Below, piece after piece: positions 1-41,876 of a DNA stretch of 41,876 nt. The DNA lies in IMG/VR virus record IMGVR_UViG_3300046003_004184, positions 1-41,876 of that record, one strand, 5' to 3'. Every line of letters begins with the position of its first letter. Position 1 is the stretch's first letter. This stretch comes from a virus. The notes beneath the pieces were generated by a model. The model was not told the DNA's origin and searched no databases. It saw only the letters and a list, made by a program, of their open reading frames with translations. A program made the translations under genes and the position numbers.

Positions 1-98
1 AGAATATCACTTTGATTTACATCTTTCATTCCTCGTGTAGCGTAGTTTATCCACGCCACACACGCTATTAATATTAGCGTTATTATTGTTGGTATCAT
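1..98 (-). CDS. Small membrane peptide, partial copy at left end
   Basis: Start codon at 98-96 follows AAAGGAG at good spacing. The reading frame (MIPTIITLILIACVAWINYA...) runs off the left end after 32 codons. It is the same gene as the complete copy at 41741-41845 and lies mostly inside the terminal repeat. The last visible residues differ (D-I-L here, D-M-W-W-stop in the right copy) because bases 1-3 differ. It should be counted once in the circular genome. Confidence 0.55.
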   Translation of the reverse strand, partial: MIPTIITLILIACVAWINYATRGMKDVNQSDI

Positions 99-129
99 AT
101 TATTGCTCCTTTATTTTCTATACTTTATA
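4..129. repeat. Left copy of 126-bp terminal direct repeat
   Basis: Bases 4-129 are identical to 41751-41876. Bases 1-3 (aga) do not match the bases before the right copy (cac at 41748-41750). The repeat is either an assembly overlap of a circular or permuted genome or a true short terminal repeat. It carries the start of a membrane-peptide gene and the 3' end of the 56-aa gene, so genes run across the junction. Confidence 0.9.
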
Positions 130-288
130 CTTTAACAATTCAAACACAATATCGCCAATCATAATTTTTCCATTACTATCAAGTGATTCCTTTGTAATGC
201 GTTCACAAAACTCACTAGCGTCTATTTCTTGAGTGTTATAAAGATTAACAAACTCATAATCGACTTGCTTTTTATTTAAGTTAGACAT
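118..288 (-). CDS. Hypothetical protein, 56 aa
   Basis: A 56-residue, mostly charged protein (starts MSNLNKKQVDYEF, ends LLKYKV). Its start overlaps the stop of the Sak4-like gene as TAATG, with AGGA upstream, so it is translationally coupled to the recombination operon. No domain recognised. The context (immediately downstream of the annealase gene) suggests an accessory role in recombination or replication, but that is inference only. Confidence 0.65.
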   Translation of the reverse strand: MSNLNKKQVDYEFVNLYNTQEIDASEFCERITKESLDSNGKIMIGDIVFELLKYKV

Positions 289-1172
289 TAAAATAATCCT
301 CCGTCTGTTGTTGGTTGGGGTTGTTGATTTAGTAAATATTCCTTGCGTGTTGTTAAAGCAGTTTTTATCTGCTCTACATCTGTATGACCTGCATATTGCC
401 GTGATATTGCTTTTAAATCATCAATGCTGTTTGCTTGCGATATTTCAATAGATATTTCTTCTATGGGTTTTTCAGGAACAATAATTCCTTTCATTTTTTT
501 ACAAAACTTATCACCAATATCGCAAGTCATAATAGTTCCATTTTTAATAATATCATGTATGGGCTTGGGTGCTTTCATAAAAGTCATTTTATGGCTTTCA
601 ACTTCAAATTTAACAATAACAGTTAATTCAAATTTGAAATTTTTTTCTGTTACAATTTCCTCTTCTGTGCCTTTACTTGGGTCACGGACATCAATCAATC
701 TGTCCTTTATTCTAAAACAAATAATTGTTGCAACAGGCGGACTCGCCATTAGCGATACAAATTTCTTACGCCTTTGCTTTGGCTTGTTCCACTTCCCTGC
801 ACTATTATTTTTAGCTCCCTCCTGTTCAACAAATTCAAGAGTTCCTCCGTCACCCTCCCATTCGTGACTACCACTATCAACAATAATAATTCCGTCTTTT
901 CCAACACATTCAAGCATTGCATTGTATGCCTCAATATATCTTTCTGGTGTAAAGGGAGCATCAAGAACAATAATAAAAAAATCGCCAATTAGTGGGTCAT
1001 TTGCATAGCATTCAGCACGTCCATTTTCCGTGCATATAACGCCAATTTTTCCATTTTTGCCAACATAGCCACGAGCGAATAATAACGCTCCGTATGTTTT
1101 ACCGCTTCCACTTTTGCCACAAAATGCAATACTTGGAATCATGTTGAATTTTGCCTGTCTTGGTGTAAACAT
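288..1172 (-). CDS. Sak4-like single-strand annealing ATPase
   Basis: 294 aa. A P-loop GKSGSGKT stands at residues 19-26, followed by a RecA-like sheet with a Walker B-type strand ending IIIVDSGSHEW near residues 94-104. This arrangement, with a short N-terminus leading straight into the P-loop, is that of the phage AAA ATPases related to Sak4, RecA-fold proteins that promote strand annealing together with an SSB. The C-terminal 60 residues are polar and probably flexible. The start is set by AAGGA six bases upstream of ATG. It sits next to a PD-(D/E)XK nuclease, the normal partnership of a phage two-component recombination system. It could instead be called an uncharacterised AAA ATPase; the fold is not in doubt. 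Confidence 0.8.
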   Translation of the reverse strand: MFTPRQAKFNMIPSIAFCGKSGSGKTYGALLFARGYVGKNGKIGVICTENGRAECYANDPLIGDFFIIVLDAPFTPERYIEAYNAMLECVGKDGIIIVDSGSHEWEGDGGTLEFVEQEGAKNNSAGKWNKPKQRRKKFVSLMASPPVATIICFRIKDRLIDVRDPSKGTEEEIVTEKNFKFELTVIVKFEVESHKMTFMKAPKPIHDIIKNGTIMTCDIGDKFCKKMKGIIVPEKPIEEISIEISQANSIDDLKAISRQYAGHTDVEQIKTALTTRKEYLLNQQPQPTTDGGLF

Positions 1173-1175
1173 TTT

Positions 1176-2150
1176 TTAATCCTTAAAATAATAACTTGGT
1201 AAATCGCAATCTCTAAGCTCATCAAAGTAAAAATCATATTTTACTTCTTCTTTTTTTATGATGTGTTTTTTGAAAAGGCTTTTAGCGTTTTCGATTTTCT
1301 GATTAGCATTTTCCCAATATGCGTTCATTATGGTTTCTGAATCATTTAAATCACGCAACACCCTTGTTCTAATGTCTAAGCCTTTGTTTGTTTTCAAGAA
1401 AAGCATAAAAAACAAAGGATTTTCATTTTCAAAGCCCTCTATTTTTGCGTCATACATAGCTTTGTAGGCTTTTGTGTACCAACGAGCTTGTACATCATAT
1501 TGATAGTTTGCAATCGTTAAATTAACGGCTTTATCAATATTTAGACTCTTTGAATTATCAAAAGTTTTTAAATCAAAGACTCCCTCTGGAATTAACGCAT
1601 CAAAGCGAGCTTTGCAATTTATGCCGTCTTCACGCCAAAACACAGAAACTTCTTTTTTGGCATCATACAACTTCTTTGCAATATCGCTTTCCTCAATAAT
1701 TTCAGCATAAGCACTTATTTTTTTATGTGCCTCGCTTGGAATAATGATAAAGCCTTTTTCATGTTCCTCACGCTCCATATCATACGATTTAACATCGTGT
1801 CCGCATGATTGGATAGCGTTAAAAATTTTATCTTTTGTCCATGATTGCTTAAATTCCACGCCGTTATTTGTGCAAAAATTAATCAAGTCATCTTTGGATT
1901 TTAAGCAATCGTCCGTACCTATAAATGGTGCTTTATAAGTATCGTGAAACGCTTGAAAGCCCTCTAAAATAGCCTTATGGTACGCTTTGCCGATTGTTTT
2001 ACCGATTGTATCAGTTTGTTCTTCTTCTTGCGAATAGAGATAATCATTGACCGATACGTTAATCTCTTTGATTGCCGAATATGACAAAGCAGGCACTGCT
2101 CTATATTCGTCTTCTGGCATATCGTAAATTACTTTTGCATTATTGGTCAT
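1176..2150 (-). CDS. PD-(D/E)XK exonuclease, RecE/exonuclease VIII-like (DUF3799 type)
   Basis: 324 aa. The N-terminal YRAVPALSYSAIKEI segment, a conserved KAYHKAILEG (His near residue 58), and a catalytic core with ARFDALIP followed by GVFDLKT (Asp near 184, D-x-K near 193-195) match phage exonucleases of the RecE C-terminal/DUF3799 group. Such enzymes resect double-stranded ends for annealing. It lies 3 bp upstream of the Sak4-like gene and overlaps the stop of the 91-aa gene, all in one operon. Function as the resecting partner is inferred from family and context. Confidence 0.8.
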   Translation of the reverse strand: MTNNAKVIYDMPEDEYRAVPALSYSAIKEINVSVNDYLYSQEEEQTDTIGKTIGKAYHKAILEGFQAFHDTYKAPFIGTDDCLKSKDDLINFCTNNGVEFKQSWTKDKIFNAIQSCGHDVKSYDMEREEHEKGFIIIPSEAHKKISAYAEIIEESDIAKKLYDAKKEVSVFWREDGINCKARFDALIPEGVFDLKTFDNSKSLNIDKAVNLTIANYQYDVQARWYTKAYKAMYDAKIEGFENENPLFFMLFLKTNKGLDIRTRVLRDLNDSETIMNAYWENANQKIENAKSLFKKHIIKKEEVKYDFYFDELRDCDLPSYYFKD

Positions 2151-2425
2151 TAGTTATGCTCCTTGCTGTTACAATCAGCGTCACCCACATCATCAGGATT
2201 TATAGGCTCTACTAAATCAGACTCATCATCTGGGTTAATGGTCTCATTCGTTGGCTTATAATCCAAACAGATTATTTCACCGCTTTTAATTTGTAGTTCT
2301 CTTAGTTTTCTGCGTGTTTCATGGTAAAGTTTTTTGCCGTTCTCCCTCGCAAGTTCAAAGCCTCGCTTGCGTGCCTCATCGTCTGCAAGTGTTAATGTTT
2401 TTACAAATTGAAATAGGTTATCCAT
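2150..2425 (-). CDS. Hypothetical acidic-tailed protein, 91 aa
   Basis: GGAGAG stands upstream of the ATG. The N-terminal half is helical and basic (ARKRGFELARENGKKL). The C-terminal tail is acidic and carries two INPDD repeats (about residues 61-80). No family recognised. It is embedded between the coiled-coil protein and the exonuclease and overlaps the latter's start, so it probably belongs to the recombination module. An acidic tail of this kind could contact a DNA-binding partner, but that is speculation. Confidence 0.6.
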   Translation of the reverse strand: MDNLFQFVKTLTLADDEARKRGFELARENGKKLYHETRRKLRELQIKSGEIICLDYKPTNETINPDDESDLVEPINPDDVGDADCNSKEHN

Positions 2426-2448
2426 TGTTTGCTCTCCGTTTTAACAAA

Positions 2449-3630
2449 TTAATAAGCGATTGAAATATTGGCTATTTCTTTTTTAGCAATCGCTGTGACA
2501 ATAGCAATGGCTTGTTCTTTTGTTATTCCATGCACCAATAAATCAGACACCGCTTGATTATTAATCGCCTTGCGATGCTCTAAATCAGCTTCACGCTTTA
2601 ATCTTTCAGCTTCAACACGTTCAGCCTCTTGTTTTTCTTTCAAAGCCTTTTCATCTGCTTCACGTTTTGCACGTTCCGCTTCTACTTTCTGGTCTGCAAG
2701 TTGCTTTTCAAGTGCTTCTTTTTCCTCTTGTGCCTTTTTACGTTCAGCGTCCAGTCTATCCTGCTCTGCTTTTAACTTTGCACGATTTTCAGCCTCAATC
2801 TTTTCTTGCTCTTCACGTTGCTTGCGAATTTCAGCATCATGCTTTTCCTGCTGTGCTTTTAAAATCGCTTGACGCTCTGCCTCCGCCTTGACTTCGGCTT
2901 CTCTGCGTGCTTTTTCCTCTGCTTCACGGCGTATTTGCTCTTCACGCTCTTTTTGTCTTGCTTCCTCTGCTTTGCGGTTTAACTCTGCAAGTTCGGCTTG
3001 TTGACGTGCGATTTCTTGCAATCGTGCAAGTTGTTCGTTGACATAAGCAATAGAAACATCATAAGCACGCTCTGCACGGTCTTTGAACTCTTGCCAGTCA
3101 CGTTCAAGAAGTGGTTTAAGGCTTGTTAAAAAACTCTCTGCTGTTTCAATGTTTACAATGTTTTGCTTTGCATAAAACTCAATTTCTGAAATCTTTTCTT
3201 CATGCTCTTGAATCCGTGCTTTTTCCGCATTGTTAAAATCAGTCAATGGTTTCAAAGCCAATTCCTCAAGTGCTTCAAGTTGTGCTTTAATGTCACGAGC
3301 TTGTGCATTGACTTCATTGGTTTTTACACGCCACTGTTCGGTTACTGTTTTTTTAACATCTTCAATGCGATTTCTGATTTTGGCAATTTTACGACCATTA
3401 GCCTTAATTTCTTCTCTGCCTTTTTCTGTTGAAATATCAGGAATAAAAGAAGCAACTTCGTCTCTTACTAAAGTAAGAAAAAGAGTTTTTGCCGTATCGG
3501 TAAAAATATCCTCTTTTCTTAAAGTGCGAAGCGGTGCAATAAGTGTTTTTTTGCTGTCTGGTGCGATATTATCAATCGCTTCATAGACTTCTAAGATTTC
3601 TTGGGTATCGTTATCAATTACTTGTGTCAT
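2449..3630 (-). CDS. Coiled-coil protein, DUF1351-like, first gene of recombination operon
   Basis: 393 aa with the start at the ATG preceded by AAGGATAACAAG; an in-frame ATG 45 bases upstream lacks a ribosome site. Residues about 70-160 form a helical region with many Lys/Glu, and about 195-355 form a very long continuous coiled coil of alternating REAEE/KAEAER runs. The C-terminal 45 residues (ending KKEIANISIAY) form a compact domain. The N-terminal architecture resembles phage DUF1351-type proteins often found beside recombinases. It is the promoter-proximal gene of the operon. Not an enzyme by any visible motif; probably a scaffold or DNA-associated protein. Confidence 0.65.
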   Translation of the reverse strand: MTQVIDNDTQEILEVYEAIDNIAPDSKKTLIAPLRTLRKEDIFTDTAKTLFLTLVRDEVASFIPDISTEKGREEIKANGRKIAKIRNRIEDVKKTVTEQWRVKTNEVNAQARDIKAQLEALEELALKPLTDFNNAEKARIQEHEEKISEIEFYAKQNIVNIETAESFLTSLKPLLERDWQEFKDRAERAYDVSIAYVNEQLARLQEIARQQAELAELNRKAEEARQKEREEQIRREAEEKARREAEVKAEAERQAILKAQQEKHDAEIRKQREEQEKIEAENRAKLKAEQDRLDAERKKAQEEKEALEKQLADQKVEAERAKREADEKALKEKQEAERVEAERLKREADLEHRKAINNQAVSDLLVHGITKEQAIAIVTAIAKKEIANISIAY

Positions 3631-3663
3631 CTTGTTATCCTTTTTTAGATTTGTAACTTTTTC

Positions 3664-3706
3664 ACTATGCCACAAATAATTTGATTGTCAACTAAAAAAG
3701 TTTGAC
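3664..3706 (-). promoter_or_regulatory. Minus promoter of recombination operon with overlapping operator
   Basis: On the minus strand TTGACA (3691-3686), 16-bp spacer, CATAGT (3669-3664). An imperfect inverted repeat GTCAACT-N5-AGTTTGAC (3687-3706) overlaps the -35 box and also a plus-strand TTTGAC (3701-3706), so one regulator could control both directions. The 63-aa HTH gene next door is the natural candidate. Confidence 0.55.
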
Positions 3707-3727
3707 TTTATTTCTTTTTTATATAAT
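3701..3727 (+). promoter_or_regulatory. Probable plus promoter of 63-aa HTH gene
   Basis: TTTGAC (3701-3706) and a perfect TATAAT (3722-3727) with a short 15-bp spacer, about 38 bp before the HTH start codon. The short spacing suggests a weak or regulated promoter. Confidence 0.4.
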
Positions 3728-3764
3728 ACTTGATATGTTAATGTTTTAAAAGGATTACAGAAAA

Positions 3765-3956
3765 ATGAATGAAATTGAAAGACTCAAAGAAGACCTTAAG
3801 CCGTTCAAAGCAACCTATATTGCAGAGCTGGCAGGAATTGGAAGGGCAACGATTGCTAATTTCAAGAGTGGCACACACACGTTTAACACAGAAAATTATC
3901 TGAAAGTTCGTGCTGTACTCGATAAAATCGCAAAAGACATATTGGGGGAAGCATGA
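3765..3956 (+). CDS. Small helix-turn-helix regulator, 63 aa
   Basis: Residues 14-35 (FKATYIAELAGIGRATIANFKSG) fit a helix-turn-helix: a first helix, the turn at AGIG and a recognition helix RATIANFK. Similar tiny Cro/KorC-like proteins are common phage regulators. It is transcribed divergently from the recombination operon, with an inverted repeat between the two promoters, so autoregulation and control of that operon are likely. AGGA lies 11-14 bases upstream of the start. Specific target is inferred. Confidence 0.65.
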   Translation: MNEIERLKEDLKPFKATYIAELAGIGRATIANFKSGTHTFNTENYLKVRAVLDKIAKDILGEA

Positions 3957-3991
3957 TTGACTGGTCACACCAACCGAAATTGATTGACTAA
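3953..3991 (+). CDS. Possible 12-residue peptide overlapping HTH gene
   Basis: ATGA overlap with the HTH gene, preceded by GGGGGAAGC. It encodes MIDWSHQPKLID then stops, just before the terminator. The coupling signal is good but a 12-codon frame can arise by chance; treat as tentative. Confidence 0.2.
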   Translation: MIDWSHQPKLID

Positions 3992-4002
3992 AGCATAAAA
4001 CT

Positions 4003-4026
4003 AAGCCCCTTTCGGGGCTTTTTTTG
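4003..4026. terminator. Bidirectional rho-independent terminator
   Basis: AAGCCCC-TTTC-GGGGCTT followed by a T-run on the plus strand and an A-flanked arm on the other side. It lies between the convergent HTH gene and dnaB and can end both. Confidence 0.85.
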
Positions 4027-4030
4027 TTAA

Positions 4031-5530
4031 TTAAAAATTTTCTGGTGTTAATTGTTTGTGGTTCTTTTTGTTTTTTATGTTCTCTATGCCTGCTTTTGTC
4101 ATGCCTGCGTACTCATCATTCTGATTATAATCACTATCACCAAAATAATTATAACCCATTAATGCCATAACCTTAGCAACGCCTTTTTCTGCGTTTCTGT
4201 TCTTCGCAACAATAATCTCGCAATAATAATCTTCCCAATTCTTGACCACCAAATCCGCTTCATAATGCGATGGTCTAAAAGGGAATAAAACCATATCAGC
4301 GTCCTCTTCGATACTTCCAGACTGCCTTAAATGATGTATTTCAGGGCGTTTATTATCTGATTTTTGCGATTCCCTATTGACTTGTGACAATGCAATCACT
4401 GTTACGTTTAAATCATTCGCAAGCATCTTTAATTTTCTCGTGACATTCCCAATTTCTAAATGTGCATCTTTTTTATCAGGGCGTGGAATAAGCTGTAAGT
4501 AATCAACAAAAACAAAATCAAGTGTCTTGCCGTGACGCATTAAATCCTGTGCTTGCCTTTTACAAAAAGATATTATTTGCTCTACAGTAAACGAATTATA
4601 AACCGCTGTAATATTATTCTTGCTTCGCTTTGCCGTATCAAAAACATCTTTTAACTGCTCATGCGTGCAATCTTTTTTAAATAATATTTTTTTATACGCT
4701 AACGCTCCATAAGCATCATCTATATACTTGTCACGGCTTGCAAAACGTGCTTCGCATTGACGATATGACATTTCATAATTAAACGAAATGATATTTTTAT
4801 CCTGTGCTGAAAAACGTGACTGTAGGTCAATAGATAGTGCTGTTTTGCCCATACCACTTGCCCCTGCATCAATTATAAATTCACCACGTCCAAACCCACC
4901 GATTATATTATCAAGTGCTGTTATACCAGTCATTGTCCGTGCTGATTCCACTGAAAAAGTATCTCGTTCTAGCTGTTCGGTCTGCTCCCTGCGTGTATAG
5001 ACTGTTTTTCTCGCAAACGGATTATAAAGGTTTTTTTCAATCTCAATGTTAGCATTTTGAGTAATCTTGATAATTTCAGAAAACGGAACATACTCTTGAT
5101 TCAGCTTGTCCGAAATCTCTTTATATATTTTTTTTATTTCCTCACGCTTCAGGTTTTCGTCTAAAGAAAATGCAAACCCCTTGATAATCTCATCGACTAA
5201 GCCAACTGATTGCTTCATGATGTTTCGGATATAATTTTTTACTTCAGGGTCATTGCCACACACTACATTTTCTAAATCCTGCAATCTTAACTTGCCGTTT
5301 TCATTTACTTCTCGCAAACAAAAAAGATAAACCTGTCCGTAAAAATCATTCTTGAAATGTTTATCAGACAAGAAATCAATGTCTAATGCTTTGCCTGCTA
5401 AAGAATCCCTTAACACCTTACTAAGAACAACCGCTTCCTCAAAGTTCTGCCTTACAACATATTCGCTTGTTTCTGGTGGTTGCTGTGCCTGCGTGGTTAC
5501 TTTCATCACGCTAAAAAAATCTGTATCCAT
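4031..5530 (-). CDS. dnaB: Replicative DNA helicase, DnaB family
   Basis: 499 aa. The N-terminal helical domain (residues about 30-170) starts QNFEEAVVLSKVL, typical of DnaB. The RecA-like motor has Walker A GASGMGKT near 222-229, Walker B FVFVDYLQL near 338-346, a SQVNRESQ switch segment and a C-terminal IVAKNRN arginine-finger region. AAGGAG before the ATG fixes the start. It unwinds DNA at the fork and primes host-type replication. It is transcribed alone, convergent to the 63-aa HTH gene and divergent from the initiator operon, which would load it. Family assignment is firm. Confidence 0.93.
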   Translation of the reverse strand: MDTDFFSVMKVTTQAQQPPETSEYVVRQNFEEAVVLSKVLRDSLAGKALDIDFLSDKHFKNDFYGQVYLFCLREVNENGKLRLQDLENVVCGNDPEVKNYIRNIMKQSVGLVDEIIKGFAFSLDENLKREEIKKIYKEISDKLNQEYVPFSEIIKITQNANIEIEKNLYNPFARKTVYTRREQTEQLERDTFSVESARTMTGITALDNIIGGFGRGEFIIDAGASGMGKTALSIDLQSRFSAQDKNIISFNYEMSYRQCEARFASRDKYIDDAYGALAYKKILFKKDCTHEQLKDVFDTAKRSKNNITAVYNSFTVEQIISFCKRQAQDLMRHGKTLDFVFVDYLQLIPRPDKKDAHLEIGNVTRKLKMLANDLNVTVIALSQVNRESQKSDNKRPEIHHLRQSGSIEEDADMVLFPFRPSHYEADLVVKNWEDYYCEIIVAKNRNAEKGVAKVMALMGYNYFGDSDYNQNDEYAGMTKAGIENIKNKKNHKQLTPENF

Positions 5531-5539
5531 AAATGCTCC

Positions 5540-5568
5540 TTGACTTGGTTTATAATAAATATTATATA
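5540..5568 (+). promoter_or_regulatory. Promoter of replication operon
   Basis: TTGACT (5540-5545), 17-bp spacer, TATATA (5563-5568), 36 bp before the start of the 55-aa RHH gene. The -35 box overlaps the ribosome site region of dnaB on the other strand, so the two units are closely divergent. Confidence 0.6.
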
Positions 5569-5603
5569 TATGATATTAAAACATAAAAGTAAAGGAATTA
5601 TTT

Positions 5604-5771
5604 ATGAAATCAGACGAAAAGATTCAGCAGTCAAATATACTGCTTTATATGCCAGCATCACTCAAAGAAAAAATCAATGAACAGGCACACAATGAGCGAT
5701 TGAATATGAGTGAATTTATCCGCCGTGTCGTGTCCGATTATATTAATAGCAAAAACGGTGGTGATAAATGA
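5604..5771 (+). CDS. Ribbon-helix-helix DNA-binding protein, 55 aa
   Basis: Start follows AAAGGAATTATTT. The sequence has a short strand (NILLYMPASL) followed by two helices (KEKINEQAHNERL and MSEFIRRVVSDYI), the ribbon-helix-helix fold of Arc/CopG-type regulators, which bind operators as dimers. Its stop overlaps the initiator start as ATGA. It is the first gene of the replication operon and lies next to its promoter, so autoregulation of replication genes is likely by analogy with CopG. Recognised from pattern only. Confidence 0.65.
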   Translation: MKSDEKIQQSNILLYMPASLKEKINEQAHNERLNMSEFIRRVVSDYINSKNGGDK

Positions 5772-6664
5772 GTTTTATCGAGGAAATAAGGGATAGTAAC
5801 GTATCAGCACACGCTAAAATCGTTGCTATAACGATATGCTCATATAGAAACAGAAAGACAGGGCAATGCTTCCCCTCTCTACAGTTATTATCAGAAACTT
5901 TGCAATTATCACAAAATACTATTCAAAAGTGTTTACGAGAGCTTGAAGCAGAAAAAATAATTAAAATCTCTAAGATTAGAAAATTTACATCGTCAATAAA
6001 TTCTTATGTTTTTCTTACTGAAAATAAGGCTTTACCGAAAGTTGACACATCAAATATTGACGTGTCAAAAAATGATACGTCAAATATTGACACGTCAGTT
6101 GACACGTCAGTTGACACGTCAAACCATACCTCAAAATTTGACTACAAACCTATAGAACCGAGAGAACCTAGTGAACCTACTTTACCCCCTGCCCCCTTAG
6201 CAGGGGATTCAGGGGGGCGTTGTTTGAAAGTTTTTTATGAGAGTAATAATCGAGAGGATTTTAAAACAAAATGCTATGCAATCGCAAAGGCAAAGCGATT
6301 TTCAGAATCCGAGGCAGAAAAGCATTTTACAAATTTTGAGAATTATTGGTTAAATCCTGCCCTGCCACCGTCAAAAGCTTCGAAAAAAGATTGGCAACGT
6401 GCATTTGTTAATTGGATTGCCAAGGATAAGCCTGCAAAGGTTAATAATTTTGATACAGCTGATTATATTTTGAGTCGAGCAAAGGAAAGATTAGGTGATT
6501 ACATAGACCATGAAAGTGAAACAATAGATAGCAATTTGGTTTTTTTAAAACTGTTAAAAAATGGATACACAAAAGAGCAGATTTTTAGTGTATTTTTAAA
6601 TATTATCAAAAAGCCCCCAGAAAATAAAATACACTCATGGGGCATCATCTTTCAGTATTTATAA
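5768..6664 (+). CDS. Phage replication initiator, lambda O-like, winged-helix N-terminus
   Basis: 298 aa. Residues about 36-65 (CFPSLQLLSETLQLSQNTIQKCLRELE) form the HTH_36-type winged helix seen in phage O-like initiators. Residues 92-118 are a repetitive DTS-rich linker whose DNA is a set of iterons, so the gene seems to contain its own origin, as lambda O does. The C-terminal third (about 150-298) ends in a helical domain (RLGDYIDHESETIDS...WGIIFQYL) and would contact the helicase. ATGA overlap with the RHH gene. Role: origin recognition and loading of the phage DnaB. Loader activity is inferred from family and from the neighbouring dnaB. Confidence 0.75.
   Translation: MSFIEEIRDSNVSAHAKIVAITICSYRNRKTGQCFPSLQLLSETLQLSQNTIQKCLRELEAEKIIKISKIRKFTSSINSYVFLTENKALPKVDTSNIDVSKNDTSNIDTSVDTSVDTSNHTSKFDYKPIEPREPSEPTLPPAPLAGDSGGRCLKVFYESNNREDFKTKCYAIAKAKRFSESEAEKHFTNFENYWLNPALPPSKASKKDWQRAFVNWIAKDKPAKVNNFDTADYILSRAKERLGDYIDHESETIDSNLVFLKLLKNGYTKEQIFSVFLNIIKKPPENKIHSWGIIFQYL
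6043..6121. repeat. Six iterons inside the initiator gene, probable replication origin
   Basis: Six copies of TGACACGTCA or close variants start at 6043, 6058, 6073, 6088, 6100 and 6112. Spacing is 15, 15, 15, 12, 12 bp, all codon multiples. The copy at 6058 (TGACGTGTCA) is the reverse complement. Three copies are exact; 6043 and 6073 have one change. The arrangement matches origin iterons inside an initiator gene. Confidence 0.65.
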
Positions 6665-6689
6665 AAAAATAACAACACAGGGAATAATT

Positions 6690-6842
6690 ATGACAGACAC
6701 ACCAAAACAAGACAAATACGCCTCAATCCGTCCGTTTTTACAGGTTGCCGAAGCGTTAAATCACCCACAATGCCCCACGAAAGAACGTATCAGGGCAGAA
6801 CATCAAGCTAAAATTAACAAATTGGACAAAGTTTATGAGTAA
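6690..6842 (+). CDS. Hypothetical protein, 50 aa
   Basis: GGGAATAATT precedes the ATG. The product (MTDTPKQDKYASIRPF...LDKVYE) is a small helical soluble protein with two cysteine-free helices and no recognised domain. Its stop overlaps the rusA start by eight bases, which implies translational coupling, since rusA has no clear ribosome site of its own. Confidence 0.55.
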   Translation: MTDTPKQDKYASIRPFLQVAEALNHPQCPTKERIRAEHQAKINKLDKVYE

Positions 6843-7194
6843 ATTAATTGCAACCTACACGATGACAATGCCAACAACCAATAATCACGTTAGAGCATCT
6901 TACAAAGGGCGTTTGATAACATCAAAGGCTTATCGCATATGGCAACAAAACACGCTGATTGATTTGTTTATTCAGAAAAAACACGCAACAATCACGCATG
7001 ATATATTCCTAAGCATAAAACTATCACCAAAAACAAAAAACAAAACCGACATAGACAATCGCAACAAAGGCATTTTTGATGCACTGGTTGCATCTGGCAT
7101 CATTCAAGACGACTCACAGGTCAAAAAACTTCTGATTGAATTCGATTACACCAAAAAAGATTTTGTATCGGTTGAAATTTATGAATATGCTTAA
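6835..7194 (+). CDS. rusA: RusA-family Holliday junction resolvase
   Basis: 119 aa, the normal RusA length. The catalytic acidic triad is visible: Asp72 and Asp74 in TDIDN and Asp93 in IIQDDSQV, with the same 2- and 19-residue spacing as Asp70, Asp72 and Asp91 of E. coli RusA. The N-terminal ITSKAYRIWQQ segment also fits. It resolves four-way junctions made by phage recombination or replication before packaging. It overlaps the 50-aa gene upstream. The family is clear. Confidence 0.88.
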   Translation: MSKLIATYTMTMPTTNNHVRASYKGRLITSKAYRIWQQNTLIDLFIQKKHATITHDIFLSIKLSPKTKNKTDIDNRNKGIFDALVASGIIQDDSQVKKLLIEFDYTKKDFVSVEIYEYA

Positions 7195-7392
7195 AATCCG
7201 CAATTCTAGCCACATTCACCAATTAACCAGTATATTTTATCATTTTAAGATTTGCACCGCTAGAAACGCTAAAAAATAGGGTTTACGTTAATAAGTTACT
7301 TAGTCAAAAAATGGTAAATAATTTTTTGATAGAATGTAGCCTTGAAAATTTACCGCCGAATCGGTTACACTAAATCAAACATGGGGGAACGT

Positions 7393-7737
7393 ATGGCAGG
7401 CTATAAGTACGATTGGGACGTAATTATAAAAACACTTGAAAGCGGTGTATCACGGCAGGACGTGTGTGAGATGTTTGGCATCAGGCGTGAATATCTTGTC
7501 CAGATGTTAGGTTATTTTAATTTAAGGCATCTGCAACTTAGGGTATCACAGCCAAGGCGTAAACCAACACCACCACCAAAGCCAAAATTTACCTGCCCTA
7601 TCATGCAAAAAATCGAAGTGATAAAACTGCTTGGCAATAAATTATCACCCCATGAAATCGCTGAAAAACTAAGTATCCGTCAAAAAGATGTTGATGTTAT
7701 CATTGCAAGCGTGAGGGGCAAGAAATGCGTATCATAG
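7393..7737 (+). CDS. HTH protein in late-regulator position, 114 aa
   Basis: Start chosen at the ATG preceded by GGGGGAACGT; a longer frame opening at 7342 has no ribosome site. Two helix-turn-helix-like segments are visible: SRQDVCEMFGIRREYLVQML (about 20-40) and LSPHEIAEKLSIRQKDVDVII (about 85-106), joined by a Pro/Lys-rich linker. It lies between rusA and the late block, where lambdoid phages carry antiterminator Q, so a role in late-gene control is plausible. No sequence resemblance to Q is claimed. Confidence 0.55.
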   Translation: MAGYKYDWDVIIKTLESGVSRQDVCEMFGIRREYLVQMLGYFNLRHLQLRVSQPRRKPTPPPKPKFTCPIMQKIEVIKLLGNKLSPHEIAEKLSIRQKDVDVIIASVRGKKCVS

Positions 7738-7925
7738 CGATTATTTTGTCGGTGGTTATGTGTTTTGCGATTGTAACAGCAACCAATTCAGACGCAAGGG
7801 AATCACGGACTGTAAGGATATATAAACCTAAGCGACCACCAAAGTTTAAATCGTTTGTCGCTGGACGTGCAGTACACCCAAGACCAGTTATGAGTAAACG
7901 CAATTTACCGCCGTTAGATGATTAA
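7725..7925 (+). CDS. Small exported basic protein, 66 aa
   Basis: GAGGGGCAAGAA precedes the start, which overlaps the end of the HTH gene. The first 22 residues (MRIIAIILSVVMCFAIVTATNS) look like a cleavable signal peptide. The mature part is short, basic and proline-rich (YKPKRPPKFKS, HPRP). No family recognised. An exported basic peptide could act in the periplasm or envelope, for instance in lysis or exclusion, but there is no direct evidence. Confidence 0.55.
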   Translation: MRIIAIILSVVMCFAIVTATNSDARESRTVRIYKPKRPPKFKSFVAGRAVHPRPVMSKRNLPPLDD

Positions 7926-7929
7926 AAAC

Positions 7930-7960
7930 TTGTTGCTTTTTTCGTGAGAGTTGGTATAAG
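7930..7960 (+). promoter_or_regulatory. Possible promoter of noncoding hairpin region
   Basis: TTGTTG (7930-7935) or TTGCTT (7933-7938) with TATAAG (7955-7960), spacers 19 or 16. It would start transcription about 20 bases before the first long hairpin. Weak match, listed because of what follows. Confidence 0.3.
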
Positions 7961-7966
7961 TAATTT

Positions 7967-8195
7967 AATACCTTACATTTTAAAACATATCGTACCCTTT
8001 GTATAACTATTGAAAAATTGACCGCAAAATCTGTTTTTTCAATGGTTAGTTAGGTGCGATATGTTCTACATAATTCACTTGTCACCTTGTATCAGTTATA
8101 AATATTTTTAGTTTTTGCGGACTGAATATTTAATAACTTTTGTGACAAGTGCTAACCAACTAAAAAAGCAGGGATTTTGCGTTCCTGCTTTTGTT
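7967..8195 (+). ncRNA. Noncoding region with two long hairpins and complementary loops
   Basis: No gene fits here. Hairpin 1: outer arms 7985-7995/8054-8064 (10 of 11 pair), inner arms 8005-8017/8035-8047 (13 pairs, one G-U), loop 8018-8034. Hairpin 2: outer arms 8076-8085/8142-8151 (10 of 10), inner arms 8094-8106/8125-8138 (one bulge), loop 8107-8124. Loop 1 carries CCGCAAAA (8022-8029) and loop 2 carries its exact complement TTTTGCGG (8113-8120), so the two can kiss. A terminator follows at 8164-8192. Could be a trans-acting RNA, a structured 3' UTR or a DNA site. Confidence 0.5.
8164..8192. terminator. Bidirectional rho-independent terminator
   Basis: AAAAGCAGG (8164-8172) pairs with CCTGCTTTT (8184-8192); the arms themselves supply T-tracts on both strands. 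It separates the replication operon and hairpin region from the convergent minus repressor pair. Confidence 0.75.
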
Positions 8196-8204
8196 GAATT
8201 ATCT

Positions 8205-8576
8205 TTATAAAAAATTTGACCGCCGACTTGGCGATAAAGTTTTTACTTTTCTTATTTTTATATCTTCATATCCGTATTTTTTTAAAATCTCCTCTAAGGT
8301 TTTACAACCTTTTAAATCAGGCGTTTTATTCAATAATTTTATTGCTTCTTTGTGTGTTTTAAAACTTATTTTTTGAACTTTAAACGCATCAATAGCGTCT
8401 TTCATGTCATAAAAATTATGCTCAAATTGGTGTTTATTATGCTTAAATTGGACAACAATTTTAGTCCATTTATGCCTTGTTTTATTAACTTCTTTAAATA
8501 AGACTTTTCTTCCACATATACACATTTCATTTGTTTCTTTGCACTTTTTACAAGTTTCGTCCCAATAATCAATCAT
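8205..8576 (-). CDS. Hypothetical protein with N-terminal Cys cluster, 123 aa
   Basis: The first 25 residues hold CKKC and MCICG (Cys 9, 12, 19, 21), a possible zinc-binding knuckle. The rest is basic and helical (many Lys, pI clearly high) and ends in a Arg/Ser-rich tail. The start overlaps the stop of the HTH repressor gene as ATGA, so the two are one unit. No family recognised; basic character and Cys cluster suggest nucleic-acid binding. Together they look like a small immunity or regulatory cassette next to the late genes. Confidence 0.6.
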   Translation of the reverse strand: MIDYWDETCKKCKETNEMCICGRKVLFKEVNKTRHKWTKIVVQFKHNKHQFEHNFYDMKDAIDAFKVQKISFKTHKEAIKLLNKTPDLKGCKTLEEILKKYGYEDIKIRKVKTLSPSRRSNFL

Positions 8577-8764
8577 TTCATTTCTCCAGTGATTTTTTGA
8601 TAATATTCTGTTAATTTTTTCACGTCAGAATTACTCCGATGTGGCTTTGTGCGTCCAGTTACCCAGTTGCACAGTTGCATTTTAGGTATGCCAGTATCGC
8701 AAGCGATGCGATACCGTGTGATGCCTAGTGATTCTAGTGCTTGGATTGTGGCTTGTGCGGTCAT
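8573..8764 (-). CDS. Cro/YdaS-like HTH repressor, 63 aa
   Basis: Residues 14-40 (GITRYRIACDTGIPKMQLCNWVTGRTKP) fit a classical HTH with turn at TGIP and recognition helix KMQLCNWV. It is read from a near-consensus promoter whose spacer holds an inverted repeat (8816-8831), the expected design of an autoregulated repressor. It is divergent from the terminase genes and could also repress late transcription. Target is inferred. Confidence 0.7.
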   Translation of the reverse strand: MTAQATIQALESLGITRYRIACDTGIPKMQLCNWVTGRTKPHRSNSDVKKLTEYYQKITGEMK

Positions 8765-8810
8765 TTTAGTCTATCCATATTGTCGTCCGCTTGATTGCGT
8801 TTTTGTGATG

Positions 8811-8839
8811 ATTATAGTATAACTTTATACTAAAGTCAA
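8811..8839 (-). promoter_or_regulatory. Near-consensus minus promoter with internal operator
   Basis: On the minus strand TTGACT (8839-8834), exactly 17 bp, TATAAT (8816-8811). Within the spacer lies the inverted repeat AGTATA-ACTT-TATACT (8816-8831), a likely operator for the HTH protein. Confidence 0.75.
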
Positions 8840-8847
8840 CTTCTGTT

Positions 8848-8895
8848 TTGCATTTTTTTTATTTTATTTGCATTTATTTTTTTATGTGGTATTTT
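8848..8895 (+). promoter_or_regulatory. Possible late promoter with repeated TTGCAT
   Basis: TTGCAT occurs at 8848-8853 and 8868-8873, 20 bp apart, in an A+T tract before the terminase genes. The second with TATTTT (8890-8895, spacer 16) could be a promoter that starts at or next to the terS ATG. Weak evidence; the repeats may instead bind an activator. Confidence 0.3.
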
Positions 8896-8901
8896 TAGAG
8901 C

Positions 8902-9273
8902 ATGACAAGACAATCAGATTATAAACCAGAATATGATGCACAGGTCATTGAGTGGCTTGCAGAGGGTAAGACGCTTGTTAATTTTGCTAAAAGTATTGGG
9001 GTTAATAACAGTACAGTGTGGCGGTGGTCTAAAGAAGAGTCATCTTTTTGCAATGCTATAAAAGAAGGTCGTGACATTGCGAAAGATGTTCATTCTGAGC
9101 AATTTCTTGTTGATAATTTAGAAAATCAAAAACTAAACAACGTTGTTACTGTTTTATACTGTCGCAATGTTCTGGGTATAAAAACCAAAGATGATTCAAA
9201 TTTAGAAGACTTAACCAAAGCGTTAAATTCATTGACAATCACAAGAAAAATCATAGATGACAAGCCAGAATGA
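8902..9273 (+). CDS. terS: Terminase small subunit
   Basis: 123 aa. An N-terminal HTH (KTLVNFAKSIGVNNSTVWRWSKE, about residues 23-45) is followed by helices ending in a short C-terminal segment, as in phage small terminases that recognise the packaging site and recruit the large subunit. It overlaps terL by 17 bp and opens the late block. The ribosome site is weak (AGAG), and the possible promoter lies so close that a leaderless message is conceivable. Identity rests on HTH plus position before terL. Confidence 0.75.
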   Translation: MTRQSDYKPEYDAQVIEWLAEGKTLVNFAKSIGVNNSTVWRWSKEESSFCNAIKEGRDIAKDVHSEQFLVDNLENQKLNNVVTVLYCRNVLGIKTKDDSNLEDLTKALNSLTITRKIIDDKPE

Positions 9274-10483
9274 ATCGATTGTTGAAACGCCTCGTTGGTT
9301 CGTTCCATTCTTAAAACCAAAGATGTTTAAAGGCATTGCTGGAGGAAGGGGCAGTGGAAAATCACATACGGTAGGCGAACGAATGGCTGAATTGGTTGTG
9401 GCTGAAAAATGTGACCTTGTCTGTATTCGTGAAAAACAAAAATCACTTCAATTTTCTGCTAAAAAACTAATTGAATCAAAGATTAATAAACTTGGATTGC
9501 GTGAATTTTTTTATGTGCAAGATAAGCTAATTAAAACAGTTTTTGGCAATGTTATCATATTTGAGGGTATGGCAAACCATACGAGCGACTCAATAAAATC
9601 ACTTGAAAATTTTAAATATGGTTGGGTAGAAGAAGCACAAAATCTATCGCAAAAATCACTAGATTTATTATTGCCGACAATGCGTGCAAAAGATGCTGAA
9701 ATATGGTTTACATGGAATCCTAAGGATAAAAAAGACCCTGTGGATAAAATGTTTGTTGAAAACTTTGATGAAAAAATAATGACCTTTGCTCATGTCAATT
9801 ATGATAGCAATCCGTGGTTTCCTGATACACTTAAAGTTCAAATGGAATATATGCGTACTCGTGACCCTGAAAAATACGCTCATATATGGCTTGGACAATA
9901 TTGGAATAATACAGAATCGCTTGTCTTTAAAAACTGGACGATTGATGAATTTGAAGCACCTCAAGACGCAATGTTTAGGCTTGGTGCTGATTGGGGATTC
10001 AGTATTGACCCTACTGTTGCTATACGATGTTATATTAATGGTAAAACGCTATATATTGATTACGAAGCTTATCGAATAGGGTGCGAAATAACTGATATTC
10101 CTGAATTATTTATGACCATTCCACAAGCTGAAAAATGGAATATGTGTGCTGATTCCGCACGACCCGAAACAATTTCTTATTTAAATAAACACGGATTCCC
10201 TAAGATAATTCATTCTAAAAAAGGTGCAGGCTCAATAGAGGACGGAATCGCATGGCTTCAATCTTATAATATTGTTGTTCACCCTCGATGTGTAAAAACG
10301 ATTGAAGAGTTATCGACTTATTCATACAAAGAAGACAAGATGACAGGTGAAACATTGCCAATTCTTGACGATAAGAATAATCACGTCATTGACGCTTTAC
10401 GTTACGCAACAGAAGCGTTAAGGCGTGCTGAAAAAACACAAGAAATAAACATATCAATCCCCCCTTTAAATACCCACTGGTGA
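9257..10483 (+). CDS. terL: Terminase large subunit
   Basis: 408 aa, Terminase_3/XtmB type. Walker A GGRGSGKS at residues 29-36 and Walker B YGWVEEA near 122-128 form the packaging ATPase. The nuclease domain has RLGADWGFSIDPT near 241-253, ADSARPETI near 298-306 and DALRYATEA near 378-386, the usual acidic sites. The protein pumps DNA into the procapsid and cuts it. It is shorter than P22 gp2 (499 aa) and of another family, so the terminase and the P22-like capsid have mixed ancestry. Confidence 0.93.
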   Translation: MTSQNESIVETPRWFVPFLKPKMFKGIAGGRGSGKSHTVGERMAELVVAEKCDLVCIREKQKSLQFSAKKLIESKINKLGLREFFYVQDKLIKTVFGNVIIFEGMANHTSDSIKSLENFKYGWVEEAQNLSQKSLDLLLPTMRAKDAEIWFTWNPKDKKDPVDKMFVENFDEKIMTFAHVNYDSNPWFPDTLKVQMEYMRTRDPEKYAHIWLGQYWNNTESLVFKNWTIDEFEAPQDAMFRLGADWGFSIDPTVAIRCYINGKTLYIDYEAYRIGCEITDIPELFMTIPQAEKWNMCADSARPETISYLNKHGFPKIIHSKKGAGSIEDGIAWLQSYNIVVHPRCVKTIEELSTYSYKEDKMTGETLPILDDKNNHVIDALRYATEALRRAEKTQEINISIPPLNTHW

Positions 10484-10487
10484 CATT

Positions 10488-12581
10488 ATGACAGACGATA
10501 AAAACAAACAGATTTTAAGATATTTTACAAATTCAGAGTCAATAACTCGTGACGTGAGAGAGCAGTCGCTAGAAGATAGAAAATTCGCCTCTATCGCAGG
10601 TGGAATGTGGGGTGATAAATATCTTGCTGACTGGACAAATGCCCCTAAAATGGAGGTCAATAAAGTTAATCTTGCGATTGTTCGCATCATAAACGAGTAT
10701 CGAAGCAATCGAATAACAGTTGATTTTCATAATAAATTTGGCGAAAAAAATGATATTGCAAGCGTTCTTGACGGCAAATTTAGGGCAACAGAACAAGATA
10801 GCAACGCCGAAGAGGCTTATGATAATTGTTTCGGCGAGGGCATAAGTGGTGGCTTTGGTGCAGTCCGATTAGTAACGTGCTATGAAGACGAAGAGTACGA
10901 AGACGATTATGAAGACGAGGGTGACGAATTAGACGAACCTGCTCAGACAATCCGAATAGAACCGATATTCGACGCTGATTGCAGTGTATTTTTTGACGCA
11001 CACGCAAAAAAGCAAGACAAAAGCGATGCACGTCATGTATTTGTTGCTTATGAAATGTCAAAGGAAGATTTTATTGACAAATATGGCACTGAAAAAATGG
11101 CTGATTTTGATGTCTATATACCGATAACAGGGGCGTTTGATTGGGTCACTGGCACTGATAAAGATGTCATTAAGGTTGCTGAATATTACGAAAAAGAAAA
11201 GGTAAAAAAGAATTTTGCTAAGTTTTACAATGCTAATTTATTTAATGTCGCAGGTGGTAAAAAAGAAACAAAAGAGATTGACTTAGACGATGATGATGCA
11301 AAAGAATTAATCGCTGAATTAAAGTTAAAAGGTTGGAAAAAAGAAAAAGAACGCAAGAAAACAGTTACAAAAATCAGAAAATATATTGTTTCTGGTTGCG
11401 GTATTGTAGAGGATTGTGGGTATATTGCAGGTAATTGCTTGCCAATTATTCCTTTTTACGCAACGCATTTTTATATTGGTGGCAAAGAATATTATCATGG
11501 TCATGTACGCTTTGTTAAAGATGTATCACGGCTTAAAAACACAATTCTAAGTATGCTTGCGAAGTTCGCTTCTAATTCATCAACGGAACTTCCGATATTT
11601 CACGCAGAACAGATGCCCCCTACTATTGCTCAAATGTGGGCTGATAAGGACGTTAAGAATTATCCGTATCTTTTGGTTAATTCTATTCAAAATGCGAATG
11701 GTCAAAGCAATGTTGTATCGGGTCCGCTAGGTTATACTAAGGTTGCTGATTTACCGCCTGTTTTAGCAGCACTCATACAACAGACAGACGCTGACATATC
11801 CGAGTTATTGGGCAATCAAGAACAGGGTGACAAAATAGCGTCTAACATATCCGATGAAGCTATTGAAAGCGTACAAGAACGATTAGAGAAACAAGCATAT
11901 ATCTTTGTTACGAACTTTGCAAAGATGCTAAGACGACTTGGCAAGGTATGGCTTGGCATGGCTAAAGAGATATATGTAGAGGATAACCGAGAAGTTAAGG
12001 TTGTCGATATAATAGGCAATGCGTCAAAGGCAGTCCTTAATCAAAACGTGATTGATAAAGGCATTATTAACGATATGTCAAAAGCTAATTTAGAAGTTGT
12101 TGTCGATATTGGTGCTTCTAGTTCTACACGTTCCGAGAAAAATACTAAAAAACTTATGGCATTGTTGCCATTCATTCAAGACCCTGATTCAGTTCAAAAT
12201 ATCACTGATTTAATCATTATGAACATGGACTTTGAAGGACAATCAGACATTAAAAAATACTATCGCAATCGCCTTGTAACAAAAGGATTAATTGAACCGA
12301 ACGAAGAAGAAAAACAGGCATTACTTGAACAGCAAAAGCAAGAGCAACAACCAGACCCACAATCGCTTTATCTGTTGGCAAGTGCTGATAAGTTAAAAGC
12401 AGATACTCAAAAAATTGCTTCTGATGTTGTGTTAAATCAAGCCAAAACTGATTTAACAAAAGCAGACACAATCAAGACACTACAAGAGGCAGGGCAACCG
12501 ATACCGCAAGAGCAAACGCAACAACCGCAACCAATACCGCAAGAATTACCGCCTGAACAATTTACTTTACAACAACCATAA
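10488..12581 (+). CDS. Portal protein, P22 gp1-like
   Basis: 697 aa (P22 gp1 is 725). It follows terL by 4 bp and precedes scaffold and coat, the P22 order. Features of the family include the N-terminal SITRDVREQ segment, an acidic Asp/Glu loop near residues 128-150, the SSTRSEKN region near 545-552 and a Gln/Pro-rich C-terminal tail (last 70 residues) that would form the barrel end. Twelve copies make the DNA entry channel. No catalytic motif is expected. Confidence 0.85.
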   Translation: MTDDKNKQILRYFTNSESITRDVREQSLEDRKFASIAGGMWGDKYLADWTNAPKMEVNKVNLAIVRIINEYRSNRITVDFHNKFGEKNDIASVLDGKFRATEQDSNAEEAYDNCFGEGISGGFGAVRLVTCYEDEEYEDDYEDEGDELDEPAQTIRIEPIFDADCSVFFDAHAKKQDKSDARHVFVAYEMSKEDFIDKYGTEKMADFDVYIPITGAFDWVTGTDKDVIKVAEYYEKEKVKKNFAKFYNANLFNVAGGKKETKEIDLDDDDAKELIAELKLKGWKKEKERKKTVTKIRKYIVSGCGIVEDCGYIAGNCLPIIPFYATHFYIGGKEYYHGHVRFVKDVSRLKNTILSMLAKFASNSSTELPIFHAEQMPPTIAQMWADKDVKNYPYLLVNSIQNANGQSNVVSGPLGYTKVADLPPVLAALIQQTDADISELLGNQEQGDKIASNISDEAIESVQERLEKQAYIFVTNFAKMLRRLGKVWLGMAKEIYVEDNREVKVVDIIGNASKAVLNQNVIDKGIINDMSKANLEVVVDIGASSSTRSEKNTKKLMALLPFIQDPDSVQNITDLIIMNMDFEGQSDIKKYYRNRLVTKGLIEPNEEEKQALLEQQKQEQQPDPQSLYLLASADKLKADTQKIASDVVLNQAKTDLTKADTIKTLQEAGQPIPQEQTQQPQPIPQELPPEQFTLQQP

Positions 12582-12592
12582 AAGAGGTTAAT

Positions 12593-13534
12593 ATGACAAT
12601 TGAAGTTGATGCTAGCGTGCATAATTCCGCTACAGACGATATTCAAGATGCAATCCAGTCCGAAGATGTGACTGTGGGGCAAGATGCCAATAATGACGAT
12701 GCTGACGATGTAGAAGTATCAGAAATCACTTTTGACGGCGAATCGTTAAATGATGAAGATGATAGCGAAACAGATAGCGTAGCAAGTGACGATGACAATG
12801 AAGATGATAGCGATATACCGCCAGAATCTGAAAACGATGAACCACTTGTAAAAAAATTACGCAGAGTCGCATTTGCCAGAATTAAGCAGTTGCAAAAAGC
12901 AAAATATGAAATCAAACAACTCAAAAAACAATCCGCTATACAGACTACCCCACAACCACAGACTATACAAATATCCGAACCTGTTTTGCCAATTTTAGCA
13001 GAATTTGATTATGATGATGATAAATATCAACACGCAATCAAGAAGTACGCCGATGATGTGGTAAAATATAACGAGAGCCTAAAAACAGTTAATGCACAGA
13101 AAGAAGCTGAAATAAAAGCAGTTGCTGACTTGCAAAAAGCGTACATAGAGCAGAAAAACGCTTTAAATATTAAAGGTTTTGATGCTTTAGAACAGACTGT
13201 TGTAAATGCCCTCGATATACCAAAACAGCGAATGATTTTGAGGTCTGAAAAGCCTGCTTTAGTGGTTTTAGCACTGGCTAAAAATCCACAAATATTAAGC
13301 GAGTTGGTGGGGTTAAGCGATACAGACTTTGCTTATAAAATAGCAAAGATTGAAAACAAATTACAGGTGAATGTGGTGAAAAAGCCAAAAACCAAACCAG
13401 AGAAACTATTAACGAATACCAAGACAGGCACAACCGATGCGAAAACCACGCTAGAAGCACTTGAAAAAGAGGCTATGGCAACTGGTGACCGTTCAAAAGT
13501 GTATGCCTTTAAGAAACAACAGAAAAAAGGATAA
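12593..13534 (+). CDS. Scaffolding protein, P22 gp8-like
   Basis: 313 aa (P22 gp8 is 303). Residues 1-80 are extremely acidic, 85-125 and 160-200 are helical/coiled (KLRRVAFARIKQLQKAK, YEIKQLKKQ), and the C-terminus is basic (RSKVYAFKKQQKKG), the part that binds coat in P22. AGAGGTTAAT precedes the ATG. Placed exactly between portal and coat. It directs procapsid assembly and leaves before packaging. Assigned on composition, length and position rather than on a sequence motif. Confidence 0.75.
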   Translation: MTIEVDASVHNSATDDIQDAIQSEDVTVGQDANNDDADDVEVSEITFDGESLNDEDDSETDSVASDDDNEDDSDIPPESENDEPLVKKLRRVAFARIKQLQKAKYEIKQLKKQSAIQTTPQPQTIQISEPVLPILAEFDYDDDKYQHAIKKYADDVVKYNESLKTVNAQKEAEIKAVADLQKAYIEQKNALNIKGFDALEQTVVNALDIPKQRMILRSEKPALVVLALAKNPQILSELVGLSDTDFAYKIAKIENKLQVNVVKKPKTKPEKLLTNTKTGTTDAKTTLEALEKEAMATGDRSKVYAFKKQQKKG

Positions 13535-13537
13535 ACG

Positions 13538-14821
13538 ATGTCTAATACTTGGACAAAAGATGAGATAACTTTACATGATAAAGTTATCGAAGCGTTTGAA
13601 GACCAGTTGGTTATGTCTGAAAACGTAAAGATTGATTCAACATTTACAGCAGACCCTACACTAGAGGCTGATACTAATAAGGTATTTTGGAGACCACAAC
13701 CACTTATCGAGATTGCTTCTGACGGTTCTGATATTACAGGTCTTATTTCAGAAACAAACCAACTTGCAGTTCCTGCAAATATTGGATTTCGTAAAAATGT
13801 CCCAAAAATCATGGACGAAAACGATATTAAGCGTGGTACGAGAGAGACTAGCGTTGCTGAAGCTGCAATGATTGCTTTAGCGTCACAAATTAATATTGAT
13901 GTCGCAACCCTTATTTGTTATCAAGGGTCAAACTTTGTTAAACGTACTGTTTCGGCTACTGGTTTTGATGATGTCGCTGAAATTGACAATATGTTAAATT
14001 CAATCGGCGTACCTATGGACGGACGTTATTTAGCGTTATCCAGTGCCAACTATAACAAAATGGCTTCTAACTTAGCCGCACGTCAAACAATGAATGAGAT
14101 GCCAACAAAGGCGTATAAAAAGGCTTATGTTGGTGAAGTTTGCAATTTTGAAACATTCAAACTTGACTGGTCTTTATCGTTGACAGCGTCAACAGCTTCA
14201 TCTGTGACAGTTAATGGTGCTAATCAATCTTACACACCTGTTTCAGATGAAACAACGCTTGTGGGGGTTATTAAAAAAGATAATCGCTTTCAAACAATCA
14301 ATCTTACGGTTGGTTCTGGCGTTCTTAAGGCAGGCGATTCTATCACATTTGCAGGTGTTAATAGCGTGCATATGCAAACCAAAGGCGATACTGGCAATCC
14401 TAAAACATTCCGTATTATCTCTGCTCCTGCAGGTGGTGGTACTGGTGCTTATGTTATTGCTCCCCCTATTATTTCTAACGGCACTGGCGGTGGTGTTGTT
14501 TCGGACGCAGGTGCTAGATATAGAAATGTAACAGCGACTCCTGCAAATGGTGCAGCCGTAACAATTTTAAACACTGCAACAAAATCAATCAATCCTTTCT
14601 GGTTAAAAAATTCTATTGAATTGATTGCCTCAAAAGTTGCATTGCCAAAAGACGCAGGTGTTAGTGTTGTAAGTACCACGCTTAAAAACGGTTTGGCGGT
14701 TACAATGAGTAAGCAAGCAGATATTAAAACATATAAAACCATTTATCGTTGGGACACAGCTTACGGTATTGTAAACTTAAATCCTGAAATGAATGGCATT
14801 ATATTATTTGACCAGTCTTAA
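13538..14821 (+). CDS. Major capsid protein, P22 gp5-like
   Basis: 427 aa (P22 coat is 430). The sequence has the P22 coat plan: a helical N-arm, VFWRPQPLIE followed by NQLAVPANIGFRKNVP, a central inserted beta domain (about residues 210-340), and a C-terminal SKQADIKTYKTIYRWDTAYGIV segment typical of the family. It lies 3 bp after scaffold and is followed by accessory head genes. HK97 fold expected; it forms the T=7-type shell in relatives. Confidence 0.88.
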   Translation: MSNTWTKDEITLHDKVIEAFEDQLVMSENVKIDSTFTADPTLEADTNKVFWRPQPLIEIASDGSDITGLISETNQLAVPANIGFRKNVPKIMDENDIKRGTRETSVAEAAMIALASQINIDVATLICYQGSNFVKRTVSATGFDDVAEIDNMLNSIGVPMDGRYLALSSANYNKMASNLAARQTMNEMPTKAYKKAYVGEVCNFETFKLDWSLSLTASTASSVTVNGANQSYTPVSDETTLVGVIKKDNRFQTINLTVGSGVLKAGDSITFAGVNSVHMQTKGDTGNPKTFRIISAPAGGGTGAYVIAPPIISNGTGGGVVSDAGARYRNVTATPANGAAVTILNTATKSINPFWLKNSIELIASKVALPKDAGVSVVSTTLKNGLAVTMSKQADIKTYKTIYRWDTAYGIVNLNPEMNGIILFDQS

Positions 14822-14846
14822 TTTATAAACAAAAGGATTTTTATAT

Positions 14847-15737
14847 ATGTCTACACAATTAATCGTTGCTCCTTTTGGTACGCAATTAGTAGATGTTGCT
14901 ATTGGCTCACGTATTGCCATTGCAACATATGGTGAGAGTAAAGCGTCTATTGATATTGCTGACGGTGTTAATCCAACTATTAGCATACGCAATTTCACGC
15001 CTTTATCACAATTATCAAATAATGAAATTGTTTTGGGTACTTACATAACCGCTAAAACATTTCAGATAACAGCAGGTGCTGACCCTGTATATTACGCAGT
15101 AGGAACAGCTCCTTTTGCGATTGCTCCACAGCGTTATCGCATGAATACGCATCGTCTCTTTGAAGACTTTGATATGTATGTTGCAAACGATTATACAATT
15201 ACGAATGCGGCAACAGGTACAATCGCATTGACTGATGTTGATGGTGGTGCATTGCTTTTGACAAATAATACATCAGACGACAATGCTATCTTTATGCAGA
15301 AAAAAGGTGAGTCATTCCGCTTTGCAACTGGTAAAGAATTATGGTTCGCAACACGCTTTAAAGTATCTGATGCGACACAATCTGATGTTGTTATTGGTTT
15401 ACAGATTACAGATACATCACCGCTTGATGTTACTGACGGCGTGTTTTTCTTAAAGGCTGACGGCTCAACGACTGTCAATTTACTTGTAGAGAAAAACAAC
15501 ACGGCAACAACGACAGCGATAACAACGCTTGCAGATGATACGTTTGTGACGCTTGCTTATCTGTATAATGGCGTTGACCGAATCGATGCTTATGTCAATG
15601 GCGTTTTCGTTGCATCTAGTGTTGTGACTAATTTACCTGATGATGAGGATTTAACAATATCATTCGGTATTCAAAACGGTGAAGCCGCCGCTAAAACAAT
15701 GACGATTGATTTCTATGAAGCAGAAAAGGCTCGTTAA
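14847..15737 (+). CDS. Capsid-associated protein with LamG-like C-terminus
   Basis: 296 aa, AAAGGATTTTTATAT before the ATG. Residues about 1-95 form a repetitive beta domain; residues about 110-296 resemble a concanavalin A/LamG-type jelly roll (RLFEDFDMY..., GKELWFATRFKVSD, DRIDAYVNGVFVASS). Immediately after the coat gene, so a decoration or head-fibre protein exposed on the capsid is likely, possibly carbohydrate-binding. P22 itself lacks this gene. Fold is recognised by pattern only. Confidence 0.6.
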   Translation: MSTQLIVAPFGTQLVDVAIGSRIAIATYGESKASIDIADGVNPTISIRNFTPLSQLSNNEIVLGTYITAKTFQITAGADPVYYAVGTAPFAIAPQRYRMNTHRLFEDFDMYVANDYTITNAATGTIALTDVDGGALLLTNNTSDDNAIFMQKKGESFRFATGKELWFATRFKVSDATQSDVVIGLQITDTSPLDVTDGVFFLKADGSTTVNLLVEKNNTATTTAITTLADDTFVTLAYLYNGVDRIDAYVNGVFVASSVVTNLPDDEDLTISFGIQNGEAAAKTMTIDFYEAEKAR

Positions 15738-15997
15738 TGTCAACAATGCTTTACAGGTACAATCCTAAAGGTGAGACTATCGTGCAAGTCGATAGTCCTA
15801 CTGATTATCACAATTTTGACGTATTAATTACGTCAAATATTGGCACAGCGTTAAATGAGGGTTGGTTTCTAACGGCAAAAGAGGCTCAAAATGCGTATCA
15901 ATCAGTTTCTGAAATTGTTGATGATAAACCGTTACCGATTGAAAAAACACAAGAAGTAATAGTTAAACCAAAAGGTAAATCAAGAAAAAATGTCTGA
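15737..15997 (+). CDS. Small structural-block protein, 86 aa
   Basis: TAATG overlap with the preceding gene. The N-terminal 60 residues (YRYNPKGETIVQVDSPTDYHNF...EGWFLTAKEAQNAYQ) form a compact alpha/beta unit; the tail is basic (KPKGKSRKN). No named family recalled. Its position between coat and the gp4-like adaptor suggests a minor head or neck component. It overlaps the gp4-like gene by 8 bp. Confidence 0.6.
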   Translation: MSTMLYRYNPKGETIVQVDSPTDYHNFDVLITSNIGTALNEGWFLTAKEAQNAYQSVSEIVDDKPLPIEKTQEVIVKPKGKSRKNV

Positions 15998-16427
15998 TAC
16001 AAAAAAGCAAATTATTTTAGACGCTTATGCAAGTTTTGGCTATGTCGATTATTTTTATAATGCAGACGCTGAACAAAACGATTTTGCATTGAGAATCCTA
16101 AATAGAATGCTCGCAGGTTGGGAAACTAAAGGAATTTCTATTGGATATAACTATGGTGGTGATATTCAAGATGATTCTGGTGTTCCTGACTATGCTTCTG
16201 ACGCAGTGGTCGCTAATCTTGCGGTTTCACTTGCAGGTAACGTAGGAAAACAGCTATCACAAGACGCTAAGCAAAACGCAATAAACACATTTAATAATCT
16301 ATTTACAATGTTTTTAAATGTGCCAATAATGCCTACAAATCCATTGATGCCAGCAGGGCAAGGACGCAGAGTCTATAGCACTGACGCATCTAATTTTTTG
16401 AATCGTTGGGGTCAAAATGTCGTGTAG
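15990..16427 (+). CDS. Head-to-tail adaptor, P22 gp4-like
   Basis: 145 aa (P22 gp4 is 166). The helical pattern AYASFGYVDYFYNAD...FALRILNRMLAGWETKGISIGYNYGG matches the gp4/tail accessory factor family, which binds the portal and extends the channel, with the conserved 'W..kGi.lgy' turn and a following VANLAVSLAGNVG helix. Overlaps both neighbours. In P22 gp4 also has muralytic activity, but no catalytic site can be judged here. Confidence 0.75.
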   Translation: MSDTKKQIILDAYASFGYVDYFYNADAEQNDFALRILNRMLAGWETKGISIGYNYGGDIQDDSGVPDYASDAVVANLAVSLAGNVGKQLSQDAKQNAINTFNNLFTMFLNVPIMPTNPLMPAGQGRRVYSTDASNFLNRWGQNVV

Positions 16428-16881
16428 TGACACATATTATCTAAATGAAAATACGACTGTTAATGCAGGCGATTTAATGCGTATTTTTAATACGTCAAAT
16501 GGTGCTGAACGTAAAATATCAATTAACACGTTAGCAACATATCTACAAACAGTTGTCAACACAGGTATTCCGCAATTCGATACACAATATAATTCACCAA
16601 CGGCAACTGGTTTTTCTGTATCAATAACAAATACATCAGCGAATACGCATTTAATTTTAACGCCTTTAGCAGGGTATGCAACAGGTACAATCGTTTTGCC
16701 AATAAGCACGGTTGCAATAGACAAGCAAAGAATTTTAGTCAATTCAACGCAAGCAGTAACAACATTGACAATCACAGGCAATGGGGCAAGTGTTTTAGGG
16801 CAACCAACATTATTATCTGCTAATGGTTATTTTGAGTTGAAATATGACGCAACATTAAACACATGGTATAGAGTAGGATAA
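16417..16881 (+). CDS. Beta-rich structural protein, 154 aa
   Basis: Overlaps the gp4-like gene. The N-terminal 45 residues (DTYYLNENTTVNAGDLMRIFNTSNGAERKISINTLATYL) resemble a connector common in phage fibre or decoration proteins, and the remainder is Thr/Asn-rich beta sheet ending NTWYRVG. No catalytic motif. Likely a virion surface protein encoded with the two genes that follow. Function unknown. Confidence 0.55.
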   Translation: MSCSDTYYLNENTTVNAGDLMRIFNTSNGAERKISINTLATYLQTVVNTGIPQFDTQYNSPTATGFSVSITNTSANTHLILTPLAGYATGTIVLPISTVAIDKQRILVNSTQAVTTLTITGNGASVLGQPTLLSANGYFELKYDATLNTWYRVG

Positions 16882-16882
16882 A

Positions 16883-17200
16883 ATGGTCGAAAAAGTACAA
16901 ATATTTGCTCCTAAATATGGTTCTGGCGTAACAGTCGCATCGGTAACAACAACAAGTGCATCATCATCATTACGAACAAATGATACTGGGAATGGTCAAG
17001 TCGTCGTGACAAATACTGGCATTGTGCCTTTATATGTTCGTACAGGCGATTCAAGCGTTGTCGCAACAACGGCTGACTATCTTGTTGTTCCAAATTATGG
17101 TCAAATTGTTTTGACAATGAAGGCAACTGATACGCATATCGCATATATTACAGAGTCTAGCACAAGTTCACTTCATGCAATTATTGGTGACGGCGTATAA
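16883..17200 (+). CDS. Beta-rich structural protein, 105 aa
   Basis: Starts 1 bp after the previous stop. Ser/Thr/Val-rich, with a beta-sandwich pattern (QVVVTNTGIVPLYVRTGD) like small capsid-bound or neck proteins. No family named. Its stop overlaps the next start (TAATG). Probably a minor virion protein. Confidence 0.5.
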   Translation: MVEKVQIFAPKYGSGVTVASVTTTSASSSLRTNDTGNGQVVVTNTGIVPLYVRTGDSSVVATTADYLVVPNYGQIVLTMKATDTHIAYITESSTSSLHAIIGDGV

Positions 17201-18036
17201 TGTTATTTTCACGCATTCGTTCTCGGTCTCGCTTAACTATGCCAAATCAAGGCACATTGTGGACTTTTGCTGACACAGACGCTTTTGCTTTTTATGACAT
17301 GAATACAGGTATCACCGATGCAGGGTCTGGCAAGGTGTCCGCTTGGACTGATTTTTTAGGAACATCAGCAAGAAATTTAGCACAAGGCACAGGGGTAAAT
17401 AGACCGACATTAACAGCGGACGGCGTGGTATTTAATGGCACTACTGATTTTCTATTTAATGGCAATCCACTCATAGCAAACAGTGCAAACGGCGTTTTGA
17501 TTGTTGCGGTTGTTTCAGCACCTGCCAATACATCATCATCAGCACAATGGTCAATTGCAGAAGCAAGCACATCATCAACAATTCCTAATTTAGGCTTATT
17601 GTCCAAAGATAACATTGTTGCAGACTATGGCAAAATAACGCAAGCATACAGGAATGACGCTAATACCAATATATTAAGCTATGGTGGCAATAGTGGTTCT
17701 GGAACAGCTTTCGATAATACATTTAAAATAATTTGTCATAAACTTGATAAAACAACAGGGTTTGTCACCACTTGGATAAACGGTGTTATAGAAGCGTCAC
17801 CGCTTGCATTTACACAATCAGGAACATTTACACTTAACAGGTTTTCTATTGGTTGCTTATCTCGTGCAACAAATTTAAGTTTTTGGTCTGGCACATACAA
17901 AGGACTCGGCATTCTTGATGCAACAGTATCAGAAAACGATAGACAGCGTTCGGAGGGTTATGTGGCACATCTTTATAATGTAGAATCATTGTTGCCTGCT
18001 GACCACCCTTATAAAAACTCCCCCCCTTATGTGTGA
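17200..18036 (+). CDS. LamG/concanavalin-like virion protein, 278 aa
   Basis: The region from about residue 20 on (TLWTFADTDAFAFYDMNTG, AWTDFLGTSARNLAQGTG, RPTLTADGVVFNGTTDFL, and a closing VSENDRQRSEGYVAHLYN) is the repeated plan of LamG-like jelly-roll modules found on phage and bacterial surfaces. The closing segment 'r..eGYlA..yn' is a typical end of such domains. No signal peptide. It lies between gp4- and gp10-like genes, so probably a head- or neck-exposed glycan-binding protein. Second LamG-like gene in the block. Confidence 0.6.
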   Translation: MLFSRIRSRSRLTMPNQGTLWTFADTDAFAFYDMNTGITDAGSGKVSAWTDFLGTSARNLAQGTGVNRPTLTADGVVFNGTTDFLFNGNPLIANSANGVLIVAVVSAPANTSSSAQWSIAEASTSSTIPNLGLLSKDNIVADYGKITQAYRNDANTNILSYGGNSGSGTAFDNTFKIICHKLDKTTGFVTTWINGVIEASPLAFTQSGTFTLNRFSIGCLSRATNLSFWSGTYKGLGILDATVSENDRQRSEGYVAHLYNVESLLPADHPYKNSPPYV

Positions 18037-18039
18037 TAT

Positions 18040-19458
18040 ATGCAAGTAGATATTTTAAAAGGTGTTTATAACAAAGATGCAGATTATGGTGAGAAATACC
18101 CTAAAAATATTATGCCTATCGCACAGCAGACCAACGTATCAACAGGCTATTTAAAAAACGTAAACGGTGTTGTTCAATTCACAGATTCGACAGATTGGGG
18201 CTTAGATAGAGGCGGTATAAACTGGAATGGTCGCTTGTTCCGTGCATTAGGGCAGTTTCTCGTAGAAATAGATAGCACAGGAAATATCTTTAAACGTGGT
18301 GAGATTGGTAACGATTTTAAGAACGTGTCATTCGCTTATGGTTTTGATAGACTTGCAATCGTATCGAATGGCAAACTGTTTTATTATGTAACAGCAGGCG
18401 GTGTGTTTTCAGAGGTCACAGACCCCGATTTAGGACTGGTTCAAAATGTTTTGTGGGTTGACGGCTATTTTGTTTTAAATGACAGTCAATATATTATTGT
18501 AACAGAACTTAATGACCCTACAAGTATTGACCCTTTTAAATATGGCTCATCTGAAATAAGCCCTGACGATATTATATCAATCTTAAAGCTAAAAAATGAG
18601 ATTGTTGCATTGAACCGCTATTCAATAGAGTTCTTTTCTAATATTGGCAGTAGCGGATTTCCTTTTCAGCGAATAGAGGGTGCAACAATAACAAGAGGTT
18701 GCATTGGTCGTGATGCGTGTTGCGTTTATGATGATACAATTACATTTTTAGGGAATGCGGTCAATGAACAGCTAGGCATTTATCAAGCGGTCAATGGTCA
18801 ATCGGTTAAAATATCCACAAAAGAAATAGACAATGTTATCGCATCATATAGCGAAACGCAGTTGACAGTCACAAAACTTGAAATGTTGCTTCAAGACGGT
18901 GATTTAATGCTTTATGTGCATTTTTTAAATGGCACTTGGGTTTATAATATAACGGCTTCAAAAGCATTACAAACGCAAGTGTGGTATAGTATTTCAAGTT
19001 TTATCAATAATGATTTAGATTATTATGATGCGTGGAATTATGTTTACTGCTTTGATAAATTGATATGTGGTCGGCGTTCAAGTACAACAATCGGCTATGT
19101 TGATGCAAGCATAACGACACATTGGGGAAACAAGATAAATTGGGAATTTCAGACTAATATTATTTACAATGAGGGCAACGGTGCAATCATTCACGAAATG
19201 GAATTACAGCACAACATTAAGGCTTTGCCATTGACGCAAGACGCTTATATCAGCACTGATTATTCTTTTGATGACGGCGTTACATGGTCACAAAGGCGGA
19301 ATTTATCAATCGGTCGCAATGGTAATCGTGTTCAAAAAATGCGTTTTGTTCGCAATGGTCGCATAGAAACAAGGCGTGTTCAACGATTTAGTGGTGACAG
19401 CGATTCCAATATGTCCATATCACGCTTAGATATGAGAATAGAGCCGTTAGCATGGTAA
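18040..19458 (+). CDS. Packaged-DNA stabilisation (tail plug) protein, P22 gp10-like
   Basis: 472 aa, the same length as P22 gp10. Rich in beta repeats of propeller type (NGRLFRALGQFLVEID, VWYSISSFINNDLDYYDAWNY). Starts MQVDILKGVYNKDADY and ends with the RRNLSIGRNGNRVQKMRFVRNGR...RLDMRIEPL closing region known from this family. It seals the portal vertex after packaging, next to the gp4-like adaptor. Family assignment is good. Confidence 0.8.
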   Translation: MQVDILKGVYNKDADYGEKYPKNIMPIAQQTNVSTGYLKNVNGVVQFTDSTDWGLDRGGINWNGRLFRALGQFLVEIDSTGNIFKRGEIGNDFKNVSFAYGFDRLAIVSNGKLFYYVTAGGVFSEVTDPDLGLVQNVLWVDGYFVLNDSQYIIVTELNDPTSIDPFKYGSSEISPDDIISILKLKNEIVALNRYSIEFFSNIGSSGFPFQRIEGATITRGCIGRDACCVYDDTITFLGNAVNEQLGIYQAVNGQSVKISTKEIDNVIASYSETQLTVTKLEMLLQDGDLMLYVHFLNGTWVYNITASKALQTQVWYSISSFINNDLDYYDAWNYVYCFDKLICGRRSSTTIGYVDASITTHWGNKINWEFQTNIIYNEGNGAIIHEMELQHNIKALPLTQDAYISTDYSFDDGVTWSQRRNLSIGRNGNRVQKMRFVRNGRIETRRVQRFSGDSDSNMSISRLDMRIEPLAW

Positions 19459-20000
19459 ATATTCCAATTTGTCCAAGCAGGCAAGAATTACAACAATATT
19501 TCACTGATGCACGGTCATTGCGTGCTTTTGAACAATTATTCGGCTTTTCAAAAACGCTTTATGATGCAACGCTTAACAGTGCAAAAGGTCAATATGTTTT
19601 TAGTACAACAGCAAGTACAGCGATTGCGGTAACTGGTACGTTTTACAAGGCAAGCGGAACGACAACATATTCAAATTTAAATCGATTCACGCAGACAGTA
19701 AATAATGCAATTGTTTGCAATAGTGATTTATCGTCAAATTACATGGTCCATGCGTTAATTGGTGTGACTGGTACAGTGGGTGACGACATTGTTGTCAAGA
19801 TACAAAAATATAATGCAGTCACGGCGTTATATGAAACCATTGCAACAAGTATTCAGCAAAAAATAGATACAACCATTGCAGTAAATGGCATTGCGAATTT
19901 ATCCATTAATGACAGAATAGAAATATGGCTAACGAATAACACAGCAACAAACGCCGTCACAGTCGCAGAAAATAGCCAAGTCTTGTTGTATCAAATTTAA
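19452..20000 (+). CDS. Neck/tail structural protein, 182 aa
   Basis: Overlaps the gp10-like gene by 7 bp. The N-terminal 35 residues (IPICPSRQELQQYFTDARSLRAFEQLFGF) are helical and look like an attachment segment; the rest is a beta-rich Thr/Asn domain. It occupies the place of the P22 tail needle gp26, but lacks the long coiled coil of gp26, so it is not called that. Possibly a short fibre attached to the tail machine. Confidence 0.5.
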   Translation: MVNIPICPSRQELQQYFTDARSLRAFEQLFGFSKTLYDATLNSAKGQYVFSTTASTAIAVTGTFYKASGTTTYSNLNRFTQTVNNAIVCNSDLSSNYMVHALIGVTGTVGDDIVVKIQKYNAVTALYETIATSIQQKIDTTIAVNGIANLSINDRIEIWLTNNTATNAVTVAENSQVLLYQI

Positions 20001-20028
20001 TTGACTATTTTGTATAATTGCATATAAT
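20001..20028 (+). promoter_or_regulatory. Internal promoter for ejection and tail genes
   Basis: TTGACT (20001-20006), 16 bp, TATAAT (20023-20028) in the only sizeable gap of the late block (20001-20086). It could give extra expression of the ejection proteins and tailspike. Confidence 0.6.
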
Positions 20029-20086
20029 AACCGTATCGTGTCACAGCTAGCCGATAAGCAAATAGATAATACTAAAAAGATTGCTT

Positions 20087-21304
20087 ATGGGATTCGGTTC
20101 ATTTCTTAAAAACATTGTAAAAGTTGCGTTACCTGTTGCAGGTGCTGCTATCGGCGGTGCAGTTGGTGGACCCGTTGGAGCGTCTATTGGTGGTTCTTTA
20201 GGTGGTGCTATTGCAGGTGGTGGCGGTCAACAACAGGGCGGTCAAGGCGGTGCAAGTACGCTCGGCGGTATTATTGGCGGAATCAGCAATAATCAGGCAT
20301 TAAATGACGCTCAAAAAATAGCACAGCAAACAGCAGATAAGCAATTATCTATCTTAGAAAGACAATACAATCTTACTCGTGGCGATTTATTAAAGGCGGT
20401 TTCTGACGGAAAGATTGTTTTAGACGATACCACGAAACAAGCAATCCAGACACTTAATAAAGGCTTTAGCAATGCGTCAACATATAATAATCAGACGCTT
20501 GATAAGATAATTGATAGACTGACTCCCTATATGAGTGCAGGCGACATGGCATTCATGCAACAGAATGATTTATTAGGTATTAATGGACAGAAAGCTCAAG
20601 AACGTGCTTATGGGTTTATGGAAAAGAATCCACAATTCCAGACATTAATGAAACAATCAGAAAATGCACTATTGCAAAATGCGAGTGCAACAGGTGGCTT
20701 GCGTGGTGGGAATACACAAAGTGCATTGGCTAAATTACGTCCACAATTATTAAATCAAATTGTTCAACAGCAATTAGGAAATTTAAATAGTGTTGCAAAT
20801 ACTGGACTAAACACAAGTCAAAATTTAGCAAACACACAAACAGCCTTTGCAGGTCAAAATCAAAACTTGCAGACTGGATTAGCGAGTGCAGTTGGCGGAT
20901 TACAAGCTAATTTAGGTATTAATCAAGCTAATTTAGGGTTAAAAGCCCCTGTGGCAATGGGTGTCATCAATCAGGGCTATGGTGAAAATGTTTCAAAGGT
21001 ATTAGGCGATTTAGGTCAAGTAAAATATGATAATTCAATACTAAAAAATCAAAACACACAACAAATTGCAGGCGGTGCTTCAAGTGCTATTGAAGGCATT
21101 TTAGGGTCTGTTTTAGGTGGCGGTCAAGGCGGTCAAAGTGGCGGTATGGGGAATATTTTAGGCAGTATCGGCGGTTTATTGGGCGGTGGCGGTGGTTCAC
21201 AAGTACCTATCGGCACTATTTTTGGCGGTTCGCCTGCCCCTGTATCGGTTGGCGGTGGCGGTGTCGGCTTTGGTAGCAATGGATTAAGTGGGTTTGGGTT
21301 TTAA
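20087..21304 (+). CDS. Ejection protein, P22 gp7-like, glycine-zipper membrane segment
   Basis: 405 aa from the ATG at 20087; a TTG two codons earlier is an alternative. Residues 9-46 form a glycine zipper (VAGAAIGGAVGGPVGASIGG), suited to membrane insertion. The middle (about 75-260) is helical and Gln/Asn-rich, and the last 80 residues are glycine-rich. Position directly before gp20- and gp16-like genes matches P22 gene 7. It should leave the virion with the DNA and help form a channel through the envelope. P22 gp7 is shorter (229 aa). Confidence 0.65.
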   Translation: MGFGSFLKNIVKVALPVAGAAIGGAVGGPVGASIGGSLGGAIAGGGGQQQGGQGGASTLGGIIGGISNNQALNDAQKIAQQTADKQLSILERQYNLTRGDLLKAVSDGKIVLDDTTKQAIQTLNKGFSNASTYNNQTLDKIIDRLTPYMSAGDMAFMQQNDLLGINGQKAQERAYGFMEKNPQFQTLMKQSENALLQNASATGGLRGGNTQSALAKLRPQLLNQIVQQQLGNLNSVANTGLNTSQNLANTQTAFAGQNQNLQTGLASAVGGLQANLGINQANLGLKAPVAMGVINQGYGENVSKVLGDLGQVKYDNSILKNQNTQQIAGGASSAIEGILGSVLGGGQGGQSGGMGNILGSIGGLLGGGGGSQVPIGTIFGGSPAPVSVGGGGVGFGSNGLSGFGF

Positions 21305-22657
21305 ATGGATAGCAGATTTCAGGCATTAGGCGGATTACTTGGCGTGGACGGCGGATTAAACGCCTTTCAAAGAGGTGAACAACAAGCATTACAGATTCAG
21401 CAACAGCAAGAAGCATTGCAACAACAAGAATTGCAAAAACAACGTGCTTTGGGTATGCAACAAGATTTAACTGCTTTTGCAATGAAGCCAGTCAAAGACC
21501 CACGAGAATTAATTGGGTTGATGGCTAAATATCCAGAATATCAAAAACAATTAACAGCCCCCTATGAAGCGTTAAAAGCAGAAGAAAAACAGTCTATGAC
21601 ACGAGACGGCATAGAATTATATTCCGTCATTAATAAAGGCACACCAGAACAAATAAAAAGCTATCTTGATGAAAAATATCAATCAGCAGTTAATAGTAAC
21701 GATGATGAAGCGATTGCGTCCGCTGAAGCATTTAGAGATATGTATAATCATAATCCAGAGGCAACAAAAGCAACAACGCTTATGAATTTAGGAGCGTTAG
21801 TTGGGTTTGATAAGTTGGGGAATTTTATTAATGTATCAAAAACACCAGAACAAAAAGCACAAGAAGCAGGTTTAATCGCACAGGCTAAAAACAGTGCAAA
21901 CCCTTATTTTGACGCACAACAACAGGCGGATTTAGAGAGTAAAAGGGCAACCGCTCAAAGAGCGTTAATGACACCAGAGGAAAGAGCAAGAGAAGCAGGC
22001 TTAATTGAACAAGCGAAAGCCCCCTATAAATCAAAAGGACTTGAAATAACAACGAATCCAGACGGAACAACAACAATCACGCAAGGTGGAGTTGCAAATA
22101 ACGGCTTAGAAAAATCAGTTAAATCAGATATACAAAAAGACATTGTTGGCTTAGAAAAATCAGCGTCTGATTTAAGGTCTATTGTTGCAAGTGCAAAGCC
22201 AGAATTTAACACATATCAATACCAAGCAAGCAATGCTTTAAATAAACTTATGGATAAATTTGGGAGACCGATTGATAAAGATAAAATCGGAGAATATAAG
22301 AAATATCAAAACAATGTTAAACAATTTTTTAATGCCTATAAAAAAGAAATTACTGGTGCAAGTGCAGCAGTTCAAGAAATGCAAGACTTACAAGATAGTT
22401 TATTTAGTGTTGATAGTAGTCCTAGTGAATTTCAGGCAGGCTTAAAGCAAGTGCAAGAGACAGTTAATAGAAACTTAAGGTTAAAGAGAAAGTTATTAAG
22501 AGAGGGTGTTTCTGGTGAAAGTTTAGGTCGTGCTTTAGATGATGCTATTTTAAGCGGTCAAGATGACGACCCAAGAGCTAGAGCGTTAGATTTAAAGGGT
22601 AAATATCCCCCAAGTCAAGTTAGGGGAATCTTAATTCAAGAGGGTTATTCAATATGA
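21305..22657 (+). CDS. Ejection protein, P22 gp20-like
   Basis: 450 aa (P22 gp20 is 471), adjacent to the previous stop. Very Gln/Ala-rich and almost wholly helical, with an extended QQQEALQQQELQKQ run near residues 30-45 and repeated PEERAREAGLIEQAK / PEQKAQEAGLIAQAK motifs (about 180-195 and 225-240). No membrane segment. It would be one of the three proteins injected with DNA. Identity rests on composition, size and order. Confidence 0.65.
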   Translation: MDSRFQALGGLLGVDGGLNAFQRGEQQALQIQQQQEALQQQELQKQRALGMQQDLTAFAMKPVKDPRELIGLMAKYPEYQKQLTAPYEALKAEEKQSMTRDGIELYSVINKGTPEQIKSYLDEKYQSAVNSNDDEAIASAEAFRDMYNHNPEATKATTLMNLGALVGFDKLGNFINVSKTPEQKAQEAGLIAQAKNSANPYFDAQQQADLESKRATAQRALMTPEERAREAGLIEQAKAPYKSKGLEITTNPDGTTTITQGGVANNGLEKSVKSDIQKDIVGLEKSASDLRSIVASAKPEFNTYQYQASNALNKLMDKFGRPIDKDKIGEYKKYQNNVKQFFNAYKKEITGASAAVQEMQDLQDSLFSVDSSPSEFQAGLKQVQETVNRNLRLKRKLLREGVSGESLGRALDDAILSGQDDDPRARALDLKGKYPPSQVRGILIQEGYSI

Positions 22658-25311
22658 ATGACCTAAGAAGTGGCATTATAAAATCAGCGGAATCATTAGG
22701 CATAAGTCCTTTTGACTTGGCTACTGCTATTTCTTACGAAACCGCAGGCACTTTTGACCCTCAAAAAGCAGGTCCTACTACTCAATACGGCACACATAAA
22801 GGATTAATACAGTTTGGAGAGCCACAGGCTAGACAATATGGCGTTGACTGGAATAATCCAGTGGAAAGTCAATTGGGAGAAAACGGAGCTATTGTTAAAT
22901 ATCTTAAAAGTGCGGGCGTTAAAGAGGGAATGGGCTTATTGGATATTTATTCAGCAATCAACGCAGGTAAAACAGGATTATATGACAGAACGGACGCTCA
23001 AAATGGTGGAGCAAGAGGCACTGTAAGAGATAAAGTTGAAAGACAAATGGCACAGCACGCAGAAAAAGCAAAATCATTAATTGGTGATTACGATTCTCAA
23101 TCTGCCAATATGTCTGATGATGATTATCTAAATTCAGTTTTTAGCGATAATCCACAGCAAAATAACGATTTAAATAGTCAAAATAATTTATCAGACGATG
23201 ATTATTTGAATGCGGTATTTTCGGGCAATTCAGATACTGAACAACAACAGCAAAACATTAATTATACGGAACAAGAAGACAAGCCAACGCAAACTTATGA
23301 CTCTTCTTCATTCAGGACAGGATTAAGCCAATCAGTAGAGCCAGATTATATTGTTGATGAAAGCGGTAGTATTCGCAGGCTTGGAGAGGGCAATGAAGCG
23401 GGCTTAGGAACGCAGGCTTTATCAGGATTGCCAGTTGATTTAACCGACAGAATAGCGGTCTTTGCTAAAGCAAGAGGCTTGCCAGTGTCACGATATGGCA
23501 TGACAAAAGATGGTGATATTTACTACATTGATGATAAAGGACAAGCACAAAGAGAAGAAGGTTCAAGTGCTATTGATTATATTGCTCGCTCGTCTGGTGA
23601 TTTAATAACAACCGGAGGTGAAGCATTAGGAGCGTTTGGCGGTTCGTTTTTTGGTGGTGCAGGTGCAGGTGCAGGGGCAACAGTTGGGGCAGGGCTTGGC
23701 GATGTTGCACGTCAAAAGTTAGCACAAAGTTTTGCAGGGGTCAAAGAATATAGTCCATTGCAAACAGCGTCCGAAGTTGCTTTTGCCGCTTTGCCTGCAA
23801 TGGGAGAGGGTGCTATTGCAAAGTATGGCAACAGAAACGCAGTTAGAGAACTTGATAATCTTGATTTAACCAAAGCAGAAAATTTGCAAAAATCTGCACA
23901 GGAACAAGGAATATCGCTAACGCCTGCCGAAGTAACAGACTCAAGAACATTAAAGCGTAAACAATCGGTATTAGGTCAAATAAGCGGTTCTGACGAAGTT
24001 ATGGACGATTTTTACAGAAAGCGTAACTTAGAGCAAATACCACAAGCAATTGATAAAAACATTTCAAAAATTGGCAATTCATATGAGGGCTTCAGTAATT
24101 TTTCAAAAGCAGTAGATGATATTACTCAAAGCAATGTAAAATCCGCTTCCGCTAAAATGAAACCATTTTATGACAATGTTAAAAATATTGCAGAGTCAAA
24201 CAATGTTACTCTTGATGTTTCTGGCTTAACGTCACAAATAAATGACGAATTAAAAAGAGTTCCGTCAAAAAGTCCTATGGGTAAAGATTTGAAAAAACTT
24301 TCGGACATGGTTAATAGTATCGGTAAAGATAATGTTGTATCTTTTGAACAGGCAAACGAACTTAAAAAATCAATAGATGAAATGATTGATTATCGAGGTA
24401 TAGCACAAGACAAAGCAACGCCACGCTTAAAATCAATTGCTATGGATATAAAAAACAAATTAAAAGACCAGATGATTGAAGCCGTGCCAGAATATGCGGA
24501 AACATTGTTTGAAGCACAAAAAATCATTACACAACTTGAGAAAACCAATAATCCACTCGCTAAATTTATAAGCAAGGACGATGTTTTGTATGGTGATGAT
24601 TTTATAGAGCGTGGCTTTCATAAGATGATGAACAAGGCAACACCAAAAAAAATATTTAACTTAAAAAGTCAATTTATTAAAAACGGCAAAGAAAAAGAAT
24701 TTAATGACGGCTTAGCTTCTTATCTTGAAAATCAGTTTTTAAAAATTGGTGATACAGCTGACGAAACAATCGGCGTTGGTGCAAAATTTGTTAATAGAAT
24801 AGCAAAAACACCAAAACAACGAATGGGTCTTAGAGCGGCACTTGGAGAAGAGACATATAAAGGATTCGAGAATTTCTTAGAAATATTACAAGCAACAGGT
24901 TCGGTAAAACGCACTGGTTCGCAAACCGCCCCATTCAAAGAAATGAAAGATGATATAGGGCGGTCTTTTACAAGCGGTGTTATGGATTATATTAAAAATA
25001 TTGACCTTGCAAGACCGTCAACATTAATTCCTATGGGTGAAACAGCACGGCGTTGGGCTTTGGAATCAGACAAAGAATATTACAGAAAACTAGCGTCTTA
25101 TATGACTTCTGACCGTGGCTTAAAAAACTTAAAAGAACTATCTCAAATATCACCATTATCACGCAAAGCAAGAAAAGCGGTTGCTTATATCAGTGCTGAA
25201 TTATTGCAAAAAACACAGCGAGATATTGCTGATAGAATGGAAGCAGAAAGCATAGAAGAATTTAATAAAGAAATAAATGCAAACCCTAAAAAATTCCTAT
25301 CTGGTGATTAA
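22654..25311 (+). CDS. Ejection protein, P22 gp16-like, with lytic-transglycosylase-like N-terminus
   Basis: 885 aa. Residues 1-150 (ESLGISPFDLATAISYETAGTFDPQKAG, THKGLIQFGEPQARQYGV, YSAINAGKTGLYDRTDAQNGG) resemble the lysozyme-like fold of transglycosylases, with Glu28 in SYETAG as candidate acid. Next come two copies of SDDDYLNxVFSxN (about 152-165 and 178-191), a Gly-rich hydrophobic stretch (about 314-350) that could enter the membrane, and a long helical C-terminal half. ATGA overlap with the gp20-like gene. P22 gp16 has 609 aa; the extra enzyme domain would locally open peptidoglycan during DNA entry. Confidence 0.72.
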   Translation: MNDLRSGIIKSAESLGISPFDLATAISYETAGTFDPQKAGPTTQYGTHKGLIQFGEPQARQYGVDWNNPVESQLGENGAIVKYLKSAGVKEGMGLLDIYSAINAGKTGLYDRTDAQNGGARGTVRDKVERQMAQHAEKAKSLIGDYDSQSANMSDDDYLNSVFSDNPQQNNDLNSQNNLSDDDYLNAVFSGNSDTEQQQQNINYTEQEDKPTQTYDSSSFRTGLSQSVEPDYIVDESGSIRRLGEGNEAGLGTQALSGLPVDLTDRIAVFAKARGLPVSRYGMTKDGDIYYIDDKGQAQREEGSSAIDYIARSSGDLITTGGEALGAFGGSFFGGAGAGAGATVGAGLGDVARQKLAQSFAGVKEYSPLQTASEVAFAALPAMGEGAIAKYGNRNAVRELDNLDLTKAENLQKSAQEQGISLTPAEVTDSRTLKRKQSVLGQISGSDEVMDDFYRKRNLEQIPQAIDKNISKIGNSYEGFSNFSKAVDDITQSNVKSASAKMKPFYDNVKNIAESNNVTLDVSGLTSQINDELKRVPSKSPMGKDLKKLSDMVNSIGKDNVVSFEQANELKKSIDEMIDYRGIAQDKATPRLKSIAMDIKNKLKDQMIEAVPEYAETLFEAQKIITQLEKTNNPLAKFISKDDVLYGDDFIERGFHKMMNKATPKKIFNLKSQFIKNGKEKEFNDGLASYLENQFLKIGDTADETIGVGAKFVNRIAKTPKQRMGLRAALGEETYKGFENFLEILQATGSVKRTGSQTAPFKEMKDDIGRSFTSGVMDYIKNIDLARPSTLIPMGETARRWALESDKEYYRKLASYMTSDRGLKNLKELSQISPLSRKARKAVAYISAELLQKTQRDIADRMEAESIEEFNKEINANPKKFLSGD

Positions 25312-25314
25312 AAA

Positions 25315-27477
25315 ATGACAACACAAATTAAAAAAGTTTATGAATTATTTTATGACAAAAACAATGCTTTGCTAGAAAACGGCTATATCTATATCGGATT
25401 TGCTAATCAGAATCCAATAACGAATCCGATACAGACTTATTTTGATGCTGATTTAACGATACCTGCTTTACAACCATTGCGGACTGTTGGTGGTGCTATT
25501 TCTAACAATGGAAGTCCTGCAAACGTCTATATTGCCGTTTCTGATTACTCTATTGTCGTTCAGGATAAAAACAAAGTGACACTATATTCAACGCTTGAAA
25601 GAACGTCAGAAACCGCAACCAGTGAATTAAATTATACCAATGGTTTATACACGGGCGGTATTCAACAGAATCTACAAGATGTCGTTGAGAGGGCTATTGA
25701 TTTTAAAGACTTTGGTGCAAAAGGTGACGGCGTTACAGATGACACCCCTGCAATTAACGCATTATTAACACAAATAGGCGATGAGGGTGCAAGATTAAAA
25801 TTCAGTGACGGACAATATTTGTTAAAATCTGCTATTCGTTGGGGGCTTGCACAAAGATTGCAGGTTGATTTTAGTAAAAACGCAATCCTTGTGCCATTTA
25901 CAAACACCTTTGACATGATGACAATCGAGGGGTCAAGACCAAGCGGAACATATCAAAATTTAACCGCTGATGCTTTATCAGAAAATTATTCAATCACAAC
26001 AGCAAGCACGATTGCAGGGGCGAATGTTGGCGATTATTTAGGTATTCAATCATCAAAGTTATTAAGTGGTGCAAACTCAAAAGGCACAAAGCAATTTGTT
26101 TTAAAACGCATTGTTGCTATATCAGGCACGACTTATTATTTTAACGATATTTTAGGCTATGACTTTTTAACATCAGATACCGCCGAAGCAGGTCTTGCTG
26201 ATATGCGAGATAATTATTATTTTTATGGTATTAATATTAATAATCGAGATGCTGGCAATGTTCTATTTTCTCGTGGTCTTGTTATTAAGCAAGGGTGTAA
26301 TATTCAAGTTGACGGTATATCAGCTTATGGGTCAAAATTACCTTATGAACCATCAACAAGTTATGTTGGTAAAACAGCTTTGCTGTGTTCTGACACGCTC
26401 GATAGTGTATTTAGAGACGGAAAGCTAGAACAAATAGGCTATTATGGCGTTGCTGCACTCTTTGCAAGTGATAATTTAATATTCGACAATTTTACAGGTC
26501 GAGATATGCGACACTTGTTTGATATTACTTGGGCTTCAAATACAGGGGGCAACGAGGGCGAGCCAAACAATATAAAGTTTCAAAGTTCAACAGGTAGCAT
26601 GACAACGGAATCATGCTTTAGTACGCATGATACAGGGCGTTATATTGTTTTTGATAACTGTACAGCTGATACAGCAGGAATTGGTGGCGTTGGTAGTTAT
26701 GGATTTTACTCTCGCAATGTTGGGTCACGCTTTTCTAAGTGTAAAGCGTTTCGTGCTACACTTGACGGTTTTAGAGCGGACACGGCTTCTTTGGCAACAA
26801 ATTATGATGCTTGTGAAGCGGTTGAAAACCAAAGAGACGGATTTTTTATAAGCACATATGGACGCATGAACAATGTCATTGCAACAAGAAATGGTGAAGC
26901 AGGTATTGCATTTAATGGTGGTACGCTTAACAGTGCTAGAATTGTTGATAATGGCATATCAGGAACAAGTCCTTATGCTATTCAGTGTGGATATTATGCG
27001 AGTACAGAAACATATAACATTTCTGACGTAGATGCCCCTGCTTCATCAACACAAACAATCGGTATTCGCTTTGAAACAGCATCAGGCGTTGACCCTAGAA
27101 ATAATGTGTTTATCAGTGGTAAAAATATCTTGACTGGATATGGCAACAATCTCTATTCTGTTTCAAGTGGTGATAATGCTGAAACACCAATTACAAGCGG
27201 AAACATTGCAACAGCAGTGGGAACATCAAGTAACCCTGTTTATGGACGTGCAACACTAACAGCAGGGGCGGTGACAGTCTCAACTACAGCAGTTCGTGAT
27301 TATAACCCTGCAAGTGGAACGACTGGTAAATTTACAAGTAAGATTACGCCAAAAGCTATTTCATTTACTAATGCAGGTGCTTTATATACAAGTGCAATAA
27401 CCGATGCGACAAGTTTTGATGTTAACTCAACCAATGGTGCAGGAACACAAGAATTTGAATACGAAGTTTTAGTATAA
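25315..27477 (+). CDS. Tailspike with P22-type head-binding domain and right-handed beta helix
   Basis: 720 aa (P22 gp9 is 667). Residues 1-105 (KKVYELFYDKNNALLENGYIYIG...) match the P22 tailspike head-binding domain. Residues 130-150 carry DFGAKGDGVTDDTPAINALL, the start of pectate-lyase-type beta helices, which continues to about 600. The C-terminal 100 residues are Thr/Ser-rich. It attaches to the neck and recognises, usually cleaves, host surface polysaccharide. The substrate cannot be read from the sequence. It closes the main late block. Confidence 0.88.
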   Translation: MTTQIKKVYELFYDKNNALLENGYIYIGFANQNPITNPIQTYFDADLTIPALQPLRTVGGAISNNGSPANVYIAVSDYSIVVQDKNKVTLYSTLERTSETATSELNYTNGLYTGGIQQNLQDVVERAIDFKDFGAKGDGVTDDTPAINALLTQIGDEGARLKFSDGQYLLKSAIRWGLAQRLQVDFSKNAILVPFTNTFDMMTIEGSRPSGTYQNLTADALSENYSITTASTIAGANVGDYLGIQSSKLLSGANSKGTKQFVLKRIVAISGTTYYFNDILGYDFLTSDTAEAGLADMRDNYYFYGININNRDAGNVLFSRGLVIKQGCNIQVDGISAYGSKLPYEPSTSYVGKTALLCSDTLDSVFRDGKLEQIGYYGVAALFASDNLIFDNFTGRDMRHLFDITWASNTGGNEGEPNNIKFQSSTGSMTTESCFSTHDTGRYIVFDNCTADTAGIGGVGSYGFYSRNVGSRFSKCKAFRATLDGFRADTASLATNYDACEAVENQRDGFFISTYGRMNNVIATRNGEAGIAFNGGTLNSARIVDNGISGTSPYAIQCGYYASTETYNISDVDAPASSTQTIGIRFETASGVDPRNNVFISGKNILTGYGNNLYSVSSGDNAETPITSGNIATAVGTSSNPVYGRATLTAGAVTVSTTAVRDYNPASGTTGKFTSKITPKAISFTNAGALYTSAITDATSFDVNSTNGAGTQEFEYEVLV

Positions 27478-27487
27478 AGGAAACAAA

Positions 27488-27844
27488 ATGACCGATAAAA
27501 ACAAACAAAAGGCTAATATATTCTTTCGAGTACAAAGAGAATTAACATCAAGAATCACAATAGATGATTTAAAGAATAGCACTGCTTTTGCTGAAATAGA
27601 TGTTCCAGATGATATTTTTACAGATTATTCTATAGAAATCTTGCAAGGTCAAAATGATATTATAATCTTGAATGAGAAGTGGGATAGTTTTGTTTTGCAC
27701 TTTAATATAAAATTTAAAGATGCTTGTGACGCTATTTTAAAATTAACATTTTATAATAAGGTCACAAGAGAAAACGAGGTTAAAATATTAACCATTAAGG
27801 CACTGAAAAACGCAGTTGAATTACCAGACCCTTATGATGTATAG
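27488..27844 (+). CDS. Hypothetical protein after tailspike, 118 aa
   Basis: AAAGGAAACAAA before the start. Beta-rich and acidic, with a central SFVLHFNIKFKDACDAILKLTFYN segment that looks like a beta sandwich. No family recognised. The location between tailspike and lysis genes suggests a tailspike-associated or lysis-linked protein; nothing in it identifies a holin or spanin. Confidence 0.5.
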   Translation: MTDKNKQKANIFFRVQRELTSRITIDDLKNSTAFAEIDVPDDIFTDYSIEILQGQNDIIILNEKWDSFVLHFNIKFKDACDAILKLTFYNKVTRENEVKILTIKALKNAVELPDPYDV

Positions 27845-27853
27845 GATTGTAAA

Positions 27854-28138
27854 ATGTTAAGTCGCTTAGAAATGAAAGAAAAATATAATTGCGTTGCGAG
27901 GATTAAACGCACGAATGATAATAAAATTGTCTTATTGCCAAGTGTTAAAAAGAATACCGAAGTTGACCAAGCGTTATATGATGCAGTTGGTAAGTATCAT
28001 AATTTTATTTTAATTGGGCAAAACATAGAAAACACTCAATTGATAAATTATGCACTTAGCGGTGACATGATGAAAAGCGATATATCTTTTTTGTTTATGA
28101 TATTACAAAAGCTCGTTAATGATTGGCTAGATGAATGA
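27854..28138 (+). CDS. Hypothetical protein before endolysin, 94 aa
   Basis: Soluble alpha/beta protein (MLSRLEMKEKYNCVARI...LQKLVNDWLDE). Its last codons overlap the endolysin start (ATGA). No recognised domain, signal peptide or lipobox, so not a spanin. Co-transcribed with the lysis genes. Confidence 0.5.
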   Translation: MLSRLEMKEKYNCVARIKRTNDNKIVLLPSVKKNTEVDQALYDAVGKYHNFILIGQNIENTQLINYALSGDMMKSDISFLFMILQKLVNDWLDE

Positions 28139-28677
28139 ATGAATACAAAGATATTGATTGGAATGAAGGCAAGCAAGTAGATGATTTTTTACCCACCCCA
28201 AGTGAATTAATTAATACTAATGTTACAATCTATGAGGCAAAAATGACATTTATAAAACCAAACAGAAAAATAGACCGTGTTTTTATACATTGCAGTGCAA
28301 GCGATAATCCTGCACATGACAATGTAAAGACAATTAGGGAATGGCATTTAAGGCGTGGCTTTACTGGTATCGGTTATCATTATTTTATATCCAAAGACGG
28401 ATTTATTCACACTGGACGCAATATTGAAGCAAATCCTGCCGCACAAGCAGGGCATAACGCAGGCACAATCGCAATATGTCTTCATGGGCTGGAGAAAGAA
28501 TTATTTACCCTTGAACAATTTAAGTCATTGAAAAAGTTATGCAAAGAGATAAACGTAGCTTACAGCGGTGATATTACGTTTCACGGACATTGCGAAGTAT
28601 CAAATAAATCATGCCCTGTCTTTGACTATAGAGAGGTTTTAGTTTTAAATAACAAAGGCTTTATGGTTGATGAATGA
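28135..28677 (+). CDS. Endolysin, N-acetylmuramoyl-L-alanine amidase, T7 lysozyme-like
   Basis: 180 aa. Amidase_2 fold with zinc ligands His52 (VFIHCSAS), His152 and Cys160 (FHGHCEVSNKSC); catalytic Tyr81 (GYHYFISKDG) and Lys158. The His152-Lys158-Cys160 spacing equals His122-Lys128-Cys130 of T7 lysozyme. The 36 residues before MTFIKP are extra; an internal ATG at 28243 with GAGGCAAAA upstream could yield a shorter form of T7-like length. No signal peptide, so it needs the holin downstream. It cuts the amide bond between muramic acid and the stem peptide. Confidence 0.9.
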   Translation: MNEYKDIDWNEGKQVDDFLPTPSELINTNVTIYEAKMTFIKPNRKIDRVFIHCSASDNPAHDNVKTIREWHLRRGFTGIGYHYFISKDGFIHTGRNIEANPAAQAGHNAGTIAICLHGLEKELFTLEQFKSLKKLCKEINVAYSGDITFHGHCEVSNKSCPVFDYREVLVLNNKGFMVDE

Positions 28678-29020
28678 AAAAGACGCTTACACGCTATCAG
28701 ATATGCTCGTTGACATTTATGTCTTTATCAATGCACACGCCAGATATTACATCGGAGCGGTAATTGGTATGTTAATTGACAAAAAGGGTTGGACAAACGG
28801 AAAGCAGGTTATAAAGCATTTACTTGTTGTTTTGATGTTGGCTTATCTATCAGTCGAGATAATGAAAGCAGGCGGTTTGCCAGAACACGTTATCCTATTA
28901 ATTGCGTCTATCGTTGGATTTACTGGACATTCAACGGCACGCTATGCGACAGATGATGCGTTACCTAGAATACTGAAAGCAATCACTGATAAAATAATTG
29001 ACATAATCGGTAAAAAATAA
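28670..29020 (+). CDS. Holin, 116 aa
   Basis: Start taken as the ATG at 28670 that overlaps the endolysin stop (a TTG lies one codon before). Hydrophobic segments near residues 12-32, 47-65 and 74-92 (VIKHLLVVLMLAYLSVEIM, HVILLIASIVGFTGHS) and a charged C-terminus (ILKAITDKIIDIIGKK) give a three-helix holin-like plan. It should permeabilise the inner membrane to release the endolysin. A terminator follows directly. Confidence 0.7.
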   Translation: MNEKDAYTLSDMLVDIYVFINAHARYYIGAVIGMLIDKKGWTNGKQVIKHLLVVLMLAYLSVEIMKAGGLPEHVILLIASIVGFTGHSTARYATDDALPRILKAITDKIIDIIGKK

Positions 29021-29036
29021 GATACTTCTCACACGA

Positions 29037-29079
29037 ACCCCACAAGCCTCTTAATATGCTCAAATCGTGGGGTCTTTTT
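29037..29079 (+). terminator. Terminator after lysis genes
   Basis: ACCCCAC (29037-29043) pairs with GTGGGGT (29067-29073) over a 23-base loop, followed by CTTTTTT. It ends the late transcript before the tad2 gene. Confidence 0.7.
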
Positions 29080-29096
29080 TAATTTATGGAGAGAAT

Positions 29097-29594
29097 ATGA
29101 CTGAATTGCTAACTTACATTGGCACTAAAGTTATCAATGCCAAACCAATGAATCGACAAGAATATAATGATTTTAGAGGCTGGACATTACCTGCTGATGA
29201 AGATGGTAATGATGAAGGATACCTTGTAGAGTATCTTGACGGCGGTAAAAACACCGAACAATATGAAGGCTACATTTCTTGGAGTCCTAAAAAACAATTT
29301 GAAGATGCGTATAAACCGACATCAGGGTTGTCTTTTGGATTAGCCATTGAGGCAATGAAAAAAGGTTTAAAAGTCGCTCGCAGTGGTTGGAACGGCAAGG
29401 GAATGTTTTTATATTATGTTCCTGAAAATTCATATCCAGCATCACGCAATACTCTTAATACAATGGCAGGAATATTTCCTGATGATTTAGTGCCTTATCA
29501 AGCATATATTGCTATGAAAACCGTGCAAAACACAGTTGTTCCTTGGCTTGCATCGCAAACCGATGTGTTAGCTGATGATTGGATTATTGTTTAA
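29097..29594 (+). CDS. tad2: Thoeris anti-defence protein Tad2-like (DUF2829)
   Basis: 165 aa; GGAGAGAAT before the ATG fixes the start. Residues about 77-165 (LSFGLAIEAMKKGLKVARSGWNGKGMFLYYVP ... TVVPWLASQTDVLADDWIIV) show the full DUF2829/Tad2 signature, including the SGWNGKGM core and the closing WLASQTDVLADDW. Residues 1-72 form a second small domain (GYISWSPKKQFEDAY) often fused to it in phages. Tad2 proteins sequester the signal molecule of Thoeris defence. The gene stands alone between two terminators, facing an Acb2/Tad1-like gene. The fold is certain enough; the ligand is not. Confidence 0.85.
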   Translation: MTELLTYIGTKVINAKPMNRQEYNDFRGWTLPADEDGNDEGYLVEYLDGGKNTEQYEGYISWSPKKQFEDAYKPTSGLSFGLAIEAMKKGLKVARSGWNGKGMFLYYVPENSYPASRNTLNTMAGIFPDDLVPYQAYIAMKTVQNTVVPWLASQTDVLADDWIIV

Positions 29595-29601
29595 GTAAAA
29601 T

Positions 29602-29638
29602 ACCCCCCACGAGTTAAACTGCTAGGGGGTTATTTTTT
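29602..29638. terminator. Terminator between tad2 and Acb2-like gene
   Basis: ACCCCC (29602-29607) pairs with GGGGGT (29625-29630), then TATTTTTTTAT on the plus strand. It terminates tad2 and could also stop the convergent minus operon. Confidence 0.7.
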
Positions 29639-29662
29639 TATCATTAGATGCTGGCGTATCGC

Positions 29663-29899
29663 TTAAGAGTTTGATGCATCTAGTTGAGAAAGAAGAGCTT
29701 CATTAAGCCACAAAAATCCTTGCTGAATATTTGTCTTAGCCAAAGCAGTTGCTCTTTTGTCAATTTTAAAAAGCTCTTCTTTCTCAAGAAATTCTATCCG
29801 CTGAAGTGCAAGTTCTAAAATCTCTCTGTTTTGGCGAATAATTGGGATAAAAAATTTTTCATTTTTAGAAGATTCTTCTGGTTTGGTGTTTTCAGTCAT
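29663..29899 (-). CDS. Acb2/Tad1-type hairpin protein, probable cyclic-nucleotide sponge
   Basis: 78 aa, helical. Residues 49-69 (RATALAKTNIQQGFLWLNEAL, shown here in part) fit the family signature of Acb2/Tad1 hairpin proteins, a helix of the form 'A.AkT.iQqGF..L.rA', preceded by one long helix (residues 21-45). Family members such as Acb2 bind CBASS cyclic di- and trinucleotides and Tad1 binds gcADPR, blocking abortive defence. It lies head-to-head in 3' orientation with tad2. Short acidic N- and C-terminal tails. Family call is by pattern and could be wrong; the ligand is unknown. Confidence 0.6.
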   Translation of the reverse strand: MTENTKPEESSKNEKFFIPIIRQNREILELALQRIEFLEKEELFKIDKRATALAKTNIQQGFLWLNEALLSQLDASNS

Positions 29900-29922
29900 T
29901 TTTACTGTTCTTTGTTTTATTT

Positions 29923-29998
29923 GAGGGGCGGTAGGATTCGAACCTACATTCCAGACGCACTTATTGCGAATAGTTCCTAACCCTTAGAAGACACCCCC
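29923..29998 (-). tRNA. tRNA-like gene with aberrant anticodon arm
   Basis: On the minus strand a 7-bp acceptor (GGGGGTG at 29998-29992 with CGCCCCT at 29930-29924, two G-U pairs), a 3-4 bp D stem with GG in the loop, and a perfect T arm GTAGG-TTCGAAT-CCTAC (29947-29931) are present. Overall 76 nt without encoded CCA. The anticodon arm does not fold canonically: the best choice, loop TTCGCAA (anticodon CGC, Ala), needs a bulged A in the stem. Either a divergent tRNA or a decaying pseudogene. Confidence 0.5.
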
Positions 29999-30063
29999 CA
30001 TAAAATACCACCAATGGCACAACCATGTAGTGGTAAATGAAAGATATCAACTAATTAAATAAT

Positions 30064-30096
30064 ACCGCTTCAAATTTATTTTGCAAGCGGTTTTTT
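30064..30096. terminator. Hairpin terminator
   Basis: ACCGCTT (30064-30070) pairs with AAGCGGT (30085-30091), with TTTTT on the plus side and ATTATTT on the minus side. For the minus operon it falls right after the 53-aa gene and before the tRNA-like gene, so the upstream genes may be partly separated from the tRNA and Acb2-like gene. Confidence 0.5.
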
Positions 30097-30256
30097 AGAA
30101 CCAAAGAAATACGCCATGCAACATACCTAATGGAACAAAAACTGCACCTGCTATCAGCATTAAAAATTCGTTTTCTTGAAAGCAATATATCACATGGGTT
30201 AGCCAACTTGATATGCCAATAACAATAAGTGCAATATATAATAAAAGTGGGTGCAT
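30095..30256 (-). CDS. Two-helix membrane protein, 53 aa
   Basis: AAAGGAAAATAAA precedes the ATG at 30256. Two hydrophobic segments, residues 3-24 (PLLLYIALIVIGISSWLTHVIY) and 33-53, joined by a short charged turn (CFQENE). No family recognised. It is part of the small-gene string downstream of the VWA gene in the anti-defence segment. A membrane role such as exclusion is possible but unproven. Confidence 0.6.
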   Translation of the reverse strand: MHPLLLYIALIVIGISSWLTHVIYCFQENEFLMLIAGAVFVPLGMLHGVFLWF

Positions 30257-30257
30257 T

Positions 30258-30398
30258 TTATTTTCCTTTGTTTTCTTTCTCTAATTTTTCTTTTAGAGCC
30301 GAAGCAATAAAAGCCGATATGTTTACATGATGATTTATTTTTAAGTCTTGCAACTCCTGATATAAATCATCATCGATGTTTGCGGTTACGTTTTTCAT
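30258..30398 (-). CDS. Ribbon-helix-helix protein, 46 aa
   Basis: Sequence begins MKNVTANIDDDLYQELQDLK and continues with a second helix ISAFIASALKEKLEKE, the plan of minimal CopG/antitoxin-like RHH regulators (strand VTANI, helix, turn NHHVN, helix). Its start overlaps the end of the 73-aa membrane gene. Probably a repressor of this operon or an antitoxin-like DNA binder; no partner toxin recognised. Confidence 0.6.
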   Translation of the reverse strand: MKNVTANIDDDLYQELQDLKINHHVNISAFIASALKEKLEKENKGK

Positions 30399-30616
30399 TT
30401 TATTTTACTATCCAACCATTCTTTAATCTTTACTCCCTTTTCTTTTGCGTAATTGTCCCACCAAGTTTCAGGGACAAATATTGCAAATATACAGAAAATA
30501 AGAAATAAATCTTTAAAATTAAACAAAAAAAGGACAAGGCAAATTGTCCCTATCCAAGTGGAAGTTTCTGTGACTTTCGTCACAAAAACCTTTAAAATCC
30601 AAAGCAGCACTGCCAT
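30395..30616 (-). CDS. Membrane protein, 73 aa
   Basis: Two hydrophobic segments, about residues 19-34 (TWIGTICLVLFLFNF) and 35-49 (KDLFLIFCIFAIFVPETW), then a polar Lys-rich tail. ATG directly follows the stop of the VWA gene (TAAATG) with no ribosome site, so translation is coupled. Coupling to a VWA protein suggests the two act together, possibly VWA protein recruited to the membrane. Confidence 0.6.
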   Translation of the reverse strand: MAVLLWILKVFVTKVTETSTWIGTICLVLFLFNFKDLFLIFCIFAIFVPETWWDNYAKEKGVKIKEWLDSKIK

Positions 30617-31225
30617 TTATGCAATCGAATTTAAAAATGTTGACAATTCTTGCGTGATTAAAGATTTAAAGAAAACCTCTGAATCGGCACGGATATTTGG
30701 AAAGTCTGAATATCCTACGTTTGATAATTCTTTGGCTACTTTCTCAATAAATTCTATTTCTGTAGCATCAGTACCAGCACGGATAAAGTGAATATATTGA
30801 CGCTTTTGTGTATCTGCTAATTCAGTGAGAAGCTTACGAGTTTCGTCCTTATCTTGATTATCTCCGTCTGTTAAAACAAAAATAAGGCTTGGATTGTTGT
30901 GGTCAACTTTATCAGAAAGACCCTTAATCGCTTCTGCGTAAGCAGTACCACCGCCTGCACGATAATTTTTAGCAATAAAATCAGAAATATTTTCAGTAAC
31001 TGTCAATGTGTTTACTTGTGTTGCATTTGCATTAAATCCAATAGTTTCAACAGTGCCGTCATCATCAACTGCCTTAGCAAACTCTTGAATGTAAGAAACC
31101 AATTTTGCAACAATGCCGTCTCTAAATTCATTTTCCATAGAGCCAGAGCAATCAATGGCAAATGCCACGTCTAAAGCGATTGGTTTTTTAACGTCAGCAT
31201 CAAGTAAAATTTGTTGTAAAGTCAT
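30617..31225 (-). CDS. TerF-like von Willebrand factor A domain protein, 202 aa
   Basis: Start set by AAGGATAACAAA before ATG. The whole protein is a VWA domain with an intact metal site: Asp25-x-Ser27-x-Ser29 (AIDCSGSM), Thr94 (GGGTAYAEAI) and Asp120 (VLTDGDNQD). The segment FAKAVDDDGTVETIGFNANA and the closing FFKSLITQELSTFL resemble the TerF/TerY type of VWA protein found in tellurite/stress and phage-inhibition loci. Such domains bind partner proteins through a metal ion. First gene of an operon with two small membrane proteins. Function in the phage is unknown; it may interfere with or mimic a host VWA system. Confidence 0.8.
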   Translation of the reverse strand: MTLQQILLDADVKKPIALDVAFAIDCSGSMENEFRDGIVAKLVSYIQEFAKAVDDDGTVETIGFNANATQVNTLTVTENISDFIAKNYRAGGGTAYAEAIKGLSDKVDHNNPSLIFVLTDGDNQDKDETRKLLTELADTQKRQYIHFIRAGTDATEIEFIEKVAKELSNVGYSDFPNIRADSEVFFKSLITQELSTFLNSIA

Positions 31226-31270
31226 TTTGTTATCCTTGTAAATTGTTACATCACTCACTGTGATAAATAT

Positions 31271-31299
31271 CTTATATTTAATAAAAATATTAAAGTCAA
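31271..31299 (-). promoter_or_regulatory. Strong minus promoter of VWA operon
   Basis: On the minus strand TTGACT (31299-31294), 17 bp, TATAAG (31276-31271), 46 bp upstream of the VWA start. It would drive VWA, membrane and RHH genes, and perhaps tRNA-like and Acb2-like genes. Confidence 0.7.
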
Positions 31300-31394
31300 T
31301 AAGATTATTAAAAATAATAAAAATATTAACCGAATTTTAACACTCTTTTGCTATCCTTGCTTTATCGAGGCAATTAAGCCTTATGAGGTATAAA

Positions 31395-31469
31395 ATGACA
31401 GATACAGTGACTTCACCAATTACAGGCATCGTCTATGATGTAAAGACTGGACAGCCAGTTTATAGATAA
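31395..31469 (+). CDS. Possible 24-residue peptide
   Basis: A well-placed GAGGTATAAA precedes ATG. The frame reads MTDTVTSPITGIVYDVKTGQ... and stops at 31469, directly before a terminator-like hairpin. Hydrophilic, no membrane segment, one Cys-free beta-hairpin-like turn (YDVKTGQPVY). It is the only plus-strand frame here with a ribosome site. No clear promoter. Too short to judge by codon use. Confidence 0.35.
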   Translation: MTDTVTSPITGIVYDVKTGQPVYR

Positions 31470-31470
31470 C

Positions 31471-31502
31471 AAAAAAACCGCTTGGAATCCTCCCCAAGCG
31501 GT
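31471..31502 (-). terminator. Terminator of accessory minus operon
   Basis: ACCGCTTGG (31477-31485) pairs with CCAAGCGGT (31494-31502), 9 bp, loop of 8. The T-run lies on the minus strand (complement of 31471-31477), so it ends transcripts coming from 36300 downward. Confidence 0.8.
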
Positions 31503-31595
31503 AATTGTTAAAACATTGAGTTACAAAATGAACACAAAAAATAAGAAAAAGGGACATTCAGTATAGTTATTTTATACGCTGATTCATTTTTATTG

Positions 31596-31691
31596 TCAAT
31601 CATGGTTTTTGAACATTATCTCATAAGCATATAATCCAGTTAAGAAAACCGCTATTATCGCTATTATTATTCCAATTATTGCGAGTATCAT
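31596..31691 (-). CDS. Single-helix membrane peptide, 31 aa
   Basis: AGGGA lies upstream of ATG at 31691. Residues 2-24 are one hydrophobic helix rich in Ile (ILAIIGIIIAIIAVFLTGLYA) with a short polar tail (EIMFKNHD). Last gene of the minus accessory operon. A second such peptide (34 aa) is at 41741-41845; both are like the orphan one-helix peptides of many phage early regions. Confidence 0.5.
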   Translation of the reverse strand: MILAIIGIIIAIIAVFLTGLYAYEIMFKNHD

Positions 31692-31692
31692 A

Positions 31693-31947
31693 TCATTCCC
31701 TGTATTTTTTATATTTAAAACATTTATCAAATTCAATAAATCCGTCTTTTTCAAGTATTTCTAAGCAATATCTAATATGCCAATAGGGAATTTTATTACC
31801 TGTGCTATACTTAAAATTTGGATAAACAGACCATTCATTATTTGCATGATAATATAAATTATTTGCCAATAGCCTGCTTTCCGAGTTATTTATCGGATAT
31901 GGATTGCTTAACAAATAATTAAATTTAGTTATCATATTGCCTATCAT
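31693..31947 (-). CDS. Hypothetical protein, 84 aa
   Basis: Start overlaps the preceding stop (ATGA) and follows GGGGGTTTT. The C-terminal half (YWHIRYCLEILEKDGFIEFDK) looks like a winged-helix turn. Aromatic-rich, with no recognised family. May be a small DNA-binding protein. Confidence 0.5.
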   Translation of the reverse strand: MIGNMITKFNYLLSNPYPINNSESRLLANNLYYHANNEWSVYPNFKYSTGNKIPYWHIRYCLEILEKDGFIEFDKCFKYKKYRE

Positions 31948-32240
31948 AAAACCCCCAATTTTATCAAAACATCAACAATTATATAGGCACTTAATGCAAA
32001 CGCCAAAGTTCCGTATCTGTCACTTTTCTTTTTAAGCGTGCTGATGTGTTCCTCCCGAATTTCAAGTTCATTATTGTACAGCTCTTTTAACAAAATAAAA
32101 TCCTTTTCAACACTTCCAACAATCCCCTCTATTGTTTTTAATTTTTCTTGCTCCTTCAATAGCTGTGTTTGTGATATGCTATATTTGCGTTCCCAGTTGT
32201 TCGCTACTGATATGTAACGATTTATTTCTTGTGTTGTCAT
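31944..32240 (-). CDS. Coiled-coil protein with C-terminal membrane anchor, 98 aa
   Basis: Residues 10-70 are helical and charged (SQTQLLKEQEKLKTIEG, KELYNNELEIREEHISTLKKK); residues 77-96 (YGTLAFALSAYIIVDVLIKL) are a hydrophobic tail anchor. No recognised family. The layout is that of small spanin-like or cell-surface accessory proteins, but no lipobox or Rz signature is present. Confidence 0.5.
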   Translation of the reverse strand: MTTQEINRYISVANNWERKYSISQTQLLKEQEKLKTIEGIVGSVEKDFILLKELYNNELEIREEHISTLKKKSDRYGTLAFALSAYIIVDVLIKLGVL

Positions 32241-32264
32241 TTATTACGCTCCTTGCATTTAATA

Positions 32265-32666
32265 TTAATTATCTACTGTTGGAACATCTATGTAATGCGT
32301 TGGCTTATGATTACTTAAATCTGTTTGTGTAACAGCACAATATCCATTGTCGGTATATTCACACTCAAAAACTTCACCCCGAACACCATTTTTGATGATA
32401 ACCCCTATGATGTTTCTTTTGTGGGTGCAAAGTTCAATCTTTGACCACCCACTTACAAATTGTTCTTGCACTGGACAATCATCAATAAAATCATCAATAT
32501 TTAATCCAAGTTTATCAAAAATCTCTTTGTCTTTTTCATATTTAATAGGGTCAATACTATGTAAAAATTGCACGGAACATTTAAATTTTTTACAAATAAA
32601 GTCCATTTCATCTATAGACTTTTTATCAAGCCAATCTATAAATTTAAAAATATCAAATTTAGGCAT
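32265..32666 (-). CDS. Hypothetical protein, 133 aa
   Basis: Acidic, soluble alpha/beta protein starting MPKFDIFKFIDWLDKKSIDEMDFI, with four Cys. Its start overlaps the stop of the GNAT gene. No domain recognised. The C-terminal strand-rich half (GVIIKNGVRGEVFECEYTDNG) may form a small barrel. Confidence 0.5.
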   Translation of the reverse strand: MPKFDIFKFIDWLDKKSIDEMDFICKKFKCSVQFLHSIDPIKYEKDKEIFDKLGLNIDDFIDDCPVQEQFVSGWSKIELCTHKRNIIGVIIKNGVRGEVFECEYTDNGYCAVTQTDLSNHKPTHYIDVPTVDN

Positions 32667-33021
32667 TTCGCAACTCCTTAAACATTTTTATCATTTCTAG
32701 TGTTTCCTCTTTGTTGACCCTCAAGTCAATTATGTAGGTAAACGTATCTCTAAACCTCTCAAATTCAACGAAACCGTTTTTCTCTAACAATTTAATGCTT
32801 GGCAGATTGTCTTTTTTAACCATTGCACATATTTGATTGAAGCCTTTATCCCTGCACTCTTGCAGGAATAACGGCAATTCATGGCTCATAACACCTTGAT
32901 TGCGATATTCTGGCTCAATGTCATATTGCAAAAACCACCTTTCTATTTCTGGATACATTAAGATGCAGATATTGCCAATCGCACGCTCTCCGTCATAGAT
33001 TATTCTTTCAAATGTTTTCAT
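32659..33021 (-). CDS. GNAT-family N-acetyltransferase, 120 aa
   Basis: Start taken at the ATG four bases after the upstream stop; a longer frame has no ribosome site. Motif A of GNATs is present: FLQYDIEPEYRNQGVMSHEL, where the R-N-Q-G turn binds acetyl-CoA, followed by motif B with NLPSIKLLEKNGF. Compact size fits a minimal GNAT. Substrate unknown; phage GNATs can modify host proteins or small molecules. Lies in the accessory operon. Confidence 0.75.
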   Translation of the reverse strand: MKTFERIIYDGERAIGNICILMYPEIERWFLQYDIEPEYRNQGVMSHELPLFLQECRDKGFNQICAMVKKDNLPSIKLLEKNGFVEFERFRDTFTYIIDLRVNKEETLEMIKMFKELRNA

Positions 33022-33025
33022 GTGC

Positions 33026-33382
33026 TTATACCAAAAAAGTTTCAGGCAATTCATGCCCTTTTACGTTACGCCATAAGTGTAAACAGTTTTTTGCAATATT
33101 TACATATTCAGATTTTTTAGGGTGAAATTGAATTACGGTTTCATCATCATTCCAAAACAAATCTTTTACAAAATTCATCATGTCCCAATTTGGCATTTTG
33201 CCATTTTTTAATGACACACTAACGTGTTCCCAGTCTGTTCCATTGTCAGAACCACTAGATATAATAAATAATTTGTATGACTGATAATTTACCTCGAAAG
33301 CCCCATAGTTTGCATAAGGCTCTTGATGACCAAAATCATGTCGTCTGCCAATCTCTAACTCTTGTGATATTTTTTGTTTCAC
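33026..33382 (-). CDS. DUF7694-like phage protein, 118 aa
   Basis: Carries the family pattern: 'NGTDWEHVSVSLKNGKMPNWDMMNFVKDLFW' in pieces (WEHVSV, PNWDMM, KDLFWNDDE) followed by QFHPKKSEYVN and CLHLWR. This family is widespread in phage early regions of Proteobacteria and of unknown function. Overlaps the next gene by ATGA. Recognised from the conserved tryptophan-rich core. Confidence 0.65.
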   Translation of the reverse strand: MKQKISQELEIGRRHDFGHQEPYANYGAFEVNYQSYKLFIISSGSDNGTDWEHVSVSLKNGKMPNWDMMNFVKDLFWNDDETVIQFHPKKSEYVNIAKNCLHLWRNVKGHELPETFLV

Positions 33383-33561
33383 TTAAACAACTCCTTTTGA
33401 TTGTCGTTGATACGCTTAAATATACCCAACTTAACATTCGGATATATATCGCTTGGATAATCTGCCTTGATTTTCTTGATATAATCTTGTGCATCTTGCA
33501 ATCTATCAAACTCTCTTGACATAAAATTTGTAGTCGGACACCATGCTATATATTGTTTCAT
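33379..33561 (-). CDS. Small hypothetical protein, 60 aa
   Basis: Start at the ATG after GGAGGTGCAAA; 20 extra upstream codons lack a ribosome site. Sequence (MKQYIAWCPTTNFMSREFDRLQDAQDYIKKIK) reads as a strand-helix-strand unit. No family recognised. ATGA overlaps on both sides. Confidence 0.55.
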   Translation of the reverse strand: MKQYIAWCPTTNFMSREFDRLQDAQDYIKKIKADYPSDIYPNVKLGIFKRINDNQKELFK

Positions 33562-33782
33562 TTTGCACCTCCACAAGATTTTATCATTGATGATGTAGCA
33601 ACCACGTAGCATTCTATACACGCAATATCTTTTTTACATGCCTTAACCGCCTTATGATAATTTAAAGCATCTTGATTGGTACTGTATGTGCATTTAAATA
33701 ATAATGAACAAAATGCTATTATTATTGCTATTGTAATCACTGAAATTTGTTTTGTGGCTTCTCTATCTGATATATCACTCAC
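33558..33782 (-). CDS. Membrane-anchored Cys-rich protein, 74 aa
   Basis: Starts with GTG, overlapping the dcd-like stop as GTGA and preceded by GGGGGAAT. Residues 12-30 (ISVITIAIIIAFCSLLF) are a membrane helix; the outer part holds four Cys (KACKKDIACIECY, SCGG), probably two disulfides in the periplasm. No family recognised. Confidence 0.55.
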   Translation of the reverse strand: MSDISDREATKQISVITIAIIIAFCSLLFKCTYSTNQDALNYHKAVKACKKDIACIECYVVATSSMIKSCGGAK

Positions 33783-34252
33783 ATTCCCCCCACTGGTCTA
33801 TTATCTTGATTTTGGTATTTGCCATTATACGCTTCACAAGGATAATCACACTTCACGGCAACAACCTTTAAAATCGGTTGCCCTGCCCTTAATCTTACAA
33901 ATCTAAATCTATGATTGACAATTTCGATTGTTAAAAAGCCACGCCAACCATTATCAATCAGCGTGTTAAAACTTGCGTCTATTCCCTGCCGTGCAATCGT
34001 GGACTTGTTCTTAGTCAACAAGTACCAATCTTTCGGAACATTAAATTGCTCAACACTGGACGCTAATTTAAAGCGTCTAAATGGATATAAGATTACATCT
34101 TGCTTCAGGTGTATATCATAGAATGGATAATCACCACCACCGCCAGATAATCCTGTGTCGTGTTGGTATTTGTCACGATAATATTTACCAAAGATTGACT
34201 GCCATAATTGCTTGTAGTTATCGAATGAGGCGTTAGTTATGTGTTTACTCAT
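33779..34252 (-). CDS. dCTP deaminase/dUTPase-superfamily protein, 157 aa
   Basis: The superfamily motifs are in order: KSTIARQG (residues 83-90), FNTLIDNGWRGFLTIEIVNH (about 95-114, with Glu110 in the position of the catalytic Glu of dCTP deaminase), LRAGQPILKV (121-130) and AYNGKYQNQ (141-149). It would deaminate dCTP to dUTP or hydrolyse dUTP. The N-terminal 40 residues are atypical and the protein is shorter than E. coli Dcd (193 aa). Phage members lower dCTP or dUTP, or oppose nucleotide-depletion defence. Catalytic state not testable here. Confidence 0.8.
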   Translation of the reverse strand: MSKHITNASFDNYKQLWQSIFGKYYRDKYQHDTGLSGGGGDYPFYDIHLKQDVILYPFRRFKLASSVEQFNVPKDWYLLTKNKSTIARQGIDASFNTLIDNGWRGFLTIEIVNHRFRFVRLRAGQPILKVVAVKCDYPCEAYNGKYQNQDNRPVGGM

Positions 34253-34536
34253 ATAAACGCTCCGCCAATTAAAAAGATTGTTTCAATCAAACACACCACC
34301 GATAATAACCATATGATGCGGTTATCTGTTTTTTTATCTGCAAGAAGTTGTTTTAGCTCTGTTTTTTGCCATTCTAAATTTGCTTCAAACATAGGTAAGA
34401 TGTTATCCAAACAATCCTTTACAAGAAAAAATCTTTTACGCCAATAATCAGCGGTTGGTGTTTTTTCAGCGACATCTTGTGTGATATAGTCTGTGTTGCC
34501 GTAACCAACATAAGGTATTTTATTTGCATTTGACAT
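34249..34536 (-). CDS. Membrane-anchored hypothetical protein, 95 aa
   Basis: ATG at 34536 is preceded by GGCGAGG; a frame opening 15 bases earlier lacks one. Residues about 35-65 are helical; the last 22 (IIWLLSVVCLIETIFLIGGAFI) form a C-terminal membrane helix. No family recognised. Overlaps the dcd-like gene by ATGA and the upstream gene by 17 bp. Confidence 0.5.
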   Translation of the reverse strand: MSNANKIPYVGYGNTDYITQDVAEKTPTADYWRKRFFLVKDCLDNILPMFEANLEWQKTELKQLLADKKTDNRIIWLLSVVCLIETIFLIGGAFI

Positions 34537-34726
34537 GACAGACCTCGCCATTAATTTTATAGAATATTGTATAGCCTGAAAAAGTGCATCTAGTAGTAAT
34601 CAATTTTTTATCTACGATTGATGTTATGCAGTCATCATCAACGCTTAAGTTAAGCATGACTGCGTAGTTTAATTTTCGCAAAATAAATATACAAAAATCT
34701 GCTATTTTATCTTTTAACCAATTCAC
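34520..34726 (-). CDS. Hypothetical protein, 68 aa
   Basis: Amphipathic N-terminus (NWLKDKIADFCIFILRKLNYAV) followed by a small beta domain with Cys residues. No family recognised. ATGA overlap with the regulator gene upstream, so part of the same operon. Confidence 0.45.
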   Translation of the reverse strand: MNWLKDKIADFCIFILRKLNYAVMLNLSVDDDCITSIVDKKLITTRCTFSGYTIFYKINGEVCHVKCK

Positions 34727-35283
34727 AGTCTAGCCTCCTTAGGGTAATTCATTTTATTTGTTGTCATATAGCAAATCGCATTGTGTTTATCGCAATATGA
34801 GCCTTGAGTTATGCGTCCAGTGCATAGCTGAAAATTATCATCATAAAATTTACACATTCCAAATTCTGGCAATGGATAAACCTTAAGTTTTTTCAGCTTT
34901 AACGGCTTTGCAGGTAATTTAGCTTTATCCGACTTTTGCCAACAATTAGGCTGTTTTACTGGCGGTTTTATCTCAACTGTTTTTTTATTGCGAGATATTC
35001 CGTTCCTACGCATATAGACCCTAATTGTTGCCGTCGCTACTTTGTACTTAATCGCAACGCTTCTTTCGGTTGCACCACCATTAAAAAGCTCTACAATCTC
35101 GTTATGAAACTTCTTAAGATATGCCATAGCGTCAAAGCGTTTATTGTACTGGATATTATGCTTTTTTAAAGAAACAATACAATGCTTACGTTCAATGCCA
35201 AAATGGTCAGCAATTTGTTGTGCGTTTTTACCTTTGGCATAAACACGCACCGCCTCCCAATCAAATTTCCCCCTGAAAACCAT
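34723..35283 (-). CDS. HTH protein with GcrA-like zinc-binding C-terminus, 186 aa
   Basis: Two HTH-like segments (FDWEAVRVYAKGKNAQQIADHFGI at about 8-31; GGATERSVAIKYKVATATIRVYMRRNGI at about 68-95), a basic Pro/Lys linker, then C-x11-C-x9-C-x2-H (MCKFYDDNFQLCTG, GSYCDKHNAICY, about 143-170). The last part fits the C-terminus of GcrA, the alphaproteobacterial cell-cycle regulator that binds sigma70 at methylated promoters. It may redirect host transcription. Similarity is short, so a generic zinc-knuckle DNA-binding protein remains possible. Confidence 0.5.
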   Translation of the reverse strand: MVFRGKFDWEAVRVYAKGKNAQQIADHFGIERKHCIVSLKKHNIQYNKRFDAMAYLKKFHNEIVELFNGGATERSVAIKYKVATATIRVYMRRNGISRNKKTVEIKPPVKQPNCWQKSDKAKLPAKPLKLKKLKVYPLPEFGMCKFYDDNFQLCTGRITQGSYCDKHNAICYMTTNKMNYPKEARL

Positions 35284-35469
35284 TTACCACACCTGCCACA
35301 AACAAATTAACATTCCAACAATCGCAATACCAACCCAGACATTATCTATGGTGTTTTTTGCGTTTATGCGATGTTGCATAGGGTCATAAGTACCCTCTAT
35401 CGGTTGCGATAGCTTACGCACGTCTTTTGCTTTTATTTGATTTATAAATGTTTTGCGTTGTGTGTTCAT
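35284..35469 (-). CDS. Small membrane protein, 61 aa
   Basis: Basic N-terminal half, one hydrophobic C-terminal segment (NVWVGIAIVGMLICLWQVW). No recognised family. Overlaps its upstream neighbour by ATGA and abuts the regulator gene. Confidence 0.5.
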   Translation of the reverse strand: MNTQRKTFINQIKAKDVRKLSQPIEGTYDPMQHRINAKNTIDNVWVGIAIVGMLICLWQVW

Positions 35470-35738
35470 AGTTCAACTCCTAATAATTCTAATTCTTGTT
35501 TTCGTTCTTGAATAATGTCATCAAAAAACATTTGAATGTATTTTTTAAATTTTTCCGCTTCTAATTTATTGACCCTAAGCGGTCTTGATTGCCATGAAAT
35601 GTCTTTTTGTGGATTAATTGCAAGAATAAGAAGCGTGATTTCATTAACCTTAATTTGATTTACTCGCTTATATTCAGCTACTAAATTTTCATATTCCTGA
35701 TGCAGATAATGAATTTCATTTAATTGCTTTATGTTCAT
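35466..35738 (-). CDS. Helical hypothetical protein, 90 aa
   Basis: Predominantly helical and charged (LHQEYENLVAEYKRVNQ, FKKYIQMFFDDIIQERKQELELLGVEL). Ends in the 'kelelLGV' style common to small phage coiled-coil proteins. No function known. Confidence 0.5.
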   Translation of the reverse strand: MNIKQLNEIHYLHQEYENLVAEYKRVNQIKVNEITLLILAINPQKDISWQSRPLRVNKLEAEKFKKYIQMFFDDIIQERKQELELLGVEL

Positions 35739-35968
35739 TCATCTAATTCCTTTGATTGTCTTTCTACTTCTTTTGCTATTTCTTTAATGGCGTTTCTGTC
35801 TATAAATAAACACATATAAACCATTATAAAAAACAGTATTATAATTGGCGATAAAACAGTTATCCAACCAAGCGGATAAAATATTTTACAAATCAGCAGT
35901 AGTCCTTGAGATACGACAAGGATATTAGCCAATACCGATAAATGGTCTATAAAACCCTTGATATTCAT
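35735..35968 (-). CDS. Two-helix membrane protein, 77 aa
   Basis: Hydrophobic segments at about residues 10-30 and 33-54 (YPLGWITVLSPIIILFFIMVYMCLF) then a charged helical tail (IKEIAKEVERQSKELDE). No family recognised. ATGA overlaps on both sides. Confidence 0.5.
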   Translation of the reverse strand: MNIKGFIDHLSVLANILVVSQGLLLICKIFYPLGWITVLSPIIILFFIMVYMCLFIDRNAIKEIAKEVERQSKELDE

Positions 35969-36294
35969 TTCGTCACCCTTGTTATTCTAGGCTTTCTTTT
36001 TACGCTTGTCATAACATCTTCGCAAAGTGATATTGTAAAATAATCTTGCGTGTCTTGCTCTTTTTCAGGAAAATCTATTATTTCATAATCCAATAACTCA
36101 TGGATAATATTAATGACTTTATCTTTTTCATAATCTTCATAAACATAATCAAGACCCAATTCAGAAAGTATCTCATCGCAAGAAACCTTAACCGACTTTT
36201 CAAATTTTAATAAATTGCAGATTGCCAGTAAAACTTCTATTTCTTTTGATTTTAAAACTCTTAAGTAGTCAATATTGACGTAAAATTTCGACAT
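35965..36294 (-). CDS. Possible winged-helix protein, first gene of accessory operon, 109 aa
   Basis: Start at the ATG following GGAGGAATAAAA. Sequence MSKFYVNIDYLRVLKSKEIEVLLAICNLLKFEKSVKV with a repeat of helix-helix-strand elements resembles a winged-helix DNA binder of replication-type proteins, ending in a basic tail (KRKPRITRVTK). Promoter-proximal position suggests an early regulator. Weak recognition. Confidence 0.5.
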   Translation of the reverse strand: MSKFYVNIDYLRVLKSKEIEVLLAICNLLKFEKSVKVSCDEILSELGLDYVYEDYEKDKVINIIHELLDYEIIDFPEKEQDTQDYFTISLCEDVMTSVKRKPRITRVTK

Positions 36295-36319
36295 TTTTAT
36301 TCCTCCATTTAACAGAATC

Positions 36320-36348
36320 ACCTTAGCGGAATTGTTTTGAAATGTCAA
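36320..36348 (-). promoter_or_regulatory. Minus promoter of accessory operon, shared element
   Basis: On the minus strand TTGACA (36348-36343), 17 bp, TAAGGT (36325-36320), followed by GATTCTGTTAAA. The same -10 to +10 sequence (15 identical bases, 36308-36322) recurs at 39640-39654 before the other right-arm minus operon. Confidence 0.6.
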
Positions 36349-36356
36349 TAAAATAG

Positions 36357-36385
36357 TTGTAATATAATTGTAATTTTGTTATAAT
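36357..36385 (+). promoter_or_regulatory. Plus promoter of HTH-DUF262 operon
   Basis: TTGTAA (36357-36362), 17 bp, TATAAT (36380-36385). TTGTAAT/TTATAAT is repeated four times between 36357 and 36397, which could be operator half-sites for the HTH protein. Confidence 0.6.
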
Positions 36386-36412
36386 TTAGTTGTAATAATT
36401 AATGAGGTAAAA

Positions 36413-36613
36413 ATGAATTGGAAGCAAATTTTGCATAACAGTAAAGATATAGCGATTGCATTGGGTATATCAAGCTATGCGGTCGATAAGTGGAAATCGA
36501 ATAATAAAGTACCAAGAACACGCTTTGAATCGCTTGTGCCAGTCCTTGAAAAACTAGGACATAAATTAACAACCATTGAAATGGGTAAACTAAATGAACA
36601 TAAAAATACATGA
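36413..36613 (+). CDS. HTH regulator, 66 aa
   Basis: GAGGTAAAA before ATG. Helix-turn-helix at residues 10-33 (SKDIAIALGISSYAVDKWKSNNKVP) with turn LGIS and recognition helix YAVDKWKS, followed by a helical dimer segment. First gene of the operon and next to repeated TTGTAAT sites, so probably its autoregulator, of Cro/Aca style. Confidence 0.65.
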   Translation: MNWKQILHNSKDIAIALGISSYAVDKWKSNNKVPRTRFESLVPVLEKLGHKLTTIEMGKLNEHKNT

Positions 36614-36800
36614 ACCATATCTTAACATCGTGGATTTGAAAACAATACACGAGGCAACAATCAACATATCGGCTACTGGTTGCCTAACCATTAACCAGTT
36701 GCGAAACCATATTAGAGAGCTTGAAAAATCTCTATTGGAATTGGAATATATAAATAGAACTGTAACGCAAGAAATTAAAGAGCAAAGGGGTTTAGAATGA
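36594..36800 (+). CDS. Hypothetical protein, 68 aa
   Basis: Overlaps the HTH gene by 20 bp and the DUF262 gene by ATGA. Short helical protein (CLTINQLRNHIRELEKSLLELEYINRTVTQEIKEQ) likely to form a coiled-coil dimer. Function unknown. Confidence 0.5.
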   Translation: MNIKIHEPYLNIVDLKTIHEATINISATGCLTINQLRNHIRELEKSLLELEYINRTVTQEIKEQRGLE

Positions 36801-37237
36801 TACCGCCAAAGGTTAACTTGGGACAACATTATAATTACACAGTAGGGCATTTTACAAATCCTAAGTTCAATTATTTTAATTTTAAATTGCCTGATTTTCA
36901 GCGTCCGCTTGTCTGGACGCAAGGGCAAAAGATAAGGTTAATTGAGTCGCTATTGGTTGGAATACCGATTGGCACTTACACAGTAAACGAATCAGACAAT
37001 CCTGCTTTGGATAGGTTGTTAATTGACGGACAACAGCGTGTTAATGCCATAAAGGAATACGTGAACAATGAATTTAAAGTGTATGGTTTGTTTTATTCAG
37101 AGGTTACCGATAGAAAATTCCACAACTGTCAATTCCCTTGTTATGTCACACAAAGCGACGATATAGAATATCTGAAAAACTATTACAACCTTATGAACTT
37201 CAGCGGAACAGCACATAAAGAGGAGGAGCGAGCATGA
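36797..37237 (+). CDS. DUF262-only protein, 146 aa
   Basis: Shows the DUF262 (GmrSD N-terminal, ParB-like) core: FQRPLVWTQGQKIRLIESLLVGIPIGTY (about residues 34-61) and the nucleotide-binding LLIDGQQRVNAIKEY (about 74-88). Normal GmrS/BrxU-type enzymes are far larger and add an HNH nuclease; here the protein stops after the first domain. It may hydrolyse or bind NTP, or act as a truncated mimic of a host DUF262 restriction enzyme. Sits in a small operon behind an HTH regulator. Confidence 0.75.
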   Translation: MIPPKVNLGQHYNYTVGHFTNPKFNYFNFKLPDFQRPLVWTQGQKIRLIESLLVGIPIGTYTVNESDNPALDRLLIDGQQRVNAIKEYVNNEFKVYGLFYSEVTDRKFHNCQFPCYVTQSDDIEYLKNYYNLMNFSGTAHKEEERA

Positions 37238-37569
37238 AAAAAGAAAATTTCAAAGAGTATCACAGAAAAATAGGTTTAGTAAGAAATTACATTAAAAAAC
37301 CTAATAATGATAATTTTGATAAAGAATTGCATGACAAAATTCAAATTGACTTGATAAATCTATTTAAAAAATCCGCAAGTGTGATGTACGAAGAAGCAAA
37401 CCAACTTATAGAAAAATATGCTGATGATATTGATAAATTAGATGATAATCACGTCAAGCTATTAAAAAAACTCTTAGAGCCAATAGAATTTATTGGTTAT
37501 GGTGATATGGCTTTTTCAAGTGGGTTTAATGCTTGTTTAAGATTTATTAATGCGTTGAAAAAAGGATAA
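37234..37569 (+). CDS. Hypothetical helical protein, 111 aa
   Basis: ATGA overlap with the DUF262 gene. Almost entirely helical and charged (KIGLVRNYIKKPNNDNFDKELHDKI, LIEKYADDIDKLDDNHVKLLKKLLEP). No family recognised. The tight coupling suggests a partner of the DUF262 protein. Confidence 0.5.
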   Translation: MKKENFKEYHRKIGLVRNYIKKPNNDNFDKELHDKIQIDLINLFKKSASVMYEEANQLIEKYADDIDKLDDNHVKLLKKLLEPIEFIGYGDMAFSSGFNACLRFINALKKG

Positions 37570-37572
37570 AAC

Positions 37573-37623
37573 ATGATTAAATTAATATTTTTTTGCATTG
37601 CATATTATGAAATAAACAAATAA
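37573..37623 (+). CDS. Possible 16-residue hydrophobic peptide
   Basis: AAAGGATAAAAC precedes the ATG three bases after the previous stop. The frame reads MIKLIFFCIAYYEINK. Short, hydrophobic, at the end of the operon. Good spacing but small enough to be chance. Confidence 0.25.
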   Translation: MIKLIFFCIAYYEINK

Positions 37624-37663
37624 AAAACACCCCCTGCTAGCGATTAACTGGCAGGGGGGGGTG
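37623..37663 (-). terminator. Terminator of right-arm minus operon
   Basis: CACCCCCTGC (37629-37638) pairs with the G-rich arm at 37651-37662. On the minus strand the hairpin is followed by GTTTTTTATTT, so it ends the operon read from 39599 downward. Confidence 0.65.
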
Positions 37664-37666
37664 GGC

Positions 37667-37825
37667 TTATTGTATATCGTGCGGTATGTCATTAATCCAA
37701 TGCTTGTGATAATATTCGTAACGCCAATTATTAGGGATTTCTCTCATCAAAACACGTGGTGATTTGATGTTTGCTAATGGTTCTAAAGTTATTTTTTGTA
37801 AGCAAGTTTCTTTTTCAAAGGTCAT
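37667..37825 (-). CDS. Hypothetical protein, 52 aa
   Basis: Start at the ATG after GGAGGCAAAGAATA, overlapping the upstream stop as TAATG. Aromatic-rich C-terminus (NNWRYEYYHKHWINDIPHDIQ). Unknown; last gene of its operon. Confidence 0.5.
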   Translation of the reverse strand: MTFEKETCLQKITLEPLANIKSPRVLMREIPNNWRYEYYHKHWINDIPHDIQ

Positions 37826-38526
37826 TATTCTTTGCCTCCAGTTGAAATTGTTGGTAATGGTTGCCAAGCAATAGGTTGGTTTTGGCATTTTTTTATTCCG
37901 CTCAATGGATTATGTATTTCTGGAAAACAAGTGCTATCTTGTTCACACCCAACCCAACCAATAGAAATTTGAAAATAATTATCTCCATAGTAAATATTCT
38001 TTTCATTGTGGTATTTTACAACTTCTGCACCAAAAGAAGTTAATCCTAAAATCCTTGTTTCGTCTCTTGGTGCTTTATCCATATTCCAACACCAACCGTC
38101 CGCATCAAAAATGCTTTCTTGTGGCTCACATAAAAAATCTTTCACATCTAAGTCGAGGCATATAAAAATGTTTTTATGAAGCTCATTTTTGAGGGGGTTA
38201 AAATTATCATCATCAAAAGCGTTAAGGATTTTTTGACCGTTGCAACTAGGAATTAATTTTAATGTTTTTTCATTGCCAAACAATATTTTATACAAAACAC
38301 CCTCATGTCCATTAGTTTCTAGATAATTTTGCCATTTATTAATGTCAAAAATGCTTTCCTGTGGGGCAGGTGCAGGTGTGGCAAGTTCTTTTATTCTATG
38401 CAGAATATTTATTAAGATTGCCTTATCAATAACATATTCAACGCCCATTATATTGTAAGTGCTTTTTTTAAAAATATCTTCAAAGAGGTTATCTAACGCA
38501 TCAGCGTCTATCATTTTATTTGTCAT
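37825..38526 (-). CDS. DUF551-like phage protein, 233 aa
   Basis: Residues about 135-228 (DGWCWNMDKAPRDETRILGLTSFGAEVVKY ... PIAWQPLPT) match the plan of DUF551, small phage early proteins that open with 'W..m...P.d...il' and end 'W.PLP'. The N-terminal part is a separate helical region; the pentapeptide PQESIFD occurs twice (about residues 55 and 137), marking a duplicated linker. Function unknown. Confidence 0.55.
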   Translation of the reverse strand: MTNKMIDADALDNLFEDIFKKSTYNIMGVEYVIDKAILINILHRIKELATPAPAPQESIFDINKWQNYLETNGHEGVLYKILFGNEKTLKLIPSCNGQKILNAFDDDNFNPLKNELHKNIFICLDLDVKDFLCEPQESIFDADGWCWNMDKAPRDETRILGLTSFGAEVVKYHNEKNIYYGDNYFQISIGWVGCEQDSTCFPEIHNPLSGIKKCQNQPIAWQPLPTISTGGKE

Positions 38527-38731
38527 TTTTTTCTCCTGTGTTTTGTTTAATTAAATGTCTATTGTCATACCAGTAAGAATTGCCAGTTTCCCACTCTACA
38601 AAAGAATGAGGCGGTTTTGAGGAATCAATATTTAAAACAACGCCTTTATAATTATGAAGCGTACTAGATACAGAATCCCCCACGCTAAAATCAGCGGTTA
38701 CGGGATTTTGTGATTGTGTTGTGTATTTCAT
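38516..38731 (-). CDS. Small SH3-like barrel protein, 71 aa
   Basis: Core pattern FSVGDSVSSTLHNYKGVVLNID ... YWYDNRHL reads as a small beta barrel (SH3/KOW-like, 'GD.V.....kGvV'). Such modules are common in phage early operons. Overlaps both neighbours. Function unknown. Confidence 0.5.
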   Translation of the reverse strand: MKYTTQSQNPVTADFSVGDSVSSTLHNYKGVVLNIDSSKPPHSFVEWETGNSYWYDNRHLIKQNTGEKNDK

Positions 38732-39027
38732 TTTCTATCCTTTGGTAAAATTGCCAAGTATTCTGTGCGGAGTGCAAAGTGGGTTAAATTGTGGTAACTA
38801 CATTCCGCTTTAAACTCTCTACAATCAACTGTTCCGTCCTTATTAACGCAAATTTCTGCCTCTGTTACAATGCAGTTTTCATCGCTTAGAAAAACGTACT
38901 TGCTATTTTCATAACAAGAATAATAATAAGTATTTAAAACAATGCCATCTTGTTTTATCTCCTCTAAACTCCACTCGTTTAAAAATTCTGTGAAATTATC
39001 CTTTGTTATCCTGTGCCAATTAATCAT
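38728..39027 (-). CDS. Hypothetical protein, 99 aa
   Basis: Start at ATG after GGGAGCTTGCAA. Beta-rich with scattered Cys (YYSCYENSKYVFLSDENC, VDCREFKAEC). No recognised family. Overlaps its neighbours by a few bases. Confidence 0.5.
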   Translation of the reverse strand: MINWHRITKDNFTEFLNEWSLEEIKQDGIVLNTYYYSCYENSKYVFLSDENCIVTEAEICVNKDGTVDCREFKAECSYHNLTHFALRTEYLAILPKDRK

Positions 39028-39337
39028 TTGCAAGCTCCCTATCTTGCCATTCTTTCATAATTTCTTCGTCCTCTAAAATATGCTCTGAAACCTGTTTTTT
39101 CACAGATTCCCAATCTTTATTATGTGTATCAATATCAACTGTATCACCGTATAAATGGATAACCACTAAATCAAAATCAATGTTCGTGATTACCTGTGCA
39201 GACTCTCCAAAGCCATAATCGTCAGTGTGGTCGGTAATGTCAAATGTATAGGATAAGCCGTAAACGCTTACATTGTCATACTCGTTGCCGTCTATGGTGA
39301 CGGCTGTTAGTTCGGTGGGTTTGTTATTACACATCAT
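39020..39337 (-). CDS. Hypothetical acidic protein, 105 aa
   Basis: ATG at 39337 chosen; GTG and TTG just before it are alternatives. Acidic beta-rich core (VTIDGNEYDNVSVYGLSYTFDITDHTDDYG) and helical tail. Its start lies within the in-frame extension of the split gene upstream (39327-39425). Function unknown. Confidence 0.5.
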   Translation of the reverse strand: MMCNNKPTELTAVTIDGNEYDNVSVYGLSYTFDITDHTDDYGFGESAQVITNIDFDLVVIHLYGDTVDIDTHNKDWESVKKQVSEHILEDEEIMKEWQDRELAND

Positions 39338-39599
39338 CAACACCCAATAATTTCAATTCGACTTCACGGGCTTTTATTCTTTTTTCAATTAAAAATGCTA
39401 TATATTTTGAAATATCTAAGATTTCTTACCTAGAAAAGGCTTGCTCAAAGTACACAAGTCGGCTTCCATCGCCATAAAATGAGCATTGAATTTCATTGGG
39501 TTCTTCTTTTTTAAGTCTCAACAAGCTATCACGCTTCTCTTTAAGTCTATTAATACTTTTTGCCAAATCTAAGGCTTTCTCCAAATTTTTAACTTTCAT
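39327..39599 (-). pseudogene. Small coiled-coil gene interrupted by an in-frame TAA
   Basis: AAGGAGAATGAAA precedes ATG at 39599. The frame gives 57 residues (MKVKNLEKALDLAKSI ... YFEQAFSR) and stops at TAA (39428-39426). The same frame then continues without another stop for 32 codons (EILDISKYIAFLIEKRIKAR ... LLGVDDV) to TAA at 39329-39327. Both parts together look like one typical phage protein, helical at both ends with 'kRi..re.eLk.LGV' as tail. The second part has no ATG. Either a nonsense mutation or programmed readthrough; the 57-aa form may be a functional short product. Confidence 0.5.
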
Positions 39600-39651
39600 T
39601 TTCATTCTCCTTAAAATGCGGAACTTGCGTCCCAGTTGTTTTAACAGAATC

Positions 39652-39680
39652 ACCATAACAGATAAATTTATACCTTGCAA
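39652..39680 (-). promoter_or_regulatory. Minus promoter, shared element second copy
   Basis: On the minus strand TTGCAA (39680-39675), 17 bp, TATGGT (39657-39652) followed by GATTCTGTTAAA. Twin of the promoter at 36320-36348, sharing 15 identical bases (39640-39654). Confidence 0.55.
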
Positions 39681-39688
39681 TATCTATT

Positions 39689-39716
39689 TTGATAATGTAT
39701 TGTTATTTTTATAACA
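39689..39716 (+). promoter_or_regulatory. Plus promoter with palindromic operator
   Basis: TTGATA (39689-39694) and TATAAC (39710-39715), spacer 15. The palindrome TGTTAT-TTTT-ATAACA (39701-39716) covers the -10 and is a likely operator for the HTH gene that follows. Confidence 0.5.
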
Positions 39717-39729
39717 TAGAGAGGTTAAA

Positions 39730-39936
39730 ATGTTATTAACAATTAAAACAATAAGCGATTTACTTAAGCGTGAACGCAATTTGTCAGCAATCGCTAAAAA
39801 GGTCGGCTTGACGCATGGCACTTTATCCAGAATTGCCAAAAAAGATGATGCAAATATTGATGTCAGCACCTTGCAGGCTTTATCAGATTATTTTGTGTCA
39901 GAATTTAATCACATGAAAAACATATCATTGAGTTAA
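39730..39936 (+). CDS. HTH regulator of right-end operon, 68 aa
   Basis: GAGAGGTTAAA before ATG. HTH at about residues 17-42 (LSAIAKKVGLTHGTLSRIAKKDD) with turn VGLT and recognition helix HGTLSRIAKK. Typical of Cro/XRE-like regulators that head small accessory operons (Aca-like arrangement). A palindromic site overlaps its promoter. Downstream genes include the dead mini-ATPase and a conserved phage protein. Confidence 0.7.
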   Translation: MLLTIKTISDLLKRERNLSAIAKKVGLTHGTLSRIAKKDDANIDVSTLQALSDYFVSEFNHMKNISLS

Positions 39937-39949
39937 GAAGGGAATGATT

Positions 39950-40396
39950 ATGAAGAAACACATTGAGAAAATAGAGAATATCCATTGCACAAATATAGAT
40001 AATCTCACGATTGATAAATTGGGTCATTTTAATCTGTTTTGCGGTAAGTATGAAAATGGACAATATGATATATTTAATTCCATTGCAGGACGTACAGATG
40101 ATGTGAAAATAATTGATGAGATTTTATTTTCAACACACTACAGTGAGCTACATAAAGAAATTAGGTTTTATTTTAATAATATCAAAAAATATAGCCAACA
40201 AATCTTTGCAACAACCCAACGCCTCGACGTTATTCAGGCGTTTGTAGAAGTTGCCAAGGAATACCCTAATATAGAGGCTTATTATTATCGGTTGGGACGC
40301 TCTGCTATACCAAAGGACAATAACCGTTCTGTCGTGTCAATGTACACTGCAGACGAATTAATAAAAGCAATCAGTAAAAATAGAGAGGTAAGATGA
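39950..40396 (+). CDS. Miniature, catalytically dead OLD/AAA15-type ATPase
   Basis: 148 aa; GAAGGGAATGATT before the ATG (an ATG two codons earlier is less likely). It aligns with both ends of OLD-type ABC ATPases: N-terminal IENIHCTNIDNLTIDKLGHFNLF leads to GKYENGQY (32-39), where the P-loop would be G-K-N-N-x-G-K-S, so the Walker lysine is Gln38 and the Ser is Tyr39. Walker B survives as IIDEI (54-58) followed by the D-loop-like THYSE. The switch motif TTHS reads TTQR (88-91), so the His is Gln90. The C-terminal AYYYRLGR ... ADELIKAISKNREVR matches the family's closing strands. Only about 14 residues separate P-loop and Walker B, so the whole ABC-signature/coiled-coil insert is missing. A dominant-negative or decoy of a host OLD-family defence ATPase is the natural guess. 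Confidence 0.6.
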   Translation: MKKHIEKIENIHCTNIDNLTIDKLGHFNLFCGKYENGQYDIFNSIAGRTDDVKIIDEILFSTHYSELHKEIRFYFNNIKKYSQQIFATTQRLDVIQAFVEVAKEYPNIEAYYYRLGRSAIPKDNNRSVVSMYTADELIKAISKNREVR

Positions 40397-40644
40397 TGCA
40401 AAACATATCAGCAATTAGCGATTGCGCAGACTGGACTTATGAATTTTCACAAGAAAAGCATAATCAAGACGGACAAGGTCATTCTTTTTTTAAAGATAAG
40501 GTTGCAAAAATAAATTGCGGTTCGGTCGAAAGTGGACAATATTTAATCGATTCGCTTTTTAGAGAAAATAACCGTGATAGTTTGGTAAAAATTTGTCACG
40601 GTTGCTTTACTATAGAATTATATAAAACAATAGAGGTAAGATAA
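40393..40644 (+). CDS. Hypothetical protein, 83 aa
   Basis: ATGA overlap with the mini-ATPase; the ribosome site GAGGT lies in the last codons of that gene. Soluble alpha/beta with four Cys (SDCADWTYEF, KICHGCFTIELYK). No recognised family. Its own end again carries GAGGTAAG, the ribosome site of the next gene, so both genes end with the residues EVR for reasons of packing. Confidence 0.5.
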   Translation: MMQNISAISDCADWTYEFSQEKHNQDGQGHSFFKDKVAKINCGSVESGQYLIDSLFRENNRDSLVKICHGCFTIELYKTIEVR

Positions 40645-40865
40645 TGACTAACACAAAAACCACAGTTGCAGAACTGATTGAAAAACTGAAAGAGTTTGAC
40701 GGCGACATGAGGGTTGTTGTTAGTGGCTATGAAAGCGGTTACGAAGATTGCACATCTGTAAGTAAGGTAAAAATTTCTTTAAACGCCACTACCTCTTGGT
40801 ATGAGGGGACACATCAACAGTCAGAAAATGGTGTTGACGCTGTTTTTATTGATTATGGCAAATAA
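40644..40865 (+). CDS. Conserved phage protein, 73 aa
   Basis: Matches a frequent phage hypothetical family: TVAELIEKLKEFDGDMRVVVSGYESGYEDCTSV ... WYEGTHQQSENGVDAVFIDYGK shown in parts. The opening helix 'TV.eLi..L..f..d..V...Gy..Gy.d' is diagnostic. No function known. Read from the RBS at the end of the preceding gene. Confidence 0.65.
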   Translation: MTNTKTTVAELIEKLKEFDGDMRVVVSGYESGYEDCTSVSKVKISLNATTSWYEGTHQQSENGVDAVFIDYGK

Positions 40866-40871
40866 AACCAT

Positions 40872-40899
40872 TTTACCCAATCGGGAAATATGGTATAAC
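40872..40899 (+). promoter_or_regulatory. Promoter of small RNA gene
   Basis: TTTACC (40872-40877), 16 bp, TATAAC (40894-40899), just after the stop of the 73-aa gene. It predicts a start near 40906, the first base of the GCAAGTC stem. Confidence 0.6.
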
Positions 40900-40905
40900 A
40901 ATAAC

Positions 40906-41045
40906 GCAAGTCTGGATTCGCTAGGGACGTGACTTGCAAAATGCAAGTCTGTGGTCACTGCGTAGCGGGGGCTGTGGATTGCTTGCTCGGTAATCGTACG
41001 ATTGCAAGAAAATTAAAACCCCCTAAGTCCACACTTAGGGGGTTT
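40906..41045 (+). ncRNA. Structured small RNA gene, about 140 nt
   Basis: No open frame. GC content is visibly higher than around it. Stems: CGCTA (40919-40923)/TAGCG (40963-40967), GTGAC (40929-40933)/GTCAC (40954-40958), and GACTTGCA (40931-40938)/TGCAAGTC (40942-40949). The 5' GCAAGTC (40906-40912) could instead pair with GACTTGC (40931-40937), so two folds exclude each other. A second hairpin CTTGC (40982-40986)/GCAAG (41004-41008) holds the palindrome AATCGTACGATT. It ends at a 13-bp terminator. Promoter and terminator frame it, so an independent RNA is likely. I do not recognise a known family. Confidence 0.6.
41016..41045. terminator. Bidirectional terminator with 13-bp stem
   Basis: AAACCCCCTAAGT (41016-41028), loop CCAC, ACTTAGGGGGTTT (41033-41045). 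The minus strand continues TTTTAATTTT, a good T-tract for the recombination operon that crosses the genome ends; the plus strand has GGTTT only. Ends both the small RNA and the minus operon. Confidence 0.85.
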
Positions 41046-41059
41046 GGTTTATGCGTGGG

Positions 41060-41569
41060 TTAATCCAAAATTACCATTTTAAAACGAGATAGCCTTTCTA
41101 TGGAACATTGGCTTTCGAATATTGTTCCAACTATTCCTCCATATATTGGAGTCATTGATACCCAATTTTTATCTATCCGATTTATCCTATAAATTGAATT
41201 GAGGCATTTATCCTGTATAACGTGGTCACCTACTTTAAACTCCTGCTTAGGTGTTTCTGGTTGTGCAAGGGTTAATTCGTGTTCCTCTGCATTTAAGTCT
41301 GTTTTTTCTTCAAGAACTCCTAATTTTACCAATTCATTCTTTTCAAAAAAATTAATTGTTTGTCCTGATAAAACAGTTTCAACCACATTCACATCAGCCT
41401 TAAAATGGTGTGTTGCTTCAAGAACTGTATATTCTTTAGGTCGGTTTAAAAATGTTTTTTCTTTAGCAGATTTTAGTGCCTCATCAAATGTAAAATATTT
41501 AAAAATTTCACTGTCACCTGACAACCCAAGCATACCGTCCATTACCAACCAAAATTTATTCTGTGTCAT
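41060..41569 (-). CDS. Hypothetical protein, 169 aa
   Basis: Start at ATG after AGGAAACAGAAA; nine upstream codons lack a ribosome site. N-terminal half (FWLVMDGMLGLSGDSEIFKYFTFDEALKSAKEKT) is alpha/beta; the C-terminal third (EFKVGDHVIQDKCLNSIYRINRIDKNWVSMTP) is a small barrel of 'VGD.V......iyrI..i' type. Last gene of the operon that starts at 3630 and passes through the genome ends. Function unknown. Confidence 0.6.
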   Translation of the reverse strand: MTQNKFWLVMDGMLGLSGDSEIFKYFTFDEALKSAKEKTFLNRPKEYTVLEATHHFKADVNVVETVLSGQTINFFEKNELVKLGVLEEKTDLNAEEHELTLAQPETPKQEFKVGDHVIQDKCLNSIYRINRIDKNWVSMTPIYGGIVGTIFESQCSIERLSRFKMVILD

Positions 41570-41583
41570 TTTCTGTTTCCTTT

Positions 41584-41739
41584 CTATGCGTACCATTTTT
41601 CAATTTCGTGAAATATTTTTGTTACTTCGGAATCATTAATATATTCCAATAACAATCTATCTGCCAAAACATGGGCTTGTTCAACATCATTAATTTTTGA
41701 CAGATTTTTCAACTGTGTTACGAGTTCTTCTTTAGTCAT
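41584..41739 (-). CDS. Hypothetical helical protein, 51 aa
   Basis: MTKEELVTQLKNLSKINDVEQAHVLADRLLLEY opens a three-helix protein that ends IEKWYA. It starts one base after the stop of the 34-aa peptide gene (TGATATG). It looks like the conserved phage domain 'd.e.AH...D.lLl..I', which often regulates or decorates small metabolic proteins. Function unknown. Confidence 0.55.
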   Translation of the reverse strand: MTKEELVTQLKNLSKINDVEQAHVLADRLLLEYINDSEVTKIFHEIEKWYA

Positions 41740-41740
41740 A

Positions 41741-41845
41741 TCACCACCACATATCACTTTGATTTACATCTTTCATTCCTCGTGTAGCGTAGTTTATCCA
41801 CGCCACACACGCTATTAATATTAGCGTTATTATTGTTGGTATCAT
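41741..41845 (-). CDS. One-helix membrane peptide, 34 aa, complete copy
   Basis: AAAGGAG before ATG at 41845. Residues 2-20 (IPTIITLILIACVAWINYA) are a hydrophobic helix; the tail TRGMKDVNQSDMWW is polar. Lies almost wholly in the terminal repeat, which in a circular map places it between the 56-aa gene (118-288) and the 51-aa gene. Function unknown. Confidence 0.55.
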   Translation of the reverse strand: MIPTIITLILIACVAWINYATRGMKDVNQSDMWW

Positions 41846-41876
41846 ATTATTGCTCCTTTATTTTCTATACTTTATA
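41751..41876. repeat. Right copy of 126-bp terminal direct repeat
   Basis: Identical to 4-129. Here the sequence to the left (41700-41750) gives sensible gene ends, so this copy is the one joined to authentic neighbouring sequence on its inner side. Confidence 0.9.

Follow-up and report, generated by a model that had tools for sequence, protein, structure and literature searches.

A divergent Acb2/Tad1-hairpin protein beside Tad2 and an orphan abiF RNA in a probable viral counter-defence segment

Introduction

Is the small helical protein encoded beside a Tad2 gene in IMG/VR record IMGVR_UViG_3300046003_004184 a second nucleotide sponge, and do the two genes belong to an anti-defence island? 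Tad2 is an anti-Thoeris sponge for gcADPR/cyclic dinucleotides. A sequence-only reading of the record had proposed that the neighbouring 78-aa protein is an Acb2/Tad1-type sponge, encoded back-to-back with Tad2, and that the pair defines such an island. These proposals were followed up computationally within the whole stretch of DNA analysed (the window, 41,876 bases) and by comparison with other viral, plasmid and bacterial sequences.

Organisation of the locus

Terminase, portal and tail genes lie on the plus strand of the window, and a long block of small genes occupies the minus strand, with the 78-aa gene at the downstream end of that minus-strand cluster (Table 1). The spacing given earlier was reproduced, as 68 bp separate the Tad2 stop at 29594 from the stop codon of the 78-aa ORF. 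The genes are on opposite strands, as had been stated, but they are not back-to-back; they converge tail-to-tail, with a terminator-like fold between them.

Several other features of the region were recorded. Directly 5' of the 78-aa ORF is a degenerate tRNA-like element, missed by ARAGORN, which may be what is left of an attachment site or else a phage tRNA in decay; in the contig with the closest Tad2 (L007) a good tRNA lies 128 nt from Tad2. The same minus-strand cluster encodes a TerF-like protein with a von Willebrand A domain, the PHROG of which is a group of unknown function. Elsewhere, a 146-aa protein corresponds to the N-terminal part only of GmrSD/DUF262; it has a counterpart of 65% identity in a second phage contig, L096, and might interfere with GmrSD-type restriction.

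Table 1. Positions of the features discussed, in window coordinates
Feature	Position	Strand	Details
Sigma-70-like promoter TTGACA-17-GATACT	28998..29026	+	directly 5' of abiF RNA; suggestive only
Orphan abiF RNA (RF03085)	29038..29073	+	Rfam covariance model, 43.6 bits (gathering score 37), E 1.5e-5
Tad2 gene	29097..29594	+	~80-aa N-terminal phage domain and C-terminal Tad2 domain
Terminator-like hairpin	29595..29640		separates the two convergent genes; 29590-29645 folds at -14.8 kcal/mol, z -2.5
78-aa divergent Acb2/Tad1-hairpin protein	29663..29899	-	helices predicted 12-40, 48-77; Pfam, phmmer, profile, AlphaFold2
Degenerate tRNA-like element	29923..29998	-	Rfam tRNA 30.5 bits, gathering score 29
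TerF-like protein	30617..31258	-	PF10138, E 5e-18
146-aa partial GmrSD/DUF262 protein	36797..37237	+	PF03235, E 1e-17

Family membership of the 78-aa protein

The product of the minus-strand ORF (MTENTKPEESSKNEKFFIPIIRQNREILELALQRIEFLEKEELFKIDKRATALAKTNIQQGFLWLNEALLSQLDASNS) contains the motif A.AKT.IQQGF..L..AL, which had been described as typical of Acb2/Tad1 hairpins, in the form ALAKTNIQQGFLWLNEAL. A profile search with the hairpin model, put forward as a check on that assignment, gave a match that falls short of the curated threshold: when 24,736 families were scanned independently, Pfam PF24729 (Acb2/Tad1 hairpin) matched the protein at E 3.6e-5, yet its score of 24.3 bits lies below the gathering score of 27, so that automatic annotation would miss the protein. 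The alignment spans residues 41-68 only, corresponding to the second helix.

Direct sequence comparison points to the same family. A phmmer search of 13,811 ORFs returned five phage proteins that resemble Acb2, with E-values from 2.7e-6 to 6e-3, headed by L005 (E 2.7e-6) and by an Acb2-like protein of Pseudomonas phage 5400 (E 2.4e-5), which itself matches Acb2 8h2j/8ixz at E 7.6e-14; against PF24729, four of the five partners score 53-67 bits and the fifth 26.7. A six-protein profile built without the query recovered the 78-aa protein from 27,112 ORFs at E 1.1e-7. An expanded profile of 92 homologues, again without the query, gave it 40.6 bits (E 4.7e-10, 27,112 ORFs), a score slightly favoured by the partial use of a query-derived motif in gathering the homologues, from which the Pfam result is independent. 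The best of 2,000 shuffled copies reached 10.3 bits.

Close relatives were absent from the viral, phage, plasmid and genome collections searched. An NCBIfam search returned nothing, a single-sequence phmmer search of the PDB gave no match, and PHROGs offered only phrog_717, at 0.065. In the sister virus records the contigs stop short of this region. One distant match is annotated as an "Rz-like spanin"; the same match is "hypothetical" in other phages, and the 78-aa protein shows no membrane or lipoprotein feature, so this function was rejected. The 78-aa protein is a real, divergent member of the Acb2/Tad1-hairpin superfamily. What stands of the earlier assignment is therefore superfamily membership, on the strength of Pfam, phmmer and profile results, and not a sponge with the known binding mode of Acb2 or Tad1.

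The coding sequence has some features of its own. It contains a perfect 17-bp inverted repeat (29684-29700 and 29771-29787, 70 nt apart) that forms a long stem in the mRNA, the overall fold of which is ordinary (z -1.5). Matches to MIR319 at 29686-29785 were discarded as a chance product of this repeat. No strong Shine-Dalgarno sequence is visible for the ORF.

Tad2 and its association with hairpin genes

The neighbouring gene is a clear Tad2, as had been claimed, with matches to PF11195 (E 9.1e-26, 90.6 bits against a cut-off of 25), PHROG 872 (E 2e-67) and the PDB Tad2 chains 9eib and 8v3e (E ~2e-22). Its start was taken as the ATG at 29097, the mechanical ORF opening at a GTG at 29067. Compared with Tad2 of known structure (9eib, 8v3e, 8sme/8smf), the window protein has an extra N-terminal domain of ~80 aa (PHROG 9467/872), and the Tad2 fold is unrelated to that of the 78-aa protein.

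Among Tad2 loci on viral contigs, a PF24729-type gene lies within ~6 kb of Tad2 in four of 80 (L016, L026, L031 and L075, with L026 and L031 being near copies), while none of 111 loci anchored on other hairpin genes contains Tad2. The pairing is repeated, yet it is no general rule. Two sponges within one phage are already known, as SPO1 has Tad2 and Acb4 (PMC11722364). Co-location of hairpin and Tad2 genes consequently speaks weakly for an anti-defence island in general, and in the present window the idea is better supported by the orphan abiF RNA directly 5' of Tad2.

In L016 (5522-5755), L031 (5766-6002) and L026 (5481-6002), the PF24729 hairpin gene is directly before Tad2 on the same strand and its product has another N-terminus, FGE[KR]AVGLTFNP. 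These proteins are possibly a separate sponge subfamily. A possible new domain fusion was also seen in L120 (4701-5198), where a longer open frame of 166 residues ends in the hairpin domain.

Predicted structure and ligand-binding residues

AlphaFold2, run on the single chain without ligand and with a 15-row alignment, predicted two long antiparallel helices with a pLDDT of 87, in accord with the paired helices expected from the sequence, and modelled residues 1-11 as disordered. Foldseek placed Tad1 chains second and third and Acb2 8h2x fourteenth among PDB matches, while in BFVD a phage protein annotated as an Acb2/Tad1 hairpin came second; neither database gave a match at E<0.001. A two-helix hairpin is generic and too simple for the fold alone to settle the family.

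Acb2 proteins (8h2j/8h2x of Pseudomonas phage p26 and T4 Vs.4, 7uq2), which as hexamers bind cyclic di- and trinucleotides, are also small, all-helical and phage-encoded, and have in common with the 78-aa protein the long antiparallel helices and the pattern R...AKT.IQ.G..W in helix 2, although the hairpin loop is shorter in the 78-aa protein than in 8h2j. Tad1 (7uav, 8smd, 8kbb) shares its C-terminal two-helix hairpin with Acb2 and is related to the 78-aa model with Foldseek probabilities of 0.41-0.51. The N-terminal antiparallel beta-sheet of Tad1 is absent from the 78-aa protein, for which no strand is predicted, and because this beta domain is lacking the protein is not Tad1.

All six residues that are most conserved in the family (R49, A54, T56, Q59, G61 and W64) are kept; A54, Q59 and W64 are identical in 17 of 17 alignment rows, and R49 and T56 are conserved in at least 90% of them. 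The N-terminus differs, since that of Acb2 reads H-K-K-I-x-G-Y-R-D-L, whereas the 78-aa protein has neither the GY segment nor any tyrosine. Y11 and K26 of 8h2j are assumed here to line the dinucleotide pocket of Acb2, and R67 the trinucleotide pocket. R67 corresponds to R49, whereas K26 is missing, the aligned residue being E26 or I27 according to gap placement. Since R25 is only one or two residues away from where the lysine was lost, the reading of a lost lid is not certain. By alignment, Y11 of 8h2j equals Y8 of T4 Acb2, which has no counterpart in the 78-aa protein, and T68 of T4 is the threonine of AKT and hence T56 (the T4 chain numbering is shifted by one in the alignment, presumably by a tag). 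The Y8A change leaves T4 Acb2 deficient in binding, and T68M lowers its affinity (PMC12657230).

From this pattern we infer a putative lid-less nucleotide sponge with an altered ligand range. Canonical cyclic dinucleotides would be expected to bind weakly, because the lid tyrosine and lysine are lost while the arginine and threonine of helix 2 are kept. The ligand might then be bound by the helix bundle itself, the first candidate being cyclic trinucleotides, or it might be a different signal. The Acb2 tyrosine is present in 11 of 16 aligned homologues and missing in L006, L016, L031, L117 and L120, and because of these five, hairpins that are lid-less or otherwise lidded are a wider phenomenon.

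It is rather unlikely that the protein is a functional canonical Acb2 for both cyclic di- and trinucleotides, with F16/F17 and R25 taking the place of the lid tyrosine and lysine. Such a protein would fit the family homology found by Pfam, phmmer and profile, the hairpin register between the start of helix 1 and the AKT motif, which differs little from that seen in Acb2-like phage proteins, and the aromatic and basic residues near the lost positions; absence of the GY lid is, moreover, not peculiar to this protein, given the five homologues above. Against it, Y8A alone abolishes function in T4 (PMC12657230), and here the whole GYR segment is missing from an N-terminus modelled as disordered. 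Retention of the hairpin fold for a role other than as a sponge, for example in assembly, host take-over or binding of a phage-protein partner, is an unlikely explanation. Divergent hairpins with other N-termini, none of which has an assigned function, occur in L016 and L031 (FGEKAVGLTFNPSG), L075 is a hairpin of 50 aa without a lid and the hairpin of L120 ends a longer protein, all of which would be compatible with such a role; the position of the gene next to Tad2 and the abiF RNA argues otherwise, as does the retention of conserved R49 and of T56, the counterpart of the T4 residue at which T68M lowers binding. That the gene is a decaying or unexpressed remnant is very improbable, for all that it has no close homologue, no copy in the related L096 phage, a weak ribosome-binding site and a perfect inverted repeat, as the open frame is intact and decay would not favour retention of all six conserved residues.

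The abiF RNA upstream of Tad2

The abiF RNA ends 23 nt before the Tad2 ATG. Its stem, CCCCAC/GTGGGG, is followed by TCTTTTTT and there is a T-run after the stem. The promoter-like site upstream is only suggestive because such sites are expected by chance (6 TTGACA-17-GATACT-like sites found in the scan versus 4.8 expected). A profile search of the whole window for the AbiF toxin gene (PF07751) gave no match.

The closest described system is the AbiF type III toxin-antitoxin RNA RCd22 of C. difficile phi027 (PMC12373285), which has the same 36-37-nt motif, stem and single-stranded CAAAUC bulge, and likewise a terminator-like 3' end and a position just 5' of a gene. Unlike RCd22, the window RNA has no AbiF gene, one copy of the motif rather than two, and Tad2 downstream. 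The orphan abiF sRNA of cyanophage S-CREM1 (PMC9964418) also occurs without AbiF, inside an array of tRNAs and ncRNAs, and its report draws no link to Tad2 or to a decoy function.

The unit of abiF RNA and Tad2 is also present in the L096 phage (1380-1840, minus strand), where the Tad2 domain is 82% identical to that of the window and the terminase 48%; the hairpin gene was not detected in this phage. Between the two leaders an A-T pair is replaced by T-A on both sides of the stem in conserved surroundings, a compensatory change.

abiF RNAs in other phages and plasmids

A motif pattern scan found the abiF RNA in 28 viral contigs (L089-L116), and BLAST added named phages, including Acj61, CRP-143, Thibault and other mycobacteriophages, Aeromonas T7-like phages, Salicola CGphi29 and the cyanophages S-SZBM1 and S-CREM1. 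The RNA is carried by Thibault-related mycobacteriophages, T7-like Aeromonas and Roseobacter phages, cyanophages and a T4-like Acinetobacter phage. PF07751 was absent from all 37 phage records with the RNA, namely the window, the 28 contigs and eight named phages (L229, L230 and L239-L244), some of the contigs being fragments. With the same search, AbiF was found directly downstream of the RNA in three of four plasmids (E ~1e-52 or better), the fourth having an IS6 transposase there instead. The covariance model confirmed the RNA in the plasmids, the eight named phages, L096 and eight of ten further contigs scanned. Pairing in the variable stem was assessed for 25 distinct viral motifs, 18 of which form a helix of four or more pairs there; 5,000 re-pairings gave 7.6 such motifs on average and never more than 14. 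This test allows one bulged base and was refined after a first, bulge-free count proved uninformative.

Phage copies are often close to tRNA genes. Of 29 distinct phage abiF RNAs, 13 have a tRNA or tmRNA within 500 nt, in every case on the same strand, compared with three of 80 Tad2 anchors and none of 111 hairpin anchors, and the same proximity is seen in Thibault, S-SZBM1 and S-CREM1. In L090 (7820-8219), L104 (2255-2654) and L110 (5209-5613) the RNA adjoins or overlaps the predicted end of a phage tmRNA, which in L090 and L104 is of the permuted form by Rfam; the tmRNA tag is ANDDVYTEDFALAA in L090 and L104 and AANDDVYTEDFALAA in L110. A Legionella plasmid with both abiF RNA and AbiF additionally has a RAGATH-13 ribozyme-like RNA (L231, 1117-1211, minus strand; 76.1 bits, gathering score 80). 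In bacteria, the exact abiF pattern was found in none of 398 genomes of a single phylum, and Rfam was applied to four large genomes with 150 of ~2,000 candidates scored in each, neither being a gauge of bacterial frequency; E. coli genomes gave no abiF RNA match.

The C. difficile abiF RNA acts in trans to neutralise AbiF, an effect that is lost with changes that break the stem but not with compensatory ones (PMC12373285). AbiF is the proposed ancestor of Cas13 (PMC12373285); Cas13a, which descends from the AbiF line, is reported to cleave tRNA anticodons (PMC11042736), and tRNAs encoded by phages are reported to be able to evade defences that cut tRNA (PMC11555353). The occurrence of phage copies in tRNA/tmRNA clusters suggests that phages may carry the antitoxin RNA as an AbiF-neutralising decoy. 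The abiF sRNA of S-CREM1 has been reported previously with its role unconfirmed (PMC9964418, PMC12197685), and no proposal of a decoy role for phage abiF RNA was found in the literature searched. Lactococcus phage sk1 is reported to protect against AbiF, going by a title cited in PMC12737573; Rfam found no abiF RNA in sk1, which has two tRNAs. Alternatively, the RNA could serve as a leader controlling Tad2, or it could have been left behind by an AbiF module since lost, although its spread over unrelated phages and its tRNA association argue against a simple relic.

Discussion

The explanation favoured here, at a probability of roughly 0.55, is that the 78-aa protein is a divergent, lid-less hairpin sponge and that the 1-kb segment is most likely a compact counter-defence cluster. 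The protein would oligomerise via its hairpins, as its relatives do, and sequester the nucleotide second messenger of a CBASS- or Thoeris-like abortive-infection system of the host, with the result that the host effector would not be activated. Tad2 and the abiF RNA form a late-side unit that meets the 78-aa gene tail to tail, and the orphan RNA would probably act as a decoy for a host AbiF RNase toxin. The segment does resemble a counter-defence cluster, more through Tad2 and the orphan abiF RNA than through the hairpin gene.

A broader proposal, which is tentative and for which the chances are put at somewhat below even, is that the cluster mixes protein sponges with an RNA decoy. The abiF RNA, equipped with a promoter-like site and a terminator of its own, would neutralise AbiF in trans, the downstream Tad2 and the lid-less hairpin sponge would disarm nucleotide-signalling defences, and orphan abiF RNAs in general would represent a widespread class of counter-defence elements.

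If the lid-less hairpin still sequesters signals, it would reveal the half of the Acb2 fold that is responsible for the trinucleotide site, and the search for sponges would widen to proteins below present Pfam cut-offs. If the decoy proposal is true, orphan abiF RNAs would make up a class of RNA-based counter-defence that is widespread in phages and often moves in tRNA/tmRNA clusters, and the phages that carry the RNA only, with its structure conserved and beside Tad2 or in tRNA/tmRNA arrays, would provide a simple RNA-only anti-AbiF mechanism.

Follow-up and report, generated by a model that had tools for sequence, protein, structure and literature searches.

A phage-encoded miniature of AbiL/PDC-M38-type ATPases as a candidate counter-defense decoy

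Related defense ATPases

AbiL of lactococci is an abortive infection system. PDC-M38, listed in PADLOC as a candidate defense system, combines the AAA_15 ATPase PDC-M38A with the DUF3226 protein PDC-M38B. AbiL has been placed among the ATPase-Toprim systems (a passage in PMC12409363). The same split layout of an OLD-type ATPase and a TOPRIM protein is found in PARIS, where AriA is described as forming hexamers in which up to three AriB nucleases are kept inactive until a trigger frees them (passages in PMC12409363 and PMC11455837). The ABC-head fold is further found in class 1 OLD proteins, GajA of Gabija, PtuA of Septu and of retrons, and the OLD protein of retron Eco8, whose solved chains comprise about 460 to 750 residues (OLD classes are named after PMC10568477 and PMC12796447).

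The protein described here consists of 148 residues and is encoded on the plus strand at positions 39950 to 40396 of the window, that is, the whole 41,876-nucleotide virus record IMGVR_UViG_3300046003_004184. Its ORF, profile matches, alignment, and predicted fold characterize it as a miniature, apparently ATPase-dead homolog of PDC-M38A and AbiLi (lactococcal AbiL). It has the N- and C-terminal halves in common with both families but lacks the working P-loop, the signature region, and the adjacent DUF3226 gene of its relatives. An hmmscan against PADLOC matches it to PDC-M38A (E of 2.6e-19, in two stretches) and AbiLi (5.6e-9), and tblastn finds an “ATP-binding protein” of a Citrobacter plasmid (3e-8), whose gene lies beside one for DUF3226. 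The E values for PDC-M38A and the plasmid protein indicate homology beyond chance, in agreement with the OLD-type ATPase kinship proposed in an earlier note on this DNA.

That note had sought the relatives in Old, GajA, PtuA, and AriA. None of these is among the seven PADLOC families matched at an E value of ≤1, in a scan where HMMER filters drop many weak matches; the ZorB model gives a weak match (0.011). By these profiles, the closest kin of the miniature is the ATPase of a split pair of ATPase and DUF3226 (TOPRIM) protein. Despite the common fold, the 148-residue protein thus has no PADLOC match at that cutoff to the far longer OLD class 1, GajA, PtuA, and Eco8 proteins; it likewise has none to AriA, and no AriB-like partner is seen, although the parent family shares the split layout of PARIS. 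Neither Pfam AAA_15 nor AAA_21 matches the miniature, and PF13304 is absent from the whole record; the kinship becomes visible with the narrower PDC-M38A and AbiLi profiles. Scans of the miniature against Pfam, PHROGs, and NCBIfam yield nothing useful, and phmmer against the PDB yields 0 matches.

Full-length relatives are common. A single scan of genome contigs found at least 116, and 80 loci were kept; most frames comprise 300 to 410 residues and have an intact P-loop. Two full-length plasmid genes whose neighbors were scanned both adjoin genes for DUF3226 proteins.

Layout, predicted fold, and genomic setting of the miniature

The miniature was compared with 73 full-length relatives (83 loci minus six near-duplicates, removed by eye, and four broken or cut ones), in which the P-loop reads GKNNSGKS/T. 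Its remnant in the miniature is GKYENGQY (residues 32 to 39, positions 40043 to 40066, plus strand): an Asn and a Lys, each present in all 73 relatives, are replaced by Tyr34 and Gln38, and Tyr39 occupies the Ser/Thr position. Both the Walker A Lys and the Ser/Thr, absent here, are intact in 92 of 92 proteins of a second full-length set. The Walker B motif KIIDE (residues 53 to 57, positions 40106 to 40120, plus strand) retains its Asp56 (73/73) and Glu57 (72/73); it is followed by a D-loop in which Gly (72/73) has become Ser61, and by a retained His63 (71/73). In the switch strand, QIFATTQR (residues 84 to 91, positions 40199 to 40222, plus strand) corresponds to Q[IV]FATTHS of the family. 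The switch His, found in 72 of 73 relatives and in 91 of the 92 proteins of the second set, is replaced by Gln90, and Ser (70/73) is replaced by Arg91. Gln84, Thr88, Thr89, and Arg148 are retained (73/73 each).

The ABC signature region, whose motif Gly is present in all 73 relatives, is deleted, leaving 14 residues between Gln38 and Walker B. The earlier note had read these substitutions, the retained Walker B, and the approximate length of the remaining segment correctly. Its summary that both catalytic signatures are inactivated applies to the P-loop and the switch and is incomplete otherwise, taking in neither the intact Walker B nor the deletion of the ABC signature. The MAFFT placement of residues 39 to 46 varies between a helix before Walker B and a helix after the P-loop, the latter being in agreement with the other miniatures and with a predicted helix at residues 38 to 45. 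As judged by alignment, the miniature represents lobe I without the signature region, the switch His, or a functional P-loop, whereas the N- and C-terminal parts, Walker B, and the switch strand are kept. In a shared-column alignment, 23 columns reach a conservation of ≥90% among the 92 full-length proteins; the window miniature keeps 14 of them, and the other miniatures described below keep 19 to 23.

AlphaFold2 with a 74-row alignment predicts a confident ABC-head core (pLDDT 89.7, pTM 0.86); this model takes guidance from the relatives and could be biased in favor of their fold. A single-sequence model (pLDDT 51.5) was discarded. Among its best 50 rows, VIA-align 2 finds ABC-type heads with Z scores of 8.7 to 10.3, including UvrA and ABC transporters (Z up to 10.3), the retron Eco8 OLD protein (Z 9.8 over 133 residues, rmsd 3.2), and Ec83 PtuA (Z 8.8), so the model does contain the ABC-head core that the earlier note expected. 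A Foldseek search of the PDB with the same model gives no match at an E value of ≤0.001.

The record looks like a complete circularized phage assembly of about 41.75 kb. Identical stretches of 126 bases are found at its two ends (positions 4 to 129 and 41751 to 41876), and the end-to-start junction is spanned by a second contig (L001/L013). In the parts that were compared, this contig and another one, L012, match the window with 100% identity, and the miniature ORF in L001 is likewise 100% identical. The protein is encoded both in the window and in IMGVR 3300046028_007772, two records that may have reads in common. No divergent homolog of it was found, and it is known from one phage, in identical copies. 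At positions 36797 to 37237, the window also encodes a 146-residue protein consisting of the GmrSD_N/DUF262 N-terminal domain alone (Pfam, 1e-17); it matches 222 phage records, 35 of them over at least 80% of the query, and is probably ordinary.

The miniature gene is second in an operon-like run on the plus strand. The run is headed by a gene for a 68-residue Cro/CI-type HTH protein (positions 39730 to 39936; Pfam HTH_3, E of 6.1e-6; phrog_9425, transcriptional repressor, 1.4e-7), as the earlier note had recognized. An operator-like inverted repeat, found by a repeat search at positions 39708 to 39739 (10-nucleotide arms at 39708 to 39717 and 39730 to 39739, 90% complementary), spans a promoter-like −10 element and the HTH start codon. 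The promoter-like site itself (39689 to 39717) is weak evidence, as the region has 10 such sites with 6.4 expected. The miniature ORF is intact and begins 13 bases after the HTH stop codon, with a Shine-Dalgarno-like AAGGGA (as judged from the sequence) six bases 5′ of the ATG at 39950; position 39944 offers a second in-frame ATG. Its stop codon is overlapped by an ORF of 83 residues (40393 to 40644, plus strand), which occupies the place of DUF3226 in the full-length relatives and has no Pfam family above the cutoff. This ORF was considered as a shrunken DUF3226 and rejected, since hhalign against DUF3226 gives a probability of 0.3%. It is followed by an ORF of 73 residues (40644 to 40865, plus strand; phrog_7217, unknown function, 5.8e-5).

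These junctions share a sequence element with the parent family. The C terminus of 56 of the 73 full-length relatives is Glu-[Val/Ile/Leu]-Arg, and Glu-Val-Arg is often written GAG-GTN-...-TAATG, which is likely to be an embedded ribosome-binding site with a stop/start overlap for the DUF3226 gene. In 45 of these 56 loci, the codon for this Glu is GAG, which elsewhere accounts for 615 of 2,050 Glu codons. In the window, the stretch GAGGTAAGATGATG (positions 40385 to 40398, plus strand) encodes the terminal Glu-Val-Arg and stop of the miniature and resembles a Shine-Dalgarno sequence with the stop/start overlap of the 83-residue ORF. A second copy, GAGGTAAGATAATG (40633 to 40646), ends the 83-residue ORF and joins it to the 73-residue one.

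Miniature ATPases in other phages

Profile-based scans of viral contigs found seven further miniatures of 140 to 186 residues, with the lobe-I-only layout, in three other phage lineages. This class is defined here by a distance of 16 to 61 residues between the positions of the P-loop Lys and the Walker B Asp and by the absence of the signature region and of DUF3226; the window miniature, with 18 residues between these positions, belongs to it. In total, miniatures are found in 8 of 25 distinct viral contigs with a family member, the second record of the window phage being one of the 8. Among the remaining 17, one protein has 238 residues and one is cut by the contig end. The 238-residue protein (L146, IMGVR_UViG_3300049629_000880) is an intermediate form, with intact P-loop and Walker B and a degenerate signature motif as read from the sequence, and a DUF3226-like gene is still found within 3 kb of it.

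The contexts of these genes differ. Three contigs from one metagenome (L118, L123, and L125) encode miniatures of 143 residues, and the L118 gene is flanked by genes for a peptidase M15 and a PAAR protein, in the vicinity of baseplate J. One phage contig encodes tandem miniatures, L124a and L124b (L124, positions 2998 to 3558 and 3785 to 4342; 186 and 185 residues), which are 55% identical to each other. Copies of one short ORF precede each of the two, and a relative of that ORF is found upstream of the L135 miniature. The latter (163 residues) is encoded 0.75 kb after an SSB gene, and the 140-residue miniature of L136/L137 is encoded 0.8 kb before the gene for tail-completion protein gp17. 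With several lineages carrying miniatures, the one in the window is not an isolated oddity. In all five other miniatures that were scanned, the top score belongs to PDC-M38A or AbiLi, with weaker matches to the AriA, GajA, and PtuA models. All searches were seeded with the M38A/AbiL branch, and we therefore make no claim that the miniatures derive from that branch alone.

Among the loci opened in other sequence collections, no miniature was found. Of the 80 genome loci kept, none encodes an intact one; four frames of <250 residues owe their length to a contig end, a stop codon, or a frameshift. Genome searches gave matches in 4 of 369 and 4 of 300 genomes, the center genome included in each count, and none of these is a miniature. 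Two candidates were rejected: a 235-residue frame in G508 is a broken fragment followed by a DUF3226-like ORF, and Pseudanabaena G676:C19 is an N-terminal piece of 173 residues. Five of six matched loci (L002 to L006) were taken as unrelated; the ORFs of L002 and L005 correspond to a 204-residue protein that has a short stretch in common with the query, and L003, L004, and L006 were set aside because they show the same identity and span as L002 or L005. Phage records searched with the window miniature contain no credible match (E of ≥2), and with two other miniatures none has 80% of the query in one place; the family consensus matches 7 phage records, of which the three opened carry ATPases of 369, 517, and 579 residues. 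A further scan with the L135/L124 group yielded no new phage. The window miniature matches 152 plasmid records, and in none of them does a single place account for 80% of the query; 138 of the 152 are from Klebsiella, and in several of these an incomplete gene table lists nothing at the site. The L118 miniature matches 149 plasmid records, 7 of which show a match of at least 80% in two pieces over 1.1 to 1.2 kb, the size of a full-length gene. Four plasmid regions were opened.

The DUF3226 gene accompanies most of the full-length ATPases and was not found at the miniature loci. For this comparison, a DUF3226 profile was built from four seeds, of which one belongs to the tested set, and extended with the matches of the profile itself. 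It detects a DUF3226-like gene at a distance of up to 3 kb in 84 of the 89 full-length loci whose downstream sequence extends to 600 bases or more (in 82 cases adjacent and in the orientation of the ATPase gene); another locus fell short of that length. The same profile finds none within 3 kb of nine miniature loci (seven distinct contigs or strains, two of them in duplicate, with shorter flanks at contig ends). Pfam DUF3226 is likewise detected in none of the eight miniature-bearing virus records, some of which are fragments, and PF11536 has no match in the whole window. In the same search, Pfam DUF3226 matches the two virus records included for their full-length ATPase, so some viruses carry the full pair.

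Five core residues (Walker A Lys and Ser/Thr, Walker B Asp and Glu, and the switch His) were scored in eight miniatures and the 92 full-length proteins. At least one is changed in five of the miniatures, compared with two of the full-length proteins (a contrast for which the Fisher P value takes no account of kinship among the proteins), and each of the four miniature lineages has at least one changed member. Besides the window protein, these are L123 and L125 (Glu to Gly, which may be a single event), L124b (Asp to Glu), and L137 (Glu to Asn), whereas L118, L124a, and L135 keep all five. Seven of the eight keep the Walker A Lys, seven the Walker B Asp, and five the Walker B Glu; the P-loop Lys is lost only in the window miniature, which is therefore atypical of the class. 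Pairwise dN/dS values for L118, L123, and L125 are 0.081, 0.110, and 0.129, indicating that purifying selection maintains the miniature layout in this lineage; two neighboring phage genes compared between L118 and L125 have values of 0.042 and 0.086.

The L118-type miniatures are 70 to 73% identical, over shared columns, to their nearest full-length cyanobacterial ATPases and at most 35% identical to the miniatures of other lineages. Because of this identity, and because both of their halves match the same full-length genes, they are plausibly internal-deletion copies of a host-type defense ATPase. Relatives at an E value of ≤1e-12 are found in 64 of 388 genomes of the class that holds the L118-like cyanobacterial ATPases, and in the full-length locus L172, where the downstream gene was scanned with Pfam, DUF3226 adjoins the ATPase. 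The L124/L135 group is placed elsewhere in the tree, and the window and L137 miniatures have long branches that cannot be placed, the end branch of the window miniature (4.33) being the longest of all. Tree and identities favor independent origins of the miniature lineages. An AU test does not, however, reject one shared origin of the L118 and L124/L135 groups (P of 0.377, with five long rows omitted, among them those of the window and L137 miniatures). Clades of the window miniature with each of the three other groups are not rejected either, and convergence is for that reason not claimed as shown.

Possible functions

By sequence and analogy, we give an even chance to the window gene being a lobe-I-only miniature of an AbiL/PDC-M38-type ATPase that is kept as a counter-defense decoy subunit. 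The match to PDC-M38A and AbiLi, rather than to Old, GajA, PtuA, or AriA, points to a pair of ATPase and DUF3226 protein as the likely target. Internal trimming would drop the sensing and signature lobe together with the nuclease partner. In analogy to AriA, which holds a TOPRIM nuclease, the remaining half might poison the ATPase assembly of the host, inserting itself as a non-sensing, non-hydrolyzing, dominant-negative subunit, or might hold the TOPRIM nuclease as an antitoxin mimic. As ATP hydrolysis would be dispensable in either case, catalytic residues would erode. The ruined P-loop makes an ATP-sandwich dimer unlikely for the window miniature and capture of the nuclease, or of a side face, likelier; for miniatures that keep the P-loop and lack the catalytic Glu (Gly in L123 and L125, Asn in L137), a trapped ATP-bound heterodimer would be likelier.

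Capture of the TOPRIM protein predicts conserved C-terminal contacts. The conserved Glu-Val-Arg appears, however, to be at least partly a translation-coupling signal, which counts against that reading. In the cyanophage miniatures L118 and L125, the ATG is gone (TAAAG) and Glu-Val-Arg is retained. As the C-terminal end is conserved partly for translation, it is not taken alone as proof of a protein contact.

Phage-borne antitoxin mimics that stand in for a host antitoxin are exemplified by Dmd of T4 and by pseudo-ToxI. The role proposed for the miniature is similar, and the difference is in origin, as neither of these is known to derive from an OLD ATPase. Binding of a defense ATPase by a phage protein has a precedent in OrbA of vibriophage ICP1, an inhibitor of the BREX ATPase BrxC that disturbs subunit contacts; the abstract of PMC11580459 does not describe OrbA as a stripped copy of its target. 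Extended to all lineages, the proposal is that phages have repeatedly carved lobe-I-only miniatures from AbiL/PDC-M38-type ATPases, as decoys or antitoxin mimics that keep the DUF3226 nuclease inactive, with catalytic residues eroding and furthest eroded in the window phage. We put this broader scheme forward tentatively. The earlier observation is confirmed and widened from one protein to a small class, for which a counter-defense function would be likely, as judged from sequence and analogy.

The main rival to the decoy reading is decay, because the window miniature is known from a single phage and has a very long branch. The phage would once have carried the full ATPase and DUF3226 pair as its own defense cargo, as some virus records do, and a large deletion would have left the ORF open by luck. 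The longest end branch in the tree and the loss of 9 of 23 conserved columns fit such a history, and broken copies do exist: in Candidatus Thiomargarita nelsonii (L084), the N- and C-terminal halves of a chromosomal gene are about 250 bases apart in different frames, and Klebsiella plasmid pKP13c (L011) has an ATPase annotated in pieces beside DUF3226. The earlier note had named an isolated decayed copy among normal homologs as the finding that would speak against it; the relatives do have a normal P-loop, and the window miniature alone has a dead one, but it has other miniatures for company. We regard decay as unlikely, since the ORF has stayed open despite heavy divergence. Only 0.4% of 4,000 neutral runs remain stop-free at an equal fraction of changed codons, in a rough simulation that starts from the present sequence and includes substitutions without indels. 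Furthermore, the gene lies between the HTH stop codon, 13 bases upstream, and the overlapping next ORF, and the same layout is under selection in L118, L123, and L125.

A phage-internal job, as a regulator, a scaffold, or a partner of the 83-residue protein or the HTH repressor with no link to host defense, would agree with the HTH-led run of overlapping small ORFs and with the location of other miniatures in phage modules (L118 with M15, PAAR, and baseplate J; L137 with gp17; L135 with SSB). These contexts are so unlike each other that they speak against one common internal role, and the scanned miniatures all score best on one defense branch, though the searches were seeded there; we find this explanation rather improbable. 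Least probable by far is a stand-alone defense or superinfection-exclusion effector that can still sense something and, unaided, harm the cell or competing phages: full-length relatives do belong to candidate defense systems, and the anti-phage phenotypes of the Escherichia coli class 1 OLD protein YbjD are reported to need its ATPase domain while Toprim is dispensable (a passage in PMC13261556), but the window miniature has lost ATPase residues and the signature region, and no effector domain is found in it by Pfam or PADLOC scans.

If the decoy reading is correct, the miniatures would be candidates for inhibitors of OLD-type defense in its AbiL/PDC-M38 branch, for which none was found in the literature searched. 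That search, by title and abstract opening, found no paper on a phage-borne miniature OLD or AbiL ATPase; most subscription journals lie outside its coverage, making this weak evidence of absence. The naturally trimmed subunits would also be tools for locating the part of the ATPase that holds the nuclease, and cutting a defense protein down to its binding half would be a general route, for which other systems could be screened. By fold similarity, short viral proteins of 146, 179, and 191 residues are found, with TM-scores of 0.50 to 0.63 by query length.
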